Source: Clostridiaceae bacterium
Lineage (GTDB): Bacteria; Bacillota; Clostridia; Acetivibrionales; Acetivibrionaceae
Assembly: GCA_012519925.1 (NCBI GenBank)
Contig: JAAYPF010000093.1
Coordinates: 1 to 48,674, forward strand
DNA length: 48,674 nt
Reading direction: 5' to 3'
The stretch's first letter is position 1, and every line of letters starts with the position of its first letter. Both the position numbers and the translations under genes were made by a program. Below, one piece after another: positions 1-48,674 of the stretch. The notes beneath the pieces were generated by a model. That model was not told where the DNA came from. It searched no databases and was given only the letters and a program-made list of their open reading frames with translations.

Positions 1-1
1 A

Positions 2-106
2 ACTAAGGAAGGTGTTAGATACCTCCTAGAAAAACCACCTCCATCACAACAACTTGATATTTTCAAAGCCTTTAAGCTCAAAGATCCCTCAGTTTTTTGT
101 TACTAA
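2..106 (+). pseudogene. C-terminal remnant of a transposase (partial)
   Basis: An open frame runs in from the left edge and stops at a TAA at 104-106, giving 34 residues that end in LKDPSVFCY. The short polar tail with a KLKDPS-type ending recalls the C-termini of IS4/IS1634-type transposases, but this is recollection of the family style and not an alignment. The start lies outside the window, so it may be either an intact element cut by the window edge or a fragment. No terminal inverted repeat could be identified in 107-200. It could also be the end of an unrelated protein. Confidence 0.35.
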
Positions 107-204
107 ATTTGGGGAAACTCAAAATTACACATTTATGGAAAAGGCTTTGAAGCATATGTATTATATGCAATATATCTGTTTGTTTTATAATCTATACATA
201 CAAA

Positions 205-244
205 AAACGCTATTTATATAGACTTACACTTATAAATAGCGTTT
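205..244 (-). terminator. Rho-independent terminator after the RCC1-repeat protein gene
   Basis: A perfect 14-bp stem pairs 205-218 with 231-244 around a 12-nt loop. Read on the minus strand the stem runs into TTTTTTG, so it terminates the gene ending at 321. It is nearly symmetric and could also stop plus-strand transcription from the transposase remnant. The rest of 107-320 shows no gene. Confidence 0.75.
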
Positions 245-320
245 AAAATAAACTTTTAGAATTTCATAATTTGATAGTAACACTATATTTGTGTTGAATT
301 TTATCTTATTGACTTACTAT

Positions 321-2918
321 CTAGTCAATTTCATATGCACCTTTCAACAACTCATTATTGCTTGAAGTTATATTTTTAAAGTAGATATCATCCTTGTATT
401 TTTGCACATAATCTATAATGTTATCTTGAATAGTTGTATCCTTTATAATAAGTTTGGGCTCAACTTTACTTAAGTTAAAGAGATGATAAGAATTTCGTAA
501 TCCATTACCAGCACTATTGTTACTAATCTCACAGGAAGTAAACAACACATTTTGACTATCTGATATATCTATTAAATCATAGCTTCCTGTGTTTCTGAAT
601 TTTGAGTTCATAAAAATTATATCCTTTGAAGCTTCTACAGTCATAATACTATAGCTGCAATCCTCAATTACAGAATTGTCGAAGACAAAACTATTGACGT
701 TTGAAAGCCATAGTCCTTGTGTTCCACATCCGTACAAAATAGAATTATTTATATAAATATTTTGGCAACGTTCAAAAGAAAATACTCCCCCTGAACATTC
801 ACCCTTATCTGGTCCGTGACCTGCATTAACTCCGTCAATTACTATATTCTCGCAATCTTCAAAATTCAACACATCAGAGTAAGTCGGACTAACCATTATT
901 TTTGCTAATCTGCTTGACTCTGATCGTATTATAAGATTTTCAACATTGCTGATAACTAGCTCAATTCCGTCAAATGTATCTCTAGTATACGCTTTATTAT
1001 TGTCAAAACCTTCATTTAAAGCTGATGTAATATCATATACTTTTCCAGACTTTAGAATTATTTCGCGGTTTGAACCAATAGCATCAATGAATTCCTGTGC
1101 ATTATTTGCAACAACTACTTTCATATTATTACGGTCAATAATTTTTTGCTGTTGATTACTTCCATATTCCACCATGAGTTCATCTGTTAACTCATCAAAC
1201 TCGTTTACCAAAGCATCATCAAATTTGTATGCAAACTCGCTACCCTCAGTGACAATTTCAGTTATTACTAAAGGATCCTTATTGAAGGCTGACACAGTTG
1301 GACTTCTTCTTGATACTATTGTACCATCACCTATTTGACCATAGGAATTATCTCCAAAAGCCAATAGTGAACCATCATCTTGAAGTGCCAGTAAATGTGC
1401 TCCTCCTGCTGATATTTCTCTAACTACGCCCAAACCATTAATCCTTCTAGGAATTAACAAGTTTTTATTTTCTGATTCATTTTCTACTTCATCGCCTGAA
1501 TTATTTTCTAATCCATTCTCTAAATCTTTTTCTAATTCATCGTCTGAATTGTTTTCTGATTCATTTTCCAAAAAACCCCAGACAAAAACACTGCCATCGC
1601 CTTTTAACGTAACTGAATATCCGCCTTGAGCAGAAATCGCTACTACTCCACTTAGTTCTTCAACCTTTACCGGTACCGATAAATCCATTTCATCATTTAT
1701 CTGACCCTTGTACACAGGCTCACCTTCAATATTCCCCCATGTCCATACCGTTCCATCATTTCTTAATGCAAGTATATGACTTTGTCCAGTTACAACATCT
1801 ATAACATTATTAATGCCTTCCACTTTTTGAGGCGAACTTCCTTCAACATTTTCCCAAGTCCAAACATTGCCATCCTTATCAAGAGCAACAGAAAGATAAT
1901 TACCCACTGCGATGTCCTCTATTTCAGTTAATTCATCAATTAATACCGGAATAAGTTTGTTTTCTGGGTCTGCATCCTCTAATTGTTCAAGATAATTACC
2001 CCATTTCCATACCTTACCGTCACTATTTAGGGCTAGACAATGACCCGAATAGGATGCTGCGATACGTTTTATTTTAGTTAAACCCTTAACCTTTACTGGG
2101 TTTTCCCTATCTTCTTGAGTACCATCCCCGAGTTCTCCCTTTTCGTTTTTACCCCATGCCCAGACTGTTCCATCTATCTTCAAAGCTACTGTAAACCTAG
2201 CCCCTGCAGATATATCAATAATTTTCTCCAGACCTTTTACTCTTTCGGGAACTAGCTTTTTACCCTCAAGAGTATCACCCCATTCCCATACTATCCCGTC
2301 TCTTTTTATCGCCGAAGTATGGGAATACCCGCCTGAAATGTGTGTAATCGCATAATCCTGACCATACATATATATCAAATCATCAACTATAGTCTTATCT
2401 GTATCTTTATCAAACACCTTATCTTTTTCACTTATAATAATAACATTCCTATCATAGAAGATATTTTTATCTAAAACATCTTCTACCAACCTTCTTAAAG
2501 GTAAATAAGTCCTTCCATCAATAATTTCAGGTGGCACATCGAGTTCAACTGGATTATTGTTCAATGCCATTATATTTCTTCCAGGCTTAAGAAGTGCAAT
2601 GTTTTCACCTAATTTTATAGTTACAATGGATGTAGTACTATCCCAATCAACATCGGCCTTTAAACTCTCCGAAATAAATCTTACTGGAACTAAGGTCCTG
2701 CCATTTTTAATTATGGGGACGATTTTTTTATTGTCTGCGTCAATTTTTGTCTTTACATTATTTACGTATGAATCGGAGCTTCCTATGTAAAGTATAACTG
2801 TTTCACTTAGTTTCGATTGTTCATCTTCACTTATTGCATTAACCTTTGGAGTAAATGTGAATAGATTAATAATTGTTGCAAATACAATTATTCCTGATAA
2901 AATCTTAAATTTTCTCAC
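321..2918 (-). CDS. Exported chimeric protein: copper-amine-oxidase-N-like domain, RCC1 repeats, beta-helix
   Basis: 865 residues. Residues 1-28 form a signal peptide ending PKVNA. Residues about 65-165 have the hallmarks of the copper amine oxidase N-terminal-like (stalk) domain, with paired GRTLVPVRFISE and GRTYLPLRRLVE motifs; this domain is common in clostridial cell-surface proteins and is not itself an oxidase. Residues about 190-545 are RCC1-type repeats, each with a GxxHxxALxxDGxVWxWG pattern, expected to make a beta-propeller. An acidic low-complexity insert (451-486, rich in E, N, D, S) interrupts the last blades. Residues about 600-860 look like a right-handed parallel beta-helix with repeated short N/I/D strands, as in pectate-lyase-like proteins. 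The start is GTG at 2916-2918, preceded by AGGGAGGAAT at good spacing. The ligand and partner are unknown; a surface-display or carbohydrate-binding role is inference. Confidence 0.85.
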   Translation of the reverse strand: MRKFKILSGIIVFATIINLFTFTPKVNAISEDEQSKLSETVILYIGSSDSYVNNVKTKIDADNKKIVPIIKNGRTLVPVRFISESLKADVDWDSTTSIVTIKLGENIALLKPGRNIMALNNNPVELDVPPEIIDGRTYLPLRRLVEDVLDKNIFYDRNVIIISEKDKVFDKDTDKTIVDDLIYMYGQDYAITHISGGYSHTSAIKRDGIVWEWGDTLEGKKLVPERVKGLEKIIDISAGARFTVALKIDGTVWAWGKNEKGELGDGTQEDRENPVKVKGLTKIKRIAASYSGHCLALNSDGKVWKWGNYLEQLEDADPENKLIPVLIDELTEIEDIAVGNYLSVALDKDGNVWTWENVEGSSPQKVEGINNVIDVVTGQSHILALRNDGTVWTWGNIEGEPVYKGQINDEMDLSVPVKVEELSGVVAISAQGGYSVTLKGDGSVFVWGFLENESENNSDDELEKDLENGLENNSGDEVENESENKNLLIPRRINGLGVVREISAGGAHLLALQDDGSLLAFGDNSYGQIGDGTIVSRRSPTVSAFNKDPLVITEIVTEGSEFAYKFDDALVNEFDELTDELMVEYGSNQQQKIIDRNNMKVVVANNAQEFIDAIGSNREIILKSGKVYDITSALNEGFDNNKAYTRDTFDGIELVISNVENLIIRSESSRLAKIMVSPTYSDVLNFEDCENIVIDGVNAGHGPDKGECSGGVFSFERCQNIYINNSILYGCGTQGLWLSNVNSFVFDNSVIEDCSYSIMTVEASKDIIFMNSKFRNTGSYDLIDISDSQNVLFTSCEISNNSAGNGLRNSYHLFNLSKVEPKLIIKDTTIQDNIIDYVQKYKDDIYFKNITSSNNELLKGAYEID

Positions 2919-3038
2919 TTGAAGATTCCTCCCTGTTTCATTAAATAAATCTTTCTCCTTTACTCATAACTATTTTACCTTATGTAATTATATTTGTCTC
3001 CATTGTTTTAATTAAATTTTCATTACATAGAATTCTCT

Positions 3039-4406
3039 TTATCCACAGCAGTTTGAAGCTTGGACTACAGACTTTCTTTTCCATTTTCCGTCCCAATAGC
3101 GAATCAAGCTTGCAATTGCGGTAATAAACCAAGTTAATCCCGTAGCAATCCAAAGCCCCCATACACCAACTCCCGGTATCATAGTCAAGGGTTTTGCAAA
3201 ACCTATTCTCCCAATCATTTCCATTACGCCATTAATCAAAGAATACATGGTATCTCCAGCCCCATTAAGCAACCCTCTTGTAATATAAATGATTCCGAGA
3301 TATAGATAGAACCAGCTAGTAATTTTTAATGCTCTTACACCTATGCTTATAACTTCTACTTCATTTGTAAATAAACTCATAATTGTATGTCCGCAAAACT
3401 GTGCTAAAGGAAGCATACATAAGGTAAACACACCCATAATTAAAAAACATTTTCTAAATCCGCTTTTAACCCTTTCAATCTGGTTAGCTCCTATATTCTG
3501 TCCGGTATAAGTAGATAATGCTGTTGCAAGAGAATGATAAGGCTGTTGCACTAACTGTTCAATTCTACTTGTAACAGTAAATGTAGCCACCACAACAGAA
3601 CCAAAACTATTTACAATACTTTGCAGTACTACTAGAGATACTGCAATCATAGAACTTTGCAAAGCCATAGGAAAACCTAATCTAATACATTTCTTTATTA
3701 TTGCTCTATCAGGTTTTAAGTAACTCCTTTCCATGCGGAAATACGGATTCCTGATGAAAGCAAACAAAATGCTGCCTAATGCAGAAACTCCCTGTGAAAT
3801 AATTGTAGCAATAGCCACACCTGCCACTCCCCAATGAAAAACAATTACAAAAACCAAATCCAAAACAACATTGAGCAGTGCTGCTATAATCAAAAATATC
3901 AAAGGCGTCTTTGAATCCCCTAAAGCACGTAAAACGGATGATATACCATTGTATGCTGCAACTGCCATAAGCCCTAAACAGGTTATTCGCATATAAAGTA
4001 TAGAATCCCCAATAATATTTTCCGGGGTGTTTAAAAATTTAAGCAAAGGTTCTGCCAAAACAAATCCCAAAATCCCCATAACTACAGCCGCTGTCATCAA
4101 TACATATATTGAGTTTGCTATTGAGCGCCTAACATACTCATCATCTTTTGCACCAAAATATTGAGAAATTATAATACCTATACCCGTAGACATTCCAAAG
4201 CATATAGAAAAAAACAAAAAGTTTACTGCACCTGTTGCACCAACTGCAGCTAACGCATCTGCACTCACATATTTTCCAACCACCATGGAATCAACCATAT
4301 TATAAAACTGCTGAAATAAATTACCAATTAACATTGGTAAGGCAAAAGATAACAACAATTTAACAGGGCTTCCTATAGTCATATCTTTTACAAAACTATT
4401 CTCCAT
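3039..4406 (-). CDS. MATE family efflux transporter
   Basis: 455 residues with about 12 hydrophobic segments arranged as two similar halves, the layout and length of the MATE (NorM/DinF-type) cation-coupled multidrug exporters. The N-terminus has typical MATE wording: SFALPMLIGNLFQQFYNMVD followed by VGKYVSADALAAVGAT, and QYFGAKDDE after the second helix. The related C-terminal half repeats QNIGANQ. The start ATG at 4404-4406 is preceded by AAGGTGAT. It acts in the cytoplasmic membrane; the substrate cannot be told from sequence. It appears to be transcribed alone, from a promoter that overlaps a perfect inverted repeat at 4491-4513. Confidence 0.93.
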   Translation of the reverse strand: MENSFVKDMTIGSPVKLLLSFALPMLIGNLFQQFYNMVDSMVVGKYVSADALAAVGATGAVNFLFFSICFGMSTGIGIIISQYFGAKDDEYVRRSIANSIYVLMTAAVVMGILGFVLAEPLLKFLNTPENIIGDSILYMRITCLGLMAVAAYNGISSVLRALGDSKTPLIFLIIAALLNVVLDLVFVIVFHWGVAGVAIATIISQGVSALGSILFAFIRNPYFRMERSYLKPDRAIIKKCIRLGFPMALQSSMIAVSLVVLQSIVNSFGSVVVATFTVTSRIEQLVQQPYHSLATALSTYTGQNIGANQIERVKSGFRKCFLIMGVFTLCMLPLAQFCGHTIMSLFTNEVEVISIGVRALKITSWFYLYLGIIYITRGLLNGAGDTMYSLINGVMEMIGRIGFAKPLTMIPGVGVWGLWIATGLTWFITAIASLIRYWDGKWKRKSVVQASNCCG

Positions 4407-4489
4407 TAAATCACCTTTATCAATATTTCTTATAACTCACCCTATAATTTGTTGACATAACCTTTTTCTCTGTTTTTAGACATTATGTC

Positions 4490-4518
4490 GTTATACCACA
4501 AAAAGTGGTATAATTGAA
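4490..4518 (-). promoter_or_regulatory. Candidate MATE gene promoter with an operator-like inverted repeat
   Basis: On the minus strand TTCAAT (4513-4518) and TATAAC (4490-4495) are 17 bp apart, 84 bp upstream of the MATE start. The spacer and -10 hold a perfect 9-bp inverted repeat, 4491-4499 (TTATACCAC) and 4505-4513, separated by five A. A hairpin without a U-run in this place suggests a repressor site more than a terminator. No regulator gene is adjacent, so the protein that binds is unknown. Confidence 0.4.
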
Positions 4519-4649
4519 GCTGAAATTAATGGTGTTTATTTGTATTAGTTGCTCTAATTAACATTGAGCCATATAATTCCACCATTAATATCAAGTTTAT
4601 AAACAACTTAAAATAGATTAACCGTATATCTGTCTAAAGAAGTTTTTTA

Positions 4650-5156
4650 TTACCACTGACCAACACAAAGAGTTCTTTCAATTATCGCAACTGCAATAGT
4701 GGTAACAATGTTGGCACTTAGAATAGATATAGCTAGCATTGTTTTACTCTTAGCATACTTTCTCAATAAAATAAATGTAATGGGTAATTCAACGATAATG
4801 GTTAATAATAAGTAACCAGTAAGTACTATGTAATACGGTCCTTTATTAAAGGCTGCAGAAATGCTAAAACTACCACTGGTCGGAATAAAACGATAAGCTC
4901 TTTCAATATAGGGTGCAAGATATGAAAACAAATTAGCTAGGGATATAACGTAGAACACCCTTTTAAAACTCTGAATTTTACCCATCGTAAAAACAAATGC
5001 TATTTCAATAATTAAAGTCAAAATAATAACATAGGGCAATACCTTCATTGGGCTTGTTGTAATCCAATGCCAAGAGGAATTTGCATAAACATTCACAGGC
5101 ACACAAATAGATAAAGCTCCAACCAAAAATGTTGAAAACAATCTATACCTATTCAC
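4650..5156 (-). CDS. Hypothetical multi-spanning membrane protein
   Basis: 168 residues; not recognised as a named family. The N-terminal hydrophobic stretch (about 8-25, ending VYAN) could be a signal peptide, and four further hydrophobic segments lie at about 40-57, 66-82, 108-128 and 140-158. A single conserved-looking acidic residue (E52 in LIIEIAFVF, E121 in IVELPITF) occurs in two of the helices. Start is GTG at 5154-5156 behind a very strong AGGAGGGAGGG; an out-of-frame ATG at 5158-5160 would give only a three-residue peptide. It stands between the MATE gene and the ferredoxin operon with gaps of 243 and about 100 bp, so it is probably its own transcription unit. Function unknown. Confidence 0.7.
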   Translation of the reverse strand: MNRYRLFSTFLVGALSICVPVNVYANSSWHWITTSPMKVLPYVIILTLIIEIAFVFTMGKIQSFKRVFYVISLANLFSYLAPYIERAYRFIPTSGSFSISAAFNKGPYYIVLTGYLLLTIIVELPITFILLRKYAKSKTMLAISILSANIVTTIAVAIIERTLCVGQW

Positions 5157-5258
5157 GCATCAACCCTCCCTCCTAAATTTAGTACAATTTTATCATATTT
5201 TACATCTTAATTGAAGGAATTTCTAATTTGCTTATTCAAAAGCTTTTTCACATTATAT

Positions 5259-6020
5259 CTACTTAGTCTGTAATTTATATTGGTCAATAGACTTATTCTT
5301 GTACAAGAAAGCATTTACAGGGCACTTATGTACACATCTTTGACATGAAATACATTTATCGAAAAATGTAACCTTGTCCTTGTTTACCTCTATATTGTCC
5401 ACAGGACATTGCTTTTGGCATAAGCCGCACCGCGTGCACCTTTCCATATCCACAACAAGTCCCTTTTGAGCCCATTTTCTTGACCACATGTCAAACATCT
5501 TAAAAACCGGTTTTGCCCAAATTTCTCTGCTCTTTGAACTATTAAACAGTGTTTCGTTATTTAAAAACTTCTCTACTATAATTCCTGCCTGAGCCTTTGC
5601 TTTCTTCAAGGCATCAACAACTTGTGCCTCGGTAAACCTTTTAAACATAACTATATAGTAATTGTTAGGCATATAAACACAGTCTTCAATAATAACTTCA
5701 AAACCTATTTTCTTTAATTTTTTGCCAAAGACAGCCGGACCACAAGCAATAGAATTTGCTTGAGTAGAAAAAACAATACACTTTCTGTTGTTTCCTTTAT
5801 CAATATGCTTATTTAACCATTCTGAATAGAACGCAGGAAACATTTCTGCGTGAATAGGAGCTCCAAAAACATAAAAATCATATTTATCTTCAAATCCAGT
5901 GTCTTTAGAAATCTCATATGTATCACAAGCCACATTTTTTCGTTCAAACTCTTCCTTTATAGCCTTTGCCACAAATTCGGTATTTCCTGTAGCAGAAAAA
6001 TATATTATACAACCTTTCAT
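5259..6020 (-). CDS. EFR1-type ferredoxin: flavodoxin-like domain plus two 4Fe-4S clusters
   Basis: 253 residues from the ATG at 6018-6020. The longer frame to 6029 starts at a GTG that lies inside the Shine-Dalgarno sequence AGGGGTG, so the ATG is preferred. Residues 1-150 form a flavodoxin-like FMN domain beginning KGCIIYFSATGNTEFVA, where SATGNTE is the phosphate-binding loop. The C-terminal 60 residues hold two 4Fe-4S motifs, CTRCGLCQKQCP and CISCQRCVHKCP, as in bacterial ferredoxins with two clusters. This architecture is the EFRDFD/EFR1 family found in anaerobes, a presumed cytoplasmic low-potential electron carrier. It is the last gene of the operon with yjbQ and yccF (41-bp gap to yccF). 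The redox partner is unknown. Confidence 0.88.
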   Translation of the reverse strand: MKGCIIYFSATGNTEFVAKAIKEEFERKNVACDTYEISKDTGFEDKYDFYVFGAPIHAEMFPAFYSEWLNKHIDKGNNRKCIVFSTQANSIACGPAVFGKKLKKIGFEVIIEDCVYMPNNYYIVMFKRFTEAQVVDALKKAKAQAGIIVEKFLNNETLFNSSKSREIWAKPVFKMFDMWSRKWAQKGLVVDMERCTRCGLCQKQCPVDNIEVNKDKVTFFDKCISCQRCVHKCPVNAFLYKNKSIDQYKLQTK

Positions 6021-6061
6021 ACTAAGCACCCCTATTTAATTATTTGTGCATTAAATGATAA

Positions 6062-6424
6062 CTAATTTATCTTTGCTCCAAACGGTAAAAGTCCAAGCTT
6101 TGCTAGTTTAAAGTGTTGGAGACCAAAGGGTATACCTATTATTGTAATACAAAAAAGAACCCCTGTTGTCAAATGTCCTAAAGCAAGTCCCCATCCGAAA
6201 AAAATAAGCCATAGGATATTTAAAAGTAAGCCTCCCACTCCAAAATTACCAACTTCAATCTTTCTTCCAAAAGGCCACAAAACAAATCCAGCTATTTTCA
6301 TACACTGAACACCAAAGGGTATACCTACAATTGTAACACAAAGAATCAGCCCTGCAGCAAACCAACCTATAGCTGCAACAATGCCACCAAACAAAAGCCA
6401 AATAATATTACCTAAAAAGCTCAT
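6062..6424 (-). CDS. YccF domain-containing inner membrane protein
   Basis: 120 residues. Two internal copies of the YccF (DUF307) unit are visible, each with a hydrophobic helix followed by ITIVGIPFG- or ITIIGIPFG-like wording and then a PFG/PFGA turn, at about residues 15-65 and 70-120. The family makes small membrane proteins of unknown function. The longer frame to 6439 begins with a GTG that is part of the Shine-Dalgarno GTGAGGG; the ATG at 6422-6424 at 8-9 nt spacing is the likely start. It lies 35 bp after yjbQ and 41 bp before the ferredoxin gene, so the three are probably one operon. Confidence 0.88.
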   Translation of the reverse strand: MSFLGNIIWLLFGGIVAAIGWFAAGLILCVTIVGIPFGVQCMKIAGFVLWPFGRKIEVGNFGVGGLLLNILWLIFFGWGLALGHLTTGVLFCITIIGIPFGLQHFKLAKLGLLPFGAKIN

Positions 6425-6459
6425 AATATTTTCCCTCACTTATATATTTATTTAAAGCC

Positions 6460-6876
6460 TTATTCACCTATTATCTTTACTAATACACGCTTCTGACGCT
6501 TTCCGTCATACTCTCCATAGAATATTTGTTCCCAAGTTCCAAAGTCTAGTTTTCCATCTGTAATAGCAGCTACAACTTCACGTCCCATAATCTGACGTTT
6601 AAGATGAGCATCGGCATTATCTTCGTAGCCGTTGTGTCTATATTGACTATGGGGTTTTTCTGGTGCTAGTTTTTCCAACCATTTCTCAAAATCCTGATGC
6701 AACCCCGACTCATCATCATTTACAAATACGCTAGCTGTAATGTTCATTGCATTAACCAAAACAAACCCCTCTTTAACTCCACTCTCATCAATACACTCCT
6801 GAACTTGCGGTGTAATATTGATATATCCTCTCCTTGAGGGCACATTAAAGTATAGTTCTTTTCGATATGATTTCAT
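6460..6876 (-). CDS. YjbQ / UPF0047 family protein
   Basis: 138 residues, the usual length of the YjbQ family. Recognisable features are the N-terminal [18 protein letters not shown], a [13 protein letters not shown] strand, the [21 protein letters not shown] segment with conserved His and Asp, and [19 protein letters not shown] near the end, all typical of this fold. Family members have been assigned a weak secondary thiamine-phosphate synthase activity; the physiological role is unsettled. The start ATG (6874-6876) is well placed behind AGGAGGTG. It is the first gene of the yjbQ-yccF-EFR1 operon, downstream of a 40-bp perfect palindrome at 6913-6952. Confidence 0.9.
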
Positions 6877-6912
6877 TTTTGCACCTCCTATGAACAGTTT
6901 TTTGCTTCAGTC

Positions 6913-6952
6913 TTTAAAGTATAATTTCATTATAATGAAATTATACTTTAAA
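6913..6952. promoter_or_regulatory. 40-bp perfect palindrome upstream of yjbQ
   Basis: The stretch is its own reverse complement across all 40 bases, with centre TATA at 6931-6934 and arms of 18 nt starting TTTAAAGTATAATTTCAT. It sits 36 bp before the yjbQ start. TATAAT-like hexamers appear within it on both strands (CATTATAATG). With no loop and no U-run after it, it is more like a dimeric repressor site or cruciform than a terminator. The binding factor is unknown. Confidence 0.6.
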
Positions 6953-7035
6953 ACGCAATAAAATACTATTGGATATTAGCACCTAATAAAGATAATAAGA
7001 AAAATAAAACAACAATAATTTCCTTAACATTAAAG

Positions 7036-7067
7036 AAAACAAGTAAAGCTAAAAGCTTTCTTGTTTT
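7036..7067 (-). terminator. Terminator after the C_GCAxxG_C_C gene
   Basis: The arm 7036-7050 pairs with 7054-7067 (14 bp with one bulged T, AAA loop). On the minus strand the hairpin ends in CTTGTTTT-type sequence followed by CTTTAAT. It lies 57 bp past the stop of the gene ending at 7124. Confidence 0.55.
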
Positions 7068-7123
7068 ATAAGACAAATTACTTTAAACTATATTAAAACA
7101 ACATGTTAACCACTTTATTATTA

Positions 7124-7576
7124 TCAATTCTTTTCATCTATAATTCTGTCCATTATTTCAGCTGCACATCTAACAAGTTCTAGGCATGGACGCTTTTTAT
7201 AATACTTTTCGGTCCTTTCTTCAGGAACAGGAATATCCTGCCTAATATCTAATCCTAAAAGTTCACGGCAAATAATTGAGCCATTTATATCCCTAAACCT
7301 TTGAGCCAATTCTTGAATAAGCTCATAGTGCTTTTTCTTTGCATCCATGTCTTTCGGGTCAATATATCCACATTTTAGCCCTGCAATCATGAACATCGAA
7401 GAAACAGCACCACAAACCTCTCTTAGTCTTCCCATTCCTCCTCCAAACGAAGAGGATAATCTTATAGCCGTTTCAAAATCCATACCTATATCGTCGCAAA
7501 ACGCTCCAATAACGGCCTGTGAACAGTTATACCCCTCTTCAAACAATTTTACAGCAGTATCTGAATTATTTCTCAA
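7124..7576 (-). CDS. C_GCAxxG_C_C family redox protein
   Basis: 150 residues. It carries the family signature: GYNCSQAV near residue 15, a glycine-rich SSSFGGGMGRLREVCGAVSS segment at 42-60, then later single cysteines (C69, C101, C130, C136). These probably bind a metal or do thiol redox chemistry; the family is common in anaerobes and often lies beside electron-transfer or metal genes. The start is TTG at 7574-7576, chosen because GAGGTGA stands 6-7 nt before it and no ATG is near. It follows the NifX-like gene by 27 bp and shares its promoter. Cytoplasmic, function not established. Confidence 0.88.
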   Translation of the reverse strand: MRNNSDTAVKLFEEGYNCSQAVIGAFCDDIGMDFETAIRLSSSFGGGMGRLREVCGAVSSMFMIAGLKCGYIDPKDMDAKKKHYELIQELAQRFRDINGSIICRELLGLDIRQDIPVPEERTEKYYKKRPCLELVRCAAEIMDRIIDEKN

Positions 7577-7603
7577 AATATCACCTCAAAATCACAACAA
7601 GCA

Positions 7604-7963
7604 TTAGTGACCACCACAACTACCACTATGTTCATGCTGATGGCATACACTTCCGGTGGACTTTAGGTTGCCTCCTAAGTAATTTTTTACAGCTTGCTCT
7701 GCATCTCCTGTAGCACCAGTAATAACCTCAATAGACTTTTCACTAAATATTTCTATAGCACCGCCACCCATTCCTCCTGAAATAATCACATTCACACCTA
7801 AATCATTGAGATAATTGGGCAAAAATCCCGGTCTGTGTCCAGGGTTTTTATAAAACTCGCTATTTATTACTTTTTCACCCTCTACAGTATATACATTAAA
7901 GCCTTCACAGTGTCCAAAATGTTGTGCTACACTTTTACCTTCACTTGCTACTGCAATTTTCAT
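7604..7963 (-). CDS. NifX/NifB-type iron-molybdenum cluster-binding protein
   Basis: 119 residues of the dinitrogenase iron-molybdenum cofactor biosynthesis fold (COG1433): MKIAVASEGKSVAQHFGHCEGF at the N-terminus, SGGMGGGAIEIF in the middle, and a His/Cys-rich tail (CHQHEHSGSCGGH) able to bind metal. No nitrogenase genes are in view, and in non-fixing anaerobes such proteins are thought to handle Fe-S or other metal clusters. The frame to 7981 begins at a TTG inside the Shine-Dalgarno (AAAGGAAG), so ATG 7961-7963 is the start. First gene of a two-gene operon with the C_GCAxxG_C_C protein. A promoter with an overlapping 20-bp palindrome lies at 8016-8061. Confidence 0.9.
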   Translation of the reverse strand: MKIAVASEGKSVAQHFGHCEGFNVYTVEGEKVINSEFYKNPGHRPGFLPNYLNDLGVNVIISGGMGGGAIEIFSEKSIEVITGATGDAEQAVKNYLGGNLKSTGSVCHQHEHSGSCGGH

Positions 7964-8015
7964 AATCCATCTTCCTTTCAACTTTTTTGGTTGAATTCCA
8001 ATACTCCAAAATTAT

Positions 8016-8035
8016 TTATGTGCATATGCACATAA
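8016..8035. promoter_or_regulatory. 20-bp perfect palindromic operator
   Basis: TTATGTGCATATGCACATAA is exactly self-complementary. It begins inside the -10 region and covers the expected transcription start of the NifX-like operon, the classic position for a repressor site. The sequence style (paired TGTGCA half sites around AT) would suit an ArsR/SmtB- or MerR-like dimer, but no regulator gene lies nearby. Confidence 0.65.
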
Positions 8036-8061
8036 TACACCTGTTATTATCCTCTTGTCAA
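8032..8061 (-). promoter_or_regulatory. Sigma-A-type promoter of the NifX-like operon
   Basis: On the minus strand TTGACA (8056-8061) is followed after 18 bp by TATTAT (8032-8037), about 70 bp before the ATG at 7963. The -10 overlaps the palindrome at 8016-8035. Confidence 0.65.
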
Positions 8062-8095
8062 CTACTTTGTGTTAAATTCTATGTACCTTCCCAAA

Positions 8096-8134
8096 AAAAC
8101 TAAGGCTTTTGCAAACGCAAAAGCCTTAGTTTTT
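8096..8134 (-). terminator. Rho-independent terminator after the GH9-CBM3 endoglucanase gene
   Basis: A perfect 17-bp stem pairs 8096-8112 with 8118-8134 or so around a four-base AAAC loop, rich in G/C in the middle (AAGGCTTTTGC). On the minus strand it is followed by T residues. It is symmetric and may also end plus-strand transcripts. Just before it in the minus direction is copy C of the dispersed hairpin element. Confidence 0.85.
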
Positions 8135-8140
8135 ATTTCG

Positions 8141-8164
8141 CTTCTTCCGAACGAAGTGAAAGAG
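8141..8164 (-). repeat. Dispersed hairpin element, copy C
   Basis: On the minus strand this reads CTCTTTCACTTCGTTCGG then AAGAAG, identical in 23 of 24 positions to copy A at 37148-37171. It stands between the cellulase stop and its terminator, joined to it by GCGAAATAAAAA, a spacer resembling the one in copy B. See the finding on the element family. Confidence 0.6.
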
Positions 8165-8183
8165 TCAGAAAACTTTAACTCTT

Positions 8184-10415
8184 TTATGGCAAAGTTTTTA
8201 CTATTCCAAGCAAGTACCTTCTTATGGCTCCAAAATCTAAGGCGTCTACTTCTCCGTCGCCATTTACATCTGCAGCCTCCATATCAATCTCAGGATGTGG
8301 AATACCTAATAATCTACACCTAAACAATGCAAAATCTATAGAATCCACATCTCCACTTCTGTCTAAATCCCCAGTAATTACTTTCGGGTTTGTAGGAGTA
8401 GGAGTAGGTGTCGGCTTGGTCGTAGGTTCTGGAGTCACTCCTCCTGGTTCTTCCCCATAGATAAGCACACCATCATCATATACTGGTATATACGGAGTCA
8501 ACCCTCTAAAGGATACAGCATCATAGTCGGGGTCATCAGATAAATCTTTATAGGACCAATCATTTTCGTTTGAACCAATATCTGCATCCTTATATTTAAT
8601 GGATACAGTTGCATCTTTTTCACACATCTCCCATTCAGTCGGCATAATCTTTGTCCCGGAAAAATCCAATGTGAAGTAGTAGATATTATCCTTGTATTGT
8701 TCTAAACCAATGAGCTTAGCTCCCTGATTTTCTCCAAGAGTAATAGATATATCCTCCAATCCTTTACCTGCTTCAAAAAGTTCGGTAAGATCCATAAAAT
8801 AACGAACAGATAGTTTGTCCTTCATTGTAGGCGGATGTGCTGAACGGTTATTTAGCTGGAACATCAAATTCATTGCTCCAAAGCCTTCATATATTATCCA
8901 AGCTCGACAGAAGTATTCAGGGAAATCATCTTCCTCAGCTCTAAAATCTTCAGGCTTTGGCCAATTTTCAAGTGGATCACCACCATACATATCATACATT
9001 TTTGCCAAACTACCAACAAAACCCGCATTGTAATCAATGGCAACCTCGTTTAATCTATAGTCAGTAATGTCATCTACCCAACCATCATCTGAATTAGGAC
9101 CTCCAACTAATGCTCCATAGAGTATATTACGATGGAAACCAGGTACATCAAGCATACTTGTCCAGGAACCATGACTAGTCCTGTGATGTGGATGCACTGG
9201 TGAATTTTCACCAAAACCCACCACATAACTACCTTTACGTGGGTTATCTCCTAAAGCATAATTTATCTGACTTTCTCCAAATTTTCTGTAGGTCTCTTTC
9301 TTAGAAGGGGTTCCAATAGTTTCGTCATCAGACCAAACAAAAGCTAAAAATGCTGCTGTTGTAGCATAACGTAAAGATCCCCACGGTGAAAGCCATGCCA
9401 ATCCTCCAGGTGAATAAGTGATTCCACCTTCCGGCATCCAATAATCAAGGTTTTTCTCAACTAAAGCTGCATAATTCTCATCATGAGACGCTTGGGCTAT
9501 TTTCATTGCCGCACCATAACTAACATCATCCCAACAATGGGTATGTCCGCCTCCGAGAGCAGTTGTAGGGAGACATTCTTTTGCCTTATCAAGATAAGTA
9601 GAATTGTTTGTCTTTATGTATAACCATATAGCACCCCATGCGAGGTCATCTAAATAGCCTCCCGATGGATATAAAACATCAAGAGGATTTCTGCCTCTAT
9701 ATTTGTCTCCAAAAGCAAAAATTTCTTCAGCGTGTTTTAAACAATCCTTTGCATACTCGGGATCAGTTTCTTCAAATATAATCGATGCAATTGCAAGAGC
9801 CCCGGCAGTTATACCTGCTATATCAGAACCCGGTGTTGAAGGGTCAAGCACAAAGGATTTCCTGTCAGTCATATAATCGAGCATCTCATGGGCAACCCAA
9901 CAGCCATGGTCAGATTCATTATACCCACACATATAGTACAATACTTCAGGCTCAGGGTGTATTTTCATTAAATAATCCGTACCCCATTTAATTTCATCAA
10001 GAATCACATCCAATTGTCCTGACTTTTCAAAAGCCTCACGATACTCATATACATTCCATCCTAACTGTCCTGCAGCATAGGATATGGTATGAGTGAACTT
10101 GATTCCATCACCGGCATCTGCCCATCCTCCTGTAAGATCAAGACCAACATCTTGTCCATCAGTCATAGCTGAATCTGTACGATAAGGTAAAATGTAATCG
10201 TCAGGCAGATCACCAAGACGATTTGCCTTGTAGAAAAGAAGTGCTTTTTGCATCGCTTCACCATAATTATAGTAAGCATCTCCTGTCCGTGGTGAAGTTG
10301 CTGCTTGAGTTTTTTGTTTAGGAACAAATAAAGATGACATCAAAGAAGCTACAAGTACTATTGCAACACCTTTTGATAACTTCTTAAGTGTCAGGTTTAA
10401 TTTTGTTTTCTTCAT
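8184..10415 (-). CDS. Cellulosomal endoglucanase: GH9, CBM3c-type module, dockerin
   Basis: 743 residues. Signal peptide 1-39 (ending KTQAA). GH9 catalytic domain about 43-480: the DAGD motif at D100-D103 supplies the catalytic base, HPHHR (408-412) lines the active site, and E457 in LNEVAIDYNAG is the general acid. Residues about 495-655 match a family 3 carbohydrate-binding module of the c type, fused directly behind GH9, the arrangement of processive endoglucanases. A proline/threonine linker (661-677) leads to a type I dockerin with two calcium loops, DLDRSGDVDSIDF (684-696) and DVNGDGEVDALDF (716-728). The enzyme cleaves beta-1,4-glucan outside the cell and docks onto a cohesin scaffoldin. 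Start ATG follows GGGGAGGATG. Monocistronic, with its own promoter and terminator. Confidence 0.96.
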   Translation of the reverse strand: MKKTKLNLTLKKLSKGVAIVLVASLMSSLFVPKQKTQAATSPRTGDAYYNYGEAMQKALLFYKANRLGDLPDDYILPYRTDSAMTDGQDVGLDLTGGWADAGDGIKFTHTISYAAGQLGWNVYEYREAFEKSGQLDVILDEIKWGTDYLMKIHPEPEVLYYMCGYNESDHGCWVAHEMLDYMTDRKSFVLDPSTPGSDIAGITAGALAIASIIFEETDPEYAKDCLKHAEEIFAFGDKYRGRNPLDVLYPSGGYLDDLAWGAIWLYIKTNNSTYLDKAKECLPTTALGGGHTHCWDDVSYGAAMKIAQASHDENYAALVEKNLDYWMPEGGITYSPGGLAWLSPWGSLRYATTAAFLAFVWSDDETIGTPSKKETYRKFGESQINYALGDNPRKGSYVVGFGENSPVHPHHRTSHGSWTSMLDVPGFHRNILYGALVGGPNSDDGWVDDITDYRLNEVAIDYNAGFVGSLAKMYDMYGGDPLENWPKPEDFRAEEDDFPEYFCRAWIIYEGFGAMNLMFQLNNRSAHPPTMKDKLSVRYFMDLTELFEAGKGLEDISITLGENQGAKLIGLEQYKDNIYYFTLDFSGTKIMPTEWEMCEKDATVSIKYKDADIGSNENDWSYKDLSDDPDYDAVSFRGLTPYIPVYDDGVLIYGEEPGGVTPEPTTKPTPTPTPTNPKVITGDLDRSGDVDSIDFALFRCRLLGIPHPEIDMEAADVNGDGEVDALDFGAIRRYLLGIVKTLP

Positions 10416-10444
10416 AACATCCTCCCCTTGTAATAATTTTATTT

Positions 10445-10472
10445 GTTATAAATTTATTGTTCTCTACGTCAA
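10445..10472 (-). promoter_or_regulatory. Candidate promoter of the GH9-CBM3 endoglucanase gene
   Basis: Minus-strand TTGACG (10467-10472) and TATAAC (10445-10450) are 16 bp apart, 30 bp before the ATG. This fits a sigma-A promoter, though a cellulosome-specific alternative sigma factor site cannot be excluded by eye. The rest of 10512-10718 is AT-rich with two TTGCAATA direct repeats. Confidence 0.4.
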
Positions 10473-10480
10473 AAAAGCCT

Positions 10481-10511
10481 AAAAAGGCAATTGCAAAGCT
10501 TAATAATTGCC
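10481..10511 (-). terminator. Probable terminator after the addAB-like genes
   Basis: On the minus strand GGCAATT (10505-10511) pairs with AATTGCC (10486-10492) around a 12-nt loop and is followed by TTTTT (10481-10485). It lies about 210 bp past the addA-like stop and just before the cellulase promoter, so it would keep the two units apart. The stem is only 7 bp. Confidence 0.45.
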
Positions 10512-10718
10512 TATATATTTTGCAATAGACATTTTTACATTGATTTTTTGTATTGCAATATATAAGTTATTAAAAAATAAATAATTCTTTAATATAATTA
10601 TATAATGACAAGCTTAATCTGTACAGGAAATAAAAAAACTAAATGACAGATATAAAAGAGATTTAAATTGCATATTTGTCATTTTTGCAAATAAATCCTG
10701 TGCTAATAGCGATTTACT

Positions 10719-13700
10719 CTAGAGACATAGACTACTGTAAACACACAAGGTACAGCTCTTACCTTTGTTGCATTCAAAGTCCTCAAGCCCACTAAATCTA
10801 AACGCTCTATTTATCTTGTCAAGCATATCCCTCTTCAATATATCTAGTTCTTTTTGAGTAAATTCTAGTTTTCGAAATTCTCCATAGTCTAAAAAATATA
10901 GGTAGGCACATACAGACCTTAATTTCTTTCCATTAAACTTGATAAGATCTCTAACAGCTTTAGAATAAATCATCATCTGAGGGCGGTAGTAATTGACCCT
11001 ATCTTCAATATCTTCACTTTTTCTTATGACATTGGTCTTATAGTCAATAATGCATAGGTCTACAAACTCTCCCTCTTCATAGACATCTAACCTATCAATA
11101 ATACCGTTTATCATAATCCTACTGCCTTGAGTTACAGGGATTCTGAAGCCTAACTCGACAAAACTTTTTAGCTTGTTGCCCCTTAGTAAATTTTTTAGCT
11201 CCTTCTCAATTTTCAGGTAGTTGTCTATAAAGCGTCTTCCATCATTAATAAAGCCCTCAAGTTGCTCCTTCTTAAAATTCGCAGCATAGTCTGTGACAAC
11301 CGTTGCAAGCTGTGAATAGGCTTCAGATTTGTCGCTAATACCCTTTAAACGCATTTCTTCTAAAACCTTGTGTATTATCTTTCCCTTTTCTGCAGCTGAT
11401 ATCTTATACGTATTTTCAAGGGCTTCATTTATTTGATTGTCCTTTATGCTAATCCCTATTCCATTTGTATCTTCTAATGTTTCTACCATAAGCTTTGCCC
11501 TATATTCGTAAAAATACTTTCTAGGACAGTCTAGGTATTTAAGATACTGGGATACGCTAAACATTCCAGACACAGGGCTATCATATTGCATTATTCTTTT
11601 TTCGTATTCAGGCTTGACTTCATCACACCCATTAATTTCGTTCAATAGATTATCAATGTCTTCAATCATGATTTCCTTGGTAATAGTCTTTTCTGCTATA
11701 AAAGTACTACCCTCTATGGTGGCTAGACCTTCAACATTTCCATCATTCATATACATTGCGTATTTGAGTTGTCTCATAAAAGTATTAAGCTTGATATTCC
11801 CTTTTCTATCAACATACTCTTGATCTTCTCCGATAAATGCTAAAAACTCTTCCGCCCTTGTTGCTGCAACATAGAATATTCTTTTTGAATCCTCAATCTC
11901 CCTTTCAAGCTCCTTATTGTAATACATATTATATAGCGGATTGCCTTCTACAGACCTTTCTCCTCCACTGCTAAATATTGCAGTAATTCCGTAATCTTCG
12001 CTGAAAATAAACAGAGACTTATCTCTTTTTGCCTTCCAGTCTAATTCCTTTGACATATCAGGCAGGATAACTGCTTTAAATTCAAGCCCTTTTGAGGAAT
12101 GTATGGTAAGTATTTTTACTGCATTGCTATCCTCAGTGTCAAGAAGTGCTTCCTCCTCCATAAACGAATGTTTTTCGAGCACATCAAGGTATGTTACAAA
12201 CTCTCTAGCTTTATAAAGCTTTTTTTCATCAAATTCTTTTGCAATAGTCATCAGTTTTTCAAAGTTTCTATATTTCTGAAAACCGTTAACTTGAGTTAAA
12301 AGTATTTGTTTATAACAAGTTATTTCACTTATGTGATAAAGAAGCTCATGGGCACTTAAAAAACCCTTCAACCTTTTAAGCTTAGTTAATATATTATGAG
12401 CTCTTTGTATTATCTCTATATCCATCGCATTACATCGGCTTGTAAGCTCGTGCAGACTCTCTACAATCCCCTTTTCCTTTTGGTCTCTAAGGAAGGAGAA
12501 AAACTCGAATAGCAATTTATCGTCGAAGGAAAATATTGGTGAACGAAGTGCACCCGCAAGTGACGTAAGATCGTCAGAATTCACTATGAATCTATAGAGA
12601 TTAATAATATCAATTATCTCCTGTCTTCCCCAGAAACCTATTCCCCCAAGTACACTGTAGGGGATCTTATGTTTTCTAAGGAAATTCTCTATGGAAGAAA
12701 GGTGTGTCCTGCTTCTCAACAGTATTGCTATATCCTTATAATTAAAGCCTTGATCTAAGAGCTTTTCAATTCTTTTAGCGATTACCAGACTCTGTATATT
12801 ATCATTTTCCACCTTTAGCTTTTCCACTCTACCAAGCTCTAAAAGTGATCTTTTAAGCTCCTCCTGTTTACCATCGTCTTTAAGAAGGCTTTTAACTTCA
12901 TCCCAAGCTTTATTTTGAGAGCTATCCTCCACAGGCTTTTCAAGAAGAATAAGCTCAGTTCTTCCACCATTTTTTATTTCCCGGTCATCAGGAACTTTTA
13001 GAGCTTCGTAAGGCTCAATGAGCTTGCTAAACAGGCTATTGATAGTGTTAATTATTTGAGAAGTACTCCTATAGCAGTTTGAAAGAAGCTTCACTTCACC
13101 TTTCTCCCCTACATCTTGGCATATCCGGTCGAATATCTTATAATCCGTGCCTCTAAAGCCATAAATTGACTGTTTGTGGTCTCCTACTATAAACAGTTTT
13201 CCTGGTTGGATATTGCCATTTGCATCAACTGCAAGCTTGTATATTATTCTTTTTTGGAGCTCATTTATATCTTGAGCTTCGTCAACTAGAATAAACCTGT
13301 AGATGTTTCTATATCTTTCTCTTACTTTCTCATCTTCAAGGAGTTTGTCCGTAAGTAGCTCAAGGTCATTGAAATCTAATAGGTTGTTTTCGTTTTTAAA
13401 GCGTTTGTATTCGGCATCAAGTTTTTTTATTATTTGGTGAGCTAGTATTTCCACAATATTCAGTGGTACAATTATTGACTCTACATTCTCTATTTTCGAC
13501 CTATTAAGAAAATCTAATTTATTTGTCAAAGAGGTTAATCTATATGCCTCAGTAATATTTAACCCCTTCTCTCTTATTTTGTTATACATTTCCAAAATGC
13601 TGTTTGCAAGTTCTCCGCCTATTATAGCGTTGCTTGTGTACATTTCAAGCAGTGTATTTACTTCGTCACTAATTTCCTCCTTTGAAAAGATGTAATCAAT

Positions 13701-14147
13701 TGCTTCCTCCACAAGTCTTCTTAAATTCGTTTCTCGATCATACTCCTCAATCACCTTAAAATATGGATCTACCCCTAGATGGTAAAAATTCTCCCTTATA
13801 AGCTTGCTGCAAAAACCGTGGATAGTACTTATGTTTGCTAGGGTAATGCTATCCCTTATATGCTCTAAGCCTTGTTTTTTTTGTGCATTTGTTTCTTTCT
13901 TCATTTCCTGTATAACTGCATTCCTTATCCGTTCCTTCATTTCTAAAGCAGCCTTTTCGGTAAAGGTTATTGCAACAATATTTTTTATATTTATATCAGG
14001 AACTTCCATAAGAAGCCTTAGATACCTTTTTGATAATACCCTTGTTTTTCCAGAACCTGCACCGGCCCTTACTGCAATATTTTTAGAAATATCAAGGGTC
14101 TCATACTGTTCTTTGTTAACTCCATATTCAAGACCTTTATCCTTCAT
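10719..14147 (-). CDS. addA: AddA-like UvrD-family helicase with C-terminal RecB-type nuclease
   Basis: 1142 residues, somewhat shorter than Bacillus AddA (about 1230). The N-terminal helicase has Walker A AGAGSGKT (about 32-39), LVDEAQDIN as Walker B/motif II, GDHKQSIYGFRGTD (motif III) and ILTIHSSKGLEF plus VAATRAEE (motifs V and VI). The C-terminal nuclease shows IDYKTN with the upstream DRLDV strand. Unusually it also has cysteines in CPRKYFYEY (about 905) and a terminal CNKGKSCTLCVYSSLC, the arrangement of Fe-S-containing AddB/Cas4 nucleases. With its partner it should unwind and trim double-strand DNA ends for recombination. The ATG overlaps the end of the addB-like gene by 11 bp, implying translational coupling. 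The pair could be a second, divergent AddAB and not the housekeeping one. Confidence 0.88.
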   Translation of the reverse strand: MKDKGLEYGVNKEQYETLDISKNIAVRAGAGSGKTRVLSKRYLRLLMEVPDINIKNIVAITFTEKAALEMKERIRNAVIQEMKKETNAQKKQGLEHIRDSITLANISTIHGFCSKLIRENFYHLGVDPYFKVIEEYDRETNLRRLVEEAIDYIFSKEEISDEVNTLLEMYTSNAIIGGELANSILEMYNKIREKGLNITEAYRLTSLTNKLDFLNRSKIENVESIIVPLNIVEILAHQIIKKLDAEYKRFKNENNLLDFNDLELLTDKLLEDEKVRERYRNIYRFILVDEAQDINELQKRIIYKLAVDANGNIQPGKLFIVGDHKQSIYGFRGTDYKIFDRICQDVGEKGEVKLLSNCYRSTSQIINTINSLFSKLIEPYEALKVPDDREIKNGGRTELILLEKPVEDSSQNKAWDEVKSLLKDDGKQEELKRSLLELGRVEKLKVENDNIQSLVIAKRIEKLLDQGFNYKDIAILLRSRTHLSSIENFLRKHKIPYSVLGGIGFWGRQEIIDIINLYRFIVNSDDLTSLAGALRSPIFSFDDKLLFEFFSFLRDQKEKGIVESLHELTSRCNAMDIEIIQRAHNILTKLKRLKGFLSAHELLYHISEITCYKQILLTQVNGFQKYRNFEKLMTIAKEFDEKKLYKAREFVTYLDVLEKHSFMEEEALLDTEDSNAVKILTIHSSKGLEFKAVILPDMSKELDWKAKRDKSLFIFSEDYGITAIFSSGGERSVEGNPLYNMYYNKELEREIEDSKRIFYVAATRAEEFLAFIGEDQEYVDRKGNIKLNTFMRQLKYAMYMNDGNVEGLATIEGSTFIAEKTITKEIMIEDIDNLLNEINGCDEVKPEYEKRIMQYDSPVSGMFSVSQYLKYLDCPRKYFYEYRAKLMVETLEDTNGIGISIKDNQINEALENTYKISAAEKGKIIHKVLEEMRLKGISDKSEAYSQLATVVTDYAANFKKEQLEGFINDGRRFIDNYLKIEKELKNLLRGNKLKSFVELGFRIPVTQGSRIMINGIIDRLDVYEEGEFVDLCIIDYKTNVIRKSEDIEDRVNYYRPQMMIYSKAVRDLIKFNGKKLRSVCAYLYFLDYGEFRKLEFTQKELDILKRDMLDKINRAFRFSGLEDFECNKGKSCTLCVYSSLCL

Positions 14148-17100
14148 CGCAATCCCTCTTCTTTATAACCACTCTGTATTTGTCAAACCTACATATACTC
14201 TTAAAGCGGCATTGATAATGTTCACTAGGACAATGGTAGGGTAGGGTGAAATCACCTTTTTTTATTTCTCCCACTATATTCTCAACCCTATTTTTCAACC
14301 AATCCATTAAGATTTCGAAGTTCAACATACCCATTGTTATCCTTGGTCCTTTATTACCTGAAAACAGAAACTTTTTATATTCAGTTCTGACAAATCCATC
14401 ACGTTTTGCTCCCTCAATACTGTAGTATAATAGTGCCATACATTCCGGGTTTTTTATGCCATAATCTCTTTTGAATTTATTCAGTATACTGTGATAATAC
14501 ACAGCAAGTTGGTAATCTTCACCTGTCACACAATCCTTAAAACTCTTTATTGATCTCCTTTTATAATCATACATGACAAACTTACCGGTATAACTCCCGT
14601 CTTCTTGCACTTCAAGGTCTAGTCTGTCAATAAAGCCTTTAAATTTACCCCCATTAAAAACATTGGTCTCCTCAAAAAACTGTTCTAGGTAAACCGGTTT
14701 TATGTGTTTGCCTGTTTTTTTATGATAATTCTTAATATAATCGATATCCTGTATTAAAAACTGCTTTAATAACTCGTATATCTCTCTTTTTCTTGCTTCA
14801 AAGACTACAGCACTAATCCTAGTATTCTTAACTTCAGCGAGGGCATCAGTGACAATACTCTTTAGTCTTTCTTCATCAAAGGTTTCAATCTCCAGATTTT
14901 CTTTATAATATTGCCTAAGTACTTCATGATAAAGTGTCCCCTCATTTTTGGGGTTTAGTTCCTCATCTTCATCAAAAGAGCCCAATTCCAAAACCTTTTC
15001 AAAGAAATACTTAAGCCTGCAGGATGCATAACTGTTTACTTGATAGGCACTATAAGTATAATCGTTGAGCAGCTGTCTTAAGGGTGTTTTTCCTATAAGA
15101 CCATCGTATTGGTTAAAAGTTTCAGAAGAAAACCTCGCATAATCCACTTTCCCCGAATTATTTATATAGGATAACTCCCTAGAGGACTGCACAGAATTTA
15201 TTACAGGAAGAAAACCTTTTATTTTATCTAAATGCTTACCTTTGCATTGCCAAATAGTACTTAAAGCCGCCTCTCTTACTTCACTTTCGCTCATAAGATC
15301 ATCTTCTTCATATTTAAAACGGTCTCTCATATACACCTTTTCACTTGTTATTTCCTTTAATGTGGCTTTTGTAAACAATTGCTCCACATTCTCAAGAAAA
15401 GAGGATTTTATGATGAAACCTCCCTGCTCCTTTGATGTTCTATAACTGAGATAAAGTCCTTTTCTAGCTGATGCACAAGCAAGGTTGAACCGTATTTTTT
15501 CCCTTTGAAGCTCCCATTTGTAGTTATACAAATTAATCCCGTTTTCATAAAGAATATCATCTTCAAAATCATCAAAAATACTTTTATTTGAAGGAGCAGG
15601 AAATTCGCCTTCATTAATACCAAGAATAAATACATAATCATAGTATTGTCCTCTTGCAAGATCCGGATTTATCACCTTTACTCCTGTTGCTTTTGATGTA
15701 ACCATATCTATAGTTTCGTTAGAATATATCTGCAAGAAAGAATTTAGAAAATATTTAAAATCAAGCTTGTCTTCCTCAAGCCCGCAACTTATGTATATAT
15801 GTTTCATTCCATTAAAGGCATTAATGAGCTTGTCTAAAGTCCTCATATCCCTTATGAACATTTTCGAATTTATAGCTTTCTCTTCATATAAACTTATGAT
15901 GTTGTTTCGTATATCTAAGTCTTTTATAAGTTCTAACACCGCTTCAACATGTTGTGACACCTTATCTTTTTGAGAGAGTGTTTCTCTAAATTGTGTTACC
16001 TTTTCAAAAAGAGCTAATAGTTTATTAAAAGCAGTAGCTTCGATAATTTCATTGTTTACCACTTCATTTTCTAATGCTTCTGCATATTTTACAACATCTT
16101 CCATTTCTGTATTTTGTTTTTTAGCGTCAGAAGGTATCAGATATTTTGATTCTATAAAATCTTTTAATAGGTCAATATTTTTTAATGGTGTTTCCTTGTC
16201 TATTATGCTTAAAATATCTCTTACAAGCGGCTGTTCTAAAAGATGCTGTTTGGGCTGTATACTTATAGGAAGGCCATATTCATTAAATATTTTGAGCATA
16301 CAATCTTGGTATAATTCCATATCGTTTACATACAAAGCAAAGTCTTCGACTTTCCCTTGACCACTGATGAGCATTTTCTTTATTAGTCTTGCTACCTGCC
16401 TAACTTCATTTTCTACGCTAGGAGCATTGAGAATTTTTATATTGCCAGCTTCATCAATAATTTCTGAGACCTGTGAAAATAGATTTGCACCTACTGATAA
16501 AAGCTTCTTTTCAACAACCTCATAGCCTCCAGCATAAGCCTTATCTTCCATAAAACCCATTTCAATAAAATCTTTAACTACTTCACTCAAAACAAATTCA
16601 TCCACAATGTGATTCTTAAATGGAATACTTGCAATAAACCTGATGTCTGGATAATGTCTTAAAACCTGTACGAGAAGTTCTTTATTAATCGGGTCTATGT
16701 TTATAAATCCATCAACAGCTAATACTTCGATATTTGCAAATATGGGGGCTTCTTTAGCCATCTCTACAGCCTTAATGGATATATCATCAATATCATATAT
16801 ATCTTTGTCTTTTTTATAATTCTCATACCAACGAAATACTTTTAAAACGTCAGTACATTTATTATAAAGGATTTTATTGTCGGTAATTTTATTAAAGTTA
16901 TCTATTTTAGTTTCTAAATTCTCAGCTGTCAGATTTAATCTCTTAATCCTTTTTATAATTCTATATAAAACTTCAATAAAACCAAGTTTATTATACACTT
17001 TATTAAAAAAAAGTAATTCTCTACTTCCAACAAGATACCTTAAAAGACTTCTTAGTATAAGTATAGATGCGGATTCATTTATAGTTTTAGAAGCAGGTAT

Positions 17101-17322
17101 ACTGTCTTTGACTATCTCCCTTTCAAGATCGTCAAATCCAAAAATATAATGGTTTACCAACCCACCATGTCTTTCAATAATCCTTTCTCTTACATCAAAC
17201 ATAGCTTCCTTTGAAGGAAGTATATATATAAATCTATTTCCATTCTCTAATGCATTTACACATTGTTCAACAATCTTTTCACGAATATCGGAGTAAATTG
17301 GTAGATAGTATAGTTTTCTCAT
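14137..17322 (-). CDS. addB: AddB-like nuclease subunit with Fe-S cysteine motif
   Basis: 1061 residues from ATG 17320-17322. The frame to 17334 begins with a GTG inside GGAGGTGA, the Shine-Dalgarno of the ATG. The N-terminal part has an inactivated helicase fold: the segment where Walker A would stand reads YILPSKEAM with no GKT. A later EGEFPAPS motif is typical of AddB/RexB. The C-terminal PD-(D/E)XK nuclease has GTLYHEVLRQYY, GFIDRLD and YDYKRRS. Four cysteines, one in YASCRLKYFFE and three in CPSEHYQCRFKSIC, match the 4Fe-4S cluster that holds the AddB nuclease together. It forms the heterodimer with the AddA-like protein directly downstream. Loss of Walker A is as in RexB-type subunits. 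Cytoplasmic DNA repair role. Confidence 0.87.
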   Translation of the reverse strand: MRKLYYLPIYSDIREKIVEQCVNALENGNRFIYILPSKEAMFDVRERIIERHGGLVNHYIFGFDDLEREIVKDSIPASKTINESASILILRSLLRYLVGSRELLFFNKVYNKLGFIEVLYRIIKRIKRLNLTAENLETKIDNFNKITDNKILYNKCTDVLKVFRWYENYKKDKDIYDIDDISIKAVEMAKEAPIFANIEVLAVDGFINIDPINKELLVQVLRHYPDIRFIASIPFKNHIVDEFVLSEVVKDFIEMGFMEDKAYAGGYEVVEKKLLSVGANLFSQVSEIIDEAGNIKILNAPSVENEVRQVARLIKKMLISGQGKVEDFALYVNDMELYQDCMLKIFNEYGLPISIQPKQHLLEQPLVRDILSIIDKETPLKNIDLLKDFIESKYLIPSDAKKQNTEMEDVVKYAEALENEVVNNEIIEATAFNKLLALFEKVTQFRETLSQKDKVSQHVEAVLELIKDLDIRNNIISLYEEKAINSKMFIRDMRTLDKLINAFNGMKHIYISCGLEEDKLDFKYFLNSFLQIYSNETIDMVTSKATGVKVINPDLARGQYYDYVFILGINEGEFPAPSNKSIFDDFEDDILYENGINLYNYKWELQREKIRFNLACASARKGLYLSYRTSKEQGGFIIKSSFLENVEQLFTKATLKEITSEKVYMRDRFKYEEDDLMSESEVREAALSTIWQCKGKHLDKIKGFLPVINSVQSSRELSYINNSGKVDYARFSSETFNQYDGLIGKTPLRQLLNDYTYSAYQVNSYASCRLKYFFEKVLELGSFDEDEELNPKNEGTLYHEVLRQYYKENLEIETFDEERLKSIVTDALAEVKNTRISAVVFEARKREIYELLKQFLIQDIDYIKNYHKKTGKHIKPVYLEQFFEETNVFNGGKFKGFIDRLDLEVQEDGSYTGKFVMYDYKRRSIKSFKDCVTGEDYQLAVYYHSILNKFKRDYGIKNPECMALLYYSIEGAKRDGFVRTEYKKFLFSGNKGPRITMGMLNFEILMDWLKNRVENIVGEIKKGDFTLPYHCPSEHYQCRFKSICRFDKYRVVIKKRDCDEG

Positions 17323-17523
17323 TAAATATTTCACCTCCAGGTTTCAAAGGTTTATTTAAATACACACTGGTGATGAGCTAATAGTATCATTTGGATTTAA
17401 ACACCATAAGCATCTACTTTAAATTCATATCAATTTTTTCTTATATAATCCGATAATAAATATAACAATTGCTTTGAATTAGTATTTATGTTAGTGTTAG
17501 TTTTTATACAGGAGCGGATAATT

Positions 17524-17865
17524 ATGAGAGAACTTAGATACAAACTTTACAGCAGTGCAGGCTTTGAAAACCTTACCGAAAACCTCGTGTTTGATGAATT
17601 AGATGATTTTATTCAGAAAGCAAAAAACAAGTCATCCCAGCAGTTTTGCTTTTGCAATATTTGCTTAGCAGATGTAGCTGCTATAGTGCTAAATGAATTA
17701 GAATCATTCTATTGCTCAAATTTTATTGATAAAAATAAATATCAAGATTATTACAAAAAACACAAGATAGAAGTTCAAAGGAAAATTGTAAAAGCTTTTG
17801 ATTTAGTTAAGCAAAACCCCCATCACGCTGATAATATAATTTCTTCGAAGGAAAGAAGAAATTAG
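17524..17865 (+). CDS. comFB: ComFB-like late competence domain protein
   Basis: 113 residues from ATG 17524-17526, preceded by AGGAGCGG; the frame upstream to 17488 has no ribosome site. The centre has the ComFB pattern: four-cysteine-like cluster FCFCNICLADVAAIVLNEL with Cys spacing C-x-C-x2-C, and then a Tyr-rich YCSNFIDKNKYQDYY helix. The B. subtilis namesake is in the comF operon but not needed for transformation; cyanobacterial ComFB homologues have been described as c-di-GMP binders. No other competence gene is beside it here. Divergent from the addB-like gene and convergent with the TPR gene. Confidence 0.75.
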   Translation: MRELRYKLYSSAGFENLTENLVFDELDDFIQKAKNKSSQQFCFCNICLADVAAIVLNELESFYCSNFIDKNKYQDYYKKHKIEVQRKIVKAFDLVKQNPHHADNIISSKERRN

Positions 17866-17890
17866 GATTCATCGTTCCTTTAATCCTTTT
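17864..17890 (+). terminator. Short terminator overlapping the comFB stop codon
   Basis: AGGATT (17864-17869) pairs with AATCCT (17882-17887) and is followed by TTTT. The stem begins inside the TAG stop at 17863-17865. Only 6 bp, so weak. Confidence 0.4.
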
Positions 17891-17909
17891 AAAAAAACAA
17901 AACTGTTCT

Positions 17910-19262
17910 TTAACAAAAATACGCACCCTTTACAGGGCTATCAGTATTGTAATGTAATCTTCTAAGACTATCTTTTAGACCACCCTTCATGTACTCTTTT
18001 CTTTCATAATAAAAATCTAGGATATCTTTAAAATCAGGGTCAACTTCCCCTTCTTCCCCTGCAATAGCTTCAGCGATTTCCTCCTCTAACCTTAGATCCG
18101 GTTCCGATTTATCCACTTGGTTAGTTTCATGGTTTATTTTTAAAGAACCTCCTTCCCAAGGAAAAACATAGGTCTGTGCCATAAATCCACAAATATCGGG
18201 TGAAATTAACGAACCTTCCAGCCAATTGTGATTAAGTGCAAAAGTCAATGTATTACCTGTAATGCGTACAAACTCCGGATAATCATTAAAATCACTGGTA
18301 TTTCCAGCTACGATTAAACCATTTTGTACGGGATCGTTTTTACTGTATTTCATACAATTAACACCAAATACTTTTGAAATTGCTTTACCTAAAATCTCAC
18401 AATTACGTCCCGGCAACATATATATTGTTTCTGGGAAGCGTTCAAGTCTTACAAGATATTCTTTAAGTTTGTTTATAATAATTTTCACTTCACTATTCGT
18501 ACCAAACTTAGCAACAAATCGTCCTCCTGCTACCTGCAAAGCATCTTCAGCAATCTTATTGTCAAAATATTCAAGGACAGCTCCTCCATACTGGATATAT
18601 TGCCAATCTCTAATAATATATTCAGGTTTTTCAATTGTTTTATATCTTAGTAAACATTCTTCCAATTTGCTAAGTGCAGAAAAAATAGCTATTGTATTTC
18701 TATCCCGAATGTCTATGTTGTCTTTAAATTTTATTTTTGTGTTGTTAATAAACTGTTCAATACCATCCGGCTCATTAGATAACAGCGAACACCAATATAG
18801 CTGGCACCATGCCCAGAAACTGTTCCCTAAATCAATTTGCTTTAACAGTTCCATTCCTTTCTCAGGTTGAAATTGTGCGGTATATGCAATTGATAGCTCC
18901 ATAGCGACACTAAGAGAATTGTTTGATAATACTAAAGACCTTTCAAGAAACGGAATTGCCATTCTGTAATTTCCTACATCTATAAAATGATACCCCAAAT
19001 CATAAAAGGGTTTACAATTATTAAAATCTGCAATAGCCTTCTTGAATAAAGCCGCTTCTTCTCCTCCCCCTAGCTTTTCAATCACTAAAACTGCTAATTC
19101 ATATGTAGGTTTGAAATCAGGGTCAGCAGTAAAAGCATGCATCTGTAATCTTAGTGCTTCTTCGTAGTTCGCCTCATCAAAAGCTTTTTTAGCTGCGTTA
19201 TAATGCCCAATTGCAGGCGATTCATTATTATTTTTTTCTCCATACAATTTATTAATATCCAT
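17910..19262 (-). CDS. TPR-repeat protein with an uncharacterised C-terminal domain
   Basis: 450 residues, no signal peptide, so cytoplasmic. Residues about 18-165 are helical repeats of TPR type, such as AAKKAFDEANYEEALRLQ, PFYDLGYHFIDVGNYRMAI and PFLERSLVLSNNSLSVAMEL. Residues about 215-450 form a separate region that I do not recognise; it has GRNCEILGKAISKVFGVNCM, an LIVAGNTSDFNDYPEFVRI stretch, and an acidic tail segment (EEEIAEAIAGEEGEVDPDF) that ends in an aromatic/Cys tail. The second part might be a binding domain, but no catalytic motif stands out. Start ATG is behind AAGAAGGAGAG. It is monocistronic, convergent with comFB. Confidence 0.7.
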   Translation of the reverse strand: MDINKLYGEKNNNESPAIGHYNAAKKAFDEANYEEALRLQMHAFTADPDFKPTYELAVLVIEKLGGGEEAALFKKAIADFNNCKPFYDLGYHFIDVGNYRMAIPFLERSLVLSNNSLSVAMELSIAYTAQFQPEKGMELLKQIDLGNSFWAWCQLYWCSLLSNEPDGIEQFINNTKIKFKDNIDIRDRNTIAIFSALSKLEECLLRYKTIEKPEYIIRDWQYIQYGGAVLEYFDNKIAEDALQVAGGRFVAKFGTNSEVKIIINKLKEYLVRLERFPETIYMLPGRNCEILGKAISKVFGVNCMKYSKNDPVQNGLIVAGNTSDFNDYPEFVRITGNTLTFALNHNWLEGSLISPDICGFMAQTYVFPWEGGSLKINHETNQVDKSEPDLRLEEEIAEAIAGEEGEVDPDFKDILDFYYERKEYMKGGLKDSLRRLHYNTDSPVKGAYFC

Positions 19263-19433
19263 AATTTTCTCTCCTTCTTAAAGCTTAATATTTCAAGTCC
19301 TGTGCATCAAATTAGCTTTGTTTATTTATACAAACATAATACAATTTGTCAAAACCTTCTGCTTTGTTCTAAGCAAGTTATAGCAAGGCTTAAATGAAGA
19401 TTTGTTGCACTATTCAGTCTCACCTAAGTATTT

Positions 19434-19469
19434 AAAATGCTGTAGATAATCAAATCTCTACAGCATTTT
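19434..19469 (-). terminator. Terminator after the glycan operon
   Basis: A perfect 13-bp stem pairs 19434-19446 (AAAATGCTGTAGA) with 19457-19469 around a 10-nt loop. T-runs flank it on both strands. On the minus strand it ends the four-gene operon that stops at 19531. Confidence 0.8.
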
Positions 19470-19530
19470 TATAAAAGATGTTTCAAAAATCAAACTAAAT
19501 AAAAAACATTAACCCCAACGTTCTAGCTTT

Positions 19531-20286
19531 TTATTCTTTATCTTTAGTTTTCCATAATTTAAGCTTCCCAGATTTTACATAATAGATGAATATTACAATT
19601 AGAACACCTGACGAAATTGAATGCCATACCCATGTATACTTACCTACATTATCTTCATAATTAGTCTCTTTTTTCTCATCAGAAGATCCTGTTGAAGTTC
19701 CACGGCTTTCAACAAAGGCAACATTTGCACCTTCAGGTATACTATCCACCTTTTCCAATACCACATCATCAAAGCATGCCTTTCCTGTATTCAAATTTCC
19801 ATATCCACCCAAGCCCAAAGAAAATTTTATGATGTCTACGCCTTCGCCTGTCCTAATATACAGTTCAGTGTATTGCCATTCACCAACAGTCCCTTTTATA
19901 TCTAGCGAACAGGTTGTAGTTTCTTGCAAGGATATATTTGCACCTATTTTATCTCTGCCTACATTCTCTGCTTTGATCCAAGCAGAAGCCTTATACTGTG
20001 AATTAGGCTCCACTCTTACATCCTGAACATAGCGAGAATCTCTCCCCTCTTTATTCTCAATAATAGCATAGTTTTCTCCACTGTTGGGATTATCTTGCCC
20101 TATCGTAAACTCAACAATACCCGGCTTTTCATCCCATACCCATGTATTCCAATAGCTAGGTCTATTACCATTTACATCTTCAAAGGAAGGATTTTGTATT
20201 AAATTACCTGTAGCAAAAACACATTGATAAGACATTGTACATGTCAGTGCTATAGATAACATATAAAATATAATCTTCTTCAACAT
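19531..20286 (-). CDS. Secreted, membrane-anchored CBM4/9-like carbohydrate-binding protein
   Basis: 251 residues from ATG 20284-20286, which has GGAGGC 9 nt before it; the longer frame would start at a TTG inside the previous gene. Signal peptide 1-26 (ending CVFATG). Residues about 27-180 have the jelly-roll CBM4/9 style: NLIQNPSFEDVNGNRPSYWN at the start, then YVQDVRVEPNSQYKASAWIK, and finally ACFDDVVLEKV. After a polar linker a single hydrophobic helix (about 220-237) and a lysine-rich tail anchor it in the membrane. It would therefore present a sugar-binding domain just outside the membrane. Last gene of the operon with the FAD oxidoreductase (37 bp gap), suggesting a role with the glycan made by that operon. 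Confidence 0.82.
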   Translation of the reverse strand: MLKKIIFYMLSIALTCTMSYQCVFATGNLIQNPSFEDVNGNRPSYWNTWVWDEKPGIVEFTIGQDNPNSGENYAIIENKEGRDSRYVQDVRVEPNSQYKASAWIKAENVGRDKIGANISLQETTTCSLDIKGTVGEWQYTELYIRTGEGVDIIKFSLGLGGYGNLNTGKACFDDVVLEKVDSIPEGANVAFVESRGTSTGSSDEKKETNYEDNVGKYTWVWHSISSGVLIVIFIYYVKSGKLKLWKTKDKE

Positions 20287-20323
20287 TTTAATCTTGCCTC
20301 CAAAAACAATATAATTCATCGCA

Positions 20324-21613
20324 CTATTCAACCATATCCGCTACCTGTTTCCCAAGTCTGACGGCATAATTTTGTCCCCTGTCTTCGGGATATATTTGTG
20401 CCATGCTAGCTAAAAACAGGTTTTCCACTGGAGTGTTGATTTCTGGCAAAATTTTCGAATATTGTTGTACAACAACGGGTTGTGCATAGCTTGTTCTGCT
20501 AATATGCACTTTCTTGATCTTTGACTCATCCCAATTTGGAAACATAACCTTTAGGTACTTAATAAATTCTCTGCGAATCTTATCATCGCTAAAGGAATAC
20601 ATCTCATTCTTTTTGTCTAGATATCTTGACAGATAAATGACATGTGACCCATAGTCAGCATTAGTGACTAGGTTAGTTTGTTCTATTAATAGCACAAAGG
20701 GAAAATCTCCCTCTGCAATTGTAGTCCAATAATAATCGGATAATTTCTCAGATAGTTCTAAAACCATACAAATGTTGGCTTTGTACTTTATCTTTGAAAG
20801 CTTATCTTTGTACTCTTTTGGTAAGGGAGCATTCATTTCATTGAAAATCTCTGGCGAGGTAGTCACAATTACCCTGTCAAAAGTAAAGTTCTTTTCCTTA
20901 CTGTAAACTTTCAAAGTTTTGTCTTCTTGGGATTCAATCCTATCCACAGGACTTGAGTAATATATTTCTCCACCGACCTTGATAATTTTCTCTGCTAACT
21001 TATCATATACTACTCCAAAACTCCCCTTCATATAACCTAATAATTCCTTGTTAAGGTTTTTACCCCTTGTTGAACCACGGAGCTTAAATTTGTTCCAAAT
21101 CCAAGTACCGGAAATTTCATCCGAATCATAATCAAATTTCGAACTAAGTAAAGGTCCCCAAACTTTTTCATACACATTCTTACCTGCATTTTTTATTATC
21201 CAATCTTTAGAGCTCATTTTCTCCAACTGACTCCAGTCCTTGATAAACTTCGCTTTAAACACAAGCATTCCCATTTTTATCCTCTCAATAAATGAAAGCT
21301 CTTTAAAAAGCAACAAATCTATTGGGGAAGTAAAAGGATAAAGCTTGCGGTTTATATATATGGAGTTTTTGGGTTCAAGCCACATAAGTTCAGAGGATAA
21401 ACCTAATTCTTCGATAAGATTAATTATTTCTACATCATTAGTAAATATATGATGATAATATTCTTCCAATCTTTCATTCCCAACTGTTAGAGTGTTTACC
21501 AAGCCACCATGTTTTTCCTCTGCTTCAAATACGGTAACCTTATGACCTTTCTTAACAAGTTCATTCGCGGCAACAAGTCCTGTAGCACCTGCTCCAACTA
21601 TACATACGTTCAT
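20324..21613 (-). CDS. FAD/NAD(P)-dependent amine-oxidase-like oxidoreductase
   Basis: 429 residues from ATG 21611-21613, with AGGAGGAACGAGGG before it; the upstream frame to 21643 is rejected because it contains that site. The N-terminal Rossmann motif VGAGATGLVAANEL binds FAD, followed by EAEEKHGGL (the second glycine-rich turn of the amine oxidase / protoporphyrinogen-oxidase superfamily). The C-terminal LFLASMAQIYPEDRGQNYAVRLGKQVA is the usual closing FAD-binding motif. Related proteins of this type occur in surface polysaccharide clusters (UDP-galactopyranose mutase-like folds), where the substrate is often unknown. Here it lies between a GT-C glycosyltransferase and an anchored CBM protein, so oxidation or isomerisation of a lipid-linked sugar or lipid is possible, but this is inference. 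Confidence 0.85.
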   Translation of the reverse strand: MNVCIVGAGATGLVAANELVKKGHKVTVFEAEEKHGGLVNTLTVGNERLEEYYHHIFTNDVEIINLIEELGLSSELMWLEPKNSIYINRKLYPFTSPIDLLLFKELSFIERIKMGMLVFKAKFIKDWSQLEKMSSKDWIIKNAGKNVYEKVWGPLLSSKFDYDSDEISGTWIWNKFKLRGSTRGKNLNKELLGYMKGSFGVVYDKLAEKIIKVGGEIYYSSPVDRIESQEDKTLKVYSKEKNFTFDRVIVTTSPEIFNEMNAPLPKEYKDKLSKIKYKANICMVLELSEKLSDYYWTTIAEGDFPFVLLIEQTNLVTNADYGSHVIYLSRYLDKKNEMYSFSDDKIRREFIKYLKVMFPNWDESKIKKVHISRTSYAQPVVVQQYSKILPEINTPVENLFLASMAQIYPEDRGQNYAVRLGKQVADMVE

Positions 21614-21646
21614 AATCCCTCGTTCCTCCTTCTTTCTCACCAATCG

Positions 21647-23008
21647 TTAACTCTCTATCTGCTTATGCTGCTTACGAGGTAAAATATCCTTTATCATTAA
21701 ACCACCTGAAAAAACAACCAACAGTACCGTTAGTAAAGCAAAGGGCATTGCAACTGGATCATAATTTTCCAACCAGAAAACGTCCTTCCACGATAGATGA
21801 TATATATACCAATGGTTTGCAGTAACACATGTACTTAACACAATCAAGGGTATAACCAACCACTTTTTCCAAAGGACACATACGGCAAGAAAAATTATTG
21901 CCGGAAGCAAGTATCTTTCATGCATTTTTGTCATAAAGGTAAAGGCACTTGCCATAATAAAGAAAGCTGAAAAATACATTGCAAAATCGCTTTTCCTATT
22001 TTTGAGCAGATACACAAAAGCTATACCTATGGAAATCAAAAACAGTATACTTCCCCATGTGTTGTATGAAAATATGAAAAATATATTTGAATCATCTACA
22101 GGTTGTCCCCCCAATAGCGTCCAAAGATTAAAGGCATTAGCAGTCGCATAGGGATAATCCTGAACACTAGTTAGGTACAGATTAGGCATCCAACAAAAAT
22201 AATCTATCGACTCCGCTATAAAATCTTTTACGATAGAGGTACTCTTTAATTGTTCATAGGGAGCCATATGATAATAAAAGGGATTAATAACCACAAAATA
22301 ACAGGATATTCCTATAGCAATAGCTACAAACGTTTCCTTGATACACTTTTTAACCTTTTCTTTTGTTATCTTTGAAAAATCAAAGAGTTCTTTGTAAAAG
22401 AGTATCCCTAAGGGCGTCAACAATGCACTTTGTGGCTTTGTCAATATCGCAAATGAATACAATACAACTGCAGTCATTTTACGATTTATACTAAAGGCAT
22501 ATATCATTCCTATAAGCAAGGTAGCTGGAATGGAATCAAACTGCCCCCAAATTGAAGAATTGAAGAAAACTCCAGGATTAAGTGCATATGCGATACCTAA
22601 AATAAACCCGAGTCTTTCTTTTCCGTATTTTTTCCCGATTTTATAAATCATATAAGCACCTATTAATTCTGCAACAACAGCCCATAGCTTTATCAAAAAA
22701 GCATGACCAGCTGCACCAATAGAAAAGGTTTTAACTATTATTCCCGTAATCCAAAGGCAATACAGATATGCCGGTGCATATACAATATGATACGTTTCAT
22801 AAAGACCAACTGGACCTTTTTGAGCAAGGTACAAGCCCCATGCCCGGTATCCTCCCATATCAACCTGATAGCTTGGAATGGCTGTCAACAGCAATCTTAT
22901 TATGACTACAGCTACTGAAACAATTAAAAAAGTTCTGGGAGCAACCGGTTTTTCCATAATATCAACCCGCTTGCCCTTTTTTACACTCATTTTGCCTTTC
23001 TTATCCAT
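21647..23008 (-). CDS. GT-C fold membrane glycosyltransferase (GT39 / mannosyltransferase-like)
   Basis: 453 residues with about 10 hydrophobic helices. The first extracytoplasmic loop carries acidic residues (VDMGGYRAWG), the usual site of the GT-C catalytic Asp. Further signatures are SSIWGQFDSIPATLL and MTKMHERYLLPAIIF, which I associate with bacterial polyprenyl-phosphate-sugar-dependent transferases of the GT39/GPI-mannosyltransferase type. It should take a sugar from a lipid carrier on the outer face of the membrane and pass it to a surface acceptor. Start ATG 23006-23008 has AAGGTGGG about 10 nt before it. Middle gene of the operon, 33 bp before the FAD oxidoreductase and 52 bp after gtrA. 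Confidence 0.85.
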   Translation of the reverse strand: MDKKGKMSVKKGKRVDIMEKPVAPRTFLIVSVAVVIIRLLLTAIPSYQVDMGGYRAWGLYLAQKGPVGLYETYHIVYAPAYLYCLWITGIIVKTFSIGAAGHAFLIKLWAVVAELIGAYMIYKIGKKYGKERLGFILGIAYALNPGVFFNSSIWGQFDSIPATLLIGMIYAFSINRKMTAVVLYSFAILTKPQSALLTPLGILFYKELFDFSKITKEKVKKCIKETFVAIAIGISCYFVVINPFYYHMAPYEQLKSTSIVKDFIAESIDYFCWMPNLYLTSVQDYPYATANAFNLWTLLGGQPVDDSNIFFIFSYNTWGSILFLISIGIAFVYLLKNRKSDFAMYFSAFFIMASAFTFMTKMHERYLLPAIIFLAVCVLWKKWLVIPLIVLSTCVTANHWYIYHLSWKDVFWLENYDPVAMPFALLTVLLVVFSGGLMIKDILPRKQHKQIES

Positions 23009-23060
23009 ACTTTAAAAACCCACCTTGTATTAATAATAATTACTATAAACAAGCTAAATA

Positions 23061-23579
23061 TTACTTATAAATAATCTTCTTGTAGAGAATAAAATTCCAG
23101 CATACTACCGATCCCATAACTAGCACCTTAGAAATCTCAGGTAAAATGCCGATTTTATCACTCAAAAAGTATAACAATGAACTAGTTGCAATCAAATTAA
23201 ATACGAATAAAACACCATATTGTTTTAATTGTTTGAAGATATTAACTTTTGATTTGAAGGACCAAATCCTGTTAATTAGAAAATTGAACCAGAATACAAC
23301 AACGTAAGCAATAGCGTTTGCCAGTAAATAACTATATGTAGAACTTTTTAAGTTATAGTCAATCAAGTTCTCTGCAAAACCTTTTGCCAAAGAATAGCCT
23401 ATTGGAAAAAATCTTGCAAATATAACATTATAGAATATGTTAAAAAGTGAATATTCAATTACAAACCCAGTAAAACCGGTAATTACATATCTCTTCATTT
23501 GAGAAAGAGTTTCAGGCGTCAGCATGTCAGAAAAGAACTTGTACTTTTTAAGCCTGTTTAACAAACTACTAAATAACAT
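23061..23579 (-). CDS. GtrA-like membrane protein
   Basis: 172 residues. Four hydrophobic segments and the GtrA-type motif pair, MKRYVITGFTGFVIEYSLFN and ANAIAYVVVFWFNFLINRIWSF, are clear. GtrA proteins are thought to flip or handle polyprenyl-phosphate sugars across the cytoplasmic membrane. This agrees with the adjacent GT-C transferase that would use such a donor. The start is ATG 23577-23579 behind GGAGGAG; the frame upstream begins with TTG inside that site. First gene of the operon. A good promoter is at 23623-23651. Confidence 0.9.
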   Translation of the reverse strand: MLFSSLLNRLKKYKFFSDMLTPETLSQMKRYVITGFTGFVIEYSLFNIFYNVIFARFFPIGYSLAKGFAENLIDYNLKSSTYSYLLANAIAYVVVFWFNFLINRIWSFKSKVNIFKQLKQYGVLFVFNLIATSSLLYFLSDKIGILPEISKVLVMGSVVCWNFILYKKIIYK

Positions 23580-23622
23580 AAACTCCTCCAAAGGCTATAG
23601 AATTAAAACGAAATATGGTTTA

Positions 23623-23651
23623 ATTATAGCAACGTATACATAAAAAAGCAA
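23623..23651 (-). promoter_or_regulatory. Sigma-A-type promoter of the glycan operon
   Basis: Minus-strand TTGCTT (23646-23651), 17-bp spacer, TATAAT (23623-23628), 43 bp upstream of the gtrA-like ATG. Near-consensus on both boxes. Confidence 0.7.
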
Positions 23652-23711
23652 ACTAAAAATCCTTATTCGACTATTTCTACTCGTAATAATATTTGTAAAT
23701 ACAAAGTCAAC

Positions 23712-23751
23712 AAAAAATGCCCCATTTCATTATGAAATCGAAGCATTTTTT
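23712..23751 (-). terminator. Terminator after the CotH-dockerin gene
   Basis: Outer arms AAAAAATGC (23712-23720) and GCATTTTTT (23743-23751) enclose a second small hairpin ATTTCA/TGAAAT (23724-23729 with 23733-23738). T-runs follow on both strands. It lies 40 bp past the CotH stop and separates it from the glycan operon promoter. Confidence 0.75.
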
Positions 23752-23790
23752 GAAAAATATATTTCTATAGCAGTATGAAAACCAAAAGCA

Positions 23791-25500
23791 CTATTGACCC
23801 CACTGACCCCATTGACCCCATCCACCTCCGTCGAAGCCACCTCCGCCTCCGAAGCCTCCGCCGAAACCGCCTCCAAAACCGTTGCCCAAGTCATTCAGAT
23901 TAAGACCATTAGAATCAATCAAGCTACCTGAATTAGCGTTTTGTGCTGAAGTGGTACTTGGAACTGTTCCTTTGAGTTGTCCATCAACACTTTGTGCACG
24001 AAGATTTCCTAGTTTTATAAATGCAGTAATAGCTTTTTGGTATTGGTCATATGTACAAAATGCACTCTTATCATTTTGTACATGTTGTGATATCAATGAA
24101 TTCAACTGCTGAATTTTCGCCTCAAATTTACCGTTTGCAAAATATTCATCAACAAGCAATCTTAAGTACTGATGATATTTATCACGATATGAAGAGTTTG
24201 CAAGCAATTTTTCGATAAGAGGTCTTGTTGACATTTCCACCCCGCTTACCGGCGTATCTATAGGAAAATTAATGGCTGTTTTAACATCTCCAGTCATGAA
24301 TCCTCCCCAAGCAAAATTGTAATCCCAAGGCAAAATAGTTATTTGTCCATTTCTTTCATATATATAATAATTCTGTGCCATAAACGATGAATAGCTATCA
24401 AGGTTGACTACAAAAGTATGTGCTGCTAGGTAACGTAAGATAGCATCTACATCAAAATAAGTTTCAAGATCTGTACCATTGGATAAAGCTTTTAGTGCAG
24501 CTATAACCCTTTGATAATCATCTTCCTTGGTAGTCCCGACTCCATTTGTGAATATATCCGGATAGCTAGAAGAATTGTCATCTTTATATTGCAAAGATCC
24601 ACCGCCACCTCCAAATCCTCCAAAACCTCCAAAACCACCAAAGCCTCCTTGTTGATTCTGTCCATTATCAACTGATGACATTTTTACATTATACAGCTCA
24701 CCTTTTTTGTCTCCGAAAACTCTTTGCTTGTAATTCTTGTTATATAGTTCAACAGCAAAATAGGTCCCCCATGGTTTGCCGTTTACTGAAATGTTGGAAT
24801 AGCCAAATAAAGGTGCCTTCACTCCAACTAATTTCATCATATCAAAGGTTACATACTCCTTCATATATGTATAATCACCAAGCATATTGTTAAGTACAAA
24901 ACTTTCAAGCCCAAAACAAGTTTGATTTTCGACAAACTTGTCAAATTTTAAACGAAAACTATAACGGTCACTGTTAGAATTAGCAACCTGGGTTAAACTC
25001 GAATTACCCTTTGGACGAATACCCACATCAGTAAATTTAGTGCCATTAACCACTACATCAACTTTAATGTATTCCTCTTTTGTAGCATTATCAAGCATAT
25101 ATTGCCAATCAGCTTCATTAGCAAGAATTTCAACAGATATAATTTCCTGACCAAATATCTTTTCTGCATACTCCAATTTATTCTCACTATTTGAACCGCT
25201 ATTGCCATTATTATTGCTATTTCCATTTCCTATTTCGGTATCAAAGCCTAGAATATATCTCCTTAATATACCAAAATCAAGTGAATTTGCCTCTCCATCT
25301 CCATTTAGATCTGCAACTGATTCGTCATTAAGTTGTTGAGATCCTAATAAATATTTTCTGTAGTATCCAAAATCTAGAGAATCTACATTATTATCATTGT
25401 TCAAATCCCCTTTTTGGGCTGCAAACGATACCATAGGAAATAAAGTACTAACTGACAAACTCAACGTTACAGCAGAAGTTAAAAACCATTTTCTCTTCAT
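23791..25500 (-). CDS. Cellulosomal CotH-type kinase with N-terminal dockerin
   Basis: 569 residues. Signal peptide 1-28. The dockerin is N-terminal (about 30-86), with loops DLNNDNNVDSLDF and DLNGDGEANSLDF. After an Asn/Gly/Ser linker, residues about 110-510 are a CotH domain: the GIRPKGNSS motif at 160-168, FVLNNMLGDYTYMKEYV at 201-217 and LPWDYNFAWG at 390-399, the last matching the metal-binding region of CotH atypical kinases. In B. subtilis CotH phosphorylates spore-coat proteins; CotH modules fused to dockerins are known in cellulosomal clostridia, where the substrate is not settled. A Gly/Phe-rich insert (286-301) sits inside the CotH domain, and the C-terminus is Gly-rich, ending in three WGQ repeats. 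The start ATG follows GGAGGAG. Monocistronic, divergent from a GH9 gene. Confidence 0.92.
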   Translation of the reverse strand: MKRKWFLTSAVTLSLSVSTLFPMVSFAAQKGDLNNDNNVDSLDFGYYRKYLLGSQQLNDESVADLNGDGEANSLDFGILRRYILGFDTEIGNGNSNNNGNSGSNSENKLEYAEKIFGQEIISVEILANEADWQYMLDNATKEEYIKVDVVVNGTKFTDVGIRPKGNSSLTQVANSNSDRYSFRLKFDKFVENQTCFGLESFVLNNMLGDYTYMKEYVTFDMMKLVGVKAPLFGYSNISVNGKPWGTYFAVELYNKNYKQRVFGDKKGELYNVKMSSVDNGQNQQGGFGGFGGFGGFGGGGGSLQYKDDNSSSYPDIFTNGVGTTKEDDYQRVIAALKALSNGTDLETYFDVDAILRYLAAHTFVVNLDSYSSFMAQNYYIYERNGQITILPWDYNFAWGGFMTGDVKTAINFPIDTPVSGVEMSTRPLIEKLLANSSYRDKYHQYLRLLVDEYFANGKFEAKIQQLNSLISQHVQNDKSAFCTYDQYQKAITAFIKLGNLRAQSVDGQLKGTVPSTTSAQNANSGSLIDSNGLNLNDLGNGFGGGFGGGFGGGGGFDGGGWGQWGQWGQ

Positions 25501-25548
25501 ACATACTCCTCCATATAATTAATTTTTATATTAACTTCTTTTACATTT

Positions 25549-25569
25549 ATTATATCACGCCATTGGCGT
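25549..25569 (-). promoter_or_regulatory. Extended -10 promoter of the CotH gene with an inverted repeat in the spacer
   Basis: Minus-strand TGATATAAT (TATAAT at 25549-25554) fits an extended -10; the -35 is poor. Directly upstream the inverted repeat ACGCC-ATT-GGCGT (25557-25569 on the plus strand) occupies the spacer, a plausible repressor or activator site. The G/C-rich repeat stands out in this AT-rich spacer. Confidence 0.5.
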
Positions 25570-25779
25570 TTATTGACATTTATCTGAACAAAAACATTTT
25601 TTCTATTCATTAAATAATATTAAAACCCATAAATCACCTTAATAAACACTTCTTGTTTTCATTCTAACAAACAACACTTAATTGAACCTTAAAACACACA
25701 TTAAAATTCATATTAAAATTTAAGCTTTATTAACGGCATAGTTTTACATTTCCACTGTTTGTATACATACAAATTGTGG

Positions 25780-25808
25780 TTGTTGATTGGTAAATAATAT
25801 AGTATTAT
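25780..25808 (+). promoter_or_regulatory. Candidate promoter of the GH9-dockerin gene
   Basis: TTGTTG (25780-25785), 17-bp spacer, TATTAT (25803-25808), 44 bp before the ATG. A second reading, TTGATT (25783-25788) with TATTAA, is possible in the same place. The rest of 25570-25779 is AT-rich and shows nothing else I can support. Confidence 0.4.
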
Positions 25809-25851
25809 TAAAGTATAGATACAAGCTATTTTATTGGGAGGAGAATAAAAA

Positions 25852-27462
25852 ATGAAAAAGTTATGTTCAGTTTTAATGGTGGCGGTAATGTCTCTCTCGT
25901 CTGCCATCCTGCCCGCTTTCAATGCGTCGGCAGCAAGCATATCCAATTCTAGCTATCCCGAAGCACTAAAGTATTCGATTTGGTTTTATGATGCTAACAA
26001 GTGCGGGAAAGATGTAGCAGTGGACAATGTATTCAGTTGGAGATCGGCATGCCATACCACCGATGGAAGTGACATTGGTATTGATCTTACTGGAGGCTTC
26101 CATGATTGCGGAGACCATATCAAATTCGGTATAACAAACGGATACGCTGCATCCATCTTAGGTTGGTCACTGTATGAGTTTAAAGCTGGTTTTGATGCTT
26201 CTGGAACTACCAACAAAATGTTATCCACACTCAAGTATTTTACCGATTATATTATGAATTGCCGTGAAAGTTCCACAAAATATTATTACCACGTTGGTGA
26301 TCCTTCCGATCACGAGTATTGGGGACCACCAGAAGCACAAACAGGATCTAGAACAATAAAGCGTTATATGGGTTCTGGACAAGGTGCTGCCGATGTATGC
26401 GGTTTGTATAGTGGTGCTCTTTCACTTATGTACTTAAATTACAAAGACATCGATCCAACATATGCCAATAAGTGTCTTACAGCTGCAAAAGAACTTTATG
26501 CTCTAGGTAAAAACAATCCTGGTGTTGGAAATGCAGATGGCTTTTATACATCGTCCGATTGGAAAGATGACATGGCATGGGCAGCAATGTGGCTATACGT
26601 TATAGAAAAGAACAACTCCTACTTAAATGATGCTAATTCATGGTTACCTTCACCCGCTACAAACTGGACCATGTGCTGGAATGATATGAAGCTTGCTGTT
26701 GCTGCAGTTGGAGCATCGGCAACAGGAGATTCTAAATATAAGGATGCCCTGACCTCTAGCATGACTTTTTGGAAGAACGGTGTTAGTACTTCAAACGGCG
26801 GATTAAAAATACTCGACTCATGGGGTACCTTAAGATATACTTCAGCTCAGTGTATGCTTTCACTTGTATACTACAAGTTATACAAAGACGAATCAGCTAA
26901 GAGCTTTGCCAAATCGCAAATAGATTATATTTTGGGTGACAATCCTGCTAATATGTCTTATATCATCGGATTTGGATCAAATTATCCTAAACACCCACAC
27001 CACAGAGCAGCTAGTGGATACGTAGGTTGGGACAATTGGAAGAGTCCTGCAAAGAATGTTTTAACTGGTGCACTAGTTGGCGGACCGGATAATAGTGATA
27101 GATATACTGATGAGACAGACAAATTTACATGTACTGAAGTAGGAATAGACTATAATGCAGGTTTAGTCGGTGCTATGGCTGGTATGGTTCAATTCTACTG
27201 TGATATACCACAATATACCAACCCACCAGTTACTCCTACGCCTACAAATCCATCAATTAAATATGGTGATATAAATAATGATGGTGAGGTAAATGCTATA
27301 GACTTTGCAGCTTTAAGACAATACTTACTTGGTATTCCAACATCAAATTTAAACCTAACTGCTGCTGATGTTAACCTTGACGGTGAAACTGACTCTTTAG
27401 ACTTTGGAATAATGAGAAGATTCTTGCTTGGAATGCTTGGTTCATTACCCTATAGAGGTTAG
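25852..27462 (+). CDS. Cellulosomal GH9 endoglucanase with C-terminal dockerin, no CBM
   Basis: 536 residues. Signal peptide 1-28 (ending NASAAS). GH9 catalytic domain about 34-452: base motif DCGD at D85-D88, HPHHR at 381-385, and the general acid E429 in CTEVGIDYNAG. No CBM3c follows; a short PVTPTPT linker (459-466) leads straight to the dockerin (about 471-530) with loops DINNDGEVNAIDF and DVNLDGETDSLDF. The compact layout is typical of GH9 endoglucanases without an accessory module. Shine-Dalgarno GGGAGGAG stands before the ATG. It is the only plus-strand gene in the cellulosomal cluster, divergent from the CotH gene and convergent with the dockerin-CYTH gene. Confidence 0.96.
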   Translation: MKKLCSVLMVAVMSLSSAILPAFNASAASISNSSYPEALKYSIWFYDANKCGKDVAVDNVFSWRSACHTTDGSDIGIDLTGGFHDCGDHIKFGITNGYAASILGWSLYEFKAGFDASGTTNKMLSTLKYFTDYIMNCRESSTKYYYHVGDPSDHEYWGPPEAQTGSRTIKRYMGSGQGAADVCGLYSGALSLMYLNYKDIDPTYANKCLTAAKELYALGKNNPGVGNADGFYTSSDWKDDMAWAAMWLYVIEKNNSYLNDANSWLPSPATNWTMCWNDMKLAVAAVGASATGDSKYKDALTSSMTFWKNGVSTSNGGLKILDSWGTLRYTSAQCMLSLVYYKLYKDESAKSFAKSQIDYILGDNPANMSYIIGFGSNYPKHPHHRAASGYVGWDNWKSPAKNVLTGALVGGPDNSDRYTDETDKFTCTEVGIDYNAGLVGAMAGMVQFYCDIPQYTNPPVTPTPTNPSIKYGDINNDGEVNAIDFAALRQYLLGIPTSNLNLTAADVNLDGETDSLDFGIMRRFLLGMLGSLPYRG

Positions 27463-27529
27463 TTAAGTTAAAATAATACATAACTTATTTGGTCAAAACT
27501 AAAAAATGAAAATCCTAAGAATATAAAAC

Positions 27530-27573
27530 AAAGTGTGTAAGTACTGACAACCAATACTTACACACTTTTTTTT
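27530..27573 (+). terminator. Terminator after the GH9-dockerin gene
   Basis: A perfect 14-bp stem pairs 27530-27543 (AAAGTGTGTAAGTA) with 27555-27568 and is followed by a run of T through 27573. Strong Rho-independent terminator between two convergent genes. Confidence 0.88.
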
Positions 27574-27649
27574 ATAAATTAAAAAATTTATCCATAGCCA
27601 TGATGGATTGTAGATATAACTACTTAATAAATCTATGGATAGTCTTACT

Positions 27650-28507
27650 TTAATCTTTAGGTATACCAAACTGTGCAAGACTACCGTTTTTATATCTATT
27701 ATCACTTGTAACTTCTTTACCTACCCATGAAGGAGGTGTATAGTCATTTGCAAGTTCTTCATTTTTGAATTCCATTTCATAATAAGCTAAGCCTTCTAAA
27801 TCGCCTTTGAAAATATCAATTGCAAAAGTATTTCCATGCTCGTCAGGACCCTGGTATCTTGTCTTATAGATAGTATTTCCTTCAACTTTTTTATATAAAT
27901 TATAGTACTCTTCTTCGGTAATCCAGAAATTACGTTCTTCTCTGACCATGCCTCTATAATCAACACTTGCTTTTATGGTGAGATAAAACATTCTATTATC
28001 CACATTCCTAAGTCTAATTTCTGGTGAAAAATTTATATATGACTGAGTTATTTCATATGTATCTAGAGTTTTAAGATCATAAGGAATATTCTTTGCCTCT
28101 ATTAAGAATTTTCTTTCAATCTCCAGACCTTCCACTTGTGTGGATGTAGGCTTAACTGTAATTGTTGGTGTAGGAGTCGGTTTGCGAGGAAATTCGGTAA
28201 TTATCCCAAGTAAGTATTTTCTGTAAATTCCATAATCAATTATATCTACATCTCCATCACCATTATCATCGGCTGCCTCTAGACCATGTATGTAACTGAA
28301 GTCTTTTACAACTCCAAGAAGGTAGTTTCTTATTTCTCCAAAGTCAATTGAATCAGTTTTTCCGTCACCATTTATATCACCAACTACCAAACCTTTATCG
28401 GTATTGTCAGTGGTAGTTGTTGATGACCTAGCATTTACTGCAAATAAACTTAACATGATTGCAAAACTCACTAAAACCATAGAAATAACAATCTTTGTTT
28501 TCTTCAT
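27650..28507 (-). CDS. Dockerin-CYTH protein: secreted triphosphate tunnel enzyme-like domain
   Basis: 285 residues. Signal peptide about 1-27. Dockerin at about 42-103 with loops DINGDGKTDSIDF and the less regular DDNGDGDVDIIDY. A Pro/Thr linker (108-122) leads to a CYTH domain (about 127-282). The tunnel residues of the family can be picked out: ExExK at E129/E131/K133, RLR at 165-167, K179, EER at 190-192, K215 and R217, D231, and ExE at E244/E246. CYTH enzymes hydrolyse inorganic triphosphate or long-chain polyphosphate or act on nucleotide triphosphates, normally inside the cell; here the enzyme would be outside and on the cellulosome. All catalytic positions appear intact, so it is probably active. 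Start ATG is behind GGGGGGAG. It lies beside two cellulosomal genes. Confidence 0.9.
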   Translation of the reverse strand: MKKTKIVISMVLVSFAIMLSLFAVNARSSTTTTDNTDKGLVVGDINGDGKTDSIDFGEIRNYLLGVVKDFSYIHGLEAADDNGDGDVDIIDYGIYRKYLLGIITEFPRKPTPTPTITVKPTSTQVEGLEIERKFLIEAKNIPYDLKTLDTYEITQSYINFSPEIRLRNVDNRMFYLTIKASVDYRGMVREERNFWITEEEYYNLYKKVEGNTIYKTRYQGPDEHGNTFAIDIFKGDLEGLAYYEMEFKNEELANDYTPPSWVGKEVTSDNRYKNGSLAQFGIPKD

Positions 28508-28606
28508 TTTTATGCTCCCCCCATCATTTAATATGCACCTTCAAATTTTTACGTCACATTAATTACATTATTTTCTCTGAAATTTCGTGGTTGTTTACTT
28601 ATAAAA

Positions 28607-28635
28607 ATTATATCATTTTTATGAATTCTTGGAAA
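28607..28635 (-). promoter_or_regulatory. Promoter of the dockerin-CYTH gene
   Basis: Minus-strand TTTCCA (28630-28635), 17-bp spacer, TATAAT (28607-28612), with TG one base before the -10 (TGATATAAT), the same extended -10 as in the CotH promoter. It lies about 100 bp before the ATG. Confidence 0.55.
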
Positions 28636-28719
28636 TGTATTTATTTGGTCTGGTAATAAAAAATAATATTATTCTTAAGTATTGAACCTTAGTTATTGTT
28701 GCATTTGTATTCAAAACAA

Positions 28720-28758
28720 AACCCCCTCACAAGTCACTAAATCAACTTATGAGGGGTT
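28720..28758 (-). terminator. Terminator after nrdD
   Basis: Arms 28720-28734 and 28745-28758 pair over 13-14 bp with a bulged C. The single mismatch is C-A on the plus strand but G-U on the minus strand, which supports minus-strand use. TTTTG follows on that strand. Confidence 0.8.
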
Positions 28759-28788
28759 ATTATAAACTACAGTATTCAATCCAACAGC

Positions 28789-31134
28789 TTATGATACCTC
28801 TTGTTTACTTATGGATACAACATAATTTTTAATATCGGGAAGTCCGTTATAAGTTGACACATCTTCATCATCCACCACAACTAGGGTAGGTGCGGATTTG
28901 ATATTATAGGTACGTACCAAATCCATATTTTCTGCTGCATCCAAATATTCTACCCCTAATACATCCTTCAAATAGGCTTTTGCTGTAGGACAATTAGGGC
29001 ATGATTTAGTTGTGAACAACATCCTTCTTTGGTTTTTTACTTTTTTTGGTGATTTACCTAATGCTGTACTTATATCATAGGTTTTCCTGATCTTAAACTC
29101 CTGCGATTTACCGTTGTTCCAATTTCCTACAGGTCTGTAGTAGCCGGTAATTCTACTGTATACTTCTGTCTCTTCATTACATTTAGGACATGTATATTCT
29201 TCACCTATTATATATCCGCAATTTCTACAAATAGAATACGTAGGAGAAATGGTGTAATAAGGCAGCTTGAAATTTTGTGCTATTTTCTTTACAAGCATGG
29301 CAGTGGAGCGCCAATCTTCAATCTTCTCTCCTAAGAAGGCATGAAATACTGTACCACTGGTGTATTTCACCTGGAATTTGTCCTGTACTTGCAATGCTTC
29401 AAAAATATCTTCTGTATAACCAACAGGCAAATGAGAGCTATTGGTATAAAAAGGTGTGTCCCCTTCTTTTCCTGCACATTTTATGTCAGGCCATCTTTTT
29501 CTGTCATGCTTCGCAAGCCTGTAAGATGTTGACTCTGCAGGTGTAGCTTCAAGATTAAACAAATCCCCATATTGCTCTTGATACTCCGGCAATCTTTCCA
29601 GCATAAAGTCCAGCACCTTCAAACCAAACTCCTGAGTTTGCTTATCGCTCAAATCTTTTCCTAGCCATTTTGCATTTAGCCCTACTTCATTCATACCTAA
29701 AAGACCAATAGTGGAAAAATGGTTATTAAAACTTCCAAGATATCTTTTGGTATAAGGATACAAACCTTCATCTAAAAGTTTATTGAGAATCTCCCTTTTA
29801 GTTTTCAACGAACGGGCACATATATCCATTACTTTTCCTAGCTTTGCAAAGAATTCTTCAGGAGTGTCCGATAAATAAGCAATTCTTGGAAGATTAATTG
29901 TAACAACACCCACGGAACCTGTGCTTTCTCCCGAACCGAAATACCCTCCTGATTTCTTTCTAAGCTCTCTTAAATCAAGTCTTAATCTACAGCACATGCT
30001 CCTAATATCACTTGGCTGTATATCACTATTTACATAATTAGAAAAGTAAGGTGTACCATATTTAGCTGTCATTTCAAAAAGAAGCTTATTGTTTTCTGTT
30101 TCCGACCAATCAAAATCATTTGTTATCGAATAAGTTGGTATAGGATACTGGAATCCCCTGCCGTTTGCATCCCCTTCAAGCATAACTTCGATGAAGGCTT
30201 TGTTTATCATTGCCATTTCTTCTTTACAATCTTTATATTTGAAGTCTTGCTCTTTTCCGCCCACAATGGCAAATTGTTCTGCCAAATCGGAAGGCACTGT
30301 CCAATCAAGGGTTATATTTGAAAAAGGTGCTTGAGTTCCCCATCTGCTTGGAGTATTCACACCGAAAATAAAGGACTGTATGCATTGTTTTACTTCTGCA
30401 TAAGTCAAATTATCTATCTTTACAAAGGGAGCAAGATAGGTATCAAAGCTTGAAAATGCCTGAGCTCCTGCCCACTCATTTTGCATTATACCTAAAAAAT
30501 TCACCATTTGATTACACAAAGTAGACAAATGACCTGCTGGTGCAGAAGTTATTTTCCCAGGTATTCCGCCTAAGCCTTCTTGTATCAACTGCTTTAAGGA
30601 CCAACCGGCACAATATCCGGTAAGCATAGATAAATCATGTATATGGATATCAGCATTTCTATGGGCATTTGCTATTTCATCATCATATATTTCAGAAAGC
30701 CAGTAATTGGCTGTTATTGCACCTGAGTTGTGGAGTATAAGACCTCCCACTGAATATGTAACTGTAGAGTTTTCTTTAACCCTCCAGTCTTCTTCTTTAA
30801 CATAGCTGTTTACAATTTCCTTATAATCCAAAATGGAGGATTTCATGTTTCTGATTTTTTCTCTTTGTTTTCTGTATAATATATATGCCTTAGCTACATT
30901 CGTATATCCTGATTCTTCAAGAGTACTCTCAACACTGTCCTGAACCTCTTCTACTGTTATTTTCTCCTGCTTTATTTTATCTTGAAAATTTGAAGTTACT
31001 CTTAACACAAGTAAGTCTAATATCTCGCTTGTATATACGCTATTTGTTGCAATAAATGCTTTTTCAATTGCATTTTTAATCTTATTTAGATTAAACTCGC
31101 AAACGTCTCCATCCCTTTTTACAACATTTAACAT
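28789..31134 (-). CDS. nrdD: Anaerobic ribonucleoside-triphosphate reductase (class III), with fused thioredoxin-like tail
   Basis: 781 residues. An ATP-cone is at about 1-95 (VKRDGDVCEFNLNKIKNAI). The catalytic barrel follows. Near the C-terminus a zinc site C636, C639, C649, C652 precedes the glycyl radical motif RITGYYRP, with G664 as the likely radical site. Residues about 705-775 form a glutaredoxin/thioredoxin-like domain with CPNC (C712, C715) and a SAPTLVV cis-proline motif, presumably the built-in reductant. The enzyme makes dNTPs without oxygen. The activating enzyme NrdG is not in the window next to it. Start ATG follows AGGAGAG. Promoter with NrdR boxes at 31195-31247. Confidence 0.95.
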   Translation of the reverse strand: MLNVVKRDGDVCEFNLNKIKNAIEKAFIATNSVYTSEILDLLVLRVTSNFQDKIKQEKITVEEVQDSVESTLEESGYTNVAKAYILYRKQREKIRNMKSSILDYKEIVNSYVKEEDWRVKENSTVTYSVGGLILHNSGAITANYWLSEIYDDEIANAHRNADIHIHDLSMLTGYCAGWSLKQLIQEGLGGIPGKITSAPAGHLSTLCNQMVNFLGIMQNEWAGAQAFSSFDTYLAPFVKIDNLTYAEVKQCIQSFIFGVNTPSRWGTQAPFSNITLDWTVPSDLAEQFAIVGGKEQDFKYKDCKEEMAMINKAFIEVMLEGDANGRGFQYPIPTYSITNDFDWSETENNKLLFEMTAKYGTPYFSNYVNSDIQPSDIRSMCCRLRLDLRELRKKSGGYFGSGESTGSVGVVTINLPRIAYLSDTPEEFFAKLGKVMDICARSLKTKREILNKLLDEGLYPYTKRYLGSFNNHFSTIGLLGMNEVGLNAKWLGKDLSDKQTQEFGLKVLDFMLERLPEYQEQYGDLFNLEATPAESTSYRLAKHDRKRWPDIKCAGKEGDTPFYTNSSHLPVGYTEDIFEALQVQDKFQVKYTSGTVFHAFLGEKIEDWRSTAMLVKKIAQNFKLPYYTISPTYSICRNCGYIIGEEYTCPKCNEETEVYSRITGYYRPVGNWNNGKSQEFKIRKTYDISTALGKSPKKVKNQRRMLFTTKSCPNCPTAKAYLKDVLGVEYLDAAENMDLVRTYNIKSAPTLVVVDDEDVSTYNGLPDIKNYVVSISKQEVS

Positions 31135-31194
31135 CTTTATCTCTCCTAGTTTCTTATATTTTTAGAGCTGTTAATTTATTTTTATATAGAATAA

Positions 31195-31223
31195 ATTATA
31201 TTTTACACACAATATATTGTCAA
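31195..31223 (-). promoter_or_regulatory. Consensus sigma-A promoter of nrdD
   Basis: Minus-strand TTGACA (31218-31223), 17-bp spacer, TATAAT (31195-31200): both boxes are perfect matches. It lies 60 bp before the nrdD ATG and overlaps the nearer NrdR box. Confidence 0.85.
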
Positions 31224-31247
31224 TACAATTCTACAATATATTGTGTG
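31207..31247. promoter_or_regulatory. Pair of NrdR boxes at nrdD
   Basis: Two copies of the palindrome ACAATATATTGT (31209-31220 and 31233-31244), each with extra ACA/TGT flanks, match the NrdR consensus acaCwAtATaTwGtgt. Centres are 24 bp apart. Box 1 overlaps the -35/spacer; the pair together form a larger inverted repeat. NrdR represses ribonucleotide reductase genes when dATP is plentiful. Confidence 0.8.
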
Positions 31248-31329
31248 TATTTTTTCAAACATACACTAGATAGTATATATTTCTATAACAACTACTATTT
31301 TGATGTGTTTGAACGCAAACATTGCTTTG

Positions 31330-32571
31330 CTATATTTGAATGCTTTTATCTCTACTAAACCTTTCTTCAATAAATCCTGAAGCTAATGCTGTAATAGGAA
31401 TAGTGAATATAATGCCTATGCTTCCGGCAATTGCCCTTAAAATCTCAGAGGCAATCATGTCCCAGTTGATAATATGTGAAAAGGAAGTTTCGTATGCTAA
31501 TAACAGTAACAAAAGATGAAGCGAACCACCGACATATGCAAGAATCAATGTATTTGCCATAGTTGCCATGGTATCCTTTCCTACATTCATTCCAGCTTTA
31601 ATTAAATCAGTTTTCTTGATTTGAGGACTATTTTCTTTTATTTCATTCATAGCAGAAGCAATAGACATTCCCACATCCATAGTAGCTCCCATTGTACCTA
31701 TAATGATCCCTGCAAAAAGCAAGCCTTTAAAGTCAAAATAAACATCATGAGGTATAAACATAAGCATATTTGCCTCCTCATTACCTAAACCTGTCAACTT
31801 TGCAAGAGTACCTATAAGCAAAGCTATAACACCAGCAACGATTACTCCTCCAACAGTACCAATAATAGCGGAATAAGTTTTTCTGTTAAAACCACTTATG
31901 ATCAACATACTTATACCTATTACCCCAATACAAATCAATACCGATATAATGACGGGATCCCAACCGTTCAAAATAGCAGGGAGAAGAATTTTTAACACTG
32001 AAAAAATAGTGATTACCAACGATATAATCGCTTTTAATCCTTTCCATCTACCTACTAGGAGCAATAGGGCAATAAACCCTATAATTAGATACAGTAAATA
32101 CTTATCCCTTACAATTTCTGCAACATAAGCTGTTTCAATCTCTCCTGCAGCGTTCTCTTCAATAAAAAGTAATGCCTCATCCCCGACCTTTAAAGGAATG
32201 GAAGTGTATTTATTGCTAAAGTTGTAATTTAATTCGTATTCAGCATTAACTTTCTCACCTTTGTGAGGACCTTTTATAATAAGCATTTCTAATAGTTGAG
32301 TATTAGATTCAATATCTTCGTTTAGATTGGTTTTATTACTTTCAACCAAAACTTTTGTAACCTTTGCCCTTGAGTACTGAATTTCGTCTTCAACATTTTT
32401 GTCCTGATTCAAGGACTCATCGACATAACCTAGGTCTTCATCCACTACCTCTAGTTGTTCATTGGTATAATCTAAATTCTCTTCTTCTCCAAAAACAATC
32501 CTAGGAGAAAAGGACATAAAGACACAAACTACTACCAAAAAACAAACGGTAGTCCTTAGTGTAATTCTCAT
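31330..32571 (-). CDS. YibE/F family membrane protein
   Basis: 413 residues from ATG 32569-32571, with AAGGGGATT before it; the frame to 32604 is rejected because the site lies inside it. Signal-like helix 1-28, then an acidic external region (about 30-145), then eight or so hydrophobic helices. The wording MFIPHDVYFDFKGLLFAGIIIGTMGATMDVGMSIASAMNEI is partly diagnostic of the YibE/F family (PF07907), as is AGMNVGKDTMATMANTLILAYVGGSL. The function of the family is unknown; transport is suspected. It is 195 bp downstream-wise from nrdD and has no evident operon partner. Confidence 0.88.
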   Translation of the reverse strand: MRITLRTTVCFLVVVCVFMSFSPRIVFGEEENLDYTNEQLEVVDEDLGYVDESLNQDKNVEDEIQYSRAKVTKVLVESNKTNLNEDIESNTQLLEMLIIKGPHKGEKVNAEYELNYNFSNKYTSIPLKVGDEALLFIEENAAGEIETAYVAEIVRDKYLLYLIIGFIALLLLVGRWKGLKAIISLVITIFSVLKILLPAILNGWDPVIISVLICIGVIGISMLIISGFNRKTYSAIIGTVGGVIVAGVIALLIGTLAKLTGLGNEEANMLMFIPHDVYFDFKGLLFAGIIIGTMGATMDVGMSIASAMNEIKENSPQIKKTDLIKAGMNVGKDTMATMANTLILAYVGGSLHLLLLLLAYETSFSHIINWDMIASEILRAIAGSIGIIFTIPITALASGFIEERFSRDKSIQI

Positions 32572-32744
32572 ATCAATCCCCTTCCTACAACTCAAAACAA
32601 ACATCTATTTCTTCCACTATAGACTTTGAACTTTTTTCCTTTATTTTTCTACTCACTTTATAATAGATTTATAATAACTGTTTTTTAATCTTTATACAAT
32701 ACATTTGCCAGTTAATCTATTTTAGAAAATACCAAGACAATTTA

Positions 32745-34061
32745 TCAAACAATCGGATCTTTTCTCATATGCCACCAACGAATAATCCACAATACCGTAG
32801 CTATTATTCTCATTACAAAAATTGCAAAGAAAGTGATATGCAGTGCCCTAAGATCAGAACCTAAAGCAGTATATAGCTGAACTCCGGCAATAGGCATAAT
32901 TGCATTAGAAAATGAAGTCATTACAGTATAAATAGAAATACTGAGTGTCTTATTTTTCTCTGGCACTACCTGCAAAAGGCACTGTGGTATGTTAAGAAAT
33001 ATCGTAGCAAAGGCAAAATTAGAAAGGGTATTCAGAATAAGAAACACAACAGCCCCCTTACCTACCGGCAGACTTGTTGCGTAGTTCATACAAAGAGGAA
33101 AAAATGAAAGTGCGAAACTTCCAATAATTATAGGAACCCTTACCCCAAACTTTTCGTTCATGCGGCTCCAAAAACCTATTGTAAAAAACTGCACAACTGC
33201 TCCCCCAACAACTATATAACTTAACCATGCTTCATTAAGTTTGAGATAATCAACTTGTCCTATATAATACATAGTCCAATCAGCTTGCCATGACATATAA
33301 AAAAACAAAGCAACTCCAATGAACCCCATTAACTTTTTGTTATGTATTAAATCATAGGCTGCAATTTTAAGCTCTCTAAGCCCATTTGCCCTTTTTTGAT
33401 GAGTATCTCCACCGGGAATTTTCATTAAAATTAATATTTGAACAAAAATAAAAAATGCCGCACACCAAAAAAATATCTGATGCAATTTTATTTTTTCGCT
33501 ATTTAAGGCGGCACGTGCTAAAATGGCACCCGTTAAAAGCGGTGTAATGGTATTGAATAAGAAAGTCCCCTTAGTCCTAAGTGTAAATACCCTGTTCCTA
33601 TCTTCTATACGGACAACATCAGAAAAATATGCCTGCCAAGATGCGTTATAAATAGTTAAAGGTCCCATAGCTAAAGCTAAAAGACCAATAAAAGCAACTA
33701 GTCTAAACTGTCCGAAAAATGGTACAAAGCCTAACACTATATATACGGAAGACAGGCTAATTAGAGAAATAATGAGCATCCTTCGCTTGTTTGACATGCG
33801 ATCGGACAAAATCCCTCCCGGAATAAGCACTAGCATCCCTACAAACTGCGGAAGAGAAGTGACTAAGCTTAGCTCAAAATTACTTGCCTCCATTCTAGTT
33901 GCAAAAAGGTTATTATTGTTGTTAATTATATTGTTTATGATTGTAAAAAACACACCTTCAAGGGCAAACAGGTACATAATACTGTCAATGTACCATTCAT
34001 CCTTGATTTTATTAATAGCCCTTACAACAAACTTCTTAAAAATTCCCTTTTCGCTTTTCAT
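32745..34061 (-). CDS. Major facilitator superfamily transporter
   Basis: 438 residues from ATG 34059-34061, preceded by GGTGA; a GTG at 34068-34070 three codons upstream is the alternative. About 12 hydrophobic segments; between helices 2 and 3 the MFS loop motif appears as GGILSDRMSNKRRML. Charged residues after helix 6 and a central cytoplasmic loop (PGGDTHQKRANGLRELK) fit the two-bundle layout. The substrate is not evident; exporters of this group handle sugars or drugs. It is divergent from the DUF2461 gene, with 215 bp between them. Confidence 0.88.
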   Translation of the reverse strand: MKSEKGIFKKFVVRAINKIKDEWYIDSIMYLFALEGVFFTIINNIINNNNNLFATRMEASNFELSLVTSLPQFVGMLVLIPGGILSDRMSNKRRMLIISLISLSSVYIVLGFVPFFGQFRLVAFIGLLALAMGPLTIYNASWQAYFSDVVRIEDRNRVFTLRTKGTFLFNTITPLLTGAILARAALNSEKIKLHQIFFWCAAFFIFVQILILMKIPGGDTHQKRANGLRELKIAAYDLIHNKKLMGFIGVALFFYMSWQADWTMYYIGQVDYLKLNEAWLSYIVVGGAVVQFFTIGFWSRMNEKFGVRVPIIIGSFALSFFPLCMNYATSLPVGKGAVVFLILNTLSNFAFATIFLNIPQCLLQVVPEKNKTLSISIYTVMTSFSNAIMPIAGVQLYTALGSDLRALHITFFAIFVMRIIATVLWIIRWWHMRKDPIV

Positions 34062-34276
34062 TATATTCACCAGTATTTTATTATTTTATTGAGTAGCTTT
34101 TCTGCAAACATGTATATATTTCGTCAAGCACATGGTTAATTCCTGTTTTTCCAGTCCATCCAAATCACAACAAATAAAAAAATATTATATCAGACACAAA
34201 GACTTGATAAAATGATTAATATTTGTCAAAATAATAGTTACAGCAATTTATCACTATAATATATGGAGGACTAAAA

Positions 34277-34951
34277 ATGGGCTTTAGAGGATTTACAAGC
34301 GAAGCACTAAAATTTCTTCTTGAAAATAGATTTAATAATAGTAAAGAATGGTATGACAATCATAAAGCTTTATATAAGCAATATGTATACAATCCCTTTG
34401 TTCAGCTCATAACAGAACTTTCTCCTACTATGCTTGAAATAGACAGTCAAATTTTGACTGTTCCTTCAAAGATAATTTCGAGAGTACGAAGAGATACCCG
34501 GTTTACAAAAGACAAAACTCTTTATAGGGACAATGCGTGGTTTGTATTCTTAAGGGATAAATCCAAAATGTCAACTTCACCATGCTTTTGGTTTGAAATA
34601 GGACAAAACGGCTCAAGTTACGGTTTGGGATACTATGGTGCAAAAGCAGCTTCAATGGCTAATATGCGTGAAATGATAATTCAAGATAATCCCAAATTTT
34701 TAAAAGCCTTAAAATGTTATGAATCCCAGGATACATTTGTTATTGGAGGTGAGATGTACAAACGAAGTAAATTCCCCGAACAACCTGAGAACCTTAAAGC
34801 CTGGCTGGATAGGAAAAATATTTACTTTGAATGTGTACAAAATGATTATAAACTTACATTTTCGAAGGATTTACCTGATGTTTTGAAAAAAGATTTTACA
34901 ACATTAAAACCTATTTATGAATTTCTATGCACAGTTGAGTCATATAATTAG
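34277..34951 (+). CDS. DUF2461 family protein
   Basis: 224 residues. The N-terminal FRGFTSEALKFLLENRFNNSKEWYDNHKALY and the later SRVRRDTRFTKDKTLYRDNAWFVF segment are the conserved pieces of DUF2461, in which an RRDxRFxxDKxPY-type motif is typical. No signal peptide, so cytoplasmic. The function of the family is not known. Shine-Dalgarno GGAGG is 7 nt before the ATG. Standing alone on the plus strand between MFS and transporter genes; a terminator at 35065-35104 follows. Confidence 0.88.
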   Translation: MGFRGFTSEALKFLLENRFNNSKEWYDNHKALYKQYVYNPFVQLITELSPTMLEIDSQILTVPSKIISRVRRDTRFTKDKTLYRDNAWFVFLRDKSKMSTSPCFWFEIGQNGSSYGLGYYGAKAASMANMREMIIQDNPKFLKALKCYESQDTFVIGGEMYKRSKFPEQPENLKAWLDRKNIYFECVQNDYKLTFSKDLPDVLKKDFTTLKPIYEFLCTVESYN

Positions 34952-35064
34952 CCAATATACAACATTAGACCATTTCAATAAACGACCTATTCAATATTTA
35001 CAGTATAATGCCGATAAATCAATTTTTTCGGCAATTAAAGAGTATATCTATAATAGCCCCAAAA

Positions 35065-35104
35065 AAGAAAAGTCCTTTATTCTCATAACAAAAAGACTTT
35101 TCTT
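35065..35104. terminator. Bidirectional terminator between DUF2461 and the sugar permease gene
   Basis: AAGAAAAGTC (35065-35074) pairs with GACTTTTCTT (35095-35104), 10 bp, loop of 20 nt. It lies between convergent genes. A second small hairpin, GCCGA/TCGGC at 35010-35034 or so, is upstream. Confidence 0.65.
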
Positions 35105-35126
35105 CTCGGTAATGCACAGTTTTTTA

Positions 35127-35948
35127 TTATCCTTTAACTGCCCCTGCAGTCAAACTCTTTTGTACTTGGCTACTCATCAGTATATAGATTAATACGGTTG
35201 GAAGTGTTGCAATAACCAAGCCTGCTCCAATAGGTCCCCAGTTTGTAGAGTATTGGCCTACCATTGACATTATTCCTACCGTCAGAGTTTTATATTTTTG
35301 ATCGCTTATAAAGGTTACTGCAAACATTAATTCATTCCAGGTAGACAAATAGGTAAATATTGAAACTGTAGCCAAAGCAGGTTTTATTATTGGCATAATG
35401 ATACTGAAAAACACCTGAAAAACATTACAACCGTCTAGTAACGCGGCTTCTTCCAGTTCACGCGGTATTGACTGCATAAAGGTTGAAAGAATAAAAACTG
35501 CCATTGGTAGAGCAAAGGCTGTATAAGGTATTATTAGAGCCCAAGGTGTATCATAAAGCTTCAAGTTTTTGAGAATAATAAATAACGGTAATAACGCTGC
35601 ATGAATAGGTATCATCATTCCAGAAAGGAAAATTAACAATACCGGCTTACTCAAAGACCATTTCATCCTCACAATTGCATAGGCTGACATACTTGCGAGT
35701 AAACCCGAAGCTATTATTGTAACAGCAGTTACAATAAAACTGTTTAGAAAGTACACACCTACTTTTCCTCCTACAAAAGCCTTAGCGTAGTTTTGCCACA
35801 AAAATTTTGCAGGTAATCCTATTATGTTACCACCAAAAATTTCCGAATCACTTTTTAAAGAAAATAATATTAGCCATATCAGGGGAAATATCTGAATGGC
35901 AGCAATCACTGCCAGTACCGTACTTATAATATAACCTCTTTTTTTCAT
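35127..35948 (-). CDS. Carbohydrate ABC transporter permease, MalG type
   Basis: 273 residues from ATG 35946-35948, preceded by GGGTGAGG; the longer frame to 35963 contains that site. Six hydrophobic helices. The cytoplasmic EAA loop reads EEAALLDGCNVFQVFFSIIMPIIKPAL, the MalG/CUT1 signature that contacts the ATPase. It is the second permease of the transporter. A 240-bp spacer holding a repeat copy (36000-36152) lies between it and the MalF-type gene, so translation and perhaps transcription may be separately set. No ATP-binding subunit is in the window. Confidence 0.93.
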   Translation of the reverse strand: MKKRGYIISTVLAVIAAIQIFPLIWLILFSLKSDSEIFGGNIIGLPAKFLWQNYAKAFVGGKVGVYFLNSFIVTAVTIIASGLLASMSAYAIVRMKWSLSKPVLLIFLSGMMIPIHAALLPLFIILKNLKLYDTPWALIIPYTAFALPMAVFILSTFMQSIPRELEEAALLDGCNVFQVFFSIIMPIIKPALATVSIFTYLSTWNELMFAVTFISDQKYKTLTVGIMSMVGQYSTNWGPIGAGLVIATLPTVLIYILMSSQVQKSLTAGAVKG

Positions 35949-35999
35949 TTTCCTCACCCCCAAATAATTAGTAACATGTAAATTAAGCTAAGTTATTCT

Positions 36000-36152
36000 G
36001 GAAAAATAGCTGGTCAATTACCATTTCAAAAAATCTGATTTACATCTTTTGCTTAGCAAAATAATGTTCAACTGTTTGTTAGTTCTTAAGCTGCCATGAT
36101 AGGCTTTACGGCCTAAATATTGAATAAATTACTTTTTGAAATGTTATAGTAA
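36000..36152. repeat. Decayed dispersed repeat, copy 1
   Basis: About 150 bp with roughly 65-70 percent identity by eye to 38732-38942. The best matched block is TTAAGC...CATGATAGGC...TAAATATTG at 36085-36122. Ends carry loosely inverted CATTTCAAAAA (36022-36032) and TTTTTGAAATG (36133-36143). It separates the two permease genes and shows no open frame. Confidence 0.45.
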
Positions 36153-36208
36153 CGTGAATAACGAAAGATTTGATTTAAAGATATTAGAAGGTGATTAATC
36201 GTTATTCA

Positions 36209-37096
36209 TTAAAATGTATACTCTTCAACTTTAAAGAGTTTCTGTACAATAAGCGTAAACACCAGACATTCTAGCACAATAAATATAGCCATAGCACTGC
36301 CCGAACCATACATATACTTGTTGAATATGGTATTATACATCAAGGTACTAGGCACCTCACTTGAATGAACCGGTCCTCCATTTGTAAGTATATATACAAG
36401 ATCAAATACCTTTAAAGAACCAATTATAGCAAATATAATACAAACTTTTATGATAGGTCTTATTAGAGGTATTGTAATTCTAAGTGCAGTCTTAAAAGCG
36501 GAAGCCCCATCAATCCTGGCAGCCTCATATATTTCATCGGGTATGGTCTTTATTGCAGCATACATTAAAAGCATATGGTACCCGATATACTGCCATACCG
36601 ATGGAATAAATGCAGCTATCAAAGCTGTTTTAGTTTCTCCAAGCCACGCCCTAGAAAGTGATCCTAATCCAATATTGTTTAGCAAGGTATTAAGTAAGCC
36701 ATAGGACGGATTATAAACTTTCATCCAAAGCTGACCGATTACAACTGTAGAAATAATAACAGGAATAAAAAATACTGTTCTGTAAAAACCCTCTCCCTTA
36801 ACACCGGAAGCGAGGATCAAGGCTAAAATTAACGCTATGGGTAATTGGACAAATACTGATAATACTGCAAGAATAAGTGAGTTCATTATAGACTTTCCAA
36901 AGCCTTCACTACTATTTCTAAACAAGTCAATAAAATTCTGCAAACCTACAAATTTCCCTTCTCCAATTCCATCCCAATTTAGCATGCTGTAGTAGCCTGA
37001 CATAAATATAGGCAATATAACTATTAATGCAAATAGTAGAAATGAAGGTAATACAAAAACCATAATAGCTCTTTTATCGTTCAACACCCGGTTCAT
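36209..37096 (-). CDS. Carbohydrate ABC transporter permease, MalF/UgpA type
   Basis: 295 residues from ATG 37094-37096, behind AAGGGGTGA. The frame runs on to 37156, but those residues come from the hairpin element copy A and are not coding. Six hydrophobic helices; the EAA loop is EAARIDGASAFKTALRITIPLIRP. It is the MalF-type half of the CUT1 sugar importer, paired with the MalG-type gene and the binding protein. The gene follows the binding-protein gene by about 130 bp containing two hairpins. Confidence 0.92.
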   Translation of the reverse strand: MNRVLNDKRAIMVFVLPSFLLFALIVILPIFMSGYYSMLNWDGIGEGKFVGLQNFIDLFRNSSEGFGKSIMNSLILAVLSVFVQLPIALILALILASGVKGEGFYRTVFFIPVIISTVVIGQLWMKVYNPSYGLLNTLLNNIGLGSLSRAWLGETKTALIAAFIPSVWQYIGYHMLLMYAAIKTIPDEIYEAARIDGASAFKTALRITIPLIRPIIKVCIIFAIIGSLKVFDLVYILTNGGPVHSSEVPSTLMYNTIFNKYMYGSGSAMAIFIVLECLVFTLIVQKLFKVEEYTF

Positions 37097-37134
37097 AATC
37101 TCACCCCTTAATAAAAACTCTGGGGCATAGAGCC

Positions 37135-37171
37135 CCTCCGTTTTTACCTCTTTCACTTCGTTCGAAAGAAG
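37135..37171 (+). repeat. Dispersed hairpin element, copy A
   Basis: The 37-nt core begins CCTCCGTTTTTACC and continues CTCTTTCACTTCGTTCG, AAAGAAG. It agrees with copy D (minus strand, 38815-38851) at 32 of 37 positions and with copy C at 23 of 24 in its second half. CTTTC (37150-37154) pairs with GAAAG (37164-37168) around the ACTTCGTTC loop. It lies between the binding-protein and first permease genes. Confidence 0.65.
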
Positions 37172-37177
37172 CTTAAT

Positions 37178-37211
37178 GATAGTAGTTAAGGAATAAACCT
37201 TAACTACTATC
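37178..37211 (-). terminator. Intra-operon hairpin after the binding-protein gene
   Basis: A perfect 14-bp stem pairs 37178-37191 with 37198-37211 around AATAAA, 14 bp past the binding-protein stop. No U-run follows on the minus strand, so it probably stabilises the upstream mRNA or attenuates transcription and does not stop it fully. That is the usual way to make more binding protein than permease. Confidence 0.65.
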
Positions 37212-37225
37212 GGATAATTCTTATC

Positions 37226-38539
37226 TTATTTTTCATTTAGTTTTTGCATCCCTTTTGCAAAGTCTTCAGGAGTCTTAGTACCTGCAAATATTTCTGCTAC
37301 AAGGTTTTTATGAGTATCAGCATCTGCTCCTTCAAGGAAAGTATCCCATGCAAGTACATAGCCTGTTGACTCTTTTACCAAATCGAAAATCTGTGCATTT
37401 GTAGGTGAAAGCTTGGATTTATCGACTTCCCCCTTCCAAGCCGGAAGACCAAAACCTACAACTGATGATTGATTTGACATGTTTTCTGATATATACTTTA
37501 CTATCTTTACTGCTTCGTCTTTATTAGGTGTATTGGCACTTATCATAAAACTTTCTATTGAGCCGCCAAGGAAGGCCTTCTGATCGCCCTGTGCTCCCTC
37601 TATCGCAGGGAAATTTTTGCATACAACTTTTCCTTTTATAGGACTGTCCTCTGCATCCCACGAGCCAGCTGCCCAGTTACCCATATAGTACATAGCCACT
37701 TTACCCAATTTAAAGGAAGCTTCTGCTTCGTCCTTTGTAAGAGCCATTACTCCTTTGTCAAAAGCTCCAGCTTTTACAAGCTCTTCAAGCTTCGCAGCCG
37801 ATTCAACAAATTGTGGCTGATCAAAGGATGCTTCCTTGTTTAACGCCTGATTTGAAAGCTTTACCCCAGCTGTACGAATAGCTAAAATATTTTGAAAAAA
37901 CATTCCAGGCCATCTTTCCTTTTCTCCGCAAGTAATCGGTATAATATCCTTCTCATTAAAAGTATTAACAGCCTTAAGTAGTTCGTCATAAGTATCGGGA
38001 ATCTTTACATCGTTGGCGTCAAACAGCTCCTTATTGCAATAGAGAATACCCGACCATGTGTACATAGGCAAGCCATATATTTTTCCGTCAAATATAAAAT
38101 TGTCTAAAGTCCCGGCAGCAATTTTCTCTTTTGTTCCGTCACTAATATAATCATCAAGGGCTAACACATTGTCTGCCTTTACAAATGGTTTTGAAAAGCC
38201 TGCTCCCCACGAGAAAAATATGTCCGGCGCCTCATTTACAGCCATTGCCGTCTTTAGTTTTGTCTTATAAGTCTCATTCTCATAGGCCTCTACTTCTAGT
38301 TTAATATCGGGATTCGCACTTCTAAAATCCTCGATTATTTTTTCAAAAGGCTTCTTCTGTGTTTCTGATTCTGCTGCCCAAATATGCCATAGCTTTAATG
38401 TAATCTTTTTTTCAGAAGAATTATCGGGTTGTGCTACACTATTGCCTTCGGTACTAGTATCCGGTTTACAAGCCGCTAAACTTAAAACCATTGCTCCGGC
38501 AATAAATGAAGATAAAGTTCTAGACACAAGCTTATTCAT
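37226..38539 (-). CDS. Sugar ABC transporter substrate-binding lipoprotein (family 1)
   Basis: 437 residues. Lipoprotein signal with lipobox LAAC, the acylated cysteine being C24, then a Ser/Asn-rich linker. The mature part is a two-lobed family 1 solute-binding protein: KLWHIWAAESE at the start, DIFFSWG, GIPMYTWSGILYCNKELFDA-like region (here GLPMYTWSGILYC) and FLGGSIESFMIS in the second lobe. It captures a sugar or oligosaccharide outside the cell for the two permeases downstream. Start ATG is behind AGGGAGG. Highly expressed relative to the permeases is likely, given the hairpin right after the stop. A cello- or xylo-oligosaccharide ligand is a guess from the cellulolytic context. Confidence 0.93.
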   Translation of the reverse strand: MNKLVSRTLSSFIAGAMVLSLAACKPDTSTEGNSVAQPDNSSEKKITLKLWHIWAAESETQKKPFEKIIEDFRSANPDIKLEVEAYENETYKTKLKTAMAVNEAPDIFFSWGAGFSKPFVKADNVLALDDYISDGTKEKIAAGTLDNFIFDGKIYGLPMYTWSGILYCNKELFDANDVKIPDTYDELLKAVNTFNEKDIIPITCGEKERWPGMFFQNILAIRTAGVKLSNQALNKEASFDQPQFVESAAKLEELVKAGAFDKGVMALTKDEAEASFKLGKVAMYYMGNWAAGSWDAEDSPIKGKVVCKNFPAIEGAQGDQKAFLGGSIESFMISANTPNKDEAVKIVKYISENMSNQSSVVGFGLPAWKGEVDKSKLSPTNAQIFDLVKESTGYVLAWDTFLEGADADTHKNLVAEIFAGTKTPEDFAKGMQKLNEK

Positions 38540-38650
38540 ACATCAAACCTCCCTAGAAGAATTGAGTAATTACTCTTTAATATAATACTACTGCTTAATG
38601 AAAATTAATTGAACGTAGATTTTTTACTCAAAAGTATAATATTTTTACTA

Positions 38651-38675
38651 CCCCTTTCACTTCGTTCGAAAGGGG
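38651..38675 (+). repeat. Dispersed hairpin element, copy B
   Basis: CCCCTTTC (38651-38658) pairs perfectly with GAAAGGGG (38668-38675) around the loop ACTTCGTTC. The stem differs from copies A and D in sequence but keeps the pairing. TTAC before and GTAA after extend it. GCGTAATAAA leads to the terminator at 38682-38721. Confidence 0.65.
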
Positions 38676-38681
38676 CGTAAT

Positions 38682-38721
38682 AAAAAGCCTTACTATTTGT
38701 TCTTTCGAGTTAAGGCTTTTT
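38682..38721. terminator. Second terminator downstream of the response regulator gene
   Basis: AAAAAGCCTTA (38682-38692) pairs perfectly with TAAGGCTTTTT (38711-38721), 11 bp, with a loop of 18 nt. Runs of A and T flank it on both sides, so it works in either direction. Confidence 0.75.
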
Positions 38722-38731
38722 AGAGATTAAG

Positions 38732-38942
38732 GTTATTTCAAAAAAACTATGCTATTGCCCTTTCAAAAAATTGGTTTTCACTTCTGGCATTGAAAAAAAT
38801 CTTCCTCTGTTTCACCTCTTTCAAACAAAGTGAAAGAGGGAGAAACGGAGGAAATCTATATCCCAAAGTTTCCCTTTGAAAGCTTTTAAGCTTTCATGAT
38901 GGGCTTGGTAACTTAAATATTGCATGGGTAATTTTTTAACTG
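38732..38942. repeat. Decayed dispersed repeat, copy 2, with a hairpin inside
   Basis: Matches 36000-36152 at both ends (TTATTTCAAAAAAACTATG..CTTTCAAAAAATT at 38734-38772, and TTAAGCTTTCATGATGGGC..TAAATATTG at 38886-38922). The middle differs: it holds copy D of the hairpin element. The region 38540-38951 has no gene; this repeat, two terminators and copies B and D account for most of it. Confidence 0.45.
38804..38851 (-). terminator. Terminator after the two-component operon, containing hairpin element copy D
   Basis: Arms 38804-38823 and 38831-38851 pair over about 20 bp with one bulge and G-U pairs. On the minus strand the stem is followed by AAGATTTTTTT, a proper U-run, about 100 bp past the response regulator stop. 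The 25-nt core 38815-38839 is copy D of the hairpin element read on the minus strand (loop ACTTTGTTT). Confidence 0.8.
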
Positions 38943-38951
38943 ACCCAAACT

Positions 38952-40553
38952 TCATATCTGACTTTGTTTTTTATAGTCGTTTACAGACATGCCCATATGC
39001 TTTTTGAAACACTTACCGAAATAATTAGGATCAGGTATACCAACTTGTTCTGCGACCTCATATAGCATTAGCTCCGTTTCTTTAAAAAAACTTAAGGCTT
39101 TTTCAATTCTTATTTTAGTAAGATACTCCACAAAAGTACAACCAGTCTCCTGCTTAAAAATTCTACTCAGATAACTTGAATTGAGATAAAACTCCTTAGC
39201 AATGCTTGAAAGCGAAAGACCTGGATTTGCTAAATTTTCCTGCATACTGTTTATTATCTCTGAAATAACTTTGTTTGTCTTTCTAGTCCTGATACTCTTA
39301 ACCGAATTTACTATATCTGTTATAATACGCGTTATGTAATTATCCATATCGGGAACGGTATCAATTTTCAAAATGCTATCGTAGGGCAGGTTTCCATTTG
39401 GAAAAATGTCATTATAATTGAGTCCAAGTTCGGTAATTGCATTTAGTATAACAGTTACAATGTTAATTGAAGTTATCCTTATTTGGCTGATAGATTTAAT
39501 CCCCGTACGATAAAATTCATCAAAAATCAAATGTACCTGTTCTATTGCTCTTTCACCTATACCAGTTTTTACGAAAAAGCCAATTTTGCTTATTTCATCT
39601 GTCTTTGTGCTCCAGTTATTTTCATTTATATTGGTATTAGCAAAGCTAATCACATTATTCTTTCCATAAAGCACCTTGTAATTTAAAGCTTCACACGCCT
39701 CACCGTAAGACCTCTTTAGGTCTTTTATATCCCGGTATACATTTCCTATCCCTATAGAAACATAACACTTTAGTCTATTAATTACCATTGCTTTTATCTG
39801 TTCACAACAATCAACCAGTTCAATACTATCGTCACCGCTTAATACTACTATTCTTCGTCCGTTATCAGCAAATACCTCTATGTGCTTGTCTTCTTTAAAG
39901 TACTTTTTTATAATCTCTGTACATTTCATTCCAAGCAGCACTCTTTGTTCTTCAAAAACCTCCTTATCAGCATTTTCGTACTCAATGAGTGCAACCTGAA
40001 CATAACGCTTAAAGTCGTTTAGAGAAAAATAATCCATCTTGTTTTCCAAATCTTCTGTAAGAAGGCTGTTTTGAAGCAATTCATTCAGGAACTTTTCCTT
40101 GATATATGGAAAATTTTCCTCAAACTGCTTTTTTAGCTCATTAAACTCATTCTTAGATAATCTTTCAGACTCAATTTTATTTTTTAGTTTCAGCAAGGCA
40201 TCTTTTATTTCAACCCTTTTTATAGGCTTTAGCAAAAAATCTGCTACTCCAACCTTAATGCCTTCTTTTGCATATTCAAATTCTTCATGGGCAGTTAAAA
40301 CCATTACTTTGATGTAAGGGTATGTTTCAACAACAATTTTACTAAATTCCAGACCATCCATAAAAGGCATTCTTATATCAGTAATTATAATGTCAGGGTT
40401 AATCTCTTCAAGAGAGTCCAGAGCTTCTCTAGCACTTGATGCCTCGCCTGCTATTTCCATTCCAAGCTCGTTCCAATTTATACAAATTCGAAGAAGGTTT
40501 CTCTCGTTCTCTTCATCCTCAACTAGCATAACCCTTAGCAATTGATCACTCAT
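38952..40553 (-). CDS. AraC-type response regulator (YesN-like)
   Basis: 533 residues. Receiver domain about 5-125, with acidic pocket E12-D13, phosphoacceptor D59 in IIITDIRMPFMDG and K109 in FLLKP. A middle linker region of about 300 residues is typical of the large YesN family. The C-terminal 100 residues have two helix-turn-helix units of AraC type (LSSIAKEFYLNSSYLSRIFKQE and YEVAEQVGIPDPNYFGKCFK). It should activate sugar uptake or degradation genes on signal from the kinase. Its ATG overlaps the kinase stop by 8 bp, so the two are translated together. The binding-protein gene downstream is the natural target. Confidence 0.94.
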   Translation of the reverse strand: MSDQLLRVMLVEDEENERNLLRICINWNELGMEIAGEASSAREALDSLEEINPDIIITDIRMPFMDGLEFSKIVVETYPYIKVMVLTAHEEFEYAKEGIKVGVADFLLKPIKRVEIKDALLKLKNKIESERLSKNEFNELKKQFEENFPYIKEKFLNELLQNSLLTEDLENKMDYFSLNDFKRYVQVALIEYENADKEVFEEQRVLLGMKCTEIIKKYFKEDKHIEVFADNGRRIVVLSGDDSIELVDCCEQIKAMVINRLKCYVSIGIGNVYRDIKDLKRSYGEACEALNYKVLYGKNNVISFANTNINENNWSTKTDEISKIGFFVKTGIGERAIEQVHLIFDEFYRTGIKSISQIRITSINIVTVILNAITELGLNYNDIFPNGNLPYDSILKIDTVPDMDNYITRIITDIVNSVKSIRTRKTNKVISEIINSMQENLANPGLSLSSIAKEFYLNSSYLSRIFKQETGCTFVEYLTKIRIEKALSFFKETELMLYEVAEQVGIPDPNYFGKCFKKHMGMSVNDYKKQSQI

Positions 40554-42339
40554 TTAAAACCCCCCTTAACATTGGAATAATAATATCAATCTTTGTCCCA
40601 TATCTTTTTTTACTCTCTATATTATATATATCTGTAATCCCATAAAATAATTGCAGCCTTTTTATTGTACCTTTCAAACCAAAGCTTGAGCTGTTAGAGT
40701 CAATGGTATCAAGCTTTATACTTTTAAGTGCCTCTTCACTCATACCCACTCCATCGTCTTCTACAGAAAGGACAATTTGCTCATCTTCAGTCTTTACACA
40801 AATCTTTATCACCCCCACTTCGCCCTTAGGCTTGATACCATGATAAATTGAATTTTCAACCAACGGCTGCAAAACTAATTTGGGTATTTTATATTCATAT
40901 GAACTTTCATCAATTTCATAAGTAACATCAAAAATCTTTCCGTACCTAAGTTTCTGTAGTATCAAATAAGACTTTACAATATCAATTTCCTCTTTTATTG
41001 TAATAACTTCCTGTCCCTTGCTAAGGCTGGTCCTATAATAACTCCCAAGTGCTTCAAGGGACTCATAGAGCTCTTCACTCTTACCAGACAGTGCAAGATA
41101 CCCCATGGCATCTAATGTATTATAAAGAAAATGTGGCTTAACCTGAGCCTGAAGGACGTTAAGCTCAGCTTTTCTTTTTATCCTCTGCTCCTCAACAGTT
41201 TGCTGTATAAGCTTTTGTATCTCTTGAATCATAATGTTATAACCTTCTTTTAACTTACCTATTTCATCGTTCCCTGTTTTTATATGAACCATTTTAAACT
41301 TTCTTTTTTCAATCCCCCTCATTGATTTAATCAATTTCTTTATTGGATTTGTTATGGTCCTTGATATAAGTATTGAACCAATAAAAAGCATAATTCCATT
41401 AATAAAGATGATCAAAAATGTAATTAGATTAAAAGCTTCCCATTCACCTTTCATCTCTTTAAACGGAACTAAACTGATGAATTTCCAATTATATCTGTTC
41501 AAATTGATATAAGACTTCAGATATTCCCTTTTGTCAATGATTTGGACTTTTGAAAAATACTCATTGCTACCTGCTTCATTTATAAAATCATCCAAATCAA
41601 ACTTCATAATATCTTTATTTGATACTATAATATGATTGTTTTCATCAAGAAGAACAACTTCTGAATCAGGTTTATCAGCCATTTCGGAATATATATTGGT
41701 AAAAACACTGTCATTGATGTTTATAATAAGTATACCTAAGGTATCCATAGTATCAACATCCCTTATCAACCGGATCATAGAGACAAAATTATTATTAGGT
41801 GTATTGTAGAAAATATCACCAGCATTTAAAGAAAGAATATAAGCTCCACTTTTATTGTGTACTGTGTCATACCAATCAGCTTTTTCAATACTACTAATTT
41901 TGAGCCACATTTCAGAGGTCTTGTCAGTAGCGTGTTTGTTTCCGTACTTGTCAAAAAGATATACCGAGGAAATAGCGGGAGTTTCATTTATAAGATTCTT
42001 CAAAAATACGTTCATCTTTTCAATCTTCACTCTACCTGCACTCCTACTTTTAATCAATACTTCCCGAACATCATCGGAAGCTATAATCATCCTTGAATAG
42101 TTATTGACATTGTCTATAATGGAGTTTATGTTTAGGTTTACCGAATATAGATTCTGTATGGATAATTCTCTGACCCTGTCAGACATAACTTTAGAGTACA
42201 TCCTCTGGTATAGAAAAACACTTATGAGCAGTGTAAAAACGACCAGTATAAAATAGAAAAGAGCTATTTTTGTACTAATTTTAAGGTCGAGTATCTTATT
42301 TTTGATTCTGTTATAGATTAAGGAACCACATTCATTCAT
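40546..42339 (-). CDS. Sensor histidine kinase (YesM-like, HPK7)
   Basis: 597 residues. Transmembrane helices at about 24-44 and 303-325 enclose an external sensing region of about 255 residues of dCache type. A HAMP domain follows (about 326-378), then the His_kinase domain with QVKPHFLYNTLDAM, H403 being the phosphorylated histidine. The ATPase domain has QPLVENSIYHGIKPKG (N box) and EDDGVGM (G1 box). Such kinases with YesN partners sense carbohydrates, often through a sugar-binding lipoprotein. First gene of a two-gene operon. The order of kinase, regulator and then transporter points to one sugar-responsive locus. Confidence 0.94.
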   Translation of the reverse strand: MNECGSLIYNRIKNKILDLKISTKIALFYFILVVFTLLISVFLYQRMYSKVMSDRVRELSIQNLYSVNLNINSIIDNVNNYSRMIIASDDVREVLIKSRSAGRVKIEKMNVFLKNLINETPAISSVYLFDKYGNKHATDKTSEMWLKISSIEKADWYDTVHNKSGAYILSLNAGDIFYNTPNNNFVSMIRLIRDVDTMDTLGILIININDSVFTNIYSEMADKPDSEVVLLDENNHIIVSNKDIMKFDLDDFINEAGSNEYFSKVQIIDKREYLKSYINLNRYNWKFISLVPFKEMKGEWEAFNLITFLIIFINGIMLFIGSILISRTITNPIKKLIKSMRGIEKRKFKMVHIKTGNDEIGKLKEGYNIMIQEIQKLIQQTVEEQRIKRKAELNVLQAQVKPHFLYNTLDAMGYLALSGKSEELYESLEALGSYYRTSLSKGQEVITIKEEIDIVKSYLILQKLRYGKIFDVTYEIDESSYEYKIPKLVLQPLVENSIYHGIKPKGEVGVIKICVKTEDEQIVLSVEDDGVGMSEEALKSIKLDTIDSNSSSFGLKGTIKRLQLFYGITDIYNIESKKRYGTKIDIIIPMLRGVLNE

Positions 42340-42643
42340 TGTTTTTCCTCACTATGTATTTTATGCTACTATAATACCATAATTGGAAGCAATAAGAAAG
42401 TGATGCCTAAGTTTTCTTAAATAATATGGGTAAAGTACTAAATTTTAGTTGTACTTGCTCTCTCTCCCTTGTACTTATTTATCCCTTGAAAGAACAGCTA
42501 TTATAGAACAGCCTTTGCTTGTATCTTTAGGAATATTCTAAAAACATTCATCTTTCTCTTTGCCTTCAATTTATACAACTTAAAATTCACCACAAGAAGG
42601 TCTGTTTTTTTTTAAATCAAAATCCATGTTCTTTCTTAAGATA

Positions 42644-42681
42644 TTAAAAAGCAGCTATGATACTTCATAGCTACTTTTTAA
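42644..42681 (-). terminator. Terminator after nrdJ
   Basis: A 17-bp stem pairs 42644-42660 with 42665-42681 around TACT. The one non-Watson-Crick pair is C-A on the plus strand but G-U on the minus strand, so the minus strand is the one transcribed. TTTTTAA at the stem end gives the U-run. In the rest of 42340-42741 I see only direct repeats of TTGTACTT (about 42449 and 42469) and no gene. Confidence 0.82.
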
Positions 42682-42741
42682 GAATAACTAACGTTCCACA
42701 GTCCGCCAGTCATGCACTATTCAATACAAAATAAGGAGGTC

Positions 42742-45060
42742 CTATCCACACTTAGAATATCCACAATTTCTGCATACCATACAGCCACCTTCATGTTCAA
42801 CTGGTTTGCCGCACTCGGGACAAGTTGACCGAGACTCTATATCCAACATTTCGTCATCTTCCCAAGAACTTTCTTCCACATCGCTATAAACTTTAGCCGT
42901 CGGCCCTCTGAATTTCTGTTCCTCAGAAATGCTTAATTCTGCCGATGCGATATTGCTGCCATTTTGAATTTTGGCAACTTTCTCAATAAGCCTTCCTATT
43001 GCATCAGGGCATGACATTACTTTGAGTCCCTTTTGCCTAATTGTAGATGGACACCTTATACCTTTTAGCTGTTCTACTATATGTTTGTGGTCTATACCCG
43101 ACCTGAGTGCAATGGATACAAGTCTTGCGGTAGCCTCCGATTGAGAAGGACAACCACCTGCACGCCCGGTATTGGTAAACACTTCACATATTCCGTTTTC
43201 ATCATAATTAACTGTAACGTATAAATTACCACATCCGATTTTTACCTTTTCAGTAAATCCTGTTGCTATCTCTGGTCTTTGCCTTGGAACTATACTGTTA
43301 ACAGATGTTTTGTCCGTCTGTTCAGAACTTAACTCCTGTTCCTTACCTTTAACTTTTCCAATATTTAATACTTGCAAATCTCTACTGCCGTCTCTATATA
43401 TTGTAACACCCTTACAATAAGTCTTGTATGCTTGAAGGAAGACTTCTGATACGTCTTCTTTAGTTGCTTCATTTCTAAGATTTACTGTTTTAGATACAGC
43501 ATTATCAGTATATTTTTGGAAAGCCGCCTGCATTTTTACATGCCATTGTGGTGAAATATCATGGGAAGTAACAAATACCTTTTGAACTGATTTCGGTATC
43601 TCAGGGAACCCATGTATAGTACCCTTATTTGCTATTCTCCTCATTAATTCGTCGGAATAAAATCCGTCAATTACTGCAATTTGCTTGAACAAAGGATTTA
43701 CCTCTATAAGCTCGTCATTGTCCATGACATTTCTGATATAGGATATGGCAAATAGAGGCTCTATTCCACTTGATACCCCTGCAATTATGCTTAATGTACC
43801 GGTGGGTGCAATTGTTGTTGTAGTTGCATTTCGAACCTTCATTCCAAGCTCTTTATAAATACTTTTATCATAATAAGGGAACACGCCCTTTTTATCTGCA
43901 ATTTCAATGGATGCCTTCTTTGACTCTTCTTGAATAAACTGCATAACTTTCTCAGCAAGCAGTATAGCTTTTTGAGAGTTGTAAGCAATATTTAGCTTGC
44001 AAAGCATATCTGCCCATCCCATAACCCCAAGACCTATCTTTCTTGTACCTCTTGTCATTTCATCAATCTCGGGTAACGGATATTTATTTACATCTATTAC
44101 ATTATCCAGAAAATGCACTGCTTTTCTAACTGTCTGACTCAATTTATCATAATCTACCTCAGGAGTTCCGTCGGCGTTTTTTATCATAACACTTAAGTTT
44201 ATAGAGCCAAGATTACATGCCTCATAGGGGAGCAAAGGTTGCTCACCACATGGATTGGTACTTTCTATATCACCTAACAGTGGAGTAACATTATCTTTAT
44301 TTAATCTATCTAAAAATATAATACCCGGTTCGCCATTCTTCCAAGCCATTTCAACAATTAAATCGAATACATATTTTGCATTGAGTTTACCTACAATTTT
44401 GCCCGAATGAGGATCTACTAACTCATAATCTTGGGCTGTCTCTACAGCATTCATAAACTTCTCGGTAATACCAACACTGATATTAAAATTGGTAATGTCC
44501 ACATTGTCCTTTTTGCAGGATATAAATTCAAGAATATCTGGGTGGTCTACTCGGAGTATACCCATATTAGCCCCTCTTCTAGTGCCTCCTTGCTTTACAG
44601 CTTCTGTTGCTGCATTAAAAACCTTCATGAAACTTACCGGTCCACTAGCTACTCCTCCAGTCGAATTTACTGTAGCACCTTTCTGACGTAACCTTGAAAA
44701 ACTAAAGCCTGTACCTCCGCCACTTTTATGTATTAAAGCGGCATTCTTAATAGCTTCAAAAATTCCCTCCATTGTATCTTCTATCGGAAGAACGAAACAT
44801 GCACTCAATTGTCCTAAAGGTCTACCTGCATTCATTAAGGTAGGTGAATTAGGCAAAAACTCAAGATTGAGCATCATCTCATAAAATTCCTGTTCTATAT
44901 CCTTAAGTTCTTCTGAGGATACAAAATCTTTATCTGCAAGTGCTACTGTTTTAGCTACTCTCATAAACATCCCATTAGCATCCTCTAGCAATGTACCATT
45001 TTCATCTTTGGAAAGGTACCTTTTTTCAAGGACTTTTATAGCGTTTTCAGTCAAACTCAT
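42742..45060 (-). CDS. nrdJ: Adenosylcobalamin-dependent ribonucleotide reductase (class II)
   Basis: 772 residues. The catalytic domain has the class II features [22 protein letters not shown] (first active-site Cys in LSAC), [25 protein letters not shown] with the central Cys/Glu radical-site motif NPCGE, and [13 protein letters not shown]. After about residue 590 comes a TSCPD domain ([32 protein letters not shown]) and a C-terminal zinc ribbon with two CxxC pairs (CPECGKP and [10 protein letters not shown]), which may be the reductant-accepting tail. It makes deoxynucleotides from ribonucleoside diphosphates with vitamin B12 as radical source and works with or without oxygen. No B12 riboswitch motif is seen upstream. 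NrdR-like palindromes are at 45084-45129. Confidence 0.95.
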
Positions 45061-45083
45061 ATATTAATAAGCCCCCTTTTTTA

Positions 45084-45129
45084 ACTATATTTTGTATAGT
45101 GCATTTTGCACGATACTGTATATTGTATC
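45084..45129. promoter_or_regulatory. NrdR-like boxes at nrdJ
   Basis: ACTATATTTTGTATAGT (45084-45100) and GATACTGTATATTGTATC (45112-45129) are imperfect palindromes close to the NrdR consensus. Between them is a further inverted repeat GTGCA-TTT-TGCAC (45099-45111). The boxes lie 24-69 bp before the nrdJ start. The match is weaker than at nrdD. Confidence 0.6.
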
Positions 45130-45255
45130 ATTTATACTTTATTAGTCAAGTAAAAAAATTCTAATTCACTTCCTTGTTTTTTGAAATAAGCTCTGCAATA
45201 ATTAAGTCACAAAGCTAAATAAAAACTTAATAAATTTCAAAGAAAAAAATATAAA

Positions 45256-45285
45256 AAGCTCCGGCATTAAACACGCCGGAACCTT
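45256..45285 (-). terminator. Terminator after the downstream DUF4015 gene
   Basis: AAGCTCCGGC (45256-45265) pairs with GCCGGAACCTT (45275-45285) including two G-U pairs when read on the minus strand, followed by TTTTTATATTTTTTT. It is 95 bp past the stop at 45381. Nothing else is evident in 45130-45380. Confidence 0.78.
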
Positions 45286-45380
45286 CACAAATTTTTTTAT
45301 ATAAAATTAAATAGTATCATAAATAACCAGCTAATTAGTTAATTCTATTTGCATTTACTAATGGATCTATAAAAAGCATT

Positions 45381-46634
45381 TTATTCCTTTTTAAAAGCAT
45401 CTTCAGAATATTTATTACCAGCATTCCACATTATCCATTCTTCATATCCAGCATCATAAACTGCTTTTATCTGCTGCTTAACATCTTCTGGTCCATACTG
45501 CTTATAATAACCTGATCCAAGCCATGAAGCTGTAAAATCTTGCAAATAAGCTCGTATATCTGCCTTATAGCCATCCACAGTTGCAATTCTGTCCTTTGCC
45601 TTTTTAAGACTGTTATACACTACTCCATAAGGATCAAGATCCGGCTTAGAAAACGTCACACCGTTAACAGTCTGTCCTACAGCATAATGTGAAGGATAAA
45701 CCATGGGTGAAACATAATCTATGTCCTTACCGATTAATTCAAGATATTGTCCGATACCTTCTGTATCCGCAGGACTTTCACATATTATCCCAAACACATC
45801 CGCAGAGATAGGTACTCCTGGAATTTCTTTCTTAGCATAGGCTAAAAACTCATTTATGGCCTCATATTTTTCCTTATTATAGCTGCTGAAATCTGTAACC
45901 TTTTTTATCCCGTTTGGAAATCTTACGTAGTCAAACTGTATTTCATCAAAACCTTTCTCCACTGCTTCCTTAGCAATAGAAACTAGATATTCCCAAGTTT
46001 CCTCTTTATATGGATTAAGCCAGGATGCATACTTGCCACCACCAAGACTTTCTTTCCATATTTGTCCATCAATCTTCTTTATTGCTAAAGAAGTATTTTT
46101 TGCAGAATAAACAGGGTCTTTAAAACATACAAGTCTTCCTATTACATGAATATCATTGTCATGGAAAGCCTTTAAAACCTCGTCAGCATTATATTTATTC
46201 ATCCATGCTCCCGCTTCTCTAACAGCAGGCACATTTGATTCATAACCCACATACCCGTCGTCATCTTTAATGTCAACTACATATGAATTTATTTCTGTAC
46301 TATTTGCAAGGTCTACATAATGCTGCACTCTATCAGAACTTCCAACAGTCCAACCTGTAAGATATAACGCTTTAACTTTCACATCCTTTTTTACCGTATC
46401 ATCTTCGTCCTCACCATTTCCTTCCTCTATAGTAGGATTTGGGCTTACATCCGGTTCTGAAGTTCCGTTACCATTGTCAGTATTTTCACTACCTATAGTA
46501 ATATTTGGCTGAGGATCATTTTTATCTAGTGGGTTTTTTGTTCCACATGACGCCATTGAAAATACCATTGTAGATACTAAAAATGTTAGTATCACCTTGT
46601 TTTTCACACTCTTTGCCGCTAGTTGTCTAATCAT
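45381..46634 (-). CDS. DUF4015 putative glycoside hydrolase, lipoprotein
   Basis: 417 residues. Lipoprotein signal with lipobox MASC, acylated at C30, then a Asp/Glu/Asn/Pro-rich linker (about 33-82). The DUF4015 domain (about 85-415), a TIM-barrel predicted glycosidase fold, shows VKALYLTGWTVGS, NSYVVDIKDDDG, HVIGRLVCFKDP, the strong motif FDEIQFDYVRFP and SADVFGIICESP, and DYVSPMVYPSHYAVG. The FDYVRFP Asp and the Glu/Asp of CESP are plausible active-site residues by position only. It acts at the outer cell surface; the substrate is not known. The gene is a tandem paralogue of the next one upstream (46848-48104), with 213 bp between them. Confidence 0.87.
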   Translation of the reverse strand: MIRQLAAKSVKNKVILTFLVSTMVFSMASCGTKNPLDKNDPQPNITIGSENTDNGNGTSEPDVSPNPTIEEGNGEDEDDTVKKDVKVKALYLTGWTVGSSDRVQHYVDLANSTEINSYVVDIKDDDGYVGYESNVPAVREAGAWMNKYNADEVLKAFHDNDIHVIGRLVCFKDPVYSAKNTSLAIKKIDGQIWKESLGGGKYASWLNPYKEETWEYLVSIAKEAVEKGFDEIQFDYVRFPNGIKKVTDFSSYNKEKYEAINEFLAYAKKEIPGVPISADVFGIICESPADTEGIGQYLELIGKDIDYVSPMVYPSHYAVGQTVNGVTFSKPDLDPYGVVYNSLKKAKDRIATVDGYKADIRAYLQDFTASWLGSGYYKQYGPEDVKQQIKAVYDAGYEEWIMWNAGNKYSEDAFKKE

Positions 46635-46794
46635 ATTGACCTCCCATATTGTTGATTATTTTAATTTCTAATAATTTTATTCTACTTTTGATATTGTATA
46701 GTCTGCTTATTAAAATGATCTAACTAAGTTACATTAAATTAGACGTAATTCTTTGAATAAAGGTTCACAAAACATAAAGTTATAAAGCAGAAAT

Positions 46795-46832
46795 AATATC
46801 CTTTTATATTCAATTTGGATTCAAAGGATATT
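46795..46832 (-). terminator. Hairpin between the two DUF4015 genes
   Basis: AATATCCTTT (46795-46804) pairs perfectly with AAAGGATATT (46823-46832). No U-run follows on the minus strand (ATTTCT), so this may be a weak terminator or an mRNA-stabilising stem. Confidence 0.45.
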
Positions 46833-46847
46833 AACTCGAAATATTTC

Positions 46848-48104
46848 TTACTCCTTTTTAAAGGATATATCTTTATAATCATTTCGAGCATCCCAAAAAA
46901 TCCATTCTTCATATCCTGCATCATAAACTGCATTGATCTGTTGTCTGATTTGTTCGGGTCCGTATTTCTGGTAATAACCTTTTGGCAGATATGTTGCAGT
47001 AAAATACTGTAAGTAAGGTCTTACTTTCGCATTATACCCATCTATTTTAGCTATTCTATTCTTAGTCTTGACAAGAGCATTTAAAACAACATCATAAGGC
47101 TTTAAATCCGGTGCAGTAAACATCACGCCATTAATGCTCTGTCCTACTCCGTTACCCATCATTCCTTTGGAATTATTAGCATAGTGTGATGGATATATCA
47201 TTGGACATATATAATCTACATCTAGACCTATAGTTTCTAAAACCTGTCCGATACCTTCAGTATCACCAGGACTTTCACATATTATTGCAAATACATCCGC
47301 AGAAATAGGTACATTCATTTCCTTAATTTCTTTTGATGCAACCTTTAAAAACCCTGATATTGCATCTTTTTTGTCAGAAACATTCTTCCCGTAATCAACA
47401 CTTGCGGAACTTGCTGCCGGAAATCTGACATAATCAAACTGAATTTCATCAAAACCCTTTTCTACTGCTTCTTTCGCTACCTCTATATTATAATTCCATA
47501 CATCTTCATTATAAGGATTTGTCCATGCTATTTTACCGTTTTCTTTCCATAATGAACCATCAGGTCTTTTAATAGCCAAATCAGGTCTTTTAACAGCTAA
47601 ATAATCATCTCTAAAACATACTATTCTTCCTATGACATAAATACCGTTGTCATGCAAGGTCTTAATAACATAACTAGGATCATATAATTCTTCGTATGCA
47701 CCAGTTTCTTTTACTAGGGCTACATTTGATTCATAATTTACTTTACCATCTTCTTTAACATCTATAACAACGGCATTCAATTCCGTAGTATTTATTATCT
47801 CAACTATTTTATCTAAAAAGCTTTTATTACCTGCTGATACACCTGTAAGATATATAGCCTTAACTTTTACTTCCTTATTCTCGGCTTTTTCCATATCTTT
47901 TGGGCTTGTAGATATTTTTTCAGGCACAACCTCAACATTATTAGCATTATCTTTTATCGAACGGCCAATGATTGTATTATTTTGATCTGGTGAATTGCTT
48001 TTTTGACCTATAATACCATTTCCACTAAAAAAAAACACAGACAATATAACTAATATAACTGTCAATATTTGTGATAAAATTAAATATGTTTTGCTTTTTT
48101 TCAT
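46848..48104 (-). CDS. DUF4015 putative glycoside hydrolase, membrane-anchored paralogue
   Basis: 418 residues. One N-terminal hydrophobic helix (about 8-30) without lipobox, so it is an anchored or signal-cleaved form. After a polar linker the DUF4015 domain (about 80-418) follows with VKAIYLTGVSAGN, AVVIDVKEDGK, YVIGRIVCFRDD, FDEIQFDYVRFP and SADVFAIICESPGDTEG, then YICPMIYPSHYAN. It is closely similar to the neighbouring lipoprotein over the whole domain, with the same closing motif EEWIFWDARN. An insertion with GMMGNG (about 315-322) distinguishes it. Start ATG follows GAGGAAG. Surface polysaccharide is a plausible substrate, but nothing in the sequence says which. Confidence 0.87.
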   Translation of the reverse strand: MKKSKTYLILSQILTVILVILSVFFFSGNGIIGQKSNSPDQNNTIIGRSIKDNANNVEVVPEKISTSPKDMEKAENKEVKVKAIYLTGVSAGNKSFLDKIVEIINTTELNAVVIDVKEDGKVNYESNVALVKETGAYEELYDPSYVIKTLHDNGIYVIGRIVCFRDDYLAVKRPDLAIKRPDGSLWKENGKIAWTNPYNEDVWNYNIEVAKEAVEKGFDEIQFDYVRFPAASSASVDYGKNVSDKKDAISGFLKVASKEIKEMNVPISADVFAIICESPGDTEGIGQVLETIGLDVDYICPMIYPSHYANNSKGMMGNGVGQSINGVMFTAPDLKPYDVVLNALVKTKNRIAKIDGYNAKVRPYLQYFTATYLPKGYYQKYGPEQIRQQINAVYDAGYEEWIFWDARNDYKDISFKKE

Positions 48105-48398
48105 TTTCTTCCTCGTCCCGATTATGTTTTAATAGTATATTAAAGAAATATTTTTTATATGTTAAGCCATAATCAAATTAGTTCCCTGAGGAAGTACACT
48201 CTTATCAATTTATCAAAATTTAGTCATTATGGCAACATAAATTTATAATCTTCTTAAAAAATATTATGCACACTTTTGTTAACTTCAACACTCATATAAA
48301 TTTGGATTAATGATATAGTCTTTCTTATTTTGTATATTTATTGTTTTAAAGTCAAATTATTATACAATAAAAACTACGGGGCATCGAGGTCCTTCGTT

Positions 48399-48430
48399 TA
48401 TGCTCCTTTCATTTCACTTCAAGGAGCATA
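48399..48430 (+). repeat. Dispersed hairpin element, copy E
   Basis: TATGCTCCTT (48399-48408) pairs perfectly with AAGGAGCATA (48421-48430) around TCATTTCACTTC. It is the most diverged copy: the loop is TTTCAC-like, the stem is different, and CCTTCGTTT before it and the spacer GCATAATATAAA after it match the other copies. The region 48105-48398 is AT-rich with no gene. Confidence 0.5.
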
Positions 48431-48434
48431 ATAT

Positions 48435-48471
48435 AAAGAACCTTATTAGCAGAATACTAATAAGGTTCTTT
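48435..48471 (-). terminator. Terminator of the rRNA-tRNA operon
   Basis: A perfect 15-bp stem pairs 48435-48449 (AAAGAACCTTATTAG) with 48457-48471 around CAGAATA. It starts at the last base of the tRNA CCA end, so it ends the ribosomal operon immediately after tRNA-Asn. AAATTATA-type A/T sequence follows. Confidence 0.85.
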
Positions 48472-48546
48472 GGCTCCTCAAGTAGGACTCGAACCTACGA
48501 CCCTGCGGTTAACAGCCGCATGCTCTACCGACTGAGCTATTGAGGA
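48471..48546 (-). tRNA. tRNA-Asn (GTT)
   Basis: On the minus strand the gene reads TCCTCAATAGCTCAGTCGG at its 5' end. The acceptor stem TCCTCAA pairs with TTGAGGA; the D-arm is AGCTCAGTCGGTAGAGC; the anticodon loop is CTGTTAA with anticodon GTT for asparagine; the T-arm has GGTTCGAGTCC. CCA is encoded (48471-48473). It follows the 5S rRNA gene by 7 bp. Confidence 0.96.
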
Positions 48547-48553
48547 TTATAAA

Positions 48554-48669
48554 TCTGGCAGCGACCTACTTTCCCGGGACGTCTCCATCCAAGTATCATC
48601 AGCACTGAGAAGCTTAACTACCGTGTTCGGAATGGGAACGGGTGTGACCTTCTCGTTATAACCACCAGA
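48554..48669 (-). rRNA. rrf: 5S ribosomal RNA
   Basis: Read on the minus strand it begins TCTGGTGGTTATAACGAGAA and has the 5S landmarks CACACCCGTTCCCATTCCGA, ACACGG, TTAAGC, and the closing GGGAAAGTAGGTCGCTGCCAG, with TCTGGTGG pairing with CTGCCAGA. The length of about 116 nt is normal. It enters from the right, so the 16S and 23S genes lie outside the window. Confidence 0.96.
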
Positions 48670-48674
48670 AAATT

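Follow-up and report, generated by a model that had tools for sequence, protein, structure and literature searches.

A predicted secreted, dockerin-bearing triphosphate tunnel protein in a cellulosome-producing Clostridiaceae bacterium

What would a CYTH domain do on a cellulosome? Phosphate-chain-splitting enzymes of the triphosphate tunnel metalloenzyme (TTM) type have until now been studied as soluble intracellular enzymes. In the window, by which we mean the whole stretch of 48,674 nucleotides of Clostridiaceae DNA that was analysed, one is predicted to ride on the external cellulose-digesting machine; a complex that is regarded as acting mainly on polysaccharides would thereby gain phosphate chemistry. 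The gene (27650..28507, minus strand, as are its parts listed below) encodes 285 amino acids, in which a signal peptide precedes a type I dockerin and a PT linker leads on to the CYTH/TTM domain; its ATG start codon is preceded by GGGGGGAG, which resembles a Shine-Dalgarno ribosome-binding site. The signal peptide (residues ~1-25, 28433..28507) consists of MKKTK, with an N-terminal charge of +4, a hydrophobic core with a mean KD value of 2.75 across residues 6-24, and a cleavage site judged by eye to lie between VNA and R. The dockerin (residues 43-106, 28190..28381) has two Ca-binding repeats and matches both Pfam PF00404 (E=2.8e-11, residues 43-100) and the solved DocCel5 dockerin of A. cellulolyticus (E=1.5e-14). 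It is followed by a fast-evolving Pro/Thr-rich linker (residues 107-125, 28133..28189) and by the CYTH domain (residues 126-285, 27653..28132), which was delimited by profile, phmmer, alignment and model. The CYTH profile PF01928 scores 21.1 bits, below its curated cut-off of 23.2, so that annotation pipelines can miss the domain; this cut-off is a convention of annotation rather than a biological property, and is outweighed by the fold and by the phmmer match of residues 129-278 to NeuTTM (2FBL/3TYP, E ~1e-20). Downstream, a terminator-like hairpin of 18 pairs (27530..27568, minus strand) separates the gene from a convergent GH9 gene; two hairpins were found in the region versus 0.4 expected.

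The same dockerin-CYTH architecture, including the signal peptide, is found in two other genomes, G005 and G002, whose CYTH domains are 82% and 80% identical, respectively, to that of the window. Pairwise dN/dS values of 0.07-0.23 for the CYTH domain indicate purifying selection. Because the two orthologues share the architecture and the domain is under such constraint, the fusion is not a chance event, and Pfam, phmmer and hydropathy likewise bear out the joining of a signal peptide and a dockerin to a CYTH domain that the preliminary description had reported. At the level of sequence, dockerin plus CYTH is a real new domain combination within a known fold. Accessory non-glycoside cargo with dockerins is known from cellulosomes, namely serpins, expansins, proteases and CotH (PMC12484212, PMC4582956); none of these is a triphosphate-tunnel enzyme. 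In the literature that we covered, which left many subscription papers, supplements and preprints outside its scope, no paper was found that pairs a CYTH domain or triphosphatase with a dockerin, and the cellulosome papers searched yielded, with the terms applied, no mention of CYTH, adenylate cyclase or phosphatase cargo.

Whether the dockerin has a partner depends on the host. Its genome (3.91 Mb, 253 contigs) yielded profile matches to ~75 dockerins (78 matches) and 35 cohesins, of which some are only fragments where a contig breaks off; with so many of both, the host can be counted as a true producer of cellulosomes. A signal peptide, a two-repeat dockerin and cohesins in the same genome are what the sequence of a cellulosomal type I dockerin should offer, and they support the view that a secreted, dockerin-bearing protein with an intact triphosphate tunnel occurs in a genuine cellulosome producer. 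The first repeat carries S53-I54, the usual Ser-Ile pair of the host dockerins. The second carries I89-I90, at whose first position Ser is found in 21 and Ala in 2 of the 23 host dockerins sampled. One binding face may thus be impaired through Ile89; a single face may be sufficient for cohesin recognition.

We then examined whether the tunnel is complete. All aligned tunnel residues are present (E129, E131, K133, R165, R167, K179, R189, E191, K215, R217, D231, E244 and E246), which confirms the earlier claim that ExExK, RxR, K, EER, KxR, D and ExE are intact. The ExExK motif (E129-x-E131-x-K133, 28109..28123) stands at the start of the domain, the RxR motif (R165 and R167, 28007..28015) has E163 two residues N-terminal of R165, as in NeuTTM, and the ExE metal-binding motif (E244-x-E246) lies at 27770..27778. 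The catalytic dyad of NeuTTM, Tyr-28/Lys-52 (PMC3440374), maps onto Y157 and the candidate catalytic lysine K179 (27971..27973). The sequence features of a NeuTTM-type inorganic triphosphatase (dyad Y157/K179, R165/R167, K215/R217, E244/E246) are therefore all present, and the catalytic and tunnel residues are invariant across the three orthologues. An AF2 model of the CYTH domain (pLDDT 94.8) has eight strands and a C-terminal helix, and its best PDB matches in Foldseek are again NeuTTM 2FBL/3TYP (E=8e-14, prob 1.00), with a moderate TM-score of 0.68-0.74. In the full-length model the dockerin came out poorly (mean pLDDT 72.6, residues 75-125 mostly <50).

Published motif rules separate the enzymes that share this fold. 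Class IV adenylyl cyclases (CyaB) have HFxxxxExExK and carry Ala where ExE would have its second Glu, thiamine triphosphatases have a W/YxRxR motif, and TTM phosphohydrolases keep both Glu residues of ExE (PMC8233210). A cyclase is ruled out by the absence of HF before E129 and by Glu at position 246, and a thiamine triphosphatase by E163, where the Trp/Tyr of WxRxR is expected; with no HF, no W/Y at 163 and both ExE glutamates retained, the domain falls into the TTM phosphohydrolase class. NeuTTM (NE1496), the inorganic triphosphatase of Nitrosomonas europaea, is ~35% identical and shares the fold, all catalytic residues, the Tyr/Lys dyad and the Glu at position 163, whereas its solved chain has neither dockerin nor signal peptide, belongs to a different branch and has shorter loops. 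NeuTTM is specific for PPPi, CthTTM being a less specific triphosphatase (PMC3440374), and from these residue rules we infer that the substrate is PPPi, with polyphosphate possible. As to the substrates proposed in the preliminary description, inorganic tri- or polyphosphate thus comes out as the most likely, while a phosphorylated glycan is unlikely, since characterised TTM enzymes cleave tri- and polyphosphate chains (PMC8233210, PMC3440374).

Taken together, these observations lead us to favour, with reasonable though far from full confidence, a secreted, cellulosome-docking, NeuTTM-like TTM. Its most likely reaction, located at the cell surface, is the hydrolysis of inorganic tripolyphosphate to PPi/Pi, perhaps with longer polyphosphate as a further substrate. 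The protein would be exported by the Sec route through its signal peptide and captured by a type I cohesin via its dockerin, and its eight-strand tunnel, intact at the level of sequence and model, would cleave phosphoanhydride bonds in a metal-dependent manner with the K179/Y157 pair, by analogy with NeuTTM. It might conceivably let the cell regain phosphate from the polyphosphate that plant or microbial debris contains, and/or clear strong Ca2+ chelators from around the Ca2+-dependent dockerins. The main difficulty for this predicted activity is calcium. Ca2+ inhibits CYTH triphosphatases, which depend on Mg2+ (PMC3440374), and since dockerins require Ca2+, activity on the complex would be awkward if the enzyme behaves as its known relatives do. 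Our reading also presumes PPPi or polyphosphate at the sites of cellulosome action, which we count against it.

The origin of the domain was approached through its relatives. The TTM of a genome that we take to be C. thermocellum ATCC 27405 (L009) is presumed to be CthTTM. This protein and its family orthologues, including the host copy, belong to the same superfamily and have the same active-site set as the dockerin-CYTH proteins, but they lack a signal peptide, measure ~156-159 amino acids and are 34-41% identical over the domain. Position 163 is Ser or Thr in these cytosolic TTMs (Ser in the presumed CthTTM), in contrast to Glu in the dockerin-CYTH proteins, their membrane-anchored homologues and NeuTTM. 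The presumed C. thermocellum gene adjoins, on inspection of the sequence, a Ppx/GppA-like phosphatase gene (L019:5796-8068), a possible link of the cytosolic branch to polyphosphate.

The nearest relatives outside the family are five CYTH proteins (L029, L105-L108) of another Clostridia family, each with an N-terminal hydrophobic helix. They are ~53% identical to the dockerin-CYTH domain (four compared), with similar loop lengths and C-terminus, and differ in having an N-terminal transmembrane helix as anchor and no dockerin. In the tree, the three dockerin-CYTH and five membrane-anchored proteins form one clade with a support of 100/99, obtained after dropping nine divergent rows that were picked once the first tree had been seen; in that first tree, with the distant rows kept, many forks were open, branches were long and the clade was not resolved. 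The host cytosolic TTM (G000:C176:19575-20012) and the presumed CthTTM lie beyond a 100/100 branch. An N-terminal hydrophobic segment is present in all 8 members of the clade versus none of 80 phage-encoded relatives. The flanking charges put the CYTH domain on the outside in three of the membrane-anchored proteins (G458, G493 and G555); in the other two, G177 and G495, they are ambiguous. On the strength of the clade, the hydrophobic N-termini and the flanking charges, the best reading is that the dockerin-CYTH domain belongs to a predicted extracytoplasmic TTM lineage. The tree rejects an origin from the host's cytosolic TTM. The story implied by the preliminary description, of a cytosolic CYTH domain newly exported, fails with it: the host TTM is only distantly related, and the other members of the branch are membrane-anchored. 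We also rejected a role as phage cargo or in defence (phages often encode relatives, but none of the 80 examined has the hydrophobic segment, and PADLOC gave no match), and CYTH matches in R. flavefaciens as further cellulosomal cases, their frames having no dockerin. Whether PPPi exists at all as a substrate in biology has been called an open question (PMC3440374). If a branch of TTMs is secreted, its substrate would lie outside the cell, where a direct search becomes possible.

Within the family, 3 of the 14 genomes have an intact dockerin-CYTH gene and one, G004, a remnant (L006:1501-1614) of only 33 C-terminal codons, in the same place and with the same neighbours as the intact copy of G005. 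Its start region is joined out of frame to the C-terminal codons, which marks an internal deletion (bases judged by eye). Synonymous differences between the window and G005 amount to 31% in the CYTH domain versus a saturated 75% in a ribonucleotide reductase, the single gene (42742-45060) used as a yardstick of divergence; between the window and G002, a member of the same genus, they are 66% and 59%, respectively. The low CYTH value against the saturated reductase indicates that the gene has probably moved horizontally between two genera. This reductase was chosen because NrdD (window:28789-31134) had to be dropped as not orthologous: its best matches in G002 and G004 are only 50-51% identical, and a search of G005 at E<=1e-50 gave no match. 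The second reductase, by contrast, is 81-88% identical across relatives. A different origin of the window's NrdD is possible. The dockerin-CYTH genes of the three carriers sit in unrelated neighbourhoods, so that a conserved operon of CYTH, CotH and GH9 genes could not be upheld, and no conserved neighbour indicating phosphate use was found among the three loci.

Several other explanations have to be set against a secreted triphosphatase. Outside the cell the tunnel might serve for binding instead of catalysis, gripping metal or polyanions such as polyphosphate, teichoic acid or the ends of nucleic acids and so holding the cellulosome on a surface rich in phosphate: Ca2+ inhibits TTM catalysis while dockerins need it outside the cell, and binding alone would conserve the tunnel residues. 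We regard this as unlikely, because enzyme-derived binding modules often lose catalytic residues, and here the dyad Lys/Tyr and both metal-binding Glu are kept alongside the phosphate-binding Arg/Lys. At the other extreme, the dockerin might have been captured by a mobile CYTH gene to give a fusion with no function. The patchy distribution (3 intact genes in 14 family genomes), the deletion remnant, the horizontal transfer and the frequency of CYTH genes in phages are compatible with such an event, which is nevertheless highly improbable given the dN/dS values and the complete active sites in three species.

Alternatively, the enzyme could scavenge nucleotides, hydrolysing extracellular nucleoside triphosphates (eATP, or eNTP of lysed cells). 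Work by Keppetipola in 2007 reportedly found that CthTTM accepts NTPs, which would count in favour, as does its lower specificity compared with NeuTTM (PMC3440374); the nearest solved relative, however, is the PPPi-specific NeuTTM, with which the domain shares Glu at position 163, and we hold this substrate to be quite unlikely. A further alternative draws on a gene cluster elsewhere in the host genome, where a CotH-dockerin gene has a single VTC gene (PF09359) and a single DUF4956 gene as immediate neighbours; the three run together on one strand (L213:648-5050, in G000:C176) as a possible polyphosphate-related cluster. The VTC polyphosphate polymerase domain also has the triphosphate-tunnel fold, although it belongs to PF09359 and not to CYTH, and the host VTC gene has no dockerin. 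This adjacency suggests that surface polyphosphate chemistry is possible in the host. VTC/DUF4956 would make and export polyphosphate, cellulosomal CotH kinases would use it and the dockerin-TTM would trim it, and the window does hold a second CotH-dockerin gene, with 2.2 kb between it and the CYTH gene. Yet in the other two species no CotH gene was seen close to the dockerin-CYTH gene (in G005, within 1.2 kb on one side), and in the host the polymerase activity of VTC, like export, is only putative, which makes such a system a distinctly unlikely account of the gene. Equally doubtful is its generalisation to an extracellular polyphosphate economy of some Clostridia, mounted on the cellulosome in cellulosome producers, in which VTC/DUF4956 would export, cellulosomal CotH kinases use and a dedicated secreted TTM lineage trim the polymer.

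A few other genes seen during the analysis deserve mention. In one genome from each of two genera, the membrane-anchored CYTH gene follows a gene for a small membrane protein (L121:5799-6805 and L123:90-1100); these small proteins share a similar C-terminus, I-x-YNGK-x-VY-x-H, and have no Pfam match. Elsewhere, CYTH is fused to an ATPase-like region and an apparent second, degenerate CYTH domain in open frames of ~570 amino acids (L039 and L113), and to an apparent guanylate-kinase-type domain in an Aneurinibacillus plasmid protein (L127:2446-3468). The window itself also encodes, at 321-2918, a protein that looks secreted and combines a copper amine oxidase N-terminal domain with RCC1 repeats and a beta-helix region.
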